The notes beneath the pieces are model-generated. The model did not search any database and was not told the DNA's origin. It was given only the letters and a program-made list of their open reading frames with translations. This document shows, one piece after another, positions 1-64,000 of a DNA stretch of 64,000 nt. Numbering within the stretch: position 1 is the first letter of the stretch; each line of letters begins with the position of its first letter. The position numbers were made by a program, and so were the translations under genes. The stretch is from Prochlorococcus sp. AG-388-F11 (GTDB lineage: Bacteria > Cyanobacteriota > Cyanobacteriia > PCC-6307 > Cyanobiaceae), in assembly GCA_003279845.1 (NCBI GenBank), contig QCGP01000006.1, positions 1-64,000 of the forward strand, written 5' to 3'.

Positions 1-57
1 GAGGAGTATCTCACTACAGTTGCTCTTCATAAAAAGTTCAATCCTCATGCAGATTAG
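1..57 (+). CDS. 3' end of a CDS truncated by the window start (...EEYLTTVALHKKFNPHAD*)
   Basis: Open frame 1 from base 1 to TAG at 55-57; identity not determinable. Confidence 0.4.
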   Translation, partial: EEYLTTVALHKKFNPHAD

Positions 58-79
58 ACAACTTTGAGAAAAATCTTAT

Positions 80-241
80 TTATTTTTTATATAACTTTTC
101 TAATTGCTTAATTTCCTCTCTTAGATCCTTACCTCTCTTATTCAATTTATTATTTTTAATTATTATTGGGATAATCCACCAAGCTTGAAGACCTAAAAAG
201 ATAAATACTAGAATCAATAATTCAAAAGTACCAGGCTGCAT
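80..241 (-). CDS. small membrane-anchored hypothetical protein (53 aa, MQPGTFELLILVFIFLGLQAWWIIPIIIKNNKLNKRGKDLREEIKQLEKLYKK)
   Basis: Complete ORF on minus strand, one N-terminal TM and a charged tail; not in the supplied ORF list. Confidence 0.6.
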   Translation of the reverse strand: MQPGTFELLILVFIFLGLQAWWIIPIIIKNNKLNKRGKDLREEIKQLEKLYKK

Positions 242-314
242 TGGATAGATAAACCTTCTTTGTTAATAACATTATTCTAAAAGTTATTAACCATTCATGA
301 GATATTCAATATTT

Positions 315-533
315 CTAGGCTGCCCTTAATTCAATATTAAGTTCAATACCCTTTGAAATAATTGCTTCTTTAAATTCAATAAGTTTGGAAATTATTCTTT
401 GCTTCTCTTGATCAGTTTTATAGATATCCTCTACAACTTCCTGAATTGCAAGTGTTACTTTTTGTAGTTTGATTTCTAAATCTTCCCTGTAATTCATAAG
501 CTTAAAGAAATTACCTTTTTTATTAAAAAACAA
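315..533 (-). CDS. hypothetical protein
   Basis: 72-aa ORF. Confidence 0.5.
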   Translation of the reverse strand: MFFNKKGNFFKLMNYREDLEIKLQKVTLAIQEVVEDIYKTDQEKQRIISKLIEFKEAIISKGIELNIELRAA

Positions 534-646
534 AATAATTATTAGTAAATAAGTACTTAACCTTAAAAGGATTGACAGCTAAACAAGTAGGATATAATTT
601 ATAGTACGAATGTATTAATATTTATCCAGCCAATTAAAGGTAAACC

Positions 647-916
647 ATGGAGCCTAAGTACTCATTTGGTTGCAGCACAAGCAAGCCGAACGGATGTCTA
701 CTAAATCCCGAAGGCAGCAGAATGATCTTTTTCGAAGAATGCAAAAATTCTGCTAAACCTAATTTCAAAATTGATACTCATCTTTTCTATACAAATCACC
801 TTGGAGAACCTGGAGGGTACAAATCCTCTGAAAAACTAAACATAGATTTAGCTTGGAAAAAATGGCACGAACTTCACCAAAAAGGGTGGACAGAAGTGGC
901 TCACAATTATGGATAA
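647..916 (+). CDS. small conserved-type hypothetical protein, possibly DUF1651-like (AWKKWHELHQKGW)
   Basis: 89-aa ORF; family assignment weak. Confidence 0.6.
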   Translation: MEPKYSFGCSTSKPNGCLLNPEGSRMIFFEECKNSAKPNFKIDTHLFYTNHLGEPGGYKSSEKLNIDLAWKKWHELHQKGWTEVAHNYG

Positions 917-1033
917 GGACCCCTGACAAGAAAAAGCCTTCATATATGTAATGTGCAAACTAGCTCCTTTTTTTTTATCTTGCTATACCAATAATAAAAG
1001 ATGATTTAACTTCTTCTGCTTCAACAAAATATT

Positions 1034-1324
1034 GTGGAATTAACTGAGCTAATTAAGGATTACGTTGCTACAGAATTATTATCAAGTATTGAACTTGACT
1101 TTCTTGAAGGAGAATTATGGGAAACGACACAACATATCGCAGAAATAAATACAGTTATAAAAGCTCCAAAAAATATATGCAAGAAATTGGGACTAGATGA
1201 AAAATCTTGTTGGCAACTATGCTGTGCAGCCGTTCTCGACTCCTTAAGACCATTAAAAAATGAACAAAATAGAGTTGATGATTTTAAAAAACTAATTAAT
1301 CGATATGAAATTAGCTACATTTAA
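1034..1324 (+). CDS. hypothetical protein
   Basis: 96-aa ORF, non-ATG start. Confidence 0.5.
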   Translation: MELTELIKDYVATELLSSIELDFLEGELWETTQHIAEINTVIKAPKNICKKLGLDEKSCWQLCCAAVLDSLRPLKNEQNRVDDFKKLINRYEISYI

Positions 1325-1336
1325 AAAAAAGACTCA

Positions 1337-1633
1337 ATGTTACGTTTACTTATTGCATCAATTCTTTTTTTTATACCGCTAGGAGGTTTTGCTGATGAAA
1401 AGCAAAGAGAAATTGAGAATGAAGCTATAAATCTTGTTATTAAAAAATATGGGAAAGGCTTAGAAAATAGATTGAAAGGAACGGGAGTAACTCCCAGTTA
1501 TCGAAGTTGGTATGAAAATGATTGTTTTGTAAGTATTGCAGCAGGTACTTACCAAGAAGATACTTGGTCGGCAATGAAGTGGTTTAGCGTTAATGTCTGT
1601 TCTGAATCAGCTGAAATAATGGAAAGTGAATGA
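1337..1633 (+). CDS. hypothetical secreted protein
   Basis: 98-aa ORF with signal-peptide-like N-terminus (MLRLLIASILFFIPLGGFADE). Confidence 0.6.
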   Translation: MLRLLIASILFFIPLGGFADEKQREIENEAINLVIKKYGKGLENRLKGTGVTPSYRSWYENDCFVSIAAGTYQEDTWSAMKWFSVNVCSESAEIMESE

Positions 1634-2367
1634 AGGAAATAAGACGTCTATTAGTTTTGCAGCATTTAGAAATAGAGGGGCCTGGTCTTTTTGAACAATT
1701 TGCTAAAGAAAGAGATTTAAAAGTTGAAATAATTCGTTTAGATAATAAAAATTCTCTGCCGCAAACTAAAAAAGGTGACTTGATTTTAATTATGGGCGGA
1801 CCAATGGGAGTTAAAGATATTGGAAGCGACAGATATCCATGGCTTAAGTTAGAAAGAGATTTTATAAAAAAAGAATTAGAAAATGAGAGACCAATAATAG
1901 GTGTTTGCTTAGGTGCTCAGTTGCTTGCGAGTGCTGCTGGAGGAGATGTAGAAATTCTTAAATGTGGATCGCCTCCAAAAGCATTACCAGAAATTGGATG
2001 GTCTCAGATTTTTATAAACAAATCAAATAAAGACTTTAAAGCACTGTTTGCAAGCCCTTTTCATGTCTTGCATTGGCATGGAGATAGGATTTTATTACCT
2101 AATAAAGCAGTACTCATTGCTAGTAGTGCGCTTTGCAAGGAACAGTTTTTTAGGATTGGAAATTTTGCTTACGGACTGCAATTCCATATAGAGACTAGGG
2201 GGGGGATGATAAATAAGTGGATTAAAGAAGATAAAGAATTTGTCCTCAAAGGATTGGGCTCAAATGGTCAGGAAATTTTAAAAGAAGAGAATAAAAAATA
2301 TATTGATAAAACTTTTTTAAAAAGAAAGCTTCTAATAAGTAAATTATTTGAATTATTAGATAATTAG
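1630..2367 (+). CDS. class I glutamine amidotransferase (GMP-synthase-like GATase domain)
   Basis: Motifs GVCLGAQLLASAAGG (nucleophile Cys) and QFHIE; overlaps previous ORF by 4 nt. Confidence 0.85.
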   Translation: MKEIRRLLVLQHLEIEGPGLFEQFAKERDLKVEIIRLDNKNSLPQTKKGDLILIMGGPMGVKDIGSDRYPWLKLERDFIKKELENERPIIGVCLGAQLLASAAGGDVEILKCGSPPKALPEIGWSQIFINKSNKDFKALFASPFHVLHWHGDRILLPNKAVLIASSALCKEQFFRIGNFAYGLQFHIETRGGMINKWIKEDKEFVLKGLGSNGQEILKEENKKYIDKTFLKRKLLISKLFELLDN

Positions 2368-2437
2368 AGAGAGAATAATCATCCATTAAAAAAGGACTCG
2401 ATAGAGCCCTGAAAAAAAAATTTAAAAAGGATTTTTA

Positions 2438-2566
2438 CTAGAAAATTCCTGGAAGAATTTGACCAGTAAAATAATAAGCTCCCACAAGAGCAAACATTCC
2501 AAGCATTGCTGCTTTACCATTTAGCTTTTCAGCTTTTTCGGTCATGATTTTTTTTGCGAATTCCAT
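2438..2566 (-). CDS. hli: high-light-inducible (Hli/SCP) chlorophyll-binding protein, 42 aa
   Basis: Translation MEFAKKIMTEKAEKLNGKAAMLGMFALVGAYYFTGQILPGIF; canonical Hli helix; not in ORF track. Confidence 0.9.
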   Translation of the reverse strand: MEFAKKIMTEKAEKLNGKAAMLGMFALVGAYYFTGQILPGIF

Positions 2567-2870
2567 AATAAAGTGAAATAGATTATATCTAAAAACTAAT
2601 AATTAAATTTTTAGAATGATGTAGTTTTTTCTACCAAATTGATATTTTTCTAAAGATTTAAAATAAATACTTAAATAACGAATTGAACTATTAATAGTTT
2701 GCGAACCAATCTGTAAAGCCTAGCAAGCCCCAAAAAACAATTATTTTATAATTAATGTCACGTACCTGTTACAAATATGTAGTAATAATCTTAAAAATAA
2801 CTTAATTTCGCCTTAATGCTTTACATTTATTAATAGTAGTGTTACATTAATTAACAATTACATAACTTCA

Positions 2871-3077
2871 ATGGCTAATTCAAACGTTACTACTGAATCA
2901 GGTGGCAGACAGAATATGTTTCCCACTGAGACACGTCCTTACATAGATGAGTCTGTTTCATACGACAGCTACCCACAAAATGCAGAAAAAGTTAATGGTC
3001 GTTGGGCAATGATTGGGCTTGTTGCATTAGTAGGTGCTTACGTTTCAACTGGACAAATTATTCCTGGCATTTTTTAA
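2871..3077 (+). CDS. hli: high-light-inducible protein
   Basis: EKVNGRWAMIGLVALVGAYVSTGQIIPGIF C-terminal Hli motif. Confidence 0.92.
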   Translation: MANSNVTTESGGRQNMFPTETRPYIDESVSYDSYPQNAEKVNGRWAMIGLVALVGAYVSTGQIIPGIF

Positions 3078-3337
3078 TGAGTCCACTTTCAGGTTTCTTA
3101 GCCTTAATTGTATTCTTTACAGCCATACTCGTTGCTTATCTAACCAAGCAATTTCAAAAAGAAAATTTAAACTATTCATCTTTTAATAAAATGAAAAACA
3201 CAAACACAAAAGTCAAAACAATCGAGAAAGAAAAAGTTTTTGCTGAAACTCTTAACGGAAGATTTGCAATGCTTGGATTAATTGCTGCTGTTGGAGCATA
3301 TCTAACAACAGGCCAAATAATTCCTGGTTTCGTTTAA
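3077..3337 (+). CDS. hli: high-light-inducible protein with extra N-terminal hydrophobic segment
   Basis: Start ATG 3077 overlaps the preceding stop (TAATG); C-terminus ETLNGRFAMLGLIAAVGAYLTTGQIIPGFV; ORF-track start at 3002 is an extension into the previous gene. Confidence 0.88.
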   Translation: MSPLSGFLALIVFFTAILVAYLTKQFQKENLNYSSFNKMKNTNTKVKTIEKEKVFAETLNGRFAMLGLIAAVGAYLTTGQIIPGFV

Positions 3338-3371
3338 AACTAACTATTTAATAAACTTCAACTCAGAAAAA

Positions 3372-3500
3372 ATGGAAAATTCAAAACCTACTTATTGGCA
3401 AAACGCAGAGAGAACTAATGGAAGAATGGCAATGATGGGCTTATTTGCATTAGTTGTAAATTATGGCTTATTCGGCTGGATAATCCCTGGAATTTTTTAA
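3372..3500 (+). CDS. hli: high-light-inducible protein, 42 aa
   Basis: MENSKPTYWQNAERTNGRMAMMGLFALVVNYGLFGWIIPGIF; below ORF-track length cut-off. Confidence 0.9.
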   Translation: MENSKPTYWQNAERTNGRMAMMGLFALVVNYGLFGWIIPGIF

Positions 3501-3501
3501 A

Positions 3502-3681
3502 ATGAATTTAGGCTTACTTTTTCTCAAGGTAAATACCCTAGGAGTTATAACTCTTTCTGAACTTGATTGGATAACTAATCATCAATCTGAATTCTCAAGG
3601 TTAGATATGTCTTTAGTTATCAAAATCGGGCGTCTTATGGATTCTGGAGTCGTTGAAATTGATAATAGACTCCCTGTCTAA
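3502..3681 (+). CDS. small hypothetical protein (59 aa) directly downstream of hli
   Basis: MNLGLLFLKVNTLGVITLSELDWITNHQSEFSRLDMSLVIKIGRLMDSGVVEIDNRLPV; starts 1 nt after hli stop, followed by a hairpin terminator. Confidence 0.7.
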   Translation: MNLGLLFLKVNTLGVITLSELDWITNHQSEFSRLDMSLVIKIGRLMDSGVVEIDNRLPV

Positions 3682-3704
3682 CTTATAAAAAATTTATCGT
3701 CATG

Positions 3705-3741
3705 AGTGTTTGTCAATAGGGATACTGACAAGCACTTTTTT
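3705..3741 (+). terminator. rho-independent terminator of the hli cluster
   Basis: AGTGTTTGTCA / TGACAAGCACT 11-bp stem (one G-U) followed by TTTTTT. Confidence 0.8.
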
Positions 3742-3760
3742 ATGAGAAAAACTTTATAAC

Positions 3761-3800
3761 AAAAAAAGAGATTGTTTCTTAGCTAAAAACAATCTCTCAA
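3761..3800. terminator. second A-tract-flanked hairpin, possible terminator
   Basis: GAGATTGTTT / AAACAATCTC stem, upstream A-run (readable as T-run on the minus strand). Confidence 0.45.
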
Positions 3801-3890
3801 TTACCTAATTCTTACATGAAAATTTCAAGTAAGCTCACAGATTTTAACTGATTTTTTTTTATAGTAAATACGTAAAAATGCTTTTGTTAT

Positions 3891-4106
3891 TTATCTTTTT
3901 AAACCACCTCTTTTTATCCATAAAAACCATGTAACCCAAATAGGAGGGAGGAATCTTATTAAAAAAGAAATTTTATAAATATAAAATGGCGCATTTTCAT
4001 TTTGAAATAAATTTATCAAAGAAGTAGAAATAGTGACCCAGAGTGAAATTATTAATATATTAGCTCCCAACAAAGCGAACTTATTTTGTTTGAATATTTT
4101 TGGCAT
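3891..4106 (-). CDS. small membrane hypothetical protein
   Basis: 71-aa hydrophobic ORF. Confidence 0.5.
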   Translation of the reverse strand: MPKIFKQNKFALLGANILIISLWVTISTSLINLFQNENAPFYIYKISFLIRFLPPIWVTWFLWIKRGGLKR

Positions 4107-4164
4107 AAGCTAATTTTTTTATATTCTTAATTTTAAATAATCTCGAGAAATTAATTATAAATTT

Positions 4165-4416
4165 TCAAAAAAACTTTAAATTTAAAATCCATATCCAAAC
4201 AAAAAAAATACTAAATTTTAATCCCTCTCCTAATAACATCCCAAAAATAATAGGAGGTGAAAATATTAAAAAAAGAATAGAAAATAAACTAACTAAAGCA
4301 AATGAACCTCTTAGAAATAAATTTTTTCTTTTTGTTCTTCTTAAATTTTTTAAGGTATTCCACTCCCATTCGATAAACCTGTAGAATTTCTCTGAAAATA
4401 AAAATAAATACTTCAT
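4165..4416 (-). CDS. small membrane hypothetical protein
   Basis: 83-aa ORF with two hydrophobic segments. Confidence 0.5.
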   Translation of the reverse strand: MKYLFLFSEKFYRFIEWEWNTLKNLRRTKRKNLFLRGSFALVSLFSILFLIFSPPIIFGMLLGEGLKFSIFFVWIWILNLKFF

Positions 4417-4469
4417 TGATATTATTAATTTCTATCGGCTTTTCCTATTTATAAAATTAATTTCTCCTG

Positions 4470-4775
4470 TTAGCAATAAACTTTATCCCCTTCTTCAGAA
4501 AGATAATAAATTCTATTTTCTGAACTTTTAAAGAAAGTTAATCCCTTATATTGTGATCTTCTAAATTTATCTAATCTAAATTTGTGTAAAACCCAATTAT
4601 CTGTACTTATATCAGGATTAAATTCTTGTTCTTTTAAGAAAGGTACATAAGTTGGACTAATTGTTGTTTTTTTGGCTAACCTTTTGTTTCGTTTTGAATA
4701 AAAAAATAATAGAAATAGAAGTACAAAAAAAACAATCAGCAAAAAAAGAATTAAGAATATACTTGTCATTGTCAC
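4470..4775 (-). CDS. small membrane-anchored hypothetical protein
   Basis: 101-aa ORF, N-terminal TM. Confidence 0.55.
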   Translation of the reverse strand: MTMTSIFLILFLLIVFFVLLFLLFFYSKRNKRLAKKTTISPTYVPFLKEQEFNPDISTDNWVLHKFRLDKFRRSQYKGLTFFKSSENRIYYLSEEGDKVYC

Positions 4776-4931
4776 TTTTTATAATTTAAAAAAACTTTAT
4801 TTTGGAGAATCAAGAACTTTTCACAATAAATTTTATAGTAAGTAAAAAATCCTATTTTTATATTCTTGTATTTTTGAATACTTATCAAGGGTTAATTTAA
4901 ATCAGATTATAAAATGAGTCGCATAATCTAC

Positions 4932-5075
4932 ATGACTCAAAATTCCATGAATACTCCTTATGCAAAAAGAGTAGCTGAAAAGTTTAGAGAAGCTCAAAAT
5001 TATCTCAAAGCAAATGGTTTTAGTAGATCAACTAAACACTTATTAGAGGATATCGAAAATGCCGTTGAAAAATAA
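4932..5075 (+). CDS. small hypothetical protein (47 aa)
   Basis: MTQNSMNTPYAKRVAEKFREAQNYLKANGFSRSTKHLLEDIENAVEK; complete ORF missed by track. Confidence 0.55.
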   Translation: MTQNSMNTPYAKRVAEKFREAQNYLKANGFSRSTKHLLEDIENAVEK

Positions 5076-5142
5076 TATTAAATTTATTAATTTTTTTTCA
5101 AAAAATTATGATATTCAGATGTGTCTAAAATTTAAGTTAGTT

Positions 5143-5742
5143 TTAATAGCCATCATAAGTAAACTTTTGCCCCCCAATGCTCGCTTCATACATTAAGCCA
5201 CCCTTAGAAAATGTAAATACAGCAGCCCCATTACTGTAATCTGCAGAAGCATTTGCTCCTTCTGTAATCAATGCTGCGCTAGCTGACGCATCAAATTCAA
5301 AATTACCTTCAGTGAATCTATTTAAATCATTTTTATTTTGAAAAAAGATTATTTGGCTAAAAGCTTGAGCACCTAACTGAAATCCAACTGAGAGTTGAGT
5401 TAAGGTAGCAGAACCGATAACCTTATGATCTTCAAAGACTTCCCCACTGCCTCTAGCTCCTCCTATCCCAATACCAACTTTACCCACGTTAGGAAAAACA
5501 ACATATCCAACAGCTTCTTTAAAATATGGTTTTAACCTTTTGATTCTCTTCAATTTTTTTAAAGCATCTATTGTTTTAAAATTTGCTTTTATTTCTAAAT
5601 TAGATTTTTTTTTGATTTTCCATCCTATTAATAATTCATTTGTATTAGAAAAATAGAATTTAGAATTTGCTTTTATAGGTGCATTAGAAAAGCAAAAGAT
5701 AGAATAAAAAATAACTGAAGCAAGTGTATTAAATAGTTTCAT
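5143..5742 (-). CDS. SYLF (Ysc84-type) lipid-binding domain protein, secreted
   Basis: Signal-like N-terminus; GYVVFPNVGKVGIGIGGARGSGEVF...GFQLGAQAFSQIIFF typical of SYLF. Confidence 0.8.
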   Translation of the reverse strand: MKLFNTLASVIFYSIFCFSNAPIKANSKFYFSNTNELLIGWKIKKKSNLEIKANFKTIDALKKLKRIKRLKPYFKEAVGYVVFPNVGKVGIGIGGARGSGEVFEDHKVIGSATLTQLSVGFQLGAQAFSQIIFFQNKNDLNRFTEGNFEFDASASAALITEGANASADYSNGAAVFTFSKGGLMYEASIGGQKFTYDGY

Positions 5743-5746
5743 AAAT

Positions 5747-5926
5747 TTAGGCAGCTAAATCTTCTTTATTATTGCAGTCATTACTTTTTATCATTCCGTA
5801 AGCATCCAAACCATCAACAATTTTTCTTGATACAAAATCAATATCATCCGAACCAGATGGATCAAAAATATCTGCCAAGATAGTTGCAACTAAGAAATCG
5901 TCAAAATCTGATGCCTTTTTAACCAT
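5747..5926 (-). CDS. small acidic hypothetical protein (59 aa)
   Basis: MVKKASDFDDFLVATILADIFDPSGSDDIDFVSRKIVDGLDAYGMIKSNDCNNKEDLAA; complete ORF missed by track. Confidence 0.55.
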   Translation of the reverse strand: MVKKASDFDDFLVATILADIFDPSGSDDIDFVSRKIVDGLDAYGMIKSNDCNNKEDLAA

Positions 5927-6039
5927 TAATAATATTAGAAATTGTTAACTCACTTTTATCTTATTTTTTGCAAATAAGAAAGGTTTCATTAGCTTCATAT
6001 ATAAAAACTTGATAGATTTTAATTACTTAAATAAAATTT

Positions 6040-6237
6040 ATGAAATTTTTTATATTATCCGCATTTATATTCAGTCTTTTGGGTCCTGTATTTTCAGAAG
6101 AACATAAAAAATATAATAAAGAAAATTTTGACGAAATAAAAATTATGAAAATTAAATACTTAAATAAAAAACTAGATTGTGTAAATAATTCTAAGAATTT
6201 TAAACAATTAAAGAAATGTTGGAAAAAGAAGAAATAA
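6040..6237 (+). CDS. small secreted Lys-rich hypothetical protein
   Basis: 65 aa; signal peptide-like N-terminus MKFFILSAFIFSLLGPVFSEE. Confidence 0.5.
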   Translation: MKFFILSAFIFSLLGPVFSEEHKKYNKENFDEIKIMKIKYLNKKLDCVNNSKNFKQLKKCWKKKK

Positions 6238-6241
6238 AAAA

Positions 6242-6475
6242 TTAATTAGCATCAATTGGATCTATGTCTTCTAAACCCTTTTTTAATTCTTCTACTAATT
6301 TTGATTTGCCAACAGCTATTAATTTTATTGTGTCTTGATACATTTTAGTTTGTAAGTCTGCAGCGTTAATTCCTGCCACTAATTGTTTAACTGGATCAGG
6401 TAGTGAATCCATATAATATTCTGAACCTTCAAATTTTAATTTTCTTTTTTGTTCAGTAGAGCCAGAATCTGTCAT
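6242..6475 (-). CDS. hypothetical protein
   Basis: 77-aa ORF. Confidence 0.55.
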   Translation of the reverse strand: MTDSGSTEQKRKLKFEGSEYYMDSLPDPVKQLVAGINAADLQTKMYQDTIKLIAVGKSKLVEELKKGLEDIDPIDAN

Positions 6476-6578
6476 TATTTAGGTAATATTTTCTAAGAAT
6501 ATTATAACTAATGTGAATCAAGTTAATAATGTTATTAAACCTGCAAATTTCTATTCAAATTAAAGAGCTTTTTAATTA

Positions 6579-6980
6579 ATGAATTTTCATGAAATTAAAA
6601 GAAATAATGGTTTCACATTGATAGAGTTAGTGATGGTAATTGGAATATTGGGAATACTTTCAACCGTTGCCATACCCTCATTCTTAACTGTTCTTGAAAA
6701 GACAGCAGATAGGATCGTTAAGACTAGTCTTTTGCAATCTTTTAAAGAATGTCAAATAGATATTATTAGTAATGAAGAAATTCCAACTTTTCAACTAGAT
6801 ATGGGAACTGTCAGAAGAAATGGTTACTATAAGTTTTATCAACAATATGATTACATACGAAGAAAAGATGGTTCAATACCTCCAACTAAACTTGGGAATT
6901 GTATTGGTCCTTTGGGACCACATAGATTAGGAGTAAGAAAAATAAAAGGAAAAAATCTATTAAAACTTCTGACGAACTGA
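6579..6980 (+). CDS. type IV pilin-like / pseudopilin protein
   Basis: Class III signal and hydrophobic helix GFTLIELVMVIGILGILSTVAIPSF. Confidence 0.85.
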   Translation: MNFHEIKRNNGFTLIELVMVIGILGILSTVAIPSFLTVLEKTADRIVKTSLLQSFKECQIDIISNEEIPTFQLDMGTVRRNGYYKFYQQYDYIRRKDGSIPPTKLGNCIGPLGPHRLGVRKIKGKNLLKLLTN

Positions 6981-6994
6981 ATAATTGGCTTAGT

Positions 6995-7501
6995 TTGTAT
7001 GAAATTAATTATAATGAATGGCTTGATTTGATAAATTCAGATTATTTCTGGGCATCTTGGTGCATGAAAAAGTTTGAAAATAATTTATCAAACTATTTTT
7101 CTATTAGGAAAGAATATTTAGATAATTTTTATTATTCAATCATTAAAGTCAAAAATAAAGAATTAGCTGATGAATTGTATTTGAGAATAAAAGAAAATGA
7201 AGCTTCATTTGAAGAAATAGCTAATCAATTTCCAGAAGTCATTGATCAAAAATCAAAAATTAAAATAGGTCCTGTCTCAATTAATGAAGTTGAACGCTCG
7301 ATAAGATCACTAATAAAAGTAGGGGGAAAAAATCAAATATGGAAACCAAAATTATTTAATGATATATGGTTTATAGTTAGACTGGACAATATCTTGCATG
7401 CAGAATTTGATCAAAATTTAAAAATAAAATTATCTCTTGAACTTGGAGATAAATTTTTAGAAGATAAATTCATTGAAATCCAGAAAGCAAATCTAAATTG
7501 A
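6995..7501 (+). CDS. PpiC/parvulin-like peptidylprolyl isomerase-related protein (start uncertain; TTG)
   Basis: KELADELYLRIKENEASFEEIANQFPE...IGPVSINEVERSIRSLIKVGG resembles a PPIC domain; frame stays open upstream into the pilin gene. Confidence 0.6.
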   Translation: MYEINYNEWLDLINSDYFWASWCMKKFENNLSNYFSIRKEYLDNFYYSIIKVKNKELADELYLRIKENEASFEEIANQFPEVIDQKSKIKIGPVSINEVERSIRSLIKVGGKNQIWKPKLFNDIWFIVRLDNILHAEFDQNLKIKLSLELGDKFLEDKFIEIQKANLN

Positions 7502-7565
7502 TATTTTAAAACACAATTTACCCTTAAAATAGTAATTTAAGATGTCGAAAAATTTTCAAGCAATT

Positions 7566-8657
7566 CTATACATTAAATAGAAATTCCATAACATCTCCTT
7601 CATTTACAATATAATCTTTTCCTTCACTTCTAAGTAACCCTTTAGTTTTTGCATTTGAAATTGAACCCGATTCAATTAAATTTTGATATGAAATAGTCTG
7701 GGCTCTAATGAATCCTTTCTCAAAATCAGTATGAATCACCCCTGCTGCTTGTGGAGCAGTCATACCATTTTTAATAGTCCAGGCCTTCGTCTCCTTTTCT
7801 CCAGTAGTAAAGTAAGTTCTTAAGCCTAATAACTTATACGTTGATCTAATTAAAGAACTTAATCCTCCTTCTTCTACTCCTAATCCAATAAGATAGTCTT
7901 TTTTATCTTCAGGTTCTAACTCTATCAATTCAGATTCGACTTGCGCTGATATTTTTATACACTCAGTATTTTCATTATTTGCAAAATTATTAACTTTTGA
8001 TGAGAAATCATTACCATTGGCTAAATCATTTTCATTCAAATTTGTTGCATAAATAATTGGTTTTAAAGTAAGGAATCCTAATTGCTTAATTATTAAATTT
8101 TCTTCTTCGCTCAGAGGTACAGATCTAACCGAAAATCCTTTTTGTAACTCATCTTCAATTTTTTCTAATAAATTATCCTCCTTTGCTGCTTCTTTACTAG
8201 TTTTAATTTGTTTTTTAATTCGCTCTCTTCTTTTTTGAAGTTGAGATAAATCAGCTAAATTCAATTCGAGATTAATAATTTCAATATCATCCAACGGATC
8301 TACCTTTCCTGAAACATGAATAACTTCACTATCTTCAAAGCATCTTACAACATGAACAATTGCATCAACTTCCCTAATATTTGATAGGAATTTATTCCCT
8401 AAGCCTTCACCTTTACTTGCTCCTTTCACAAGACCTGCAATATCGACAAATTCAATTTTTGTCGGGATGATATTTTGGCTAGAACTTAAATTACCAAGTT
8501 CTTGCAATCTTTGATCCGGTACTGAAACTATGCCTTTATTAGGCTCAATAGTACAGAAGGGGAAGTTGGCAGCTTGGGCTTTTGCATTTTCTACAAGTGC
8601 ATTAAATAAAGTTGACTTTCCAACATTTGGTAATCCAATAATACCTGCTTTTAACAT
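7566..8657 (-). CDS. ychF: redox-regulated GTPase/ATPase YchF
   Basis: GLPNVGKSTLFNAL, FVDIAGLVKGASKGEGLGNKFL, C-terminal TGS-like domain. Confidence 0.97.
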   Translation of the reverse strand: MLKAGIIGLPNVGKSTLFNALVENAKAQAANFPFCTIEPNKGIVSVPDQRLQELGNLSSSQNIIPTKIEFVDIAGLVKGASKGEGLGNKFLSNIREVDAIVHVVRCFEDSEVIHVSGKVDPLDDIEIINLELNLADLSQLQKRRERIKKQIKTSKEAAKEDNLLEKIEDELQKGFSVRSVPLSEEENLIIKQLGFLTLKPIIYATNLNENDLANGNDFSSKVNNFANNENTECIKISAQVESELIELEPEDKKDYLIGLGVEEGGLSSLIRSTYKLLGLRTYFTTGEKETKAWTIKNGMTAPQAAGVIHTDFEKGFIRAQTISYQNLIESGSISNAKTKGLLRSEGKDYIVNEGDVMEFLFNV

Positions 8658-8792
8658 TTGAAAAAATTTTTTTGGAAAAATATCAAGAAAACATCTTCTA
8701 GTAATATAGTGTTTACTTAACCAATATTGGATATGTTAATTATAATGTTTATTTAGTTTCTAATTACCCACTGTTTCTGGTTTTCAAAAGAA

Positions 8793-9854
8793 ATGCTTGA
8801 TTTAATTAAAAAAAATATAAATTTAAAAAGTGGAATAATATTGCTTTCTTTAGCTATATTTTTCCTATTCATAACTAATCCCTTCAAGAGAAATAAATCA
8901 AAGGACATATCTGATTTTATAGTTCTAGTTGAAAAAGGAATCCTCTCTGATTCAATTAATACCAGTGGTGAAGTAAAGGCAATTAGAACAACGAATATTG
9001 GACCTAGAAAACAGGGTTTAATTAAAGAAATTAAAGCAGAAGAAGGTGATTTTGTAAAAAAGGATCAAGTTTTAGCTTCCCTTGATGATAAGGACTTTAT
9101 ATATAAAATTGAAGAGCTTGAATTAAATGTAGAAAAACAAAAATCTGAATATTTTAGGAGGGAATACTTATATAAAGAAGGTGCAGTAAGCAAAGAAGAT
9201 TATGAAAGCTATAAAAACAAATACAACATTAGTAACGCGAAACTTAATGATGCAAAAGCAGAAAAAAGTTTCTATCTAATTAAAGCGCCCTATGAAGGTA
9301 AGATAACTGCAAAATATGCAGAAATAGGATCTTACGTTACACCAAGTACAAATTTAATTTCAGACCCAAAAACCAAAAACTTTATTTTTGAACTATCAGA
9401 GGGTCTCGAGATTGTTGCTAAAGTTCCTGAAAGTGACATTGGCAGAATAAAAATAGGTCAAGAAGCCTCTGTGAGAATAGAAGCTTATCCTTCAAAAAAA
9501 TATTTTGCCATAGTTAAAAGAATTGCCACAAGAGCTCTAAAAGATAATAATGTGACCTCATTTGAAGTGACTTTAAATTTTAAAGATATTACTGAAGAAA
9601 TAAAAATTGGAATGACTGCTGATCTTGAATTTAAAGTTGAAGGCAATGAAGAAAGAATCCTAGTACCAACAGTTTCAATTGTCACTGAAAAAGGTGAAAA
9701 AGGAATTTTGAAAGTTGATAAAAATAATTCTCCTAAATTTGAAAAAATTGAAATTGGTATTAGTAGTGGAAATAAAACTTCAGTTATTGATGGATTAGAA
9801 CCTGGAGATCAAATCTTTATTGATATTCCACCTTGGGCTAAGAAAAGGAAATGA
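8793..9854 (+). CDS. HlyD/RND-type efflux periplasmic adaptor subunit
   Basis: TSGEVKAIRTTNIGPRKQGLIKEIKAEEGDFVKKDQVLA biotinyl-lipoyl-like region, N-terminal TM. Confidence 0.85.
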   Translation: MLDLIKKNINLKSGIILLSLAIFFLFITNPFKRNKSKDISDFIVLVEKGILSDSINTSGEVKAIRTTNIGPRKQGLIKEIKAEEGDFVKKDQVLASLDDKDFIYKIEELELNVEKQKSEYFRREYLYKEGAVSKEDYESYKNKYNISNAKLNDAKAEKSFYLIKAPYEGKITAKYAEIGSYVTPSTNLISDPKTKNFIFELSEGLEIVAKVPESDIGRIKIGQEASVRIEAYPSKKYFAIVKRIATRALKDNNVTSFEVTLNFKDITEEIKIGMTADLEFKVEGNEERILVPTVSIVTEKGEKGILKVDKNNSPKFEKIEIGISSGNKTSVIDGLEPGDQIFIDIPPWAKKRK

Positions 9855-12781
9855 GTTTAAAATCTGAAGTCTCTAAAAAACCAATTTTACTTTTAGTAGA
9901 TGGCCATTCACTTGCTTTTAGAAGCTTCTATGCATTTAACAAAGGGATTGATGGAGGTTTAACTACCAAAGAGGGATTCCCTACAAGTGTCACCTATGGA
10001 TTTCTAAAAAGTCTCTTAGATAATTGCAAAAATATTAGTCCTGAGGGCGTATGTATTACTTTTGATACAGAAAAACCTACTTTCAGGCATGAATTAGATC
10101 CAAATTATAAGGCCAATAGAGATGTGGCTCCAGATGTTTTTTTTCAGGATATTGAACAACTAGAAATCATTTTAGAAGATAGTCTTAATTTACCAATTTT
10201 CAAATCTCCCGGTTACGAAGCAGATGATCTCTTAGGCACAATTGCAAATGATGCTTCTACTAAAGGATGGTGTGTAAATATTCTTTCTGGAGATCGGGAC
10301 TTATTTCAATTAGTTGATGATCAAAAGGATATTTATGTCCTTTATATGGGTGGTGGTCCATATGCAAAAAGTGGTAATCCTACCTTTATGAATGAAAATG
10401 GAGTAAAGGAAAAATTAGGAGTTGCTCCAGGAAGAGTAGTTGATCTTAAAGCTCTAACTGGAGATAGTTCTGATAATATTCCTGGAATTAAAGGCGTAGG
10501 TCCAAAAACTGCAATAAATCTACTAGGAGAAAACGATACACTTGATGGTATTTATCAGGCTTTGGACAAGATTCAGCAGAACAATGATAAAAAATATAAA
10601 GGATTCATCAAAGGTTCAGTTATAGAAAAGCTCAGAAACGATAAACATAATGCTTTTCTTTCCAGGGATTTAGCAAAAATAAATACTGAAGTGCCTTTGA
10701 TATTAAGTGATGGTTATGAATTAAAAAAAATAAATCAAGACCTTCTCTCAGAGTCACTGCAAAAACTTGAATTATCAACACTTCTTCGGCAAATTGATAT
10801 TTTCAATTCGACTTTCAGCAAAGGTGGTTTTAACAAAAATAATGTAGCTAAAGAGAAGGAAAAGGGACCAAAAGTCTCTAGTAAAAATGAATTAGATAAT
10901 AGTGAAAATAAAATCCCTAAAATCAACGTAACTGTTGTAAATGATTTTGAATTACTTGATAAATTAATTCAAAGATTAGACAAGTCCAATGAGATAGTTT
11001 CTTTAGATACAGAGACCAATAGTTTAAGTCCAATCGATGCAGAACTTGTTGGAATAGGATTTTGTCTTGGAGAAGAAATTGATGATTTATTTTATATACC
11101 GCTTGGTCATCAAACAAAAAAAGAGAAGTCAAATCAATTATCAATTGAAGATGTTTTCTCAAAACTAAGGACTTGGATAGAAGATCCAAAAAAAGAAAAG
11201 GCACTCCAAAATTCTAAATTTGACAGGCAAATATTTTTTAATCATGGACTTGATCTCAAAGGCGTAACCTTTGACACCCTTTTAGCAGATTACCTTCTAA
11301 ATAATCAGGAGAAGCATGGGTTAAGTGAAATTAGTTTTAGATTATTTGGATTTAAGCCTCCTTCATTTAAGGAAACAGTTGGAAAAAATAAAGACTTTTC
11401 ATTTGTTGATATTGATGAAGCAAGTATTTACTGCGGTTATGATGTATTTCTAACTTTTAAGATTGTCAAAATTTTTAAAGAAAGATTTTTAACGGAAAAA
11501 GATGAATTAATCAAATTGTTCGAAGAAATCGAGCTGCCTTTAGAGCCGGTATTGTCCCAAATGGAAATGAACGGAATAACCATCGATATCCCTTATTTAG
11601 ATGAACTCTCAAAAGAACTAAAAAGTACCTTAGAAGATATTGAGGGTAAGGTTTATGAATTAGCAGAAGAAAACTTTAATCTATCTTCACCAAAACAACT
11701 TGGTGAGATCTTGTTTGAAAAACTAAATTTGGATAAAAAGAAATCACGAAAAACTAAAACAGGATGGAGTACAGATGCAGTAGTTCTTGAACGCCTAGTC
11801 GAGGAACATGAAATAATCCAACATTTAATAAAGCATAGAACTCTTAGCAAATTACTTAGCACTTACATTGATGCTCTTCCAAATCTTATTAACCAAAAGA
11901 CAGGAAGGGTTCATACAAACTTTAATCAAGCTGCTACAGCGACTGGGAGACTAAGCAGTAGCAATCCTAATCTTCAAAATATCCCCGTTAGGACTGAATT
12001 TAGTAGGAGAATCAGAAAAGCATTCTTGCCTGAAAAAAATTGGAAACTTTTATCAGCTGATTATTCTCAGATCGAATTAAGAATCCTTGCTCACTTAGCG
12101 GATGAAGAAATACTAATTAATGCTTTTCATAAAAATGATGACATTCATTCTTTGACTGCAAGATTAATTTTCGAGAGAGAAGAAATATCTTCCGACGAAA
12201 GAAGAGTTGGGAAAACAATAAATTTTGGAGTTATCTATGGTATGGGTATAAAAAAGTTTGCCCGTTCAACAGGAGTAAGTACTCCAGAGGCAAAAGAATT
12301 CCTAATAAAATACAAAGAAAGATATTCAAAAATTTTCAAATTTCTTGAACTCCAAGAAAGGCTTGCCTTATCAAAAGGTTATGTTAAAACAATTTTTGGC
12401 CGAAAAAGAGAATTTAAGTTTGACAAAAATGGACTTGGAAGATTAATAGGGAAGGATCCTTACGAAATTGACCTGCAATCTGCAAGAAGGGCTGGCATGG
12501 AAGCACAGTCATTAAGAGCTGCAGCTAACGCACCAATTCAGGGTTCAAGTGCAGACATCATCAAAATTGCAATGGTTCAACTAAATAAGAAATTCATAGA
12601 AATGAATGTTCCCGCAAAAATGCTTTTACAAGTACATGATGAATTATTGTTTGAAGTTGAACCAGATTCTTTGGAAATTACGACAAAATTAGTAAAGAAG
12701 ACTATGGAAGATTGTGTAAAATTAAATGTGCCTCTTTTAGTTGATATTGGTATTGGAGACAATTGGATGGAGACAAAATAA
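9851..12781 (+). CDS. polA: DNA polymerase I
   Basis: 5'-nuclease, DEDD exonuclease (SLDTETNSLSP) and polymerase motifs (SADYSQIELRILAHLA, QVHDELLFEV). Confidence 0.98.
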   Translation: MSLKSEVSKKPILLLVDGHSLAFRSFYAFNKGIDGGLTTKEGFPTSVTYGFLKSLLDNCKNISPEGVCITFDTEKPTFRHELDPNYKANRDVAPDVFFQDIEQLEIILEDSLNLPIFKSPGYEADDLLGTIANDASTKGWCVNILSGDRDLFQLVDDQKDIYVLYMGGGPYAKSGNPTFMNENGVKEKLGVAPGRVVDLKALTGDSSDNIPGIKGVGPKTAINLLGENDTLDGIYQALDKIQQNNDKKYKGFIKGSVIEKLRNDKHNAFLSRDLAKINTEVPLILSDGYELKKINQDLLSESLQKLELSTLLRQIDIFNSTFSKGGFNKNNVAKEKEKGPKVSSKNELDNSENKIPKINVTVVNDFELLDKLIQRLDKSNEIVSLDTETNSLSPIDAELVGIGFCLGEEIDDLFYIPLGHQTKKEKSNQLSIEDVFSKLRTWIEDPKKEKALQNSKFDRQIFFNHGLDLKGVTFDTLLADYLLNNQEKHGLSEISFRLFGFKPPSFKETVGKNKDFSFVDIDEASIYCGYDVFLTFKIVKIFKERFLTEKDELIKLFEEIELPLEPVLSQMEMNGITIDIPYLDELSKELKSTLEDIEGKVYELAEENFNLSSPKQLGEILFEKLNLDKKKSRKTKTGWSTDAVVLERLVEEHEIIQHLIKHRTLSKLLSTYIDALPNLINQKTGRVHTNFNQAATATGRLSSSNPNLQNIPVRTEFSRRIRKAFLPEKNWKLLSADYSQIELRILAHLADEEILINAFHKNDDIHSLTARLIFEREEISSDERRVGKTINFGVIYGMGIKKFARSTGVSTPEAKEFLIKYKERYSKIFKFLELQERLALSKGYVKTIFGRKREFKFDKNGLGRLIGKDPYEIDLQSARRAGMEAQSLRAAANAPIQGSSADIIKIAMVQLNKKFIEMNVPAKMLLQVHDELLFEVEPDSLEITTKLVKKTMEDCVKLNVPLLVDIGIGDNWMETK

Positions 12782-12805
12782 ACCTTATGAAATACTTAAT
12801 TTAAG

Positions 12806-14275
12806 ATGATCAAACTTTTTAATACTTTAAGCAAAAGAGTTGAGGTTTTTAAGCCTATTGATGATGTAGTAAAAATTTATTGTTGTGGAGTAACTGTTTA
12901 TGATTTATGTCACCTCGGTCATGCCAGAAGTTACATAGCTTGGGATGTATTGAGAAGATTTTTAATTTACAGTAATTTCAAAGTGAAGTATGTTCAAAAT
13001 TTTACAGATATTGATGACAAGATCTTAAAAAGAGCTAGAGAAGAAAGAAGTTCAATGAAGGAAGTATCTGAAAAAAATATTATTGAATTTCATAAAGATA
13101 TGGATTCTTTAGGAATAATGCGTCCCGATAGTATGCCAAGAGCAACTAATCATATATGCAATATCTGCTCCTTCATAACAATCCTTGAGAACAAAGGTTA
13201 TGCATACTCTAGGGATGGAGATGTTTATTATTCTGTTTTTAAAAATAAAAATTATGGAAAGCTAAGTAATCAAAATATACAAGAACAAAATATTAATCAG
13301 CAAGGAAGAATGGCTAATGATGAAAATAGTAAAAAACTTAACCCGCAAGATTTTGCACTATGGAAAAAAGCCAAAGATGATGAACCATTTTTTGATTCGC
13401 CATGGGGTAAAGGTAGGCCGGGATGGCATATTGAATGTTCGGCGATGGTTAAAGATGAATTAGGAGATACTATTGATATCCATTTAGGTGGTTCTGATTT
13501 GATTTTTCCACATCATGAGAATGAAATCGCCCAATCAGAAGCAGCCAATGGCAAAAAGCTAGCGAATTATTGGTTACACAATGGGATGGTCAATGTAAAT
13601 GGACAAAAGATGAGTAAATCCCTTAAAAATTTTAAAACTATCAGAGAACTAATTAAGTCAGGTATAAGCCCTATGACCTTGCGATATTTTGTTATGACTG
13701 TGAATTATAGAAAACCACTTGATTTTACTGAAGAAGCTTTAAGGAGTGCTTCAGAAGCTTGGAAAAACATTAATGTAGCCCTTTCTTTTATGGACCTTAC
13801 AAAAGGTGCTTTTAAATCTATTGATAAAAATAAATCTATCGAAGAAGAATATAAAGAGAAAATAAGCTTTGAATTATCTCAAAAAAAGCTTAAATTTTCT
13901 GAGGCTCTGGGAAATGACCTTAATACAGCAGGTGCTATTGCAATTATTTACGATTTAGCAAAACCATTAAAAAACTTTTTAAACCAATTTCAAAGGGTCG
14001 AAGGTTTTAAAATAGACCTAAATGAAAAATTCTTTCTAATTGAGAATTTTAAAATTCTTGAAAAGTTGACTGAGGTACTTGGTCTTAAAAAAGAGGTTTT
14101 AGTAAAAGAAAGTAAAATAACAGAAGAAGAAATATCAACGCTTATTAATGAAAGATTGAAATCAAAAAAGGAAAAGAATTATACGAAGGCCGATGAAATT
14201 AGGAATTTGTTAAAAGAAAAAGGTATTGAACTTATTGATCAATCAAAGGAAATAACAACATGGATAAGGATCTAA
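12806..14275 (+). CDS. cysS: cysteinyl-tRNA synthetase
   Basis: YCCGVTVYDLCHLGHARSY, GWHIECSAM, KMSKSLKNF. Confidence 0.98.
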   Translation: MIKLFNTLSKRVEVFKPIDDVVKIYCCGVTVYDLCHLGHARSYIAWDVLRRFLIYSNFKVKYVQNFTDIDDKILKRAREERSSMKEVSEKNIIEFHKDMDSLGIMRPDSMPRATNHICNICSFITILENKGYAYSRDGDVYYSVFKNKNYGKLSNQNIQEQNINQQGRMANDENSKKLNPQDFALWKKAKDDEPFFDSPWGKGRPGWHIECSAMVKDELGDTIDIHLGGSDLIFPHHENEIAQSEAANGKKLANYWLHNGMVNVNGQKMSKSLKNFKTIRELIKSGISPMTLRYFVMTVNYRKPLDFTEEALRSASEAWKNINVALSFMDLTKGAFKSIDKNKSIEEEYKEKISFELSQKKLKFSEALGNDLNTAGAIAIIYDLAKPLKNFLNQFQRVEGFKIDLNEKFFLIENFKILEKLTEVLGLKKEVLVKESKITEEEISTLINERLKSKKEKNYTKADEIRNLLKEKGIELIDQSKEITTWIRI

Positions 14276-14357
14276 ATTTTAAGAAAAAAAGCAATTTGAA
14301 ATTTTTGTTTTTTAAATACACCTTTAAATGGGAAGATATTAGAAATATCAGAGAAAA

Positions 14358-15587
14358 TTGAAATACATCACTGTTCTAGGTTCTACTGGTTCAATTGGGA
14401 CTCAAACTCTCGAAATAGCTAGTGAGCAGCCTGATAAGTTTAAAGCCGTAGCTCTTTCGGCAGGAAGAAATATTAATTTATTAACCGAACAAGTTAAAAC
14501 ACATAAACCAGAAGTAGTTGCGATTGAGGATGAAAATCTCATAGAAGATTTAAAAGATAATATTAATAACTTAGATTTGGATAGTGCTCCCTTGGTTTTG
14601 AGTGGAAAGGAGGGGATTAACGCAGTTGCAGCATGGGGTAATGCAGATATTGTGGTTACAGGGATAGTAGGATGTGCAGGCTTAATTCCAACAATGTCAG
14701 CAATTAATGCGGGGAAAAATATTGCACTTGCTAACAAAGAAACTTTAATTGCGGCAGGACCAATTGTTATTCCTGCATTAAAGAAAAATAATAGTAGGCT
14801 TTTACCTGCTGATTCAGAACACTCTGCTATCTTTCAATGTTTACAAGGATTACCTAATTATGAAAATGCAGATTTTTCAACAGGAGAGATCCCTAAAGGT
14901 TTAAAAGCTATACACTTGACAGCTTCAGGTGGTGCTTTCAGAGATTGGGCCGTTGAGGATTTAAAGCATGTCACAGTGGAAGATGCAACTTCACATCCTA
15001 ATTGGGATATGGGAAAAAAAATAACTGTAGATTCTGCAACTCTTATGAATAAAGGATTAGAAGTTATAGAAGCTCATTATTTATTTGGGACCTCTTACGA
15101 AAATATCGAAATAGTTATCCACCCTCAAAGTATTATTCATTCAATGATCGAGATGGAAGATTCTTCAGTATTAGCTCAATTAGGTTGGCCAGATATGAAA
15201 CTACCTATTTTATATGCGATGAGCTGGCCTGAAAGATTTAAAACAAATTGGAAAAGATTAAACCTAAGTGAAATTGGAAAATTAACTTTTAATGAGCCCG
15301 ACGAGTTTAAATATCCATGCATGGGACTTGCCTATGCCGCAGGAAAATCTTCTGGGACTATGCCTGCAGTCTTAAATGCTGCTAATGAAATGGCTGTTGA
15401 ACAATTCCTTAAAGAAAAAATTTCTTTTCAAGAAATTCCAACATTTATAAGTAAAGCTTGTGAATCACATATGGAGAATTTGAATTTGAGTCCCGAATTG
15501 GAGGATATTCTTGAAGTAGACAAGTGGGCCAGACTTTTTGTTGAGCAAGAAATTAAAAAAGGGAAAAAATACGTAAGTATTGGTTAA
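14358..15587 (+). CDS. dxr: 1-deoxy-D-xylulose 5-phosphate reductoisomerase
   Basis: [41 protein letters not shown] start. Confidence 0.97.
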
Positions 15588-15666
15588 AAGTAAATATTAA
15601 AAGTCACCAGACTAAACATTTCTTACGACTATTGGATGCTGAACTTATAAACAAAGTCTTTAAAAT

Positions 15667-16353
15667 TTATGCCACCCTGAATTCTCGTTTCATATTCATT
15701 TCGGGCAAGTCATTCATTGAATCTCTCCATTCCTGAGCCCACTCACTTTGACTATGTCTATAAATTCTAATTAGTTCATCTACAGAAGAATCATGATAAT
15801 CAACTCTAAGGTCTAAAAGGGGAAAGCCTAGTTCTCCGCTTACCTTTAGGGCGCTTGAGGTTGAACGGGGGCTTCGTCTATCTCCACCTATATTTTCTCC
15901 TGCATTAAGAGCATCAAGTAGTCTTTTCCCTAATTTAATATTTGGATCACTTTTTTTAAAAACATCAGCCATCACCTCAAGGACTTCAATATTCTCTAGA
16001 AAATTGCCAGCTACAGAAAAGTTTTGTCCACTTATATGTCCGCTTGTCTGAAAACATTCTTGACCTGTCCAGCATGCGCTTCTCCCATACTTATCAATTA
16101 AGTGAACCTGTCTTTTTTCTCGGCCAAAATCTTCTTTAATTAAATCTTCCAAAACAATTTTTGAATCAGAACAGGATTGGAGTGACTCAAGACTTCTTAA
16201 TCCTAAATACGGATTAGTTTGCCCTTGAGTTGCAACAGCACCAACCTGTGATCTAACGAATGAAACTGTTGAGCCAACAGCTATATGACAAGAAGAAACT
16301 GCAACACCAAATCTATTTTTTAAAGGATCAAAACCAATAATTGAAAATGTCAT
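15667..16353 (-). CDS. DUF1028 family protein
   Basis: TFSIIGFDPLKNRFGVAVSSCHIAVGS...GAVATQGQTNPYLG...GGDRRSPRSTSSALKV...DLRVDYH. Confidence 0.88.
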   Translation of the reverse strand: MTFSIIGFDPLKNRFGVAVSSCHIAVGSTVSFVRSQVGAVATQGQTNPYLGLRSLESLQSCSDSKIVLEDLIKEDFGREKRQVHLIDKYGRSACWTGQECFQTSGHISGQNFSVAGNFLENIEVLEVMADVFKKSDPNIKLGKRLLDALNAGENIGGDRRSPRSTSSALKVSGELGFPLLDLRVDYHDSSVDELIRIYRHSQSEWAQEWRDSMNDLPEMNMKREFRVA

Positions 16354-17631
16354 TTATATCATTAGAGGCTTGTCTAAAAAATTCTTATCAATGGAAAATA
16401 TTGTATTTAATAAAACCTCAATACCATTAGCACATTGATCAAGAGAAGTATATTCCTTATAGGAATGACTCAGACCATTCCTGCTTGGGACAAAGATCAT
16501 AACCATAGGACAGATCCTTCCTATTTCTTGTGAGTCATGACTTGCTTTGCTTGGTAAGATTCCAGTTTTAAATCCCAACTTTTCAGATTCATGAAATGAA
16601 GAGCTCACTAATTTAGGGCATGACTTAGTGGGAATCACTTCAAATTGAGGTTCTATCTGTACTACGCATCCAGTAACTTCTTGAATTTCTGAGCATAGAT
16701 TCTCAATTCTTAAACTCATTTTCCCAATTACATCTTCATCCAAATCTCTCATATCTATAGTGAATACTACCTCTCCTGGAATAACATTTGCCGCATTTGG
16801 ATGTAATTTCAATTTACCAACTGTTGCGACTGCACTTTCAGAAGTAGTTTTAGCAATCTGTTCAATGCCAACAATAATTTTAGAGGCGGCCAAAAGTGCA
16901 TCATTTCTATTTGACATCGGTGTAGTTCCTGCATGATTTGCCTGGCCTGTAACTTTAACGGTTATTCTTTTTTGACCTACTATTCCATTAACAATTCCGA
17001 TATCCAAACCACCATCTTCTAGAACCTTTCCCTGTTCAACATGTAATTCAAGAAAAGCGAATATATCTTTTTTACTTCTTGCCGCACTTTTAATCTCAAG
17101 CCAATTTCCACCAATCCGAGAAAGATTATCAATTATTGAACAAAAATTACTGGTAATAAAATCTTCTTCGTTTACAGATAAATTGCCTGTAAAGCCTTTA
17201 CAACCAATCATTGTCGATTCTTCATCAGCAAAGACAATTATTTCAAATGGTCTATTTAATTTAATGTCATTTTCCTGAAGGAAAAAAGCAATTTCAATTC
17301 CTGCAATTACTCCTAAAGTTCCATCGTACTTACCTCCCTTTGGAACAGTGTCGAGATGAGATCCAGTAACAATAGGAGGTAAATTATTATCATGACCATC
17401 TAATCTTGCAATAATATTTCCTGCAGTATCTATTCTTATTTTTAAACCTAAGTCCTTAAGGGTTTTCATACAAAAATTTCTTGCATATATATCTTCATCA
17501 GAAAAACCTCTTCTTGAAACAGAACCATTCTCAGAAGCTCCGATTGAAGAAAAAGAATTTATCAATTCCTGGATTCTATCCCTATTTATTACCTGTGGCT
17601 CTAGGATATTCAATCCAGCACTATAGCTCAT
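16354..17631 (-). CDS. M20-family N-carbamoyl-L-amino acid hydrolase / allantoate amidohydrolase-like
   Basis: GSHLDTVPKGGKYDGTLGV, FADEEST, LELHVEQG, ANHAGTTPMSNRND, NAANVIPGEVVFTIDMRD, SHDSQEIG. Confidence 0.92.
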   Translation of the reverse strand: MSYSAGLNILEPQVINRDRIQELINSFSSIGASENGSVSRRGFSDEDIYARNFCMKTLKDLGLKIRIDTAGNIIARLDGHDNNLPPIVTGSHLDTVPKGGKYDGTLGVIAGIEIAFFLQENDIKLNRPFEIIVFADEESTMIGCKGFTGNLSVNEEDFITSNFCSIIDNLSRIGGNWLEIKSAARSKKDIFAFLELHVEQGKVLEDGGLDIGIVNGIVGQKRITVKVTGQANHAGTTPMSNRNDALLAASKIIVGIEQIAKTTSESAVATVGKLKLHPNAANVIPGEVVFTIDMRDLDEDVIGKMSLRIENLCSEIQEVTGCVVQIEPQFEVIPTKSCPKLVSSSFHESEKLGFKTGILPSKASHDSQEIGRICPMVMIFVPSRNGLSHSYKEYTSLDQCANGIEVLLNTIFSIDKNFLDKPLMI

Positions 17632-17723
17632 ACTTCTATTACTTAATCGTATTTAAGGTCTCTTATTTTTCAAATAAAACCTGTATTGGTTTACACCTTT
17701 TCAGAAATTAATTTAGGGACGAA

Positions 17724-19736
17724 TTAAACTTTCCAACCCAAATTATCAGCCATCTTTTGAGCCTTATCTGGGATATCATCAATTATAAAAATCTTATATA
17801 AGATCTGAACGCTTAAAAGATGATTGATTATTGCATCCAATTGTACTTTTTTTGAGGCATCAAGCCCTGAGCTAAAAAATTTATTCAGCAAATTATTTAC
17901 TTCTGTTTCATCCAAGATTCCAAATTCTCTTATCCTCTCAGGACTTAAAAATTCATTCATAATTTCCTGCATAGAACTTAAATTATTTTTATCTGCATGA
18001 GAAGGGGGAGCCATGAAAGGAAATTTTTCACGTTTATACAATGTTTCAGGCAGCAAACCTGACATAGCTTCTCTTAAAACATACTTCTCGATATTGTCTT
18101 TAATCCTAAATTCAGGGGGGACAGCAACAGCAGCTTCAGCTAGATGATGATCTAAAAATGCAGGTCTGGCTTCCATTGAATTTGCCATATCCACTCTATC
18201 TCCACCCCATGTGAGTATTTGGCCCTCAAGCATAGTCTTCATCCAAACGTACTGAGCCTGATCAATTGCGTATCTATCTTCTAACTGTTCAAGATCAAGT
18301 TCTCCAAAAATTGCTGCCCCGGGATCATAATTTTCCGTTATCTCTTTATATTTACTTGAGACTAGACTTTTTGCATAAGTTTCACATGCAAGCCAAGGTT
18401 GCAGGCAACTTGGCGTAAATCCTAAAAATTCATTGAAAGATTGATTACTTATCTCTTCATTAGCAAGCATCGCGCCCTTAAAAATATCATTTGAATTTTC
18501 TAGTTTTTCTTTAAGATTCTCAGATTCTGAATTAGAAATTCCGACCCCATAGGTATACATATCTTTTCTAAAAGCAGGATAGCCACCAAACAATTCATCT
18601 GAACCCTCTCCTGTCATAACGACCTTATAATCGAGCTCATTCACTCTTTTACTCATAAGGTATTTTGCAATTGCAAGGGTGTTATAAATAGATCTTTCAG
18701 TAAACCATAGAACCTTTTCAAAATTCCCATACAGATCATCTCCATTTATTTTTAAAATTTCATGATCTGCATTTGTGGCGAGAGCCATCTCTTTTGCTAT
18801 CGAAGTTTCATCATATCTTTCATCACTGAAACCAATCGTAAATGCCTTTACTGATTTTTGACTTATGGCAGAAGCCAATCCCAAAATTGAGCAACTATCA
18901 ATTCCACCGGACAAATAACAGCCGACCGGAACGTCAGCGACCATTCTTAATTCAACTGCTCTCAACAATTCTTTCCTAATATTTTCAATAAAGTATTTTT
19001 CACTTTTATCTCTTTCATAAGTGTTTTTCTTTGGGAAATTTATATCCCAGAATTTTTCCTCTGTTATCTGAAATTTATTATTTACTCTTTTGACTTTAAG
19101 GATATATCCGGGCTTAACTTGTTTAACACCGGCGAATGCTGTAGAGCCAGGGACCATGACCTGCATCAGTTGATGAACCAGTCCTTCACCCGTAAATTTT
19201 CTTTCAACTGATGGATGGGCAAATAATACTTTTAATTCAGAGCCGAATATTAAGGAATCATCGGTCTCAATCCAGTATTGAGGTTTAATCCCAAATCGGT
19301 CTCTTACAAGATAAAGACAATCCTGTTCTGCATCAAACAATGAAAAGGCAAATTCTCCTCGCAGATAAGATAATGATTCATCAATGCCATATTTCTCATA
19401 AAGTCTAAGCAATATTTCCGAATCACTTTTTGAAGAGAAGCTTACGCCCTGGGCAATAAGATCAGCCCTGATTCTTTGAAAGTCATAAAATTCACCGTTA
19501 TGTGCCATAAGAATATGATTTTCGGCACCTCCGACAAAAGGCTGTCTGGCTCGATTTTCATTTAAATCTATTATTGATAATCTCGCATGACAGAATCCTG
19601 CAGAAGCATCTTCTGATAATTTATATCCAAAACCGTCCGGTCCACGATGGCTTTGAATAGCCGCCATATTTACAAGAATCTGAGGCTCAACAGATTTATC
19701 TTTTGATTTATTAAAAACCCCGCCTATTCCACACAT
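17724..19736 (-). CDS. asparagine synthase (glutamine-hydrolysing)-family protein
   Basis: MCGIGGVF N-terminal nucleophile, SHRGPDGFG, PP-loop VGCYLSGGIDSCSILGLA, TGEGSDELFGGY. Confidence 0.93.
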   Translation of the reverse strand: MCGIGGVFNKSKDKSVEPQILVNMAAIQSHRGPDGFGYKLSEDASAGFCHARLSIIDLNENRARQPFVGGAENHILMAHNGEFYDFQRIRADLIAQGVSFSSKSDSEILLRLYEKYGIDESLSYLRGEFAFSLFDAEQDCLYLVRDRFGIKPQYWIETDDSLIFGSELKVLFAHPSVERKFTGEGLVHQLMQVMVPGSTAFAGVKQVKPGYILKVKRVNNKFQITEEKFWDINFPKKNTYERDKSEKYFIENIRKELLRAVELRMVADVPVGCYLSGGIDSCSILGLASAISQKSVKAFTIGFSDERYDETSIAKEMALATNADHEILKINGDDLYGNFEKVLWFTERSIYNTLAIAKYLMSKRVNELDYKVVMTGEGSDELFGGYPAFRKDMYTYGVGISNSESENLKEKLENSNDIFKGAMLANEEISNQSFNEFLGFTPSCLQPWLACETYAKSLVSSKYKEITENYDPGAAIFGELDLEQLEDRYAIDQAQYVWMKTMLEGQILTWGGDRVDMANSMEARPAFLDHHLAEAAVAVPPEFRIKDNIEKYVLREAMSGLLPETLYKREKFPFMAPPSHADKNNLSSMQEIMNEFLSPERIREFGILDETEVNNLLNKFFSSGLDASKKVQLDAIINHLLSVQILYKIFIIDDIPDKAQKMADNLGWKV

Positions 19737-19740
19737 CTAG

Positions 19741-20853
19741 TTAAACAACATCCATTACTCTTGTAGTTCTATCCATCAGACAGGTAAGCAATGCCATCCT
19801 TACAAATACTGCTCCTCTTGACTGAGCAAAATACCAATTTTTTGAGGTCTGATCCAGTGATGTTGATAATTCAGGACCACGAGCAAGTGGATGCAATATT
19901 ATGGAATCTTTTTTAAATGGCAACTCACTGTGCAATTTAAATGCACTTCCATGAACCTCATAATTATCTCCAACCCATGCAATTGCATTTATATAGGTAA
20001 CGTCTAGGGAAGGCAACACTTTTTGAATATCCGTCTCCAGCTCAACCTTTAGATCAGATTCAATAAGTTGTTCCAGCTGTCCTTCATCAAATAGATCGTT
20101 CTGATCAATAAATTTTTCATCATAAATTACAATAATTTTTTTTATGAAATATGGAAACTTACAGAATAATTTCAGAAGAGATCTGACTGTTCTCATTCGT
20201 GATGGAACTCCGATGATACCAATGGTTATTTTTTCACTATCATCAGTTGATTTGTTAACAAGATGAGGTCTCCATTTAAAAATCGTATAAAGATCAGACA
20301 TCGCCTGAGTGGGATGTTCATCGATTCCATTACCAGCATTTATTATGGGAATTCTCAATGATTTTGTCATTTCAAAGATCGCCTCATTGTCACTTTCTCT
20401 GAGGACAACGCAGTCACCGTAATTATTAAACATATGAGCAATATCCAAATGGGTTTCTCCTTTGGCAATTCCAGTGGAACTTTTATCGGTGATATTTATT
20501 GAATCGCCACCTAGCCTGTGCCATGCGCTGTCAAACGATAATCTTGTTCTGGTGCTTGGTTCATAGAAGGCATTTATAAGTATCTTTCCCTTGAGGGGAC
20601 TGTTATGGGAAATATATCTGTTTGGGTTACTTTCGAATTTTGCCGCCAGCCTGAAAAGTTGTAGAAGACAATCTTTACTGAAGGGGTCTATAGAAATTAC
20701 ATGCCTGTCCAATAACTCATATAGAAATTCCGCTCTTTCCTTTATTTCAGATAATAAATTCTGAGGATGAGTGGAGCCGTAAATATCAGGTCCGATTCTT
20801 GAAAAAGAAAATGATTTTTCCTTATGTAAGTTTTTTACTTTATACGATCCCAA
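19741..20853 (-). CDS. aspartate/ornithine carbamoyltransferase-family protein (ATCase-like paralogue)
   Basis: Carbamoyl-phosphate loop FYEPSTRTRLSFDSAWHRLGG, HPTQAMSDLYTI, HPLARGPELS. Confidence 0.9.
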   Translation of the reverse strand: MGSYKVKNLHKEKSFSFSRIGPDIYGSTHPQNLLSEIKERAEFLYELLDRHVISIDPFSKDCLLQLFRLAAKFESNPNRYISHNSPLKGKILINAFYEPSTRTRLSFDSAWHRLGGDSINITDKSSTGIAKGETHLDIAHMFNNYGDCVVLRESDNEAIFEMTKSLRIPIINAGNGIDEHPTQAMSDLYTIFKWRPHLVNKSTDDSEKITIGIIGVPSRMRTVRSLLKLFCKFPYFIKKIIVIYDEKFIDQNDLFDEGQLEQLIESDLKVELETDIQKVLPSLDVTYINAIAWVGDNYEVHGSAFKLHSELPFKKDSIILHPLARGPELSTSLDQTSKNWYFAQSRGAVFVRMALLTCLMDRTTRVMDVV

Positions 20854-20962
20854 AGTATTAAAGTTCCAAAATTTGTGCCAATAACTACATTTTTATAAAA
20901 AAAAATCAATAAAGACAAGTGAGTTCAAAGAAAAATCTCAGAAAAAGTCTAATCATTATCAG

Positions 20963-20987
20963 TTTCTGTATAGGATTAATACAGAAA
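20963..20987. promoter_or_regulatory. perfect 9-bp inverted repeat with 7-nt spacer, candidate operator upstream of the carbamoyl cassette
   Basis: TTTCTGTAT-AGGATTA-ATACAGAAA read directly. Confidence 0.4.
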
Positions 20988-21114
20988 ATATTTAATTCAG
21001 CTCAGAATTTAACAGCAATACTGGTTCATTAACCCTCTCAAATAGGAGTTTTAACGGGTACTTGTTTCATGCCCTAGAATCGGCTTAATGGTAGTATGGC
21101 GCAGGGATTTAAAA

Positions 21115-21465
21115 ATGACAAAATGGGTAAATAAACACCTTCTACTATGCGCAACACCCACAAAACAGAAATGCTTTAAAGGCAATGAAGGTCAAAAAAC
21201 GTGGGAATGTCTGAAAAAGACTTTAAAAAAATTTGAGAATGATCCCTCTACAAAAAACGTTCATATATTAAGATCAAAAGCTGACTGTTTAAGGATATGT
21301 AAGAATGGCCCAATTCTTCTTGTTTGGCCTGATGGTATTTGGTACGAGAAAGTTTCTCAAGAAAAAATATCAGAAATTTTTACCTCACATATTATTAACG
21401 GTAAGCCAATTGAAAAATGGATTTTTAAAAAAACACCATTTTTAAATAGTCCTAGATACTCATAA
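21115..21465 (+). CDS. thioredoxin-like [2Fe-2S] ferredoxin-type protein
   Basis: LLLCATPTKQKCF...SKADCLRICKNGPILLVWPDGIWY four-Cys pattern; ATG 21115 preferred over 21088. Confidence 0.8.
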   Translation: MTKWVNKHLLLCATPTKQKCFKGNEGQKTWECLKKTLKKFENDPSTKNVHILRSKADCLRICKNGPILLVWPDGIWYEKVSQEKISEIFTSHIINGKPIEKWIFKKTPFLNSPRYS

Positions 21466-22537
21466 ACCAGTTCTTAACGACTTCGTCTGACCAGCAGCCA
21501 TTAATCGAGTGAAAACCATTATGACCTCCTTTTTCAGTTATAAAAATACTAAATTTATCAATAGATTGTTTTCTTAAATTCAAAGTATCCTTATAAGGAA
21601 CCCAAGGATCATCCTTGGCATGAATAAAAAGCATTGGAGGTAATTTTTTTATTGATTTCTGGATTCTAAATATTGGAGAAGCTTTAACATAATAATCTTC
21701 TAAAGAATCAAATCCCCAACTAGGAGCTGTAAATTTCTGATCAAATTCCCTTATACTTTTTAAACTTCTAATTTTTTTTCTTAATTTCTCGTTATTAAGA
21801 ATTCTGCCTTCATCATTAAATCCATCCCATAACTGATTTTTTAAGCGGTGAAGTAACCATTTTTGGTAGATATAATTTCTAGATCTTTCAATGCAAAGAC
21901 TGCATGAAGATAAATCTAAAGGGCTACTAACGCAGGCTAGGCCATCTAAAAGTTTTTCTCCTTTGTTTTCATCGTAATCTAAGCAGGCATTTAAAAGAAT
22001 TGTTCCGCCTAAAGATAATCCAACTCCATAAATTGGAAGATTATTTATCTTAATGAGATCTTTAAACTCTAAATTAATCAATGTTTTAAAATAATTTATT
22101 GCAGAAATAACATCACTGGAGCATCTAGCACAATAATTTCCTTTAGCTAAATATCTCGCGGATCCAGATCCTCTTAGATTTAATTTAAGAACTCCAAAAC
22201 CATTATTTGCTAATTTCCTAGAGATTCTTCTTAAACCAAACCGTTTAGTTGAGCCCCCTAAACCATGTGTAACGATTACAAATCCTCTAAGTGAATTTAA
22301 GTTTTCAGGTAATTCTAAAAATCCTAAAAGATAATCGCATTCAAATTTTTTAGAAAGAATTTTATTAATCGGAAATAATATTTTTTTATTTGTTGTTGAT
22401 TTACCAAAATCAATAACAAAAGTATCTCTCAAAGTTTGTAAGTCGCCACCTATCCAAGGTAAGACTTCCCGAAATGGCTTATTTTTTAAATAATCTGAAA
22501 AACTAGAAGATATACTATTATTTCTCCCCAACTCCAA
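21452..22537 (-). CDS. alpha/beta-fold hydrolase (YheT-like)
   Basis: FVIVTHGLGGSTKRFGLRRISRKL, GVGLSLGGTILLNA, HNGFHS. Confidence 0.85.
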   Translation of the reverse strand: MELGRNNSISSSFSDYLKNKPFREVLPWIGGDLQTLRDTFVIDFGKSTTNKKILFPINKILSKKFECDYLLGFLELPENLNSLRGFVIVTHGLGGSTKRFGLRRISRKLANNGFGVLKLNLRGSGSARYLAKGNYCARCSSDVISAINYFKTLINLEFKDLIKINNLPIYGVGLSLGGTILLNACLDYDENKGEKLLDGLACVSSPLDLSSCSLCIERSRNYIYQKWLLHRLKNQLWDGFNDEGRILNNEKLRKKIRSLKSIREFDQKFTAPSWGFDSLEDYYVKASPIFRIQKSIKKLPPMLFIHAKDDPWVPYKDTLNLRKQSIDKFSIFITEKGGHNGFHSINGCWSDEVVKNWFMSI

Positions 22538-23957
22538 GATCCTTTAATTCTCCAATCAAATCATTCAGTACCTTTTTTGCATCACCAAAGACCATAGAGG
22601 TATTTGGCAGATCAAATAAATCATTTTTTATTCCAGAGTAACCTGCACTCATACCTCGTTTAATTACAAATACCGTTCTTGCTTCCTGTACATCAAGAAC
22701 TGGCATGCCATATAAAGGAGAAGAGCTATCATTTTTAGCTTGAGGATTAACCACATCATTTGCCCCTAAAACTAAAACAACATCCGTTGCTGGAAAATCA
22801 GGATTTACGACGTCCATCTCTTTAAGTTGTTCGTATGGAACATCTGCTTCTGCTAAAAGTACATTCATATGTCCAGGCATCCTCCCTGCTACAGGATGTA
22901 TTGCGTAAACAACTTCAATACCATTTTGCTCTAGTTTTTTTGTAACTTCCCTTAAAGTATGCTGGGCTTGAGCTACTGCCAGACCATAACCAGGAACAAT
23001 TATTACCTTGTTAGCTGCCTCTAAAGTCAATGCACATTCTTCAACACTGCAAGAAGTTATATTCGTATATTCTCCTGAACCAGAAGAGGCTGTACTTTGT
23101 GCAGATAAAGATCCTCCAAAAAGAACTGAGACCAATGATCTATTCATACCCTTGCACATTACTTGAGTAAGTATTAGACCTGCCGCTCCAACCATTGCGC
23201 CTGCAACTATCAAAAGCTGACTATCTACAACGAAACCTGCTGATGCTGCAGCAATCCCTGAATAGCTATTTAATAAAGATATAACGACTGGCATATCAGC
23301 TCCACCAATTGGCAAAGTAACTCCAATACCTAATAAAGAAGAAACTATAACTAAAAGCCAAATAGAACTTGTATTACCGTTTATCAAATCAAAAAAGGCT
23401 ATCAAGGAAGCGACTGCAAAAACAATATTTACAAAATGTCTAACTTTGCTCTGAGTCCATCCCGGAGTTGACAACCAACCCTGCAACTTTGCCATTGCCA
23501 CAATTGAACCTGTGAAAGTTATGGCACCAACAAATATAGAAACAGATATTGAAACTTCGTTAATCAGTGACTTAAAAAAATCAAAATTTTCTTGGCCCCC
23601 AGATATAGGAAAAATAGCTACTCCTAAGGCAACTAAAATTGATGACATTCCTCCACAACCATTGAACAATGCCACTGTCTCAGGCATGGAGGTCATAGGT
23701 ACTTTTTTTGCAAGTATTGCTCCGAATAAACTACCTATGATTGATCCAATTATTATCCAAATCCAAGACTGAATATCAATTCCAGAAGTACCCAAATAAT
23801 AAGAAAGTAATCCTACTACTGATAGCGACATCGCAAATGCAGCTAATCTATTAGCATCCCTTGCTGATTTTACTTTTGACAATCCTTTTATTCCCAAAGC
23901 CAGTAAAAGTACAGCTAGAAGGTCAATAACAAATTTAATGATTACAGGTAGATTCAT
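22518..23957 (-). CDS. pntB: NAD(P) transhydrogenase subunit beta
   Basis: Multi-TM plus VIIVPGYGLAVAQAQHTLRE, HPVAGRMPGHMNVLLAEA. Confidence 0.97.
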   Translation of the reverse strand: MNLPVIIKFVIDLLAVLLLALGIKGLSKVKSARDANRLAAFAMSLSVVGLLSYYLGTSGIDIQSWIWIIIGSIIGSLFGAILAKKVPMTSMPETVALFNGCGGMSSILVALGVAIFPISGGQENFDFFKSLINEVSISVSIFVGAITFTGSIVAMAKLQGWLSTPGWTQSKVRHFVNIVFAVASLIAFFDLINGNTSSIWLLVIVSSLLGIGVTLPIGGADMPVVISLLNSYSGIAAASAGFVVDSQLLIVAGAMVGAAGLILTQVMCKGMNRSLVSVLFGGSLSAQSTASSGSGEYTNITSCSVEECALTLEAANKVIIVPGYGLAVAQAQHTLREVTKKLEQNGIEVVYAIHPVAGRMPGHMNVLLAEADVPYEQLKEMDVVNPDFPATDVVLVLGANDVVNPQAKNDSSSPLYGMPVLDVQEARTVFVIKRGMSAGYSGIKNDLFDLPNTSMVFGDAKKVLNDLIGELKDLGVGEK

Positions 23958-23965
23958 GTTAAAAA

Positions 23966-24259
23966 TTACTTCTTATTTGATGGTTTACGACTAAACATCG
24001 CGAGCATTCGATCAGTTACAAAGAAACCTCCTACAACGTTGAAAAGAGCAAATCCAAGAGAAACTGAACCAATGATTAAAAGTGGTACATTACCTTCTGC
24101 TTTTACAATTAAAGTTAATGCTGCAAGCATAGTTATTCCTGAAATTGCATTTGCTCCGCTCATTAGAGGTGTGTGAAGAGTAGGAGGAACTTTTCCAATT
24201 AACTCGAGGCCCAATAAACTGCCAAGTAAAAGAACCCAAAGAAGACTTATAAAAGACAT
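23966..24259 (-). CDS. pntA2: NAD(P) transhydrogenase subunit alpha, membrane part (PntA-2)
   Basis: VPPTLHTPLMSGANAISGI; 97-aa multi-TM, between pntA-1 and pntB. Confidence 0.92.
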   Translation of the reverse strand: MSFISLLWVLLLGSLLGLELIGKVPPTLHTPLMSGANAISGITMLAALTLIVKAEGNVPLLIIGSVSLGFALFNVVGGFFVTDRMLAMFSRKPSNKK

Positions 24260-24271
24260 AATTTTAAAACC

Positions 24272-25402
24272 TCAATTTGCAAAAACTTTATTTTGAAGAA
24301 CAACTCCTTCATCGCTTAATAAACATCCAGAAATGAGTTCATCCTCTTTATCTAATTTAATTACACCATCTTTTATAAAAGGTGTAATCAATGATGTTAA
24401 GTTCTTAGCATAAAGTGAACTTGCATCATAAGGAACTGATGAGGGTAATTCTCCTGCTCCTATAAGTTTTACCCCATCCTTGATAATAGTTTCATTTGAT
24501 TTTGTTCCTTCACAATTACCTCCCTGAGAAACTGCCAAATCAATCACTACTGCACCAGGCCTCATTTTTTCAATCATGGGAGAGTCTATTAAAACAGGAG
24601 CCTTTTTACCTAAAACTTGCGCAGTACATATGGCAACATCAGCTTCAGACAAATATTTAGTTAAAGTTGCCTTCTGTTTTGAAAGGAATTCGGGTGTTAC
24701 AGCTTTTGCATAACCTCCTGCCTCTCCTGGCTTTTCGTCCACTTCAGGAAGTTCTATAAATCTTGCTCCTAAGGACTCTACTTGTTCTTTAACAGCAGGT
24801 CTAATATCAGATACAAAAACTATTGCACCAAGTCTTTTTGCTGTCGCAACTGCCTGCAATCCTGCAACGCCTCCACCAAGAACCACAACTTTGGCAGGTT
24901 GGACTGTGCCTGCTGCAGTCATAAGCATTGGAAAATATCTATCTAACTCACTTGCAGCTAAAAGAACTGCTTTATATCCAGCGATATTGGCCTGTGAAGA
25001 AAGAACATCAGAAGATTGAGCTCTACTAATTCTAGGAAGCAACTCTAGCGATAAAGCTGAAATCTTATTACTATTTATAATTTTTAGAAGCTCTTTATTC
25101 CCGTATGGATTAAGAAGACCAAGAAGAACAGCACCTTTCTTTAATTTAGTTAAATTATCCTCTGATGGAGTTTGAACACAAAATACTAAGTCCGCTTCAC
25201 CCCAAATTTGCTGATCTAAGTTACTTATTATTGTTCCGCCCGATTCTTCATATGATAAGTCACTAAATCCTGATAATTTTCCTGCTGAACTTTCAATATA
25301 AACGTCACATCCAAGACTTTTTAATTTTTTTACCGCTTCTGGCGTAGCTGCAACTCTCCTTTCACCAGAGCTTGTTTCGGAAGGAATAAGTATCTTTGTC
25401 AA
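24272..25402 (-). CDS. pntA1: NAD(P) transhydrogenase subunit alpha, soluble part (PntA-1)
   Basis: KILIPSETSSGERRVAATPEAVKKL, VVVLGGGVAGLQAVATAKRLGA. Confidence 0.96.
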   Translation of the reverse strand: MTKILIPSETSSGERRVAATPEAVKKLKSLGCDVYIESSAGKLSGFSDLSYEESGGTIISNLDQQIWGEADLVFCVQTPSEDNLTKLKKGAVLLGLLNPYGNKELLKIINSNKISALSLELLPRISRAQSSDVLSSQANIAGYKAVLLAASELDRYFPMLMTAAGTVQPAKVVVLGGGVAGLQAVATAKRLGAIVFVSDIRPAVKEQVESLGARFIELPEVDEKPGEAGGYAKAVTPEFLSKQKATLTKYLSEADVAICTAQVLGKKAPVLIDSPMIEKMRPGAVVIDLAVSQGGNCEGTKSNETIIKDGVKLIGAGELPSSVPYDASSLYAKNLTSLITPFIKDGVIKLDKEDELISGCLLSDEGVVLQNKVFAN

Positions 25403-25529
25403 TTTATTTATTTTTTTAACATACTAAATATAAATTGAAGAAAGTCAAAAGTCTTGGATTTTTGTTAAAAATATATTTTCTTTTCTATAAAAAATAGCTA
25501 TCTAGAATATATAGGTACTAAATAATCCA

Positions 25530-26108
25530 ATGAGTTTAAAAGCAATCGAATGTCCTGATGGAGTTTGTCATAGTCATCATGGTGGACATGCTGTTCCAAG
25601 ACGAGCTATGCAGAAAAATCTAGAAAAGCATGGTAAAGATTGGTGCGAGAAATTAGCCGAGAGAATTTATGAAATGTCAGTTGATACTTATTCACAGACA
25701 GTCATGCCAAGTCTTCACTCGTCAGGTTGGCAAAGAAGACATTTAGATTGGGAGTTCAAGCTAGCAGAAAATGATTCTGAACCAGATGAAGCTCTTGTTG
25801 AAGGAATTATCAATGCCACAGAAAGTTTTTTAAGGAGTAGTGAGGTGCATCGATTATTTATTCAGGAATTAGTCCAAGGTACATTTGAAGAGGCAAATGA
25901 TAAAAAAATAATTTCTAAAGCAATAAAAACCATCATTGAAGAAGAAATTTTTACATCACTGAGAGAAAAGAAAGAAACTCTTTTGAAGAAAATATCTTCA
26001 AAATTAGTATCAGAAGAAAAAGTTAGCGAGGAACTTGCAATAAATTCGGCCAAAGAGGGTTTCGAGGAAGTTGAAAGGCTACTTGTGAGTCATAGCGAAG
26101 CAGTTTAA
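25530..26108 (+). CDS. conserved cyanobacterial-type hypothetical protein
   Basis: 192-aa ORF, N-terminal His-rich CHSHHGGHA. Confidence 0.75.
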   Translation: MSLKAIECPDGVCHSHHGGHAVPRRAMQKNLEKHGKDWCEKLAERIYEMSVDTYSQTVMPSLHSSGWQRRHLDWEFKLAENDSEPDEALVEGIINATESFLRSSEVHRLFIQELVQGTFEEANDKKIISKAIKTIIEEEIFTSLREKKETLLKKISSKLVSEEKVSEELAINSAKEGFEEVERLLVSHSEAV

Positions 26109-26262
26109 TCTCAATTCTTTATATTTTCTTTATAATCTCCTCAAATAACGGTTCAAATATAAATTAATAATTAAATTATTGTTTGGAAGTACAAAGTTGT
26201 AACTTATTAGACAATAAATATATTCTTTGATGTGTTTATCTATATACAACTCTTAAATTTCA

Positions 26263-26487
26263 ATGGAAAATTTCATTAGAAAAAGAATTGATATTGCGAC
26301 TTGTTGGGCCACCAACAGAATATCTGTTATGGATACTCTAGAAAGATATGAAGACAGCTATGCAATAGCAGAAGAATTTAGAGAGTGGATATTGCATATT
26401 GGGGAAAAGAACGAAAATTTAAGAGATTCTGTTTTAAATTTCCCAAAGGAATTGAAAGAATTATTAGACCAAAAAGTCAACGATTAA
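26263..26487 (+). CDS. hypothetical protein
   Basis: 74-aa ORF. Confidence 0.6.
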   Translation: MENFIRKRIDIATCWATNRISVMDTLERYEDSYAIAEEFREWILHIGEKNENLRDSVLNFPKELKELLDQKVND

Positions 26488-26566
26488 ATAATAAATCCTT
26501 TGTTTGAAACCCAACCTTCACTAGTTGAGTTTATTTATTATTATTAGTAGTGAGATAAGTAAATAA

Positions 26567-27943
26567 ATGGAAAATAAAGAGACGAATTCAAACTTAGAAA
26601 ATGTTGTAATTATTGGTTCAGGCCCTGCAGGTTATACAGCCGCAATATATGCAGCAAGAGCAAATCTTCAACCTTTGCTTGTAACAGGATTTAATTCTGG
26701 AGGTATACCAGGGGGGCAATTAATGACTACAACTTTTGTTGAAAACTATCCAGGTTTCCCCGACGGAGTACTGGGGCCTGAATTGATGGACCTTATGAAA
26801 GCTCAAGCAGAAAGGTGGGGTACAAATTTATACGAAAGTGATGTTGTTTCAATAAATACAGATTCCCATCCTTTTGAACTAAAAACTTTAGAAGGAACTA
26901 TAAAAGCTAACTCAATTATTATTGCAACTGGAGCAAGTGCAAATAGATTAGGCATAATAAATGAAGATAAATTCTGGAGTAAAGGAATAAGTGCTTGTGC
27001 AATATGCGATGGAGCGACCCCACAATTCAGAGATGAAGAATTAGCTGTTATAGGAGGAGGCGATTCTGCATGTGAAGAAGCAGCATACCTTACAAAATAT
27101 GGCAGCAAAGTGCATTTGATTGTTAGATCAGAGAAATTAAGGGCTAGCGCAGCAATGGTTGATAGAGTAAAAGCTAATCCAAAAATAGAAATTCACTGGA
27201 ATACACAAGTAGAGCAAGCTAATGGGTCTGAATGGCTTGAGAAAATAGAAACTATTCACTCTCAAAAAGGTAAAGGGGAAATTAGTATTAAAGGTCTTTT
27301 TTATGCAATAGGACATACACCTAATACAAAGTTTTTAGGAAACAAAATTGATTTAGATAATAATGGATATATTGCTTGCAAATCAGGAAGACCAGAGACA
27401 TCTATTGAAGGGATTTTCGCGGCAGGTGACGTTGTTGATTCAGAGTGGAGACAAGGAGTTACTGCTGCAGGGACAGGCTGCATGGCTGCATTAGCTACCG
27501 AAAGATGGCTAGCCGAGAAAAACTTATCAAAAACTATAGTCAGAGAGACACCCGAACCAGACAAAAAACTTAATTCATCAGATTTTAATGAAGACGAAGT
27601 TAATGAAGATACCTTTGATTCAAACTCTGAATGGCAAAAAGGCAGTTATGCATTAAGAAAGCTTTATCACGAGAGTAAAAAACCTATCTTAGTTATTTTT
27701 AGTTCCCCGAGCTGTGGACCATGTCATGTTTTGAAACCTCAATTAAAAAGGGTAATTAAAGAACTTGATGGTGCAGTTCTCGGCGTTGAAATAGATATTG
27801 ATAAAGACCAAGATATTGCAAAACAAGCTGGTATAAATGGCACCCCAACAGTTCAACTTTTTAAAGAAAAACTTTTAAAAAAGCAATGGCAAGGCGTGAA
27901 ACAAAGAAGTGAGTTTAAAGAAGCGATTAAAAATATTATCTAA
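26567..27943 (+). CDS. ntrC/trxB: NADPH-thioredoxin reductase with C-terminal thioredoxin domain (NTRC)
   Basis: [33 protein letters not shown]-terminal [20 protein letters not shown]. Confidence 0.95.
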
Positions 27944-27952
27944 TGAAACTTT

Positions 27953-28222
27953 TTACTTATTGTTCCTCTTAGGATTATTTTTATTAGTTGTAGGTCTGCC
28001 GCCACTTCCAGCATTTCTTTCTCTATAAGTTATTCTCCCTCGAGAAAGATCATAAGGACTTATCTCAACTAAAACTTTATCTCCAGCTAATAATTTAATT
28101 CTAAACTTAGTCAATTTACCTGCTGCTCTACATAAACATTGATGTCCTTCAGGTTGTTCTAAGGTAACCAAATAAAATCCATTCCCCTGCTCTTTTTCTA
28201 TTACACCTGAAGTTTCAATCAT
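27953..28222 (-). CDS. infA: translation initiation factor IF-1
   Basis: IETSGVIEKEQGNGFYLVTLE...VLVEISPYDLSRGRITYRER. Confidence 0.92.
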   Translation of the reverse strand: MIETSGVIEKEQGNGFYLVTLEQPEGHQCLCRAAGKLTKFRIKLLAGDKVLVEISPYDLSRGRITYRERNAGSGGRPTTNKNNPKRNNK

Positions 28223-28314
28223 TAATTAAACTTTTACTAAGTTCATATTATCAGAAAAAGATTGGCCAGAATTGATTTTTGAAAAATTACCAACTTAAAA
28301 TTAAGAAAATTAAT

Positions 28315-28533
28315 TTAAATTGAAAATTTAATTTCATTAATTATTTGAAGTTGACCATAGTAAAAATTAGCTTTAGCAATTTTTTCAGAATCTTCTAATT
28401 GATCAAAAAAAACAAAGCCAAGGCTTTCCCACAAAGAAGATCCGCAAACGTTATTTAATTCATTTTTTGCCTCTTTTGCAAAATTATCTAGTTTTCGTTC
28501 AAGATTTTTAGACTTGGAGACAGACATAAACAT
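28315..28533 (-). CDS. hypothetical protein
   Basis: 72-aa ORF. Confidence 0.5.
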   Translation of the reverse strand: MFMSVSKSKNLERKLDNFAKEAKNELNNVCGSSLWESLGFVFFDQLEDSEKIAKANFYYGQLQIINEIKFSI

Positions 28534-28581
28534 TAATAAATATATAGTACAAATATACTATAAAAGTCTAAGATTGCAATA

Positions 28582-29544
28582 TTAAAAAGGTAATCTCTTT
28601 TTTTCTTCAATATTTAGATCAGCTTCCATTTCCCTTAATCTCTTAAGTATTTGCTGATAGTACTCTTTAATATAATTCTCTAGAGACGTGACCTCCTCTT
28701 TTTTTAGATCCAATAGTTCGTAGGTTTTGCTCATGTCAGCATCTAATGATTCTCCACTACTTGTTACTTCAGCGAAAGCCAATCTTTCAGCAACATTTAA
28801 AGAGTCTTGGAAAAAAGAAACTACTTTCTGAGTGAAACTAATCAGAAAAGGAGAAACTCGAAAAATTTTAGCCTTCTTTTCGCTAAATTTTTCACATAGG
28901 GATATGACTTCGTCTGAATCCCATGCCTTGGGACCAACCAATGGCAATGATGTTCTATGAGTTTTTGAATTATTAATTGCGGCGACAATAACTTTTGCCA
29001 TGTCTTGAGTATTCATGTATGCGATTTTAGTAGGCGTTCCACTAATCCATACTGCTTGGCTATCTAAAATTGGAATAGCAAATTGACTTATAACTCCTTG
29101 CATAAAAGCTGCACATTTGAAGATTGTATAATCTAGATTAGATTTCTCAAGAAGTTTTTCAGTGCAATATTTAATGTCCATTAATGGAACATCTCTAAAT
29201 TTTTCTGTTAAAAGGATTGAAAGGAATATGACTCTTTTTACATTTAAAGATTCACAAGCATTGAACAAGTTTACTTTTCCATCCCAATCTATTTCATAAA
29301 TACTTTTAGGATCATCTGGTTTACTGGTAGCAGCATCAATAACAACTTCAATTTCTTGCAATGCATATTCAATATCTGGAGAATTCAATAAATTACCTTT
29401 TGTTAGTTCACAACCCCACTCTTGAAGGAAAGAAGCCTTTCTTGGGTTTCTAACAAAGCATCTGACCTCATGTCCATCTTCTATAGCTTGCTTTGCTATT
29501 TGCCTTCCAAGCGTTCCTGTTGCTCCTACTAAAAGAATTTTCAT
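28582..29544 (-). CDS. ycf39: NmrA-like NAD(P)-binding protein Ycf39
   Basis: ILLVGATGTLGRQIAKQAIEDGHEVRCFVRNPRKASFL. Confidence 0.92.
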   Translation of the reverse strand: MKILLVGATGTLGRQIAKQAIEDGHEVRCFVRNPRKASFLQEWGCELTKGNLLNSPDIEYALQEIEVVIDAATSKPDDPKSIYEIDWDGKVNLFNACESLNVKRVIFLSILLTEKFRDVPLMDIKYCTEKLLEKSNLDYTIFKCAAFMQGVISQFAIPILDSQAVWISGTPTKIAYMNTQDMAKVIVAAINNSKTHRTSLPLVGPKAWDSDEVISLCEKFSEKKAKIFRVSPFLISFTQKVVSFFQDSLNVAERLAFAEVTSSGESLDADMSKTYELLDLKKEEVTSLENYIKEYYQQILKRLREMEADLNIEEKKRLPF

Positions 29545-29601
29545 ATTTTAGTTTTACTTAACCTGTAGACCATAACTCACTTTGTTGTGTTTTCGTGAGA
29601 A

Positions 29602-29700
29602 TCAATCTCCCTGAAACTTCAATAATAATGCTCCACCAACCAATCCTATTGGTATTAGTATCCAAAAAACAGCCGCAATACTAAAAATTTCTTTTGCCAT
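29602..29700 (-). CDS. petM: cytochrome b6-f complex subunit PetM (32 aa)
   Basis: [32 protein letters not shown]; missed by ORF track. Confidence 0.93.
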
Positions 29701-29775
29701 AGTAAAATTTGATTATTAATATAATTTACAGTCAAAATACACTTATTTGTTAAAAAAGCAGATAATGCAAATATC

Positions 29776-30744
29776 TTGAAAATTTTTAAATATATGAATG
29801 CAAAATTTAAAGGAGAAAATATTAACTACCCTAATTACTGGAATTGGAAAGGTTTTAAAATTTGTTGGAGTGTTGCGGGCGAAAACAATAAAATTCCAAT
29901 TATATTTCTCCATGGATTTGGTGCTAGTAGAAAACATTGGAGAAACAATATAGAATATTTTGCAAAACGTAATTGTGCCTCTTATTCTATAGATTTATTG
30001 GGATTTGGCGATTCAGACCAACCAGGAATAAGACAAATCGGAAAATTAAATAATGAGATTTGGTGTAATCAAGTAAAAGACTTTATCGAACAGGTAATAA
30101 GACCCAAGAATTCTGAAAAAGTCATTCTTATTGGCAATTCTCTTGGATCATTGGTCGCTTTGACATGTGCTGTTTCATTAGAGGACCAAATTGCAACAGT
30201 TATTGCATCACCTCTACCAGATCAAATTAATAGAAACCAAAAAAAAATAATAAAAAAACCATTTTTAAAAAAATTTAAAGATATTTTCATAACAATATTT
30301 TTTATATTTTTCCCTTTAGAGATTATTTTATTTTTCATACCCAAATTAGGGATTATAAGACTGGGTCTTAATTCTGCTTATTTCCAAAAAAATAATATTG
30401 ATCCAGAATTAATAGATTTAGTAACAAAACCAGTTTTAAGGAGGACTTCAGCCAGATCATTAAGAGCAATGTGTATTGGTATGCTTTTAAGAGATGAAAT
30501 TTTTCAATCCTCTTATCTTTTAAGAAAACTTAGCGCCTCAAAAAAAGTTCCTTTTTTATTGATTTGGGGAGATAAAGATAATTTCATACCTTTGTTTATG
30601 GGTAAAAAGATTGCAAATTTCTATAGATGGGTAAAATTAAAAATAGTATCGAACTCAGGACATTGTATCCATGATGAAGATCCTCCAGTATTCAATAGAA
30701 TCTCTTATGAATGGATTAGAGATTTAAAAACCTTTAAAATATGA
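29776..30744 (+). CDS. alpha/beta hydrolase
   Basis: [44 protein letters not shown]. Confidence 0.9.
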
Positions 30745-31265
30745 AACATACACTATCAGTTCTTGTAGAAGACGAATCTGGAGCCTTGAGTAGAATCTCA
30801 GGTCTCTTTGCCAGAAGAGGATTCAACATAGATAGCCTTGCAGTGGGCCCAGCAGAATCCAAAGGTATTTCAAGGTTAACAATGGTTGTAGAAGGAGACG
30901 ATGAAACTCTTCAACAAATGACTAAGCAATTAAATAAGTTATTTAATGTTCTCGGAGTTGTGGATTTTACTAATCTCGCAGCGGTTGAGAGGGAATTGAT
31001 GTTACTAAAAGTTTCATCGAAAGAAGATACCAGAAGCAATATCTTAGATATTGTTCAGATATTCCGTGCAAAAGTTGTTGATGTTTCTGATATAGCCTTA
31101 ACACTCGAAGTGGTTGGAGACCCTGGGAAATTAGTTGCTCTAGAGAAATTACTCGAACCTTACGGTATTCTCGAAATAGCAAGAACTGGCAAGGTAGCTC
31201 TTAAACGCTCTTCAGGAGTCAATACAGAAATGTTGAAAATCAACAAATATTCTCTAGAAATTTAA
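30741..31265 (+). CDS. ilvH: acetolactate synthase small subunit
   Basis: [38 protein letters not shown]. Confidence 0.97.
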
Positions 31266-31873
31266 TGTAATATTATTACTTCCTTTATATAGTCATCTTT
31301 CTTGATTTTTTCAAGTACATCTAATCCTTTAATAATTTTTCCAAAAATTGAATATCTTCCATTTAATTCATGAATTTTATTAGTTACAAAAAATATTTCA
31401 GTCGAGGAAGAATTTTTTTTACCGCTCTTCACCATAGCTACAGAACCACTCTCAAAAGTATAAATTAAATCTTCAGTTTCATAAGGATTTTTTATTTGAT
31501 AGTTGTATCTTGGTTGAGTTTCTTCTTTGAATTTTATTTCTAAAGGTATTAATGGACTTATCTTATTAACGACTTGATTTCGTTCAAAGTAAAATTCATT
31601 CTCTGGATAAATACCTGCGTGTATAAATTTTAGTTGGGGATAATTAATTATTTTATAAAATTTTTGATTTACATAAATATTATTTTTTATATTTTCTAGA
31701 AAATTTGATACTGTTACAGGGTTATCTTTACCAAATAATTTAACATCAAAATCACCTTTTGAAGTTTTAAATTGAACTACCTTATTATCTTTAATACAAC
31801 TTAATTTTAGTTTTCGGCAGTAATGATTAGAATCAATCTCTTTATTAAAAATACAAGCTTGTACCAAAAACAA
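31262..31873 (-). CDS. cyclophilin-type peptidyl-prolyl cis-trans isomerase
   Basis: [48 protein letters not shown]. Confidence 0.85.
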
Positions 31874-31914
31874 AATCTGAACTATAGATAATGCTTTTAG
31901 TAAATAATATTTTT

Positions 31915-32472
31915 TTATTTTAAACCCTCCAAATTAACATTTAAAAATTTAGCCAGTCTTGCTCCCTCCTCTTCAACTTGAAGTAATGGTTTAAGTTCAC
32001 CAGCGCCGCTTAACGGGAGAGGTTTCTTTCTACCTTTAAGTACCAAAGCAATTCTTCTTCTAGGATTAAAGCCTTCACTTATATCCAACTTAACTGATTT
32101 AATTTCATCGAAATTCAATTTAACTTCGATATCTTTAAATAGACCTTTTCTTTTTATTTCCACAGATTTAGATGATTTATTAAAAGAATTACTTCCCGAA
32201 CCAAAGTTAATATAAACCAAATACCATAGATAAAAATTTAACAAATTAGCTATAATTCCATATGCTCCCATTATTATTCCCTGAGGTATAAACAATAAAG
32301 CTGATGGATTTCCTAAAGGTAATAGATCTTTTCCTGTATAGCTTGATATAGAGGCCAAAAGGAATCCAAAACCTCCAATCGTTAACATCCCACCAATAAT
32401 GTAATTAGATATTTTTCTTGATCCGCCAATTTTTTGTTCGATTTTATCGAAAGATGTGAGATCTGAATTCAT
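31915..32472 (-). CDS. ycf4: photosystem I assembly protein Ycf4
   Basis: GGSRKISNYIIGGMLTIGGFGFLLASISSYTGKDLLP, LPFIPQG-type region. Confidence 0.95.
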   Translation of the reverse strand: MNSDLTSFDKIEQKIGGSRKISNYIIGGMLTIGGFGFLLASISSYTGKDLLPLGNPSALLFIPQGIIMGAYGIIANLLNFYLWYLVYINFGSGSNSFNKSSKSVEIKRKGLFKDIEVKLNFDEIKSVKLDISEGFNPRRRIALVLKGRKKPLPLSGAGELKPLLQVEEEGARLAKFLNVNLEGLK

Positions 32473-32655
32473 TTTTTTATCTTTTTTAGAGCCTAGTTCA
32501 GATAATTTAACAAACTAAGGGAGTATTCTTACCTATTTTTTAATAAAAAAGTCAGGAAAGCTTTACAAGGCATTTCAGATATACAGATATTTCCCCACAT
32601 TACTCTCAATCTTTGTTACAGTCACTGCGTATCCCGATGCTAAAAACGATTTCTC

Positions 32656-33732
32656 ATGACGATCGCAGTTGGTAGCGCCCCACAAAGAGGATGGTTTGAT
32701 GTCCTCGATGATTGGTTAAAGCGCGACCGCTTTGTATTTATTGGTTGGTCCGGACTACTTCTACTCCCTTGTGCATATCTTGCAATAGGTGGGTGGTTTG
32801 TCGGAACAACATTTGTTACCTCTTGGTACACACACGGAGTTGCAAGTTCATACCTTGAAGGTTGTAACTTCTTAACAGCAGCTGTAAGCACCCCTGGTGA
32901 TGCCATGGGACACAGTCTTCTATTTTTATGGGGTCCTGAAGCCCAAGGTAGTTTCGTAAGATGGCTACAACTTGGTGGCCTTTGGAACTTCGTTGCATTA
33001 CATGGAGTATTTGGCCTTATTGGTTTCATGCTTCGTCAGTTTGAAATTGCTGGTCTTGTTGGAATTAGACCATACAACGCATTAGCTTTTTCAGCAGTAA
33101 TTGCAGTATTCACAAGTATTTTCCTTATTTATCCCTTAGGACAGCATAGTTGGTTCTTCGCACCTTCATTCGGAGTTGCAGCAATCTTCCGTTATATCCT
33201 GTTCATTCAAGGTTTTCACAATATTACTTTAAATCCATTCCACATGATGGGTGTTGCTGGAATTCTTGGTGGTGCTCTACTTTGCGCTATTCATGGAGCT
33301 ACAGTACAAAATACTTTGTATGAAGATACAAGTATATATACAGATGGTAAAGTTCAAAGTTCAACATTTAGAGCCTTTGATCCAACTCAGGAAGAAGAAA
33401 CTTATTCAATGATTACAGCGAATAGATTCTGGAGTCAAATCTTCGGTATTGCTTTCTCAAACAAGCGTTTCTTACACTTCTTAATGCTATTTGTACCTGT
33501 CATGGGTATGTGGACATCTTCAATTGGTATTGTCGGTTTAGCATTAAACTTAAGAGCTTATGATTTCGTAAGCCAAGAGATCCGTGCAGCAGAAGATCCA
33601 GAATTTGAAACTTTCTATACAAAAAATATACTTTTGAACGAAGGTATGCGAGCATGGATGTCTTCTGTGGATCAACCACACGAAAACTTTGTATTCCCTG
33701 AGGAGGTTCTTCCACGTGGAAACGCCCTTTAA
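32656..33732 (+). CDS. psbD: photosystem II D2 protein
   Basis: [30 protein letters not shown]...[10 protein letters not shown]. Confidence 0.99.
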
Positions 33733-35098
33733 TAATTTATTAAGAGCTCCAAACCAAAGTATTGAGGAAACTGGTTATGCCTGGTATGTAGGTAATGCTA
33801 GATTAATCAATTTATCTGGACGTTTATTAGGAGCTCACATTGCTCACTCTGGACTAATAGTCTTTTGGGCGGGAGCAATGATGCTCTTTGAGGTTAATCA
33901 TTTTACTTTTGATAAACCAATGTGGGAGCAAGGTTTAATCTGTATGCCACACGTAGCAATGTTTGGTTATGGAATAGGCCCTGGTGGTGAAGTTACCGAT
34001 ATCATGCCTTTCTTCCAAGCAGGCGTGGTTCACTTGATAGCCTCTGCTGTTCTTGGTTTTGGTGGTATCTACCATTCATTAGCAGGTCCAGAAAAACTCG
34101 AAGAAGATTTCCCATTTTTCTCTACTGATTGGAGAGATAAGAATCAAATGACCAATATTCTTGGATATCATTTGATTGTTCTAGGTGTAGGTGCATTAGC
34201 ATGGTCAGTTAACTGGTGTTTTATTGGCGGTGCATATGACACATGGGCACCTGGTGGTGGTGAAGTCAGACTTGTTAATCCAACTTTAGATCCAAGAGTT
34301 ATTCTCGGTTATCTATTTAGATCCCCATGGGGAGGAGCTGGTTCAATAATCGGTGTTAACTCGATTGAAGATATTGTTGGTGGACATGTCTATGTGGGTA
34401 TAACTGCAATAATTGGAGGAATATTCCATATCTTTACCAAACCTTTTGGTTGGGCAAGAAGAGCTTTCATCTGGAATGGTGAAGGACTGTTAAGTTATGC
34501 TCTTGGCGGAATTTGTGTAGCAAGTTTTATTGCTTCAACTTTCATCTGGTTTAACAACACTGCTTACCCCTCAGAGTTTTACGGCCCTACAAATGCTGAA
34601 GCTTCACAGGCTCAAAGCTTTACTTTCCTTGTGAGAGATCAAAGAATAGGAGCTAACGTAGGTTCAACAATGGGACCGACAGGTCTTGGTAAGTATCTCA
34701 TGAGATCTCCTACTGGTGAAATTATATTTGGTGGTGAAACAATGAGATTTTGGGACTTCAGAGGTCCATGGTTAGAGCCTTTAAGAGGTCCTAATGGATT
34801 AAGCCTCGAAAAAATCCAAAATGATATTCAGCCTTGGCAAGTCAGAAGAGCTGCTGAATATATGACTCATGCTCCTAACGCTTCTATCAACTCTGTTGGT
34901 GGAATCATTACAGAGCCTAATGCTGTTAACTTTGTTAACCTAAGACAATGGTTAGCTGCAGCTCAATTCTTCCTAGGATGGTTTACATTCATTGGTCACC
35001 TTTGGCATGCTGGTCGTGCAAGAGCAGCCGCTGCCGGTTTCGAAAAAGGAATCGACAGAAAGAGTGAACCAGCTCTAGAAATGCCTGATTTAGATTAA
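33716..35098 (+). CDS. psbC: photosystem II CP43 protein
   Basis: GTG start at 33716 overlapping psbD 3' end by 17 nt; [31 protein letters not shown]. Confidence 0.98.
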
Positions 35099-35112
35099 CT
35101 TCTATCTCATCT

Positions 35113-35149
35113 AAAAAAAGCCCTATCTTTAGATAGGGTTTTTTTTTGC
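35113..35149 (+). terminator. rho-independent terminator after psbDC
   Basis: AAAAAGCCCTATC TTTA GATAGGGTTTTTTTTT. Confidence 0.88.
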
Positions 35150-35158
35150 TCAATTTTA

Positions 35159-35770
35159 TTATCTATATAAATTTTCTCTGAGCCATGGCAAACTTAAACC
35201 CATTACATTACTGAAACAACCCTCTATTTTTTCAATATATTTTCCACCTATACCTTCCAAGGCAAATCCTCCGGCGCAATATAAAGGTTCATTTGTATCT
35301 ACATAACTCTTTATCTCCCAGTCTTCCAAATAAGAAAAATAAACTCTTGAACTTACCGTTTTTTTAATTATTTCAGTAATTTCAAACTTATTTGAAATTG
35401 AATCAAAATTCCCAATTATTAGAGTATGACCAGTATGTAAAAATCCAAATTCGCCAGACATTTTTTTCCATCGAATAAATGCTTCCTCTTTATTAGATGG
35501 TTTTCCATAAGCTTCTCCTTTAAATTCAAAAATTGAATCGCAGCCAAGTATTTCCAAAGGACCATAATTAAATTCTTCGGGCAATGATATTTTTTGAATA
35601 TTTTCAGATAAACTATTAGCCTTTTGAAAAGATAATTCCAAAGCTAAATTAAATATATTCTTTTCTTGAATAGTAGTTTCATCAAAGTCACTTGATATCT
35701 GAATAAATTCGATTTGACAATTTTCTAGTAATTTCTTTCTAGATTGAGAAGCAGAGGCTAGAATTAACAC
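35159..35770 (-). CDS. maf: Maf-family nucleotide pyrophosphatase
   Basis: [42 protein letters not shown]. Confidence 0.93.
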
Positions 35771-35836
35771 AAATTTTTTACCAAATTATAATTCAATTTA
35801 ATAATTAATAAATTTTAAGATTAATATAAATTACCA

Positions 35837-37366
35837 ATGGAGTTAGAAGCAAAATTACATGAAATAAAGAAACCAATAATGGTCTTAGGCACTTCCAGTG
35901 GAGCAGGGAAATCGTTAACGGTTACTGCTATTTGCAGGATTCTTAAAAATTTAGGAGAAGAACCAATACCTTTTAAAGGACAAAATATGAGTAACAACGC
36001 TTGGGTTGATTGGGAAGGTGGAGAGATGGCATATTCACAAGCACTTCAAGCTTTTGCTTGTGGTATTAATCCCTCTGCAGAGATGAATCCCATTTTATTA
36101 AAACCACAAGGGGACTCAATAAGCGAGGTGATTCATCTTGGCAAAAGCATAGGGACTACAACCGCACAAAATTACTATAAAGATTGGTTTATTCCAGGCT
36201 GGGAAGTAATTAAAAAAAGTCTAAGTTCTATTTATAAAAAAAGCCCAAATTGCCGTTTAATTATCGAAGGGGCTGGTAGTCCTGTAGAGATGAATTTGAT
36301 TCATAGAGATCTCACAAATTTAAGAGTTGCCAAGTATTTAAATGCGAATTGCATTTTGGTAACTGATATTGAGAGGGGAGGAGTATTTGCACAAATAATC
36401 GGAACCCTTGAATTAATGAAACCAGAAGAGAAAGAACTTATTAAAGGAATTATTATAAATAGATTCAGAGGAGACCTCTCATTATTTGAAGAAGGGAAAA
36501 AATGGATAGAAGCTCAAACTAAAATCCCTGTTATTGGAATTATTCCATGGTTAAATGATACATTCCCCCCAGAAGATTCTCTGGATTTATTAGAAAGAAA
36601 ATCTCTTTTTAAATATCCAGAAATAAAAGTTGGAATTATAAAATTACCCTCTATAAGTAATTTTTCAGATTTTGATCCACTAGAAAATGAGGAAACAATA
36701 TTAATTGAATGGATTAAAGGATCTCAAAACTTGAGGAAATATGACTTTATTATTCTTCCTGGGAGTAAACAAACTATTAAAGATCAAATATTTCTTGAAA
36801 ATTCAGGTTTATCTCAGGATATAAAAGAATATGCAAAAAATAAGGGGAATATTATTGGTATTTGTGGGGGGTTACAAATGTTAGGAAAATCACTTGAAGA
36901 TCCGTATTTAAAAGAGGGACCCAAAAGTTATGCAGAACAAAAAATAAAAGGCATTGGTTTATTGCCAATAAGAACCACTTTTTTTGAAAACAAATTAACG
37001 AGACAAATCAGCTCTGAATCGTTATGGCCATGCCAATCAAAAATAAATGGATTTGAAATTCATAATGGCCGGACTGAATTGGTAAACACTCAAAACTCAT
37101 TAAAGATTAAACCTATCTTTAAAGACTTAAATCTTGGCTGGTACAAAGAAAATAAAGACGGTGGAACTATCGCAGGTACATACATACATGGGATCTTTGA
37201 AAATGACAGTTGGAGAGATCAATATATTAATTTAATAAGAGAAGGGAAAAATTTACCAATATTAAATAAAAAATCAATCTCTTATAAAAGGAAAAGAGAA
37301 TCAATTATTGATAATCTTGCGAACGAATTTGATAAACATTTAAATATCACATCAATATTAAATTGA
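35837..37366 (+). CDS. cobQ: cobyric acid synthase
   Basis: VLGTSSGAGKSLTVTAICRIL, KGQNMSNNAW, GICGGLQMLG, GTYIHGIFEN. Confidence 0.97.
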   Translation: MELEAKLHEIKKPIMVLGTSSGAGKSLTVTAICRILKNLGEEPIPFKGQNMSNNAWVDWEGGEMAYSQALQAFACGINPSAEMNPILLKPQGDSISEVIHLGKSIGTTTAQNYYKDWFIPGWEVIKKSLSSIYKKSPNCRLIIEGAGSPVEMNLIHRDLTNLRVAKYLNANCILVTDIERGGVFAQIIGTLELMKPEEKELIKGIIINRFRGDLSLFEEGKKWIEAQTKIPVIGIIPWLNDTFPPEDSLDLLERKSLFKYPEIKVGIIKLPSISNFSDFDPLENEETILIEWIKGSQNLRKYDFIILPGSKQTIKDQIFLENSGLSQDIKEYAKNKGNIIGICGGLQMLGKSLEDPYLKEGPKSYAEQKIKGIGLLPIRTTFFENKLTRQISSESLWPCQSKINGFEIHNGRTELVNTQNSLKIKPIFKDLNLGWYKENKDGGTIAGTYIHGIFENDSWRDQYINLIREGKNLPILNKKSISYKRKRESIIDNLANEFDKHLNITSILN

Positions 37367-37614
37367 AAAAAAGAAACATAAAAATTATATGGCCAAATAA
37401 TATTGAAACATTTGTTTCAGAGGGAGATGATTGGTTCTCATCTGCAGAAGAAGCAGGTTTAGAAATCCCTACTGGGTGCCTAACAGGAAGTTGTGGAGCT
37501 TGTGAAATAGACGTAAATGGTCAAACAGTAAGGGCTTGTATAAATGATATTAAAATTAATAAAAATTCTACATTAAAGGTTTCTTTAACTACTGACCCTT
37601 TTTGGGAAAATTAA
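37363..37614 (+). CDS. 2Fe-2S ferredoxin-like protein
   Basis: CLTGSCGACEIDVNGQTVRAC; overlaps cobQ by 4 nt, TTG start. Confidence 0.88.
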   Translation: MKKRNIKIIWPNNIETFVSEGDDWFSSAEEAGLEIPTGCLTGSCGACEIDVNGQTVRACINDIKINKNSTLKVSLTTDPFWEN

Positions 37615-37620
37615 ACTTAA

Positions 37621-38169
37621 CTAAACATTATTGATAATAAAAAAAAGAAAAACATAGTAAAAAAATGATCCTAAAAAAGTGTTTACTAGGATTATCTCCT
37701 TTTTTATTTTTGAAGATGCAATAATATAACTTCCTAAAACATGAGGTAGGATTGGGAAAGATCTTATAATTAAAATATATGGAGATCTGAAAGTAACATT
37801 TTTAAAAAATTTATACAGATTATTTTTTTCTGGTTTTTTCAAAAACAAAATATTTCTAGAAAATTTAAATTTAAGTTTCCTTAGGATAAGGACTTGAATT
37901 ACACTTAATATGGTTAGAGCAGGAGAAAAAAATAAAACATAATATAATCCAAAAAGCTTTAATAAGACAAAGTCAAAAATAATTGATAAAGGAAGTCCAA
38001 AAAATATGGAAATAATATTTAAAGCTATCAAATATTTGTATTCAATATTGTTAAGTAGTGGGCCAATATCATAGGTATATTTAAATATTAGAGCTAAAAA
38101 ATAAACTACTAAATAGGTAAAAAGGATTTTAGAAATTACTGATTTAAAATTAATATTTTTTCTATTCAT
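37621..38169 (-). CDS. membrane protein, VTT/TVP38-like
   Basis: Multi-TM; FGLPLSIIFDFVLLKLFG...RSFPILPHVLGSYIIASSKI. Confidence 0.6.
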   Translation of the reverse strand: MNRKNINFKSVISKILFTYLVVYFLALIFKYTYDIGPLLNNIEYKYLIALNIISIFFGLPLSIIFDFVLLKLFGLYYVLFFSPALTILSVIQVLILRKLKFKFSRNILFLKKPEKNNLYKFFKNVTFRSPYILIIRSFPILPHVLGSYIIASSKIKKEIILVNTFLGSFFYYVFLFFIINNV

Positions 38170-38201
38170 GTAAAATTATCTTACAAAATTATCATCAAAA
38201 A

Positions 38202-38286
38202 CGGAGAGGGTGGGATTCGAACCCACGAATAGTTACCTATTAAACGATTTCGAGTCGTTCGCTTTCGACCACTCAGCCACCTCTCC
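38202..38286 (-). tRNA. trnS-CGA: tRNA-Ser (anticodon CGA)
   Basis: Reverse strand GGAGAGGTGGCTGAGTGGTCGAAAGCGAACGACTCGAAATCG...GGGTTCGAATCCCACCCTCTCCG; long variable arm, 7-bp acceptor. Confidence 0.95.
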
Positions 38287-38348
38287 ACTTCTTTTATATT
38301 ATTTGAAAATTATAAAAAAAATTACGACCTATGTTTTTTATCTTAATT

Positions 38349-39371
38349 TTAATTCCAACCTGCATCTTTCATTAATTCTATGGCAAGAGAATTATTAACC
38401 CCTAAATCTTCTATCGTAACCTTATCAGGAGTAAATTCACCGAAATCCTTAACTATAGGATTTTGATTAACTTCCTTTAATGGATGTTCAAAGGTAGGAG
38501 CAGCTAATCCTTTACTTCCACTTGGGGATGCTAAATACTCAAGGAGCTTAACAGCTTCAGCTTTATTTGTTGCATATTTAGCTACCCCACCTGCACTTAT
38601 ATTTACATGTGCAGGGTTTGGAGTAATAACAGATGTTCGTTTTGCATATAAAGCATCTCTTCTTCCATTAACACCATCTAACATTCTTGCGACATAATAA
38701 TGATTAACGATTCCCACTCCACATTTTTTCTTAGAAACTGCTCTAATGATTGAAATATCACCTGGGAAGAAAGGTTGGGATACGTTAGAAATCATGCCAC
38801 TTAACCAAGCTTTAGTTTTTGATTCGCCTTTATTAACTATTTGATTAGCGACTAAAGATTGATTATATGGACTTTTTCTATTTCTTAAACATACTTTACC
38901 TTTTAAGGATGGATCAGCTAAATCTGTATAATCCCTAATCTTGCTGACATCTACAACTTTTGGATTAGCCACCATAACTCTTACTCTTCTAGTTAAGGCA
39001 TACCATTCCTTATTTTCATCCTTCAAACCAATTGGAACATCATTTTCTAATGACTTTGACTCTACACTTTGAAGTAATCCAGCTTTCGAAGCATTAGTAA
39101 TTCTCGCGGCATCAACTAATAATATTAAATCTGCTTGCGAATTCTTTCCTTCTCTTCTTAACCTTTCGATTAAAGATATGCCTGCTGCTTCAATTAACCT
39201 AACTTTGATTCCTGTTTCATCCGCAAATTTTTTGTATACACTTCTATCAGTATTGTAATGCCTACCCGAATATACTCTGACTTCTTTTTGAGTTGAATTG
39301 GCTGGTAAATTTACATTTAATAAAAATGAACATGTTAGTGCTGAGTAAAGTAGTTTTTTGAAATTTTGCAA
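38349..39371 (-). CDS. futA: Fe(III) ABC transporter substrate-binding protein (FutA/IdiA-like)
   Basis: KEVRVYSGRHYNTDRSVYKKFADETGIKVRLIEA...signal peptide. Confidence 0.94.
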   Translation of the reverse strand: MQNFKKLLYSALTCSFLLNVNLPANSTQKEVRVYSGRHYNTDRSVYKKFADETGIKVRLIEAAGISLIERLRREGKNSQADLILLVDAARITNASKAGLLQSVESKSLENDVPIGLKDENKEWYALTRRVRVMVANPKVVDVSKIRDYTDLADPSLKGKVCLRNRKSPYNQSLVANQIVNKGESKTKAWLSGMISNVSQPFFPGDISIIRAVSKKKCGVGIVNHYYVARMLDGVNGRRDALYAKRTSVITPNPAHVNISAGGVAKYATNKAEAVKLLEYLASPSGSKGLAAPTFEHPLKEVNQNPIVKDFGEFTPDKVTIEDLGVNNSLAIELMKDAGWN

Positions 39372-39473
39372 TTTTTCAGATTAGTATCTATGGTTACTTT
39401 ATATCTATCAACATAACAAGGCCTTTAAAAGGGAATTTCTATACATCAATATGTATCATTTTTTATATCAAGA

Positions 39474-40139
39474 ATGAGCTATCTAACCACCCAACTATTA
39501 AATTCTGAAGAATTAGAAATTATTAGAAACAATTTAAACAAACAAGAAGTATTTTGGGAAGATGGTAAGAGAACAGCAGGGAAGCATGCCGCAGAAGTAA
39601 AAAATAATTTACAACTTAAAAGAGATTCAGATTTATCAATAAGGTTCTCTGGATTAATTACAAAAAAGATCCTAAGTAATGAACTAATTAAAAGCTTCTC
39701 TTTACCAAAAAAGATTCATGGAACAATCTTCTCAAAAACTACGAGTGGGATGAAATATGGGCGTCATATTGATAATGCATATATGTCCACAGGAAGAGCA
39801 GATTTATCTTTTACTACTTTTTTAAATTGCAAGGAAAATTATGAAGGCGGAGAATTATCAATTGAGAGTTTCAATACTGAGGAAAAATTCAAACTAGATG
39901 CAGGTGAAATAATAATTTATCCAAGTACATATCTACATTCAGTTGAAGAAGTTATTGATGGTGAAAGATTAGTATTTATTGGTTGGATTGAGAGCTATGT
40001 TAAAAGCGTTGAAGAAAGAGAATATTTATTTGATTTAGATGCCGCCGCCAGGTCATTGCTTGCTAAACATGGCAGATCTGAAGAAGTTGACCTTCTCTTT
40101 AAATCTTATTCAAATCTCTTAAGAAGATTAGGAAATTAA
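39474..40139 (+). CDS. PKHD-type 2OG-Fe(II) hydroxylase (PiuC-like)
   Basis: MKYGRHIDNAYM...GGELSIES...IIYPSTYLHSVEEV...RLVFIGWIES. Confidence 0.92.
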   Translation: MSYLTTQLLNSEELEIIRNNLNKQEVFWEDGKRTAGKHAAEVKNNLQLKRDSDLSIRFSGLITKKILSNELIKSFSLPKKIHGTIFSKTTSGMKYGRHIDNAYMSTGRADLSFTTFLNCKENYEGGELSIESFNTEEKFKLDAGEIIIYPSTYLHSVEEVIDGERLVFIGWIESYVKSVEEREYLFDLDAAARSLLAKHGRSEEVDLLFKSYSNLLRRLGN

Positions 40140-40212
40140 TAAGAATCATTTTATACATCATTTAGAAAAATAAACCCAAAGTTCTTAATATATAAAAAGA
40201 AGAAATTTTTAA

Positions 40213-40452
40213 ATGAAGAAAAACACATCAATTTCATTATTCCTAGCAGCAACAAGTGCGCTAGCCATAACAACGGCAGATACAAACATTGTTAAAGCAG
40301 GTGAAAATGATTTAGGAGGTTTAAAAGAATGGAATACTGATATGCCTCTCGATTCTGATTTCATCCTTGATGCAGAGGCTCAAAAACTTGCTGATGAAGC
40401 TGCCAATTCAAGTGTATGTATTCCTATTGGAGAAGGGGAAAACTGTTGGTGA
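40213..40452 (+). CDS. small secreted hypothetical protein (79 aa)
   Basis: Signal peptide-like N-terminus, C-terminal CIPIGEGENCW. Confidence 0.65.
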   Translation: MKKNTSISLFLAATSALAITTADTNIVKAGENDLGGLKEWNTDMPLDSDFILDAEAQKLADEAANSSVCIPIGEGENCW

Positions 40453-40523
40453 CAAACTAAAATTATTTTTAAAGATTTTTTAGAATTTCTTAAATTAAAG
40501 ATCCATTAGGAATTTTTTATTGA

Positions 40524-40551
40524 AAAAAAAACCCCCTAAGGGGCTTTTTAA
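40524..40551. terminator. bidirectional terminator between convergent small ORF and porin
   Basis: AAAAAAAA-CCCC(C)TAAGGGG-CTTTTT. Confidence 0.75.
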
Positions 40552-40566
40552 TTTGTCTAAATTTAT

Positions 40567-41844
40567 TTAGAACTTAAATGTTGTCTCAATTACAGCACCT
40601 GTTACATCTTCACCAGCAGTACCATTGACATCGGTACCACCAAAGATGGCAGGAGTAATAGTAACACTATCATTAGGCTTGAATGAGTAATATGCTTCCC
40701 ACATAAATGGGTCTACAACCTCATCTTCTCTCGTTTGTGGCTGACCAAAAGCAACACCTATTTTATCGTCAGGTTGGAACATTTCTTTCCAAGTTAAACC
40801 TACAAAATAAGCATCTGTTTCATCAGTTGTTGCAGTCGCTCCATCAATTGAAGAGATATCATAACCTACTGAAATTTCAGGAGTAGCTGTGCCAGAATCT
40901 TCTGGTCTCCAATAAGCTCTTAAGCCATAGTTAGTACTTGAGCCAGTTCTGGCAGAGCCAAGACTAGTTGAATAATACTGATCCTTCCAACCATCGTATT
41001 TCAATGCCGCCATTAAAGATACATGATAATTAGGTTTAGTATATGCGATCTGAGTAGACCAGTTCTCATCAACCTCTTTAGTCAAGAAACCACTACCAGT
41101 ACCATTTTGGTCGCTAACTAAGTTAGAACTTATAGAAAAACCGTTATCGGCATTGTAAGCAATACCAAAACCTGAGTCAGTACTAGCACCGTAAGCAGCA
41201 CCATTACCACCAAGTTTAAATCCTTTTAGAACTGGTTTATAAATTGAAGGTGTTGCTCCATGCATATAGTAGTTTTCAATTTTTGGACCAACCCATGCAG
41301 TAAATGAATCACCAATGGGGAAAGAATACCAAATTTTATCAACTTTCAGAGTATCGTTATAAGTATTAGTAGAACTCAAATAAGTTCCCATAAGCTTATT
41401 TTTAAAACTTGCTGCCGCGTTTCCAGTCTTTAGTCTTACGTAAAGATCATCATCACCAGTAAAACTGGTATTTAAATTCATTTGATAGGTATATTGAGCA
41501 GCCAAACCTTCACCTAGAGTTCCGTAATCGGCAGTCAAGGAAGGGTTATCTACAGCACCTAAAGTAAAGATAGCTTTTCCTGATAATGTTGTTGTATCAG
41601 AGAAACTACCTGCCTCAAGTTCATTTTGTTGAACTTCAAGACCATCAATACGTCCTTTAAGGGTTGCAATATCTTCACTAACTTCGTTAATGAATGTATT
41701 ACTGTCAAGAATAGAAAATTCTTCTTCGCTACTAGCGTAGCTATTAATTTCTTCTAGATTGACAATATTGGAAGCCTGAGCAGCTATTGGAGCAATTAAG
41801 CTCAAAGAAGCTCCAGCTACCAACATTTGTTGGAAGAGTTTCAT
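40567..41844 (-). CDS. cyanobacterial outer-membrane porin (SOM/iron uptake porin-like)
   Basis: Signal peptide, coiled coil EDIATLKGRIDGLEVQQNELEAG, terminal Phe (ETTFKF). Confidence 0.85.
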   Translation of the reverse strand: MKLFQQMLVAGASLSLIAPIAAQASNIVNLEEINSYASSEEEFSILDSNTFINEVSEDIATLKGRIDGLEVQQNELEAGSFSDTTTLSGKAIFTLGAVDNPSLTADYGTLGEGLAAQYTYQMNLNTSFTGDDDLYVRLKTGNAAASFKNKLMGTYLSSTNTYNDTLKVDKIWYSFPIGDSFTAWVGPKIENYYMHGATPSIYKPVLKGFKLGGNGAAYGASTDSGFGIAYNADNGFSISSNLVSDQNGTGSGFLTKEVDENWSTQIAYTKPNYHVSLMAALKYDGWKDQYYSTSLGSARTGSSTNYGLRAYWRPEDSGTATPEISVGYDISSIDGATATTDETDAYFVGLTWKEMFQPDDKIGVAFGQPQTREDEVVDPFMWEAYYSFKPNDSVTITPAIFGGTDVNGTAGEDVTGAVIETTFKF

Positions 41845-41960
41845 TTTACCTCACACTAAAAAAACCCAATACAATGGGTAACTTTACTGTATCGACAGTA
41901 ACAAAAATAGGTAGGAATATAAGTTTCAAAGCCGTGTAACTTTTTATACTATCAAATATC

Positions 41961-42848
41961 TCATTCAGAGATAAGTTGATTTTTTTTAATTAATGGGTAT
42001 TCCAGAAATTCTCTTTGCTCTACCCATGATGAGGCAACTTCTCTTGCTAATTTCCTAATCTTCTCAATATATTGTGCGCGATCTGTAACTGAAATCACAC
42101 CCCTAGCATCAAGCAAATTAAAAGTATGACTACATTTCAGAACATAATCAAGAGCAGGAAAAGTTAATTTCTTTTCAATTAAAGAATTTGCTTCATCTTG
42201 ATAAATTTCAAATAATTTCCTGAGATTATCAGGACTAGAATCAGTAAAATTATATGCACATTGATTTTTTTCAAATTGAAGCCAAATATCACTATATTTC
42301 AAATTTTTGTTCCAATTTAAGTCCCAGATACTTTCCTTATCCTGCAAAAACATCGCAATCCTCTCTAATCCATAAGTGATTTCAATTGGTATAGGATTAC
42401 AATCTATACCCCCACATTGTTGGAAATAAGTAAATTGAGTAACTTCCATTCCGTCCAACCAGACTTCCCAACCTACACCCCAGGCTCCAAGTGTTGGAGA
42501 CTCCCAATTATCTTCTACAAATCTTATGTCATGATTTCTAGGATTAATTCCAAGAGATTCTAGAGATGTCAAATATTTTTCCTGAATTCCTTCTGGTGAA
42601 GGTTTTATTATTACTTGATATTGAAAATAATGTTGCGCCCTATTTGGATTATCGCCAAAACGTCCATCTGTGGGCCTTCTACATGGCTCTGAGTATGCAA
42701 CACTCCAAGGTTCTGGTCCAATAGCCCTTAAGAAAGTATGCGGATTCATTGTCCCAGCACCCTTTTCGGTATCATATGGCTGCATAATTAAACAACCTTC
42801 TTCTGACCAAAAATTATTTAAATTTTGAATTATATCCTGAAAAAACAT
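41961..42848 (-). CDS. glyQ: glycyl-tRNA synthetase alpha subunit
   Basis: [47 protein letters not shown]. Confidence 0.98.
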
Positions 42849-43003
42849 TAAATTAAAAAGTGGAAAAATTTAGACCAATACCAGTAGACATAATAACAAA
42901 GCTCTAAAGAAAAATATCTTATACTACAAGTTCTCAAAAAATATCATCTGATAAAATGCTGTCATTAAATTAGATCCTTAATAAAAAATTAATTATGAAT
43001 TAA

Positions 43004-43390
43004 TTATGTAAAAAAATCTAATGGCAAGGGTCCAAAAGTATTAGATTTTTTAGCATCTTCTTCATACTGACATGTTATTAAAATTCCTTCTCCAAGACCA
43101 TTTTCAGATCTAACAAAAACATTACCAGTTTTTTGATTTGCTTTTAAAAAAACACTTCCATTAGCATGAAGGGAACCTAGATTGCCAAATTTAATTGAGG
43201 AATATTTCTTAGAAATTGATTGTAATGCTTCAATAGCCCTATTATCACATGGTGCCATTATTCCTATTGTTATCCAATCGGTATTGAAAATATTTAATTC
43301 TAGCTCCTCTAAAAGTTTTTTTTCTTGACTATTACTTAATTGAGGAGCAGTTCTAAGGTTATTTAAATCGACTAATTTATTAATTTCCAT
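43004..43390 (-). CDS. DUF1824-like cyanobacterial protein
   Basis: WITIGIMAPCDNRAIEALQSI...EGILITCQYE. Confidence 0.65.
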   Translation of the reverse strand: MEINKLVDLNNLRTAPQLSNSQEKKLLEELELNIFNTDWITIGIMAPCDNRAIEALQSISKKYSSIKFGNLGSLHANGSVFLKANQKTGNVFVRSENGLGEGILITCQYEEDAKKSNTFGPLPLDFFT

Positions 43391-43413
43391 AAGCTTTATA
43401 CCTTAAAAAATTA

Positions 43414-43746
43414 TTAACCAAATGTTCTTCCATTCCAAGCCCACAATGAAGCTGGCACATCTTCAAAAGAAATATAAATCCTATCTATTGGAATCCCCAT
43501 TTTCTCATATACAAAATCTGATATTGGCTTTGCCATTTCTGAAGGATTTAGAGAACCTATTGATTTGATTTCTAAAAAGCAAGAAGGTGTCTCATCATCA
43601 AAATACATTTGGCAATTATCATCTATTTTCGCCATAACAAATCTTCTTGATTTGTTAGTTAAAGATGAAATTAGAATTGAAATTTCTTCAAGTAATTTAT
43701 CTTTATCATTTACTTTTGCTGAAGTCGAAACATTAATATAAGGCAT
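43414..43746 (-). CDS. macrophage migration inhibitory factor (MIF)-like tautomerase
   Basis: MPYINVSTSAKV (Pro2), FVMAKIDD, RIYISFEDVPASLWAWNGRTFG. Confidence 0.9.
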   Translation of the reverse strand: MPYINVSTSAKVNDKDKLLEEISILISSLTNKSRRFVMAKIDDNCQMYFDDETPSCFLEIKSIGSLNPSEMAKPISDFVYEKMGIPIDRIYISFEDVPASLWAWNGRTFG

Positions 43747-43748
43747 CT

Positions 43749-43922
43749 CTATGCAGCAAGATAATCTTTTTTGGAAGCATTTTCTAAATAAACAGTTTTA
43801 TTTTTTAAATTTCTTTTTGATGAAAGATATGCCATATCGTATGAACTTATTCCGTTTTTATAGGGATTAAAAAGAGCATTTTTAGACCTCTTTTTTTTGC
43901 TCCTTTTAAATTCAATCATCAT
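43749..43922 (-). CDS. small basic hypothetical protein (57 aa)
   Basis: MMIEFKRSKKKRSKNALFNPYKNGISSYDMAYLSSKRNLKNKTVYLENASKKDYLAA; directly upstream of the MIF-like gene, missed by track. Confidence 0.55.
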   Translation of the reverse strand: MMIEFKRSKKKRSKNALFNPYKNGISSYDMAYLSSKRNLKNKTVYLENASKKDYLAA

Positions 43923-44072
43923 TATTAAATCTTTAATTAATAATTTAACTTTTTTTGAATATATGTCTAGCTTTTTTGAGAATTTTTAATTTATTCAATG
44001 AAAATAAATTCCTCATACACAATTAGAATTTCTATTTACTAGATTTGCTAAATAATTTATAAATTAGTTGTT

Positions 44073-44711
44073 TTGGAAGTTTTAAATAATTATCAAAGAA
44101 AAAAACTTGATGAGAGTAATGATGAAGAATTTTATTCTGATCCAAAATTTGTTTATCATTTAGATGCGAATTTCAGGCAAAATTTATCAGATTTATATGA
44201 AAGAGAAATTGATAATTATTCAACGGTCCTTGATTTAATGTCAAGTTGGGATAGTTATTTACCTAAAGGGAAAAAATATAAAAAAGTTATTGGACATGGT
44301 TTAAATAAACAAGAACTTAAAAAAAACAAAATTTTTGATTCTTATTGGATACAAAATTTTAATTTAAGTCAACAAATTCCGCTAGATAAAGAAAGCGTTG
44401 ATTATTGCTTGATGGTGGCCGCATGGCAATATTTACAATATCCAGAGAATTTAACCAAAGAAATTGCAAGAATATTAAGTAGAAAGGGCAAGTTTATTAT
44501 TGCTTTTTCAAACAGAGCATTTTGGCATAAAGCTCCTAACATATGGACTTCATCTTCTGAAGAAGAAAGGGTTAAATATGTAAGAAAAGTATTAATCTCA
44601 AACGGATTTAATGAGCCAAAAATTATAAAAAAGTTTACTGAAACATCACTTAATATTTTTAATTTTTTAAATAAAGACCCATTTTATTGTTTAATCACAA
44701 CCAAAGAGTAA
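44073..44711 (+). CDS. SAM-dependent methyltransferase-like protein
   Basis: STVLDLMSSWDSYLP...VIGHGLNKQELKKN...VDYCLMVAAWQYLQYPENLTKEIARIL. Confidence 0.75.
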   Translation: MEVLNNYQRKKLDESNDEEFYSDPKFVYHLDANFRQNLSDLYEREIDNYSTVLDLMSSWDSYLPKGKKYKKVIGHGLNKQELKKNKIFDSYWIQNFNLSQQIPLDKESVDYCLMVAAWQYLQYPENLTKEIARILSRKGKFIIAFSNRAFWHKAPNIWTSSSEEERVKYVRKVLISNGFNEPKIIKKFTETSLNIFNFLNKDPFYCLITTKE

Positions 44712-44816
44712 ATTTTTAATTGTATTAAACAACAATTCTATGAAAAAATTATCAACTATTTTTCATAGCCATAATTTTAAATTTTTACTAATATTGGATA
44801 GTTAAAATTTAATCAT

Positions 44817-45062
44817 ATGGGTTCTAAAAGAGAAAAATATCCTGAAAAATGTCCTTGGGATCTTGGACCTAATCAACATTTAGCCAAAGAAGAAAATTGG
44901 ACTTTAAGATTAGGAGAAGCAAATGTATGCTTTAGCAAAAATAAATTAGATAATAATTATTTTCATGTAATTAGTAATGAGAATGAAGAACAAATTCTAG
45001 CTTTTAGAGCAAGACTCCTATACCAAAAACTACTTGATAAAGGGTTTAGACTGGTTGAATAA
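44817..45062 (+). CDS. hypothetical protein
   Basis: 81-aa ORF. Confidence 0.6.
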   Translation: MGSKREKYPEKCPWDLGPNQHLAKEENWTLRLGEANVCFSKNKLDNNYFHVISNENEEQILAFRARLLYQKLLDKGFRLVE

Positions 45063-45067
45063 AAAAA

Positions 45068-45721
45068 CTAATTTAATAAGCATATATCCTCGAAAACAAA
45101 CTTTTGTGTTTCTTCTTCTTGATTTTGGTTTAAGTATTTTATTGTCCTAGATTTTAATATCCAATAATCGTCTTTACCTAAATTTACAAATTCATCCTCA
45201 TATTCCAATTTTTCAGAATTTTTCTCAAGTGTATCTGGATTAATTTGTTGACTACTGTATTTTTTACTAAGGGAACCGATTCCTGTATCTAAAAATTCTT
45301 CAACAAAAATTTCGATTATAATTCCATGAATTTTTCTATAGACCATATTAATACAGTTATTTTTAACTCTATATTTATCACCTTTATTCTTACCTGAAAC
45401 ACTCATTTCAAACCCACATTCAGAATTTTTAAGTAAATTAAAATTATTTTCTGAGTGCACTGCTTCAAATTCTCTTTTAACCCTATGAATACATACTTCA
45501 AATAATTGAGAGGCAATACTTTTAACAATTTTCTCATCTTCTATTTTTTGAATATTTGGTTTAAAGTCTTTCCCTAATACGAAGTTGCCTTTATGAATAT
45601 TATTATTAGTCAAAAAAATACAGTTACCTTGGTAACCATTAAAATCATTTTTCCAGGTGTACCGATTTTCATAAGCCTTTTTGAAAATCTCCTTACAATT
45701 AATTTCTTTTAAATTATCCAT
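45068..45721 (-). CDS. DUF3386-like protein
   Basis: KKAYENRYTWKNDFNGYQG; internal ATG at 45721 preferred because the longer ORF runs through a terminator into the upstream gene. Confidence 0.75.
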   Translation of the reverse strand: MDNLKEINCKEIFKKAYENRYTWKNDFNGYQGNCIFLTNNNIHKGNFVLGKDFKPNIQKIEDEKIVKSIASQLFEVCIHRVKREFEAVHSENNFNLLKNSECGFEMSVSGKNKGDKYRVKNNCINMVYRKIHGIIIEIFVEEFLDTGIGSLSKKYSSQQINPDTLEKNSEKLEYEDEFVNLGKDDYWILKSRTIKYLNQNQEEETQKFVFEDICLLN

Positions 45722-45751
45722 AAATTTTTTGAATACTTGGAATAATTCTAC

Positions 45752-45789
45752 AAAAAAAAACCTCCCTGTTAGAGGAGAGGTTTTTTTTA
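45752..45789 (-). terminator. rho-independent terminator downstream of the Pcb/IsiA gene
   Basis: A-run/AAACCTCC...GGAGAGGTTT/T-run, flanked by A8 and T8. Confidence 0.75.
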
Positions 45790-45794
45790 TTAAA

Positions 45795-46853
45795 CTAGTT
45801 TTGAGTAATTTTTGTATTTTCAATATTATCAAAAGCTTGACCAATTTTCTTAAAGTCAAATCCCATTGCTCTTAGTGCATGCCAAAGATGACCTTGTAAG
45901 AAAAAGAAACCCAAATAAAAATGAGTATTAGCAAGCCAAGCTCTTGAACTATACGTTCCTGAACCTAAATCTACTGTATCAGTAAAATAAGGGGCGAACT
46001 CAAATTGAAGCTTTAAGGGTTCTCCATATAGATCAACTGGATATATGGTCGTATTTGAAGCACACCAAAAAGCAGCAACAAAAGCCATATAAGAAACACC
46101 AACAACTGAGTATGACAAAATTGCCTCAGCGCCAAGTAATCCTTTTCCTTTAAATTCTGTATATTCTCCAAATTGTTTAGTACAAATATGGAAAACACCT
46201 CCAATTATTTCCAGGAAAGCTAGGAAAGCATGTCCTCCCATAACGTCTTCAAGACTATCAATTTTTAAAAAATCAAATTGATGATTCCAGATAGCGGCAA
46301 TATCTAAATTGTAAATAACTTGTCTTGTAGATCCTATCGCTGGGTCGTAAATTCCATGAATACGAGCCCATTCAACGAACATAATTGCTCCTAGCCCAAG
46401 AAAGATTAAATGATGACCAAGGATAAAAGTTAATTTATCTGGGTCATCCCATTCGAAATCAAATTTTTGTGGCTTACTATTATCTGGGTAGTCTCCAAGA
46501 TCACCTGCAAATTTGTTGGAATGTAATAATCCGCCAGCACCCAATACGGCTGAAAAAATTAGATGCAATGTGCAAATTACAACAATTCCATATGGTTCTG
46601 TAATAACACCATTTTCAACGCCACCAATTCCAATACCTGCTAGGTGAGGCAAAACAATTGCTTTCTGTGCACCCATTGGAATACTAGCGTCGTAACGGGC
46701 CAATTCAAATAATCCAAAAGCTCCTGCCCAAAACATCATTAGTCCTGCATGGGCAGCATGAGCAGCTATGAATTTACCTGAACGGCCAACAACACCAGAA
46801 TTCCCTGCGTACCAGTCATAGGTGACATCAGATTTTCCGTAAGTTTGTAACAC
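45795..46853 (-). CDS. pcb: chlorophyll a/b-binding antenna protein, Pcb/IsiA family
   Basis: TYDWYAGNSGVVGRSGKFIAAHAAHAGLMMFWAGAFGLFE; CP43-like six-helix protein without the large loop. Confidence 0.95.
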   Translation of the reverse strand: MLQTYGKSDVTYDWYAGNSGVVGRSGKFIAAHAAHAGLMMFWAGAFGLFELARYDASIPMGAQKAIVLPHLAGIGIGGVENGVITEPYGIVVICTLHLIFSAVLGAGGLLHSNKFAGDLGDYPDNSKPQKFDFEWDDPDKLTFILGHHLIFLGLGAIMFVEWARIHGIYDPAIGSTRQVIYNLDIAAIWNHQFDFLKIDSLEDVMGGHAFLAFLEIIGGVFHICTKQFGEYTEFKGKGLLGAEAILSYSVVGVSYMAFVAAFWCASNTTIYPVDLYGEPLKLQFEFAPYFTDTVDLGSGTYSSRAWLANTHFYLGFFFLQGHLWHALRAMGFDFKKIGQAFDNIENTKITQN

Positions 46854-46996
46854 TTGATTTAAGTAAACAGCAAATTGAGCTTATTGCTTATCAGTATTGT
46901 TTTTACATGTTCTTTACAGATTTAATTACTTATGTAAAAAAAACATATTGTGAAAGAACAAATGTTACAAATTCAGGAAGTAATATCTGAGAAAGC

Positions 46997-47521
46997 TTAC
47001 GCCAATGAAGGGATTTCACCCTTAAGCTGAGAAGCCCATGTTTCAAGACGTGAATCGGTCAAATCAGATTCGCTATCCTCATCAAGTGGTAATCCACAAA
47101 AGCTTTCTCCAATAACACTTTTAGACTCATCAAATGTATAGGAAGATTTATCTACGTAACCGACCATTTCGGCACCTGCTTTTGTGAAGTAGCTATGAAG
47201 TTCTTCCATTGCATCACAATAGTTTTCTGTATATGTAGAAGAATCTCCTAAACCAAAAATTGCAACCTTTTTACCTGATAAACTTAGTTCACCAATATCT
47301 TCTAAGATTGAATCCCATGCAGTTCCCGATCTCTCTTCATCGGCACCAGTATTCCAAGTTGGTATTCCGCAGATAATTCCATCAAGACCTTCAAATTCCG
47401 AAAGATCATCCACATCAGATACATCTTTAGGTGCTTCTGCTGAAGAGATAAAGTTGTGAAGACGATCAGCTACGTCTTCAGTTTTTCCAGTTGTAGTTGC
47501 GTAATAAATTCCTACAGTCAT
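46997..47521 (-). CDS. isiB: flavodoxin
   Basis: VGIYYATTTGKTEDVADRL, GIPTWNTGADEERSGTAWD, FGLGDSSTYTENYCDAM. Confidence 0.96.
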   Translation of the reverse strand: MTVGIYYATTTGKTEDVADRLHNFISSAEAPKDVSDVDDLSEFEGLDGIICGIPTWNTGADEERSGTAWDSILEDIGELSLSGKKVAIFGLGDSSTYTENYCDAMEELHSYFTKAGAEMVGYVDKSSYTFDESKSVIGESFCGLPLDEDSESDLTDSRLETWASQLKGEIPSLA

Positions 47522-47662
47522 AACTTCAAAATGTTTACATTAAAATAATAAAATCTAAAAACGTTAAATTAATTTCTTTAAAAACTTTTTCAAGTAAAAT
47601 TTTATACTAATCAAGGTAAGAAAAATTTTTTTGAGAATAATTTATAAAAAATTCAAACCATC

Positions 47663-48397
47663 GTGACTGACAAATTTCAAAATAATATTAAAAATCTTAT
47701 TGAAGAATTCAACTTTAATGGGCATAAAAAATTCAAATTAATTGTTTTGTTTGGTTTATTGGGAGACTTTGATAGCTTTGAATATGCAATAAATTTGAAA
47801 AGTTTTATCGATAAAAATCAAGATAAAAATTTAGATATTTTTGCAATCGCTATTGGGAACCAAAATGGGAAAGAAAAATTCTGTAAATTTACTGGCTTTC
47901 ACAAAGAAAATTTAATAGTTGTTTCTAATAATCAAATCCATAATAATTTAAAAGTCTCAAGAGGATTAGATATTGGTTTAGGAGGTTGGATCAATATGCT
48001 TTTGATGTTATCAGGGATAAATTCTTTTAAAACAATTAAAGAAGTTATTAGAGGTTATACGGGCGACAGAAGAGCAAAGCAAATCTATTCAGAATTTGAC
48101 AACATTGATGTTTTAAAATTTTTAAAATTTTCAGGTAATTCTTTTAAAAAGGTTTTCGGAGAAGGTTATTTGAGACCATTTGAATTGGCAACATTTAGAT
48201 TAAATAATATGAATGAAATAATTCAAAATTGGAGTGATTATATTCTTAATGAAGAATACCTTCCACAAAGAGGGGCTTCTTTTCTATTGAATAATAAAAA
48301 TCAAATTATTTATAATTTTTTTTCAAAAGATGTGCTTGGATATTCATCAAACATGAGAGATCCCTTGGGATTTTTGAGTGAATTAATTAAAGAATAG
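47663..48397 (+). CDS. AhpC/TSA-like thioredoxin-fold protein
   Basis: Overall resemblance; canonical peroxidatic Cys motif not seen. Confidence 0.55.
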   Translation: MTDKFQNNIKNLIEEFNFNGHKKFKLIVLFGLLGDFDSFEYAINLKSFIDKNQDKNLDIFAIAIGNQNGKEKFCKFTGFHKENLIVVSNNQIHNNLKVSRGLDIGLGGWINMLLMLSGINSFKTIKEVIRGYTGDRRAKQIYSEFDNIDVLKFLKFSGNSFKKVFGEGYLRPFELATFRLNNMNEIIQNWSDYILNEEYLPQRGASFLLNNKNQIIYNFFSKDVLGYSSNMRDPLGFLSELIKE

Positions 48398-48413
48398 TTT
48401 TTAAGATATTTTT

Positions 48414-48671
48414 ATGAATATAGATATATTTGGATATTTTGCAGCGATTTTAACAACAGCAGCATTTCTACCTCAATTGATAAAAACTTTAAAAACAAAA
48501 AAGGCAGATGATGTTTCTTTGACAACATTAATAATGTTTATTATCGGTGTTTTGTCTTGGATTATTTACGGTTATAAAATTTCTTCTACACCAATATTGA
48601 TAGCAAATTTAATTACCCTGATCTTAAATTTATTGATATTAATCTCTAAAATATATTTTTCAAAAAACTAA
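48414..48671 (+). CDS. SemiSWEET/PQ-loop family sugar transporter
   Basis: FGYFAAILTTAAFLPQLIKTLKTKKADDVSLTTLIMFIIGVLSWIIYGY. Confidence 0.88.
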   Translation: MNIDIFGYFAAILTTAAFLPQLIKTLKTKKADDVSLTTLIMFIIGVLSWIIYGYKISSTPILIANLITLILNLLILISKIYFSKN

Positions 48672-48754
48672 TGTGAGAAAATATTTTTTTAAAAGTAATA
48701 AACTTTATATTTATTACTTAAATCTTTATTAAAATAAAAAAAAATTTACTAATC

Positions 48755-48979
48755 TTGAAAACTTCAAAATGCTGGGTTTGGTTTAAAGGAAGCCTTAACA
48801 ATGGCGGATATTGGAAAGAAGGTTTTACATGTACTTTTGATGAGAACCCTGGAGTTTTAATAGAAAGTCCTGCTTACGTAACTTGTCGGGTGCCTACATG
48901 GAGAGTTTTAACTAAAGAACCAGAAAATTTATATAAATCTCCTACAATTCCTGACAAAGCAATCTGGAAAATAATTTAA
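48755..48979 (+). CDS. hypothetical protein
   Basis: 74-aa ORF. Confidence 0.5.
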   Translation: MKTSKCWVWFKGSLNNGGYWKEGFTCTFDENPGVLIESPAYVTCRVPTWRVLTKEPENLYKSPTIPDKAIWKII

Positions 48980-49049
48980 ATTCTCAATTAATAATAAAAA
49001 TCTTTTTGACTGCACTGCGGCAAGTTAATATTGCTTTAATAAATATCTA

Positions 49050-49970
49050 ATTAATACTATCTACTCTCTTTTTATAAATATTATCCCTTTTTTAATCCTT
49101 GGTTTTCTTCTGGGGAGAAAGAATCCAAAGATTTCAAAATATATAGCAAGGCCTCTAATAAGATTTGGTATTCCATTAAGTGTCATGGGTCTTCTATTAA
49201 AGGAAGGCATAGATATAAACCTAATTAAAAGTGCATTATTAGCATTTTCTGTAATTGGATTTTTAATAATTTTAATAAATATAATTCCAATATTTAAGAA
49301 GAGGCTTTCAAATTACACACTGCAACTAGCAGGCCTAATAGGTAATACATCATTTCTTGGAATACCAATTGCACTAGCTCTTCTACCTTCAACAACTATA
49401 AATTTCACTATTGGATTTGATTTAGGAACAACACTTTTCGCTTGGATATTTGGACCTTTTTTTCTTCAAGAAAAATTAAACAGCAATAACATCCCAAACA
49501 TCAAAGGTCTATTAAATGCATTGATAAATAGCCCTGCATCAAGAGGGATTATTGGAGTACTTCTTGCATATCTTTTTCAAATAGATGCAATTTTAGGCAA
49601 TTATCTTTGGATTCCGGCAAGAATAGTTATTGCTTTGGCAATAATAATTGTGGGAACAAGACTTGGAATAATCACAAATCAAAATGAGAGGATTTTGGAT
49701 CTAAGTGAAGAAATTAAATTTTCAATTATATTAAAGTTATTTATTTTTCCCTTTATTATTTTTTTAATATGCAAATTCTTAAATTTTAACTTCTATCAAT
49801 CATCTGCAGTAATTCTTCAGGCAGCAACCCCAACAGCAATATCCACTATATTAATGGCGGAGGCTTATGGTGTGAAACAAAAAATAGCTTCAAAAATTCT
49901 TTTTACTACAACTTTAATTTCATTAATTACAATTCCTCTATTAAAAATATTTATGAATTTATTTATTTAG
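49050..49970 (+). CDS. AEC (auxin efflux carrier)-family permease; start uncertain
   Basis: Open frame from after TAA 49026-49028; INTIYSLFINIIPFLILGFLLGRKNPKISKYIARPLIRFGIPLSVMGLLL...; ATG at 49185 lacks the first TM. Confidence 0.7.
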   Translation: MNTIYSLFINIIPFLILGFLLGRKNPKISKYIARPLIRFGIPLSVMGLLLKEGIDINLIKSALLAFSVIGFLIILINIIPIFKKRLSNYTLQLAGLIGNTSFLGIPIALALLPSTTINFTIGFDLGTTLFAWIFGPFFLQEKLNSNNIPNIKGLLNALINSPASRGIIGVLLAYLFQIDAILGNYLWIPARIVIALAIIIVGTRLGIITNQNERILDLSEEIKFSIILKLFIFPFIIFLICKFLNFNFYQSSAVILQAATPTAISTILMAEAYGVKQKIASKILFTTTLISLITIPLLKIFMNLFI

Positions 49971-50063
49971 GCAACTTCGGGAAAAAGTCCATTTAAATAC
50001 ATGATTAATGAATATTGTAAAGTTTATATCCTGATAACTAAATAATGTCTTAAGATTTAGATT

Positions 50064-50315
50064 ATGAAGTCAGCAAATCCTGAAAATGAATATATCCCTT
50101 TAGATCTTAGGATTTCTGTGAGGAGGGATACTCTAAGACTTATCTCAGAGATGGCTCATGATATGGGAATAAGCATTAATGAAGTTTTTAGTTTTTTAGC
50201 CGAAGATTCTGTCATCGATCTCGAATTAATGGAAGATTTGAATAATATCGATATCCCCAACAAGTGCAGCCTTGATGATCTAAAAAACGCTCTTCTTAAA
50301 AAAAAACTTTGTTAA
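50064..50315 (+). CDS. small hypothetical protein
   Basis: 83-aa ORF. Confidence 0.6.
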   Translation: MKSANPENEYIPLDLRISVRRDTLRLISEMAHDMGISINEVFSFLAEDSVIDLELMEDLNNIDIPNKCSLDDLKNALLKKKLC

Positions 50316-52117
50316 AATTTTTCAACTTTTCTATTTTTCCAGTCAGATTTATAACCACCATTAACTAGAAATTTCGAATACTTATTTAAATCACTTTTTT
50401 GAATTCGCCATAAATTATAAATCCCAAATTTGCCCAATTTTTGATGATTAATTTTTGACCATTGCTTTTGGCGGGAAGAGTATTCATCTATCACAACCAA
50501 TAGAGATTTGTATTCATAATCGGGTTGATCTTCATAATTTTCTCGCCTATCAGTATTTAGCCTGTCTGACAGATTAATTAATCCCTCTTCAGTGCTTGGT
50601 TCATAAAAAACTATTTGCCTTGAATAATAATGTAAAGACGGTTTTCTTATCCCGATCATTGCTAAAGTTTCCCTCCCTTCACGAATATCTAAAATTAATT
50701 TTGAGATATTCCTTAAAGGCAATTGTCTAGAATTATCTGCTAATTTTCTAATTGGAGACATCAAAAAAGATTGTCCAATTAAAAGTAAAATTTGAAGATA
50801 AAGAAGGATATTTATGGATTTTAAAGAAAATAAAATTATTGCAAGAAGTGTAAATGAAGAGAAGAATAATTTGGCTTTAAAAATTATCCCAGAACTTATT
50901 AGTTCAGATGCAAGATTAGGCATTTCGGGATCATTTATTGAACTTAACCAAATATTTGAGAAGAAGAATGCCATTGAAACACCGAACAAAATTAAAATAT
51001 TAAAAATCCATAAATATAGATAACTTTTACTTGAATTTTTTAAGTTTATAAAGCTATTACCAATTAAGATTGCCGATGCTGGAATTGCTGGCAACCAATA
51101 GCTTGGTAGTTTCGTGGCAGAAAGGCTAAAGAAAATTAAAACTGATGTTAACCAACATAGAGAAAAGGTATAAAGGGTCTCATTAACATTGAAACTTTCT
51201 TTCGAACTTTTTAAGAAATCCTTAAAGGATTTGAATATCCCATGATACAAAAAAGGAGTGAATGGTAATGAAGCCAATATCATTATGTAAAGAAAAAACC
51301 AGAATGGTTCCTCATGATTATTTACAACTGAGGTATATCTTTGAAAATTATGGTAACCAAAAAAATTGTCCCAAAAAGGCTTTCCCTCTTTTATGAGTTC
51401 TAATATGTACCATGGAACACTTATAAGTATTGTTATTAAAAAACCTTTCTTAGGGTTTATCTTACATAGCAACGTTTTCCAATCCTTCTGACTAAACAAA
51501 AAAGATGTAATAGTGAATAATGCCAGAACAAATGCAACAGGCCCTTTAGTTAAAATTGCGAACCCTAAAAATACCCAAGCTGAGATACATTGATCATTTT
51601 TATAACTTGCCATTCTTCGCCAAAACAAAAGCAAGCTAATTCCCAATGTTCCGGTTAAAAGTGCATCACTTACTGCAGTTCTGCTCCAAATAATAATTAA
51701 TGGAGAAAGAGCAAAGCCTAATGATGCAACTATTGGAGTGAGGAATTGCCTATCGCCCTTTTGTGGCCAACAAAACAAAGTATCTCCAATCATCAACATT
51801 AAAAATAATGACGCCAAAGCGGAAGGAAGTCTTGCTGAGAGTGTCCCGAGACTATCCCAAATCTCGTTTTTCGGTAATGAGTAAAAAAAACCCATTAGCC
51901 AATATATCAAGGGAGGCTTATCAAAACGGAACAATCCATTAACTTTTGGAGTCAACCAGTCACCAGATTCACTCATTGCCCTTGCCGCAGCAGCAAATAA
52001 AGGGGGAGTTTCATCCACTAGGCCTGTATTCCCTAAACCTAAAATAAATATAATGATCCCTGAAATTAAAATTATTATTGAGTTTAGAAGCCTTTTTTTT
52101 GAGATCGGAAGAATCAT
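50312..52117 (-). CDS. GT39/ArnT-like membrane glycosyltransferase
   Basis: LGNTGLVDETPPLFAAAARAMSESGDWLTPKVNGLFRFDKPPLIYWLMG, multi-TM. Confidence 0.9.
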   Translation of the reverse strand: MILPISKKRLLNSIIILISGIIIFILGLGNTGLVDETPPLFAAAARAMSESGDWLTPKVNGLFRFDKPPLIYWLMGFFYSLPKNEIWDSLGTLSARLPSALASLFLMLMIGDTLFCWPQKGDRQFLTPIVASLGFALSPLIIIWSRTAVSDALLTGTLGISLLLFWRRMASYKNDQCISAWVFLGFAILTKGPVAFVLALFTITSFLFSQKDWKTLLCKINPKKGFLITILISVPWYILELIKEGKPFWDNFFGYHNFQRYTSVVNNHEEPFWFFLYIMILASLPFTPFLYHGIFKSFKDFLKSSKESFNVNETLYTFSLCWLTSVLIFFSLSATKLPSYWLPAIPASAILIGNSFINLKNSSKSYLYLWIFNILILFGVSMAFFFSNIWLSSINDPEMPNLASELISSGIIFKAKLFFSSFTLLAIILFSLKSINILLYLQILLLIGQSFLMSPIRKLADNSRQLPLRNISKLILDIREGRETLAMIGIRKPSLHYYSRQIVFYEPSTEEGLINLSDRLNTDRRENYEDQPDYEYKSLLVVIDEYSSRQKQWSKINHQKLGKFGIYNLWRIQKSDLNKYSKFLVNGGYKSDWKNRKVEKF

Positions 52118-52131
52118 TTAAAATATAAATT

Positions 52132-53208
52132 TTATTTATATTCGATAATTACCTTATTAAGCCAGTTCAAAACCTTATTAGCAAATATATCTGCGGAGGC
52201 ATTTTTTTCTACCCATTCTCTACAATTTTTGCGATTTATTTTTTCAATAATTTTTGAATAATAAAGAAGAGTTTCTTTATCATCAGGATTAGCAAGATAG
52301 CCTGTTTGACCATGTTGAATAATTTCACTAGGTCCACCCCTTTTATAAGCGATTACTGGCACACCACAGGCTAAGGCTTCAACAATAACATTCCCATACG
52401 CCTCATTCCATTTCGGAGTATTTAACAACCCCCTGCATTTGCCAAGTTCTTTTTGTAATTCATCGGTTGATAAAAAACCCATCCAATCTATAGTTCCATT
52501 AGGAAAAGATTTTTCTATCCTTGATGCATAAATCTCATCTTCTATAAGTCCCCAAACTTTTAATTTTTCCCCAAGTTCATTTGCCACATAAACTGCATCC
52601 TCCAAACCTTTCTCAGGAGCCACTCTCCCAACCCATGCCAAGGATCCCTTCCTTGAATCTTGAAAATTATAGTTATCTAAATTAAACCCATTCCCAATAA
52701 TTGTTGGATTTTTTATGAATGGATAATCATTGGCTTGCATTTTTGAATGAAAAGCAAAATTAATTGGATATTTATCATATACCTTGGATATTAAATTGCT
52801 AATTACTGAACTTTCAGAGCCCATGCTAATAATATGTGCAATGGGTATCTCTATATTTAGAGTCATCCAAATAGGCAACCAGTCATAGGACATATTAACT
52901 AATACATCTGCATTTTTAGCGATATCTATTCCCTTTTCAAGCATTCCTGCTAAAAGTGAATTGTCAGGAATGCTCGCAGGAGAATTGTAATCTTGATGTT
53001 GCCAACTAATTTGATCTTCACCTTCCACAAAATGTAATTTTGCTTTTACATTACTTTCATTTAACTTAGATTTTTTTGGAGCTATAACCTCAACAGAATG
53101 ACCTAAAGAAATCAAACCTGATACTAAAGAATTTAAAGTTAATTCAACCCCACCACCTTTACCACTCCCTAAGAATCCTATTGGAGTACTAATCAAAACT
53201 ATTCGCAT
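52132..53208 (-). CDS. glycosyltransferase family 4
   Basis: GSGKGGGVELTLNSLVSGL, WVGRVAPEKGLEDA, EAYGNVIVEALACGVPVIAYKRGGPSEII. Confidence 0.92.
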   Translation of the reverse strand: MRIVLISTPIGFLGSGKGGGVELTLNSLVSGLISLGHSVEVIAPKKSKLNESNVKAKLHFVEGEDQISWQHQDYNSPASIPDNSLLAGMLEKGIDIAKNADVLVNMSYDWLPIWMTLNIEIPIAHIISMGSESSVISNLISKVYDKYPINFAFHSKMQANDYPFIKNPTIIGNGFNLDNYNFQDSRKGSLAWVGRVAPEKGLEDAVYVANELGEKLKVWGLIEDEIYASRIEKSFPNGTIDWMGFLSTDELQKELGKCRGLLNTPKWNEAYGNVIVEALACGVPVIAYKRGGPSEIIQHGQTGYLANPDDKETLLYYSKIIEKINRKNCREWVEKNASADIFANKVLNWLNKVIIEYK

Positions 53209-53236
53209 TATTTGACTTTTTACAAAAAGACGCTAT

Positions 53237-54178
53237 TTAAATATTAGTATCAGAAAGTTTATTCTCCCATAAACTCTTTCTCTGGCTAACAAAAAATACC
53301 GAGATAAGAACAAACACTACTCCTATCCACTGAACAAAAGTGAGCCTTTCATCTAACCAAACACCTCCACTTAGAAGAGCAAATACAGGAGTTAAGAATG
53401 CAAGAGTGCTAAATCCAGTTATTTCTTTATTATTAGCAAAGTAGAAAAACAATCCATATGCTATTGCTCCTCCAAAAACACTTGCAAATGACATAAGTCC
53501 CCAATCAAAAATTGACCAATCAGGGATTATTTTGAAACTTGATTGTAAGCAGTGCTTAATGATTAAGGGCAAACTTCCTAAAACCATATGCCAACCTGTA
53601 ACTGCAACTGGATCACTTTTCGTACAAGTGAATCTAATTAAAATTGTTCCTAATGCCATGGCTAGAGAAGCTGCAAGCATCCAAAGTTCTCCAAAGTTAA
53701 AAGCAACATCATTTATAGACTTACCAGTCATCAGCCACCAATTCCCTAAAAATTCTTGTGGAACTCCTAAAAAGATAATTCCTCCCAAGCCAAAAAGTAG
53801 TCCTAACCATCCTATTGGATTAATTAAATTTCCGAAAATTGCCCGCGCTAAAATAGCCACCAAAAGCGGTTGAGAATCAATTAAGACAGAACCCAAGCCG
53901 GCTCCAGTTTTTTCTATACCATAAGTTAAAAACAACTGAAAAAAAGTGGCATCGACAACAGTAAAAACAAAAAACCACTTCAAATCGCAATTATAAATTT
54001 TTAAGTCTCTTTTCAACAAATATGTTGTTATTAGAACAAGAATCCCTGCAGGTAGTAATCTTAAAGAAGCCACAAACTCAGGCCCAGCACTAGAAACTAA
54101 GGGAGTCATAGCCGCCATCGAAGTACCCCAGAGTGCAAAAGGGAGTATCATTAAAAACCAATTTAGGATTGAATTCAT
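53237..54178 (-). CDS. EamA/DMT-family transporter
   Basis: Ten-TM pattern, LPFALWGTSMAAMTPLVSSAGPEFVASLRLL. Confidence 0.9.
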   Translation of the reverse strand: MNSILNWFLMILPFALWGTSMAAMTPLVSSAGPEFVASLRLLPAGILVLITTYLLKRDLKIYNCDLKWFFVFTVVDATFFQLFLTYGIEKTGAGLGSVLIDSQPLLVAILARAIFGNLINPIGWLGLLFGLGGIIFLGVPQEFLGNWWLMTGKSINDVAFNFGELWMLAASLAMALGTILIRFTCTKSDPVAVTGWHMVLGSLPLIIKHCLQSSFKIIPDWSIFDWGLMSFASVFGGAIAYGLFFYFANNKEITGFSTLAFLTPVFALLSGGVWLDERLTFVQWIGVVFVLISVFFVSQRKSLWENKLSDTNI

Positions 54179-54230
54179 TAGCTCTGCTGATAGTCTTTTT
54201 AAAGTAGTTTTATGAATTTACCTTAAAAGA

Positions 54231-55040
54231 ATGATTTGGCCTTTTAGACGAAAGTCAAAAAAAAGAATGGCTCGTATTGAAATTAATGAGCCTATTACAA
54301 GTTCAACAAGAATTTCTGTCCTTAAAGCTCTTAAACAAATTGAGGATAGAGAATTTCCTGCTTTAATCGTGAGAATTGATTCTCCAGGGGGTACTGTTGG
54401 GGATAGCCAAGAAATATACTCAGCTATAAAAAGACTAAAAGATAAAGGATGTAAAGTCATTGCTAGTTTTGGGAACATCTCAGCATCAGGAGGAGTTTAC
54501 ATTGGTGTTGCATCTGACAAAATAGTTGCGAATCCAGGCACAATTACAGGATCTATAGGTGTGATTATAAGAGGAAATAATCTATCTGAATTATTAGATA
54601 AAATTGGCATTAAATTTGAAACTGTTAAAAGCGGTGTATTTAAAGATATACTTTCTCCAGATAAACCACTAAGTGAGGAAGGTAGAGGTCTACTTCAAGG
54701 ACTGATAGATGAAAGTTATAAACAATTTACTGAAGCTGTTGCTGAAGGAAGGAATTTACCTGTTGAAGAGGTAAGAAAATTTGCTGATGGAAGAATTTTC
54801 ACCGGAACACAAGCACTTGAACTTGGTCTTGTTGATAAAATTGGAGATGAATTTGTTGCGAGGGAACTAGCTGCAGAAATGGTTAATATCGATCCTAAAA
54901 TTCAGCCTTTAACATTTGGAAAGAAAAAGAAGAAAATACTAGGACTAATTCCTGGAAGTAGAATGATTGAAAAAATCATTAATAACATCTTTTTTGAATT
55001 TGACTCAACTAATAAAGTACTTTGGCTATATAAGCCTTGA
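54231..55040 (+). CDS. sppA: signal peptide peptidase SppA
   Basis: VRIDSPGGTVGDSQEIYSAIKRLK, GNISASGGVYIGVASDKIVANPGTITGSIGVI. Confidence 0.94.
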   Translation: MIWPFRRKSKKRMARIEINEPITSSTRISVLKALKQIEDREFPALIVRIDSPGGTVGDSQEIYSAIKRLKDKGCKVIASFGNISASGGVYIGVASDKIVANPGTITGSIGVIIRGNNLSELLDKIGIKFETVKSGVFKDILSPDKPLSEEGRGLLQGLIDESYKQFTEAVAEGRNLPVEEVRKFADGRIFTGTQALELGLVDKIGDEFVARELAAEMVNIDPKIQPLTFGKKKKKILGLIPGSRMIEKIINNIFFEFDSTNKVLWLYKP

Positions 55041-55046
55041 ATCGAT

Positions 55047-55430
55047 ATGTCTGAAAAAATGAAAGATGATTATAAAATTAAATTAATTCGAGGAGCCACA
55101 ACATCCACTGGCAATAGTATTGGGGAAATAGAACACGCTGTTGTGGAATTAATAGATGAATTAATTTCGCGCAACAATCTTATTAAGACGAACTTATTAT
55201 CCATTACCTTTACGGCAACAAAAGATTTAGATGCATGTTTTCCTGCTTCAATTGCGCGGAAATGTAATGGTCTTGACTCAGTAGCATTTTTAGACTGTCA
55301 ACAAATGTATGTCTCTAACGATATTGATTTTTGCATAAGAATTATGGCACAAGTTTTATTGCCCTCAAATCATTCGGTAAATCATCCATATTTAAGAGGC
55401 GCTTCAAAATTAAGGGCTGATAGATGTTAA
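55047..55430 (+). CDS. aroH: chorismate mutase (AroH type)
   Basis: IRGATTSTGNSIGEIEHAVVELIDEL, ISITFTATKDLDACFPA. Confidence 0.94.
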   Translation: MSEKMKDDYKIKLIRGATTSTGNSIGEIEHAVVELIDELISRNNLIKTNLLSITFTATKDLDACFPASIARKCNGLDSVAFLDCQQMYVSNDIDFCIRIMAQVLLPSNHSVNHPYLRGASKLRADRC

Positions 55431-55501
55431 TCTTAATAAAACAATTTTTTCATTTTAAATTTGGCTAAACCTAATTAATCATTTAGAAATTCATCCAATC
55501 A

Positions 55502-56080
55502 ATGTCAAAAAAAACAAAAAAACTTGCTTTAAATTTTAAAATTTTAAGATTTTTTCTTATCCCTGCAATTTTATTTTCAACTCCACTATTTAATGCAAGC
55601 CAAAATGCTAAAGCAGGATTGGAATTCCAATGGGATCAGGACTCGGGGTACAGAAGATTAAAGTGGTTTCAAAAAGAAAATAAAAAAAGGTTTAGAAATA
55701 CCATTTATTTTTTCTTTAGGCCAACTGATAGAAAAAGTGAACTTCTAAAAATAGATATAAGTATTCCTAAAGCACTAAAAGTGAAACTCAATAAAGAAAA
55801 AATAAGTCTTTGTAAAGTAAGAATAGGCGGCTTTGAAAGTCGCACTAAGTGTCTAGAGAATATTCCAGCTGATATCGAAATTAATACTGACGAATCATCC
55901 CTACGTTCATTAAATATTTATCCTTACAAACCAATCCCCATTAGTAAAGAAAGTTATGCGGTTGTCATGAAAATCAATAATCCAAAAAAATCAGGCCTAT
56001 ATCAATTCCACTCATATGGTCAGCCCAAAGGAAAATCAGTTTCAAGTTATTTAGGAAGCTGGACTATTGTGATCGATTAG
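55502..56080 (+). CDS. DUF2808 secreted protein
   Basis: Signal peptide; KNTIYFFFRPTDRKSELLKIDISIPKAL...YLGSWTIVID. Confidence 0.75.
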   Translation: MSKKTKKLALNFKILRFFLIPAILFSTPLFNASQNAKAGLEFQWDQDSGYRRLKWFQKENKKRFRNTIYFFFRPTDRKSELLKIDISIPKALKVKLNKEKISLCKVRIGGFESRTKCLENIPADIEINTDESSLRSLNIYPYKPIPISKESYAVVMKINNPKKSGLYQFHSYGQPKGKSVSSYLGSWTIVID

Positions 56081-56110
56081 ATGATAAATTAATATTGGAT
56101 AATTAAAAAT

Positions 56111-56248
56111 ATGACTAAAAGAACTTTTGGCGGAACTTCGAGAAAAAGAAAACGTGTATCTGGCTTTAGAGTAAGAATGCGTTCTCATACTGGGAGAAGG
56201 GTAATTAAAAGCAGAAGACAAAAAGGAAGAGAGAGAATAGCTGTTTAA
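56111..56248 (+). CDS. rpmH: 50S ribosomal protein L34
   Basis: [45 protein letters not shown]; missed by track. Confidence 0.97.
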
Positions 56249-56260
56249 CTTTAAATTAAA

Positions 56261-56647
56261 ATGGCCTTACCTAAAGATATGCGTTTAAAAGGTCATAGGA
56301 CTTTTAATTATATTCATAAAAATTCTATAAAATATAATGGAAAATTAATGACTTTTAAAGTTGCAAGATCAAAGCCTGAAATACTCTTATCCCATAAGCT
56401 CAGAATTACTTCAAACAATTTAAGGGTCGCTATTGCCATTAGTAAAAAAGTTTCAAAAAAAGCTGTAGATAGAAACAAAACAAGAAGAATTCTACAAGAG
56501 TGGTTATTAACAAATTTCAAAAAAATTAATAACCACAAACCTTATTGGTTACTTGTTAACCTTAAATTTGGAGATTTCTGCAAAGATGAAAATAAGCTTT
56601 TGGAGGAATTTCAAAACTTAATGTTCAAATCAAATCTAATCAAATGA
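56261..56647 (+). CDS. rnpA: ribonuclease P protein component
   Basis: VAIAISKKVSKKAVDRNKTRRILQEWL. Confidence 0.95.
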   Translation: MALPKDMRLKGHRTFNYIHKNSIKYNGKLMTFKVARSKPEILLSHKLRITSNNLRVAIAISKKVSKKAVDRNKTRRILQEWLLTNFKKINNHKPYWLLVNLKFGDFCKDENKLLEEFQNLMFKSNLIK

Positions 56648-57057
56648 TTAACATGAATGAAGAAACCTTTTACGAAGGTGGGCCTGCAAAAGGTGATTTA
56701 ATAATCAATCTATTAGCAAGCCTAACTATTCTTGGTTTGCCATTTACCTTCGCTGCAATTGTAAGAGCTTTGTGGTTGAGATATAAAATTACTAACAAAA
56801 GAATTACGATAAATGGTGGTTGGTTTGGCAAAAACAAAACACAAGTTTCATTAAGTAACATTGAAGAAATAAGATCTATTCCAAGGGGATTCGGCTCATA
56901 TGGTGATATGGTTCTTATTCTTAATGATGGATCAAAGGTTGAGATGAAATCATTACCCTTATTCAGAGAAAAACAAAAATTTATTGAAAAAAATATTACC
57001 AAAAGAGCACAAACTCAAAACTCCAAAGAATTTGAGGGATTTGCTACTAAATCCTAA
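56644..57057 (+). CDS. PH-domain membrane protein
   Basis: TM plus YKITNKRITINGGWFGKNKTQVSLSNIEEIRS; between rnpA and yidC. Confidence 0.8.
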   Translation: MINMNEETFYEGGPAKGDLIINLLASLTILGLPFTFAAIVRALWLRYKITNKRITINGGWFGKNKTQVSLSNIEEIRSIPRGFGSYGDMVLILNDGSKVEMKSLPLFREKQKFIEKNITKRAQTQNSKEFEGFATKS

Positions 57058-57129
57058 TTAAATTAATTACAAAAAACTTTTTTTCCTGTAAAATAAAATG
57101 TCTAGCAAATTTTCTCTCTTTTTAACATC

Positions 57130-58272
57130 GTGATAGGGTTCATTTCTGAAAAACTACTCATCCCTATTCTAGATTTTTTCTATGGCTTAGTTCCTAGTTA
57201 TGGGTTAGCAATTGTTGCTTTAACAGTGGTAATTAGAATAGCACTTTTCCCTTTAAGCGCTGGATCCATTAGAAGTGCCAGAAGGATGAAAATTGCACAA
57301 CCAGTAATGCAAAAAAGACAAGCAGAAATTAAATCCAAGTTCTCAGGTGATCCAAAGAAACAACAAGAAGAATTAGGAAAACTAATGAACGAATTTGGCA
57401 GCCCTCTTGCAGGTTGCCTTCCATTGATTGTACAAATGCCTGTTCTATTTGCATTATTTGCAACCTTAAGGGGTTCACCATTCGCAGATGTCCCCTACAA
57501 CATTAACCTTAAGGTTGTTCCTCAAGATCAAGTTGCAGCTATTGATCCAAAACCTTTTAAATCCCCAAGACATTCTATATTCATTACAGAGAAATCCCAT
57601 TTCCCTGTTGTAGCTTCTATACCTAATGGAACCAAATTAGGAACTGAAGAATCAATAAAAATAAATCTTCAAACAACGAACGGCAGTAGTTATTCAGAAA
57701 TTTTATCTAAGTACGAAAATGGTTCAAGATTCCTCCCAACTTGGAAAATATCAAAAGGATCTGAAAACATCAAATTATCCCAAGATGGAACAGTAACTGC
57801 AATTAAACCAGGTGATGCAACAATTGAGGCAAAAATCCCTGGTCTTGCAGCTAAAAGTGGTTTTCTTTTTATCAAAGCTCTAGGTCAAGTTGGTTTTTAT
57901 GTAGATGGAGCTATCAATTGGGACATTGCTGCACTAGTTGGCGCCTTTGGATTAACCCTACTTCTCTCTCAAGTTTTGTCTAGTCAAGGGATGCCTGCAA
58001 ATCCACAGCAATCAACAGCCAACAAAATTACACCAATTATGATTACTGGTATGTTTTTGTTTTTCCCCCTACCAGCTGGAGTATTACTATATATGGTTGT
58101 TGCCAATATATTTCAGGCGTTTCAAACCTTTCTTCTCAATAAAGAAGCTCTTCCTGAGAATCTGCAGAAAATTCTGGATCAACAATTATTGGCCAAGAAT
58201 GAAGTAATAACGACTTCTGCTACAACTATCTCCGATAAAAGATTACCTTTTGAACCTAACAGCAAAAAATAA
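57130..58272 (+). CDS. yidC: membrane protein insertase YidC
   Basis: [33 protein letters not shown] start. Confidence 0.96.
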
Positions 58273-58287
58273 CCTTAACCTTAAATA

Positions 58288-59754
58288 ATGAATTCTTGGT
58301 GTAGAAATTTAGAATTACTTATAAAATCAAGAACTTCATTAATTTGGGTAAGGACTAAAGAAGAGGAAAGATTAGAAAAATTAGTAAATTTATCTTGTGA
58401 AAGACTTAATATAAAAAGATGCGTTTCCTGGGATTGCGTTAACGGCCTTAAAGGATCAATTAATGAAGAAGGTAAATTTTCTAACAATCCGTTAGGGGTG
58501 CTTAATTGGCTTAAGCAACAAAGCTCTACAACCTCAACAATTTTATTAGTAAAAGATTTTCACAAATTTTATGATGATCCATCTATTAATCGAACTATAA
58601 AAGAACTATCCTCTGCGCTTAAGGAAACTAGTAATAATTTAATTTTTAGTTCACATCTATACCCTTCATCAGAAGAGCTGGATGAGTTAATGACTACCGT
58701 AAACTTACCTTTACCTGACCAAAAAGAATTGAAAAATCTAATAAAAAAAATTGCTAATAATACCAATTCAAACATTGAGGAACAAGACCTAAACGAACTT
58801 TCCGTGGCTTCAAGTGGACTTACTGAACTAAAAGTAAAGCAAGTCACTGCAAAGGCTCTTGCTCAAAGGGGGAAAATAAGTAAAGAAGATATTAAAGATA
58901 TTCTTGAAGAGAAAAAACAAGTTATCGCCAGAAGTGAAATTTTAGAATTTTTCGAAACTAAATCAAGTCAAGACGATATTGGTGGGTTAAAGGTGTTAAA
59001 ACTTTGGCTTAACCAAAGATATAGAGCCTTTTCTAAAGAAGCTAGAGACTACGGACTTCCTATCCCAAAAGGAGTCTTACTTGTTGGAGCGCAAGGAACA
59101 GGGAAATCACTTACTGCAAAATCAATTTCCAAAAGTTGGTCGATGCCGCTTCTGAGATTAGACGTTGGGAGACTATTTTCTAGCCTTGTCGGTTCAAGCG
59201 AGGCAAGGACAAGAGAAACAATATCGAGAGCTGAAGCAATGTCACCTTGTATTCTTTGGATCGACGAAATTGATAAGGGCTTTGGTGGAGATGCCAGAAG
59301 TGATGGAGGTACAAGTCAAAGGGTTTTGGCAAGTTTGTTAACTTGGATGTCCGAAAAAGAATCTGCTGTGTTTGTAATTGCGACTGCTAATGCTATAGAT
59401 AAACTTCCTGCGGAATTATTAAGGAAAGGTAGGTTTGATGAAATTTTTTTTCTTGACCTACCAAATTCAGAAGAAAGGTCTAGCATTCTTGATTTGCACT
59501 TAAAAAAAAGGCGGCCAAGTTACAGTTTTCCTCTCTCTACTATTATTGATAGAACAGATGGATACTCAGGAGCAGAACTTGAACAAGCAGTAATTGAGGG
59601 TATGCACATTTCATTTTCTGAGAATAGAGAGCTTATGGAAAAAGATTTAATAAAGGCAGTTTCTGAATTAGTTCCCTTATCCAGGACAGCTAAAGAACAA
59701 ATTGATTTACTAAAAGAATGGTCATCTACTGGAAGAGCTCGTTCCGCATCCTAA
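58288..59754 (+). CDS. ycf46: AAA+ ATPase Ycf46
   Basis: GVLLVGAQGTGKSLTAKSI, ILWIDEIDKGF. Confidence 0.93.
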   Translation: MNSWCRNLELLIKSRTSLIWVRTKEEERLEKLVNLSCERLNIKRCVSWDCVNGLKGSINEEGKFSNNPLGVLNWLKQQSSTTSTILLVKDFHKFYDDPSINRTIKELSSALKETSNNLIFSSHLYPSSEELDELMTTVNLPLPDQKELKNLIKKIANNTNSNIEEQDLNELSVASSGLTELKVKQVTAKALAQRGKISKEDIKDILEEKKQVIARSEILEFFETKSSQDDIGGLKVLKLWLNQRYRAFSKEARDYGLPIPKGVLLVGAQGTGKSLTAKSISKSWSMPLLRLDVGRLFSSLVGSSEARTRETISRAEAMSPCILWIDEIDKGFGGDARSDGGTSQRVLASLLTWMSEKESAVFVIATANAIDKLPAELLRKGRFDEIFFLDLPNSEERSSILDLHLKKRRPSYSFPLSTIIDRTDGYSGAELEQAVIEGMHISFSENRELMEKDLIKAVSELVPLSRTAKEQIDLLKEWSSTGRARSAS

Positions 59755-59877
59755 TAGAAATTTTATTTATTAAAATTATTTACAAGTTAGGAATCATTAA
59801 TTTAGTTAATTTTTCACCCAAAATACCTAATAATGAATTTAGATTAACTATCTTAATTAAGGAACAAAAAAAAAAGA

Positions 59878-61155
59878 GTGTTAGATCAAAAATTAATAAG
59901 AGAAAATCCAAAGTCTGTTGAAGAGAATTTATCTTTAAGAGGAAAAGTTCACAACATATCCCATATTCATGAACTAACTCTTAAAAAAAGAGAGATTGAT
60001 ATAGAATTATCTAACCTTCAATATGAGAGTAAAAAATTAAGTAAATTAATTGGACAAGAAATTAGCAAATCTCAAAACAATAATTCTCCAGAAATTAATA
60101 ATTTAAAAATAAAGGGAAACGAATATAGAGTTAAAATTTCAGAATTTGAGGAGAAACAAAGAATTTTTGATAAACAAATAAATACTGAGATTTCTAAATT
60201 ACCAAATTTCCCTAGTAAAGATGCACCAATTGGGAAAGATGAAAATAATAATGTCCAGGTAAAAACTTGGGGGGATCCTTTAAAACAAGAGCATCTTAAA
60301 TCTCACTGGGAAATAGGAGAAAGTCTTAATCTGTTTGATTCTATAAAATCAACTAAAATATCAAAAAGTCGTTTTATTACACTTATTGGTAATGGCGCCA
60401 GATTAGAGAGAGCATTAATAAATTTCATGCTCGATACCCACACTAAAAATGGTTATTTAGAGTTAATGCCTCCAGCTTTAGTAAATTCAGAAAGTCTTAA
60501 AGGATCTGGCCAATTACCTAAATTTTCAAATGAAAGTTTTAAGTGTTCTAATGACGATCTATGGCTTTCTCCAACAGCTGAAGTTCCCCTAACTGCTTTA
60601 CATAAAAATGAGATTATTGATCCTAAACTGCTGCCTATTAAATACGTTGCATATAGTCCTTGTTTTAGAAGGGAAGCTGGAAGTTATGGAAGGGACACAA
60701 AAGGTTTAATAAGACTTCATCAATTTAATAAGGTTGAGCTATATTTGTTTTGTGAACCAAGTAAATCATCAGAAGCTCATCAAAAGATTACTTCTGATGC
60801 AGAAAACATTTTAAAAAAGCTCAACTTACCATACAGAATAGTAGATATTTGTACAGGAGATTTAGGTTTTTCTTCTAGTAGAACTTTTGACCTTGAAGTC
60901 TGGTTACCAAGTAGTAAATGTTATAGAGAAATTTCAAGCTGCAGCAATTGCCAAGATTTTCAAGCCCGAAGATCATCAATAAGAACAAAAATTGACAAAA
61001 AAAATACATATTTACACACCTTAAATGGAAGTGGTCTCGCAATTGGTAGAACAATGGCTGCGATTCTTGAAAATGGTCAACAAAAAGATGGAAGCGTTAA
61101 GATTCCTGAGGCTCTGGTGCCCTATTTTGGATCAAATTTAATAAAAAATACTTAA
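59878..61155 (+). CDS. serS: seryl-tRNA synthetase
   Basis: [45 protein letters not shown] start. Confidence 0.98.
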
Positions 61156-61164
61156 TATAAAAAA

Positions 61165-62244
61165 ATGAATGTTTTAACCTCAATAACAGTTCTGGGATTT
61201 CTCATTTTTTTTCATGAGATGGGACATTTTCTTGCAGCAATATTGCAAGGAATTTATGTTGATGGATTTTCAATTGGTTTTGGACCCTCAATAATTAAAA
61301 AAAAATATAAAGATATCACCTATTCATTTAGAGCCTTTCCTTTAGGAGGCTTTGTTTCTTTCCCCGATGAAGAGCTAAATAATATTGACTCTAAAGATCC
61401 GAATCTTTTAAAAAATAGACCGATTATTCAAAGAGTAATTGTAATATCAGCCGGAGTTTTCGCTAACCTAATTCTTGCATACACTATTTTAATTTTAAAT
61501 GTAACTACCGTTGGTATTCCATTTGATCCAGAACCAGGCATTTTAGTTTTAGCGACGCAACCTGAAAAAGCCGCATCTCTTGCTGGCCTAGAACCTGGAG
61601 ATAAGATTTTAAAAGTTGAAACAAGTATTCTAGGAGTTGGAGATCAAGCTGTTTCCACTTTAGTAAAAGAGATTCAAAATTCATCAGAGGAACCAATTTC
61701 AATAAAAATTGAAAGAGATGGAGTTTCTAAAGATTTAATTTTGGTACCAAGAAATGTTGATGGGAAAGGTACAATAGGTGCTCAGTTACAGCCTAATGTA
61801 AGAAAAGAGACTAAAAAAACAAATAATGTTTACGAAATTTTTAAATACACTAATAATGAGTTTTCATCACTTTTAGTAAAAACTATTCAAGGCTACAAAG
61901 GATTAATAACAAATTTCTCCTCAACAGCTCAGCAATTGAGTGGACCAGTCAAAATTGTTGAAATTGGTGCTCAACTATCAGAACAAGGGGGGGCAGGGAT
62001 TCTATTATTTGCGGCTTTAATTTCAATTAATTTAGCAGTACTTAATTCATTGCCTTTACCGCTATTGGATGGAGGGCAACTTGTTTTCACATTAATTGAG
62101 GGTTTTAGAGGAAAACCTGTTCCAGTTAAAGTGCAAATGGTTGTCACTCAATCCAGTTTTTTTCTTTTAGTTGGGCTAAGTGTGCTACTCATTATTAGAG
62201 ATACCAGTCAGCTTTTAATCGTTCAAAGATTATTAAACCAATAA
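61165..62244 (+). CDS. rseP: site-2 protease family protein RseP
   Basis: FLIFFHEMGHFLAA zinc motif, PDZ region, NSLPLPLLDGGQL. Confidence 0.96.
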   Translation: MNVLTSITVLGFLIFFHEMGHFLAAILQGIYVDGFSIGFGPSIIKKKYKDITYSFRAFPLGGFVSFPDEELNNIDSKDPNLLKNRPIIQRVIVISAGVFANLILAYTILILNVTTVGIPFDPEPGILVLATQPEKAASLAGLEPGDKILKVETSILGVGDQAVSTLVKEIQNSSEEPISIKIERDGVSKDLILVPRNVDGKGTIGAQLQPNVRKETKKTNNVYEIFKYTNNEFSSLLVKTIQGYKGLITNFSSTAQQLSGPVKIVEIGAQLSEQGGAGILLFAALISINLAVLNSLPLPLLDGGQLVFTLIEGFRGKPVPVKVQMVVTQSSFFLLVGLSVLLIIRDTSQLLIVQRLLNQ

Positions 62245-62304
62245 AAAATCTCAAAAATTGCTAGTCAAGCTGTTACTATATTAGATAGTTTAAATTTTTC
62301 ATAG

Positions 62305-62607
62305 ATGGCTAAAAAGTCCATGATTGCTCGAGAGGTCAAACGAAAAAAGCTCGTGAATAAATATGCTGCAAAAAGAAAATCTTTATTAGATGAATTTAAA
62401 GCTGCTAAAGATCCAATGGATAGATTAGAAATTCATAGAAAAATACAAGCTCTTCCTAGAAACTCAGCTCCAAATAGAGTTCGGAATAGATGTTGGGCCA
62501 CAGGGAAACCAAGAGGTGTTTATAGAGATTTTGGTTTATGTAGAAATCAATTAAGGCAAAGAGCTCATAATGGTGAACTTCCTGGAGTTGTTAAATCAAG
62601 TTGGTAG
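62305..62607 (+). CDS. rpsN: 30S ribosomal protein S14
   Basis: [23 protein letters not shown]...[30 protein letters not shown]. Confidence 0.98.
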
Positions 62608-62786
62608 GGTATTAATTTTGACATTTACAATTATTTTTTTGTACATCTAATAAAACATTGATTTCAAGAGATAAATCCTGCTTTATATTTTTTTTTTTAA
62701 ATTATTAACAGTTTATTTAAATAATTTACTCAATATGTGCCTATAAAATGTAAGAATGAATTATGTATAGATTTATAATTTAAAAA

Positions 62787-64000
62787 GTGGAAGGACAAAA
62801 TAAGTCGATCACGTTTGACGGACGAGAGATACGACTAACTACAGGACTATATGCTCCTCAAGCAAGTGGATCAGTAATGATTGAATGTGGAGACACCTCT
62901 TTATTAGTTACAGCAACAAAAACCACTAAAAAAGAAGTCGCGGATTTTCTACCTTTAATATGTGATTATGAGGAAAAATTATATGCTGCTGGTCGAATTC
63001 CTGGCGGTTTCATGAGGAGAGAGGGTCGTCCACCAGAAAGAGCGACTTTAGTATCAAGATTAATTGATAGACCCATGCGACCTCTTTTCCCTTCTTGGAT
63101 GAGAGATGAAATTCAGATAGTAGCTTCCTGTCTATCTCTAGACGAAAGGGTACCTGCAGACGTTCTTGCTGTTACCGGAGCATCAATAGCAACTTTACTT
63201 GGAGAGATACCATTTTTTGGGCCAATGGCTGCTGTAAGAGTTGGGCTGATAGGGGATGACTTTATTTTAAACCCCAGTTACAGAGAAATTGAAAAAGGAG
63301 ATCTGGATATTGTTGTGGCGGGATCTCCAGATGGGATCGTGATGATTGAGGCAGGTGCCAATCAACTTTCTGAACAGGATACTATTGAAGCTATTGATTT
63401 CGGTTATGAGGCTGTATCTGAACTTATTAAAGCTCAAGAGGATTTACTAAAAGATCTAGGAATAAAACAGATCAAGCCATCTGAGCCTGAGGAGGATAAA
63501 ACATTACCAACTTATCTAGAAAAAAATTGTTCAAAACCTATTCAGCTTATCCTAAAGAAATTTGATCAATCAAAAGAGGAAAGAGATCTTGAACTCGAAA
63601 AAGTAAAAATTGAAGCACAAAATAAAATTGAATCTTTAAAGGATGACAATCAATTAAAAGTTTTATTACAACAGAATGATAGTTTAATACATTCCGATTT
63701 TAAAAAATTAACGAAAAAATTAATGAGGTCACAGATAATTGATGATGGGAAAAGAGTTGATGGAAGAGATCTAGATGAAGTAAGAAAAATATCTGCAGTA
63801 GCAGGGATACTTCCAAAAAGAGTGCATGGTTCAGCTTTATTTCAACGAGGACTGACTCAAGTTTTATCAACAACTACTCTTGGGACACCAAGTGATGCTC
63901 AAGAAATGGATGACCTAAATCCGAGTACTGAAAAAACTTACCTACATCATTATAATTTCCCACCCTATTCTGTTGGAGAGACTAGACCAATGAGAACCCC
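62787..64000 (+). CDS. pnp: polynucleotide phosphorylase, truncated by window end
   Basis: GTG start; [46 protein letters not shown]...[31 protein letters not shown]. Confidence 0.97.

Follow-up and report, generated by a model that had tools for sequence, protein, structure and literature searches.

The N-acetylglutaminylglutamine amide (NAGGN) system yields an uncharged amino-acid osmolyte through an AsnB-type amidotransferase that masks the carboxylate as an amide and an acetyltransferase that masks the amino group, and it includes a metal-dependent hydrolase. N-Carbamoyl-glutamine amide (CGA) is, to our knowledge, the only described osmolyte in which an amino acid bears both an N-carbamoyl group and an amide at C1. 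Citing Galinski and Oren 1991, two papers give Ectothiorhodospira marismortui as its sole reported source (PMC1224877, PMC3857566), where it is a minor solute (PMC3857566). Since 1991 the compound has remained an orphan, with a structure but no genes and one listed organism: among open-licence papers, preprints not included, we found none that assigned genes to it, and a survey of phototroph genomes for osmolyte genes names CGA and, in the passages covered, assigns no genes (PMC7824335). Here we describe four adjacent genes of Prochlorococcus that are, with a probability of roughly 0.6, the first good candidates for making and recycling CGA.

The four-gene cassette and its host genome

The window, that is, the whole stretch of 64,000 nucleotides that was analysed, comes from a Prochlorococcus genome of 1.5 Mb in 37 contigs (86.6% complete). 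Four complete, intact minus-strand genes occupy its positions 15667-20853:

14358-15587, plus strand: dxr, flanking gene
15667-16353, minus strand: DUF1028 protein, 228 aa (PF06267)
16354-17631, minus strand: M20 amidohydrolase of the hydantoinase/carbamoylase family, 425 aa (above the NF006771 and TIGR01879 cut-offs)
17632-17723, minus strand: 92-nt gap between the TCase-AsnB (synthesis) pair and the M20-DUF1028 (breakdown) pair
17724-19736, minus strand: AsnB-like glutamine-dependent amidotransferase, 670 aa
19741-20853, minus strand: transcarbamylase of the ATCase/OTCase fold (TCase), 370 aa, with a TTG start and hence an uncertain N-terminus
21088-21465, plus strand: [2Fe-2S] protein gene, other flank

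The layout described in a sequence-only reading of this DNA proved exact, with 4 nt between the TCase and AsnB genes, the 92-nt gap, abutting M20 and DUF1028 genes, and flanking genes on the opposite strand. Its four family labels were supported by Pfam and NCBIfam, and the motifs it had named were found as well: the AsnB keeps Cys2 and the PP-loop (SGGIDS at 276), and the M20 keeps its metal-ligand motifs (GSHLDT, YDG, DEES, ELHVEQG and SHSYKE). TGEGSDELFGGY is likewise kept in the AsnB.

Going by the family labels, pyrB and asnB, the TCase and the AsnB could be housekeeping enzymes of pyrimidine and asparagine metabolism that are adjacent by accident, which we regard as barely conceivable. 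The same genome carries a separate pyrB with the RLQKER motif kept, an argF, and a second asnB-like gene adjoining glycosyltransferase-like genes. Housekeeping is thus covered by other genes than the cassette pair, and the refutation that the sequence-only reading had set out does not apply. Moreover, the TCase falls short of the PyrB equivalog cut-off (TIGR00670, 187.4 vs 236.95 bits), and the co-occurrence of the genes is conserved across phyla.

Distribution and gene neighborhoods

Among Prochlorococcus genomes, DUF1028 was present in 35 of 266, or 13 of the 87 good ones. The full cassette was found in the same order and at 95-99% identity in 19 of 20 loci with wide flanks, the remaining locus being interrupted by a contig end. 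As it lies beside dxr in 11 of the 20 and elsewhere in 9, the cassette is a flexible, movable unit. Within the family (Cyanobiaceae), 55 of 300 sampled genomes, from 10 of 59 genera, contained the TCase, and all four genes occurred together in 25 of 25 loci from the other genera (Synechococcus/Cyanobium-type; TCase identity 59-69%). Hence, with the same four genes recurring in 20 and 25 loci, the cassette is not a chance assembly. In five of the 25 loci, which form one clade, a divergent DUF1028 (about 40% identity) is inverted between AsnB and M20, and that the same families keep together in another arrangement speaks for a functional link. A gene for a sodium:solute symporter (SSS) lies upstream of the TCase gene in 24 of the 25 loci, whereas the Prochlorococcus copies are without it.

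Several further observations were made on the cyanobacterial loci. The inverted-DUF1028 clade has carB, the gene for the large subunit of carbamoyl-phosphate synthase, within a few kb of the cassette, which could reflect carbamoyl-phosphate supply or coincidence, and a GMC-type oxidoreductase gene on the cassette's other side (L087, L090, L092, L093, L099). One Synechococcus-type genome (G438) holds two complete, divergent cassettes (C1 1682796-1683869 and 2535827-2536894; L080, L081), and the freshwater Cyanobium sp. ATX 6A2 (L122), singled out in a survey for its salt-adaptation genes (PMC9361551), also carries one. Two contigs, one labeled as a Trichodesmium MAG (L167; cassette about 97% identical to Prochlorococcus) and one as a gammaproteobacterial MAG (L136; about 85% identical to Synechococcus), are probably mis-binned picocyanobacterial DNA. 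In several Synechococcus-type genomes (L081, L086, L088, L089, L100, L101), the urease genes ureD and ureC are found within a few kb of the cassette; being limited to some Synechococcus loci and absent elsewhere, this link was dropped as a main clue. We likewise rejected a broad cyanobacterial trait (TCase in 17 of 386 sampled genomes of the phylum, all within one family), phage or plasmid cargo (no TCase relative in viral contigs, and ordinary PyrB-level matches of about 31% from phages and plasmids) and tRNA-linked integration (tRNA genes near 3 of 12 scanned loci, with no site rule).

A scan of 84,980 genomes gave 197 TCase relatives, and the non-cyanobacterial carriers among the best 80 of the 197 were marine and halophilic bacteria: Kangiella, Aliikangiella, Pleionea, Idiomarina, Pseudidiomarina, Aliidiomarina, Ketobacter, Pseudomaricurvus, Pseudoalteromonas and Kordiimonas. 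Marine and halophilic Gammaproteobacteria, as well as the Ectothiorhodospiraceae-type family described below, share the TCase-AsnB pair at 55-69% identity. All 40 proteobacterial loci examined have the order symporter–TCase–AsnB, a distant M20 (32-37% identity to the cyanobacterial one) lies near half of them, and DUF1028 was not found in any of the 13 proteobacterial carrier genomes searched, which excludes it as an obligate core member. Because of this constancy on the one side and variability on the other, the core consists of TCase, AsnB and symporter, with the hydrolases as an exchangeable second half. Before the symporter, 38 of the 40 loci encode a small secreted protein with a C-terminal membrane anchor and no Pfam match (e.g., L132:7889-8425), possibly an accessory subunit of the SSS symporter.

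As CGA is known only from E. marismortui, we searched phototrophic Gammaproteobacteria. Reaction-center genes were present in 6 of 369 genomes of the class, and two of the six had the TCase (E about 1e-163); in the family of one of these phototrophs, 41 of 47 genomes carried it, including 11 of 11 phototrophs. This family fits Ectothiorhodospiraceae, which use glycine betaine, not ectoine, and have Thioalkalivibrio as closest chemotrophs (PMC8877833); ectoine synthase was absent from all 11 phototrophs. In 21 of 22 loci, the genes form an operon, M20–isochorismatase-type amidase–(symporter)–TCase–AsnB, headed by MarR in 19 of 22 and followed past AsnB by MscS in 8 (plus two fragments). One carrier of the operon, G1206 (2.6 Mb, 67-69% G+C), is 93.5% identical over 18 kb to a second genome, G1257 (2.8 Mb, 68%); E. 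marismortui DSM 4180 has 2.62 Mb and 68.2% G+C, E. mobilis DSM 237 has 2.80 Mb and 68.3%, and their ANI is 92.6 (PMC8877833). Judging from size, G+C and pairwise identity, G1206 would thus be E. marismortui or nearly so. Another phototroph of the family (G1296) has a TCase (L262:9408-10493) with no AsnB, M20 or amidase within about 9 kb, either an orphan or decaying copy or one whose AsnB lies elsewhere.

The cassette is linked to osmolyte and osmotic-shock genes, as would be expected of a compatible-solute cluster. Beside the Ectothiorhodospiraceae-type operon, a sucrose synthase gene lies in 14 of 22 loci and a fructokinase-like gene is also among the neighbors; at one locus (L228), the sucrose synthase scores 1174.7 bits against the TIGR02470 cut-off of 810.4, and the MscS domains exceed their Pfam cut-offs. 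In two genomes of one Synechococcus-type genus (L098, L084), the cassette directly follows two methyltransferase genes on the same strand, a glycine/sarcosine N-methyltransferase (428 bits, cut-off 350) and a sarcosine/dimethylglycine-type enzyme (314 bits, under its cut-off of 550), beyond which the opposite strand carries ProV and OpuAC genes for glycine-betaine transport. The sucrose-synthase/MscS and glycine-betaine settings are independent contexts in two phyla. The same enzymes might instead make a nitrogen-storage or signalling compound, a soluble counterpart of cyanophycin, given the four nitrogens of CGA-type products, the placement of breakdown with synthesis genes and the urease genes adjoining some clusters. 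With sucrose synthase, MscS and glycine-betaine genes as neighbors and a distribution biased to halophiles, however, we consider such a compound very unlikely and an osmolyte the better reading.

Enzyme features and the proposed pathway

In the ATCase active site, Arg229 and Gln231 (E. coli numbering), which form the RxQ motif, bind aspartate. The TCase keeps the carbamoyl-phosphate site (STRTR at 100, AKGE at 130, HPTQAM at 180, and Lys84) and R221/R224 within MRTVRSL, and MRTVRS, with the equivalent of ATCase Arg167, is retained in 145 of 146 TCase sequences. The RxQ motif, by contrast, is replaced in all of them by A-I-A or similar, with NAIAW in 121 (NAIAWV at 289 in the window TCase) and variants in the rest. 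Because the former sites are kept and the latter is replaced, the TCase substrate appears to fit an alpha-amino acid with a non-acidic side chain. The AsnB exceeds the asparagine synthetase cut-off (TIGR01536, 434.7 vs 267.1 bits), but at the position of Arg325 in E. coli AsnB, a residue linked to aspartate binding (PMC12018205), 135 of 136 AsnB sequences have Ala or Gly (NTLAIA, NTLAVA, NTLGVA; Ala in the window AsnB). With both the RxQ and the Arg325 positions replaced, both enzymes have moved away from aspartate.

The TCase model (mean pLDDT 85) has the ATCase fold. The TCase tree resolves an Ectothiorhodospiraceae-type group (support 100/100) and a cyanobacterial group (100/99), and the remaining proteobacteria form a third group without support as one clade, a pattern in keeping with old gene transfers among salt-adapted lineages, each of which then passed the gene on by descent. 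The cyanobacterial product might differ within the same pathway and role, being another N-carbamoyl amino-acid amide, for example of asparagine, or a diamide formed by AsnB from glutamate or aspartate. Sequence gives no substrate specificity of its own, and the cyanobacterial TCases are a clade apart from those of purple bacteria, which share 55-59% identity with the window TCase. But cyanobacterial, gammaproteobacterial and Ectothiorhodospiraceae-type TCases have the acceptor-site motifs MRTVRS, NAIAW and HPLARG in common, and we therefore hold a different amide to be unlikely, if worth keeping in mind, and retain CGA as the candidate product.

Both hydrolases would serve the breakdown of such a compound. 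The M20 is a full-length match to the hydantoinase/N-carbamoyl amino-acid hydrolase family above the TIGR01879 (380.1 vs 204 bits) and NF006771 cut-offs, whereas it does not reach the equivalog cut-offs for ErtE, AllC and allantoate deiminase. Ntn hydrolases combine an alpha-beta-beta-alpha fold with an N-terminal nucleophile, and DUF1028 (197 bits, PF06267 cut-off 26.2), with an Ntn-like predicted fold, may be an amidase of this kind with Thr as nucleophile: its Thr2, directly behind the start Met, is invariant, and its model gives a strong match to the DUF1028 structure 2imh and a weak one to proteasome subunits (E about 4e-5, TM about 0.4). The isochorismatase-type enzyme of the purple bacteria is related to N-carbamoylsarcosine and biuret amidohydrolases. 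A carbamoyl hydrolase plus an amidase is what the breakdown of a carbamoyl amide needs.

In the proposed pathway, the TCase would carbamoylate a neutral amino acid, glutamine, at its alpha-amino group with carbamoyl phosphate as donor, and the AsnB would then amidate the alpha-carboxylate at the expense of glutamine and ATP, masking both charges. Upon breakdown, DUF1028, or in purple bacteria the isochorismatase-type amidase, would take off the amide and so undo the AsnB step, and the M20 would hydrolyse the carbamoyl group to give glutamine, ammonia and CO2. The SSS symporter of most carriers would retrieve the solute, Prochlorococcus having lost or never received it. We infer the substrate, the product (CGA), the order of steps, what each hydrolase does and what the symporter carries; the observations behind them are co-occurrence, conservation of the core pair, loss of aspartate-specific residues, osmolyte-gene neighborhoods and distribution among halophiles.

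The sequence-only reading had left a choice between an uncharacterised pathway that makes a ureido or amide metabolite and one that salvages it. The former has held up, given the conserved co-occurrence, the separate housekeeping genes and the intact motifs, while the osmolyte role, the symporter, the wider distribution and the candidate product, as we infer them, go beyond it. For salvage, M20 and DUF1028 would cleave imported ureides, the TCase running in reverse would recover carbamoyl phosphate, and the AsnB would trap ammonia, which would suit the SSS importer at most loci, the place of the M20 within the allantoate/carbamoyl amino-acid hydrolase family and the urease genes near several Synechococcus cassettes. 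We do not favor this and rate it distinctly unlikely, because the TCase and the ATP-consuming AsnB are the most conserved members, as well conserved as each other, whereas in other lineages M20 and DUF1028 give way to other enzymes, change place or are missing, as in the proteobacterial loci and carriers above. In addition, no carbamate kinase was noticed in the cassette neighborhoods, and the halophile clusters are ringed by osmolyte genes instead of nitrogen-salvage genes.

Some points also weigh against CGA as the osmolyte made by the cassette. The compound is reported from E. marismortui alone, and as a minor solute, whereas the genes span whole families; a four-nitrogen solute is costly for nitrogen-limited Prochlorococcus; the glycine-betaine adjacency concerns two genomes of a single genus; the purple-type locus L262 has a TCase with no AsnB nearby; and a 2026 transcriptome paper on salinity in Synechococcus is silent on the cassette genes in its main text. 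That picocyanobacteria, haloalkaliphilic purple bacteria and marine Gammaproteobacteria share a transferable CGA pathway with a dedicated breakdown branch and a symporter is, in our judgment, evenly balanced.

If the pathway is as proposed, the dissolved pool of the ocean, where marine picocyanobacteria are among the most abundant phototrophs, would hold CGA, a nitrogen-rich uncharged osmolyte nobody has looked for, and a nitrogen-rich osmolyte would join the solutes exchanged between marine phototrophs and heterotrophs. DUF1028 would also gain its first proposed substrate. Predicted carriers of CGA are Synechococcus, some Prochlorococcus, Kangiella, Idiomarina and probably Thioalkalivibrio-like bacteria, and with the candidate genes, two enzymes and one substrate suffice for a direct test of where CGA comes from.

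Comparison with known systems

The TCase shares with PyrB the carbamoyl-phosphate site and the fold (TM-score in Foldseek up to 0.77, normalized by query length), and differs from it in sequence (~30% identity), in the replaced aspartate ligands, in an N-terminal extension of ~45 residues and in the lack of an adjoining PyrI. With the NAGGN system, the cassette shares the design for an uncharged amino-acid osmolyte, in which an AsnB-type amidotransferase masks the carboxylate as an amide and a second enzyme the amino group, alongside a metal-dependent hydrolase. The two differ in that a transcarbamylase takes the place of the acetyltransferase, and M20 plus DUF1028 or isochorismatase that of the M42 hydrolase; membership of the cassette AsnB in the NAGGN family was rejected, as it lies below the amidotransferase cut-off (TIGR03104, 301.3 vs 570.1 bits). 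CGA has so far been known as a compound only, with no genes assigned in the literature searched, and its chemistry in E. marismortui matches what is predicted for the two synthesis enzymes, whose operon is nearly universal in that lineage.
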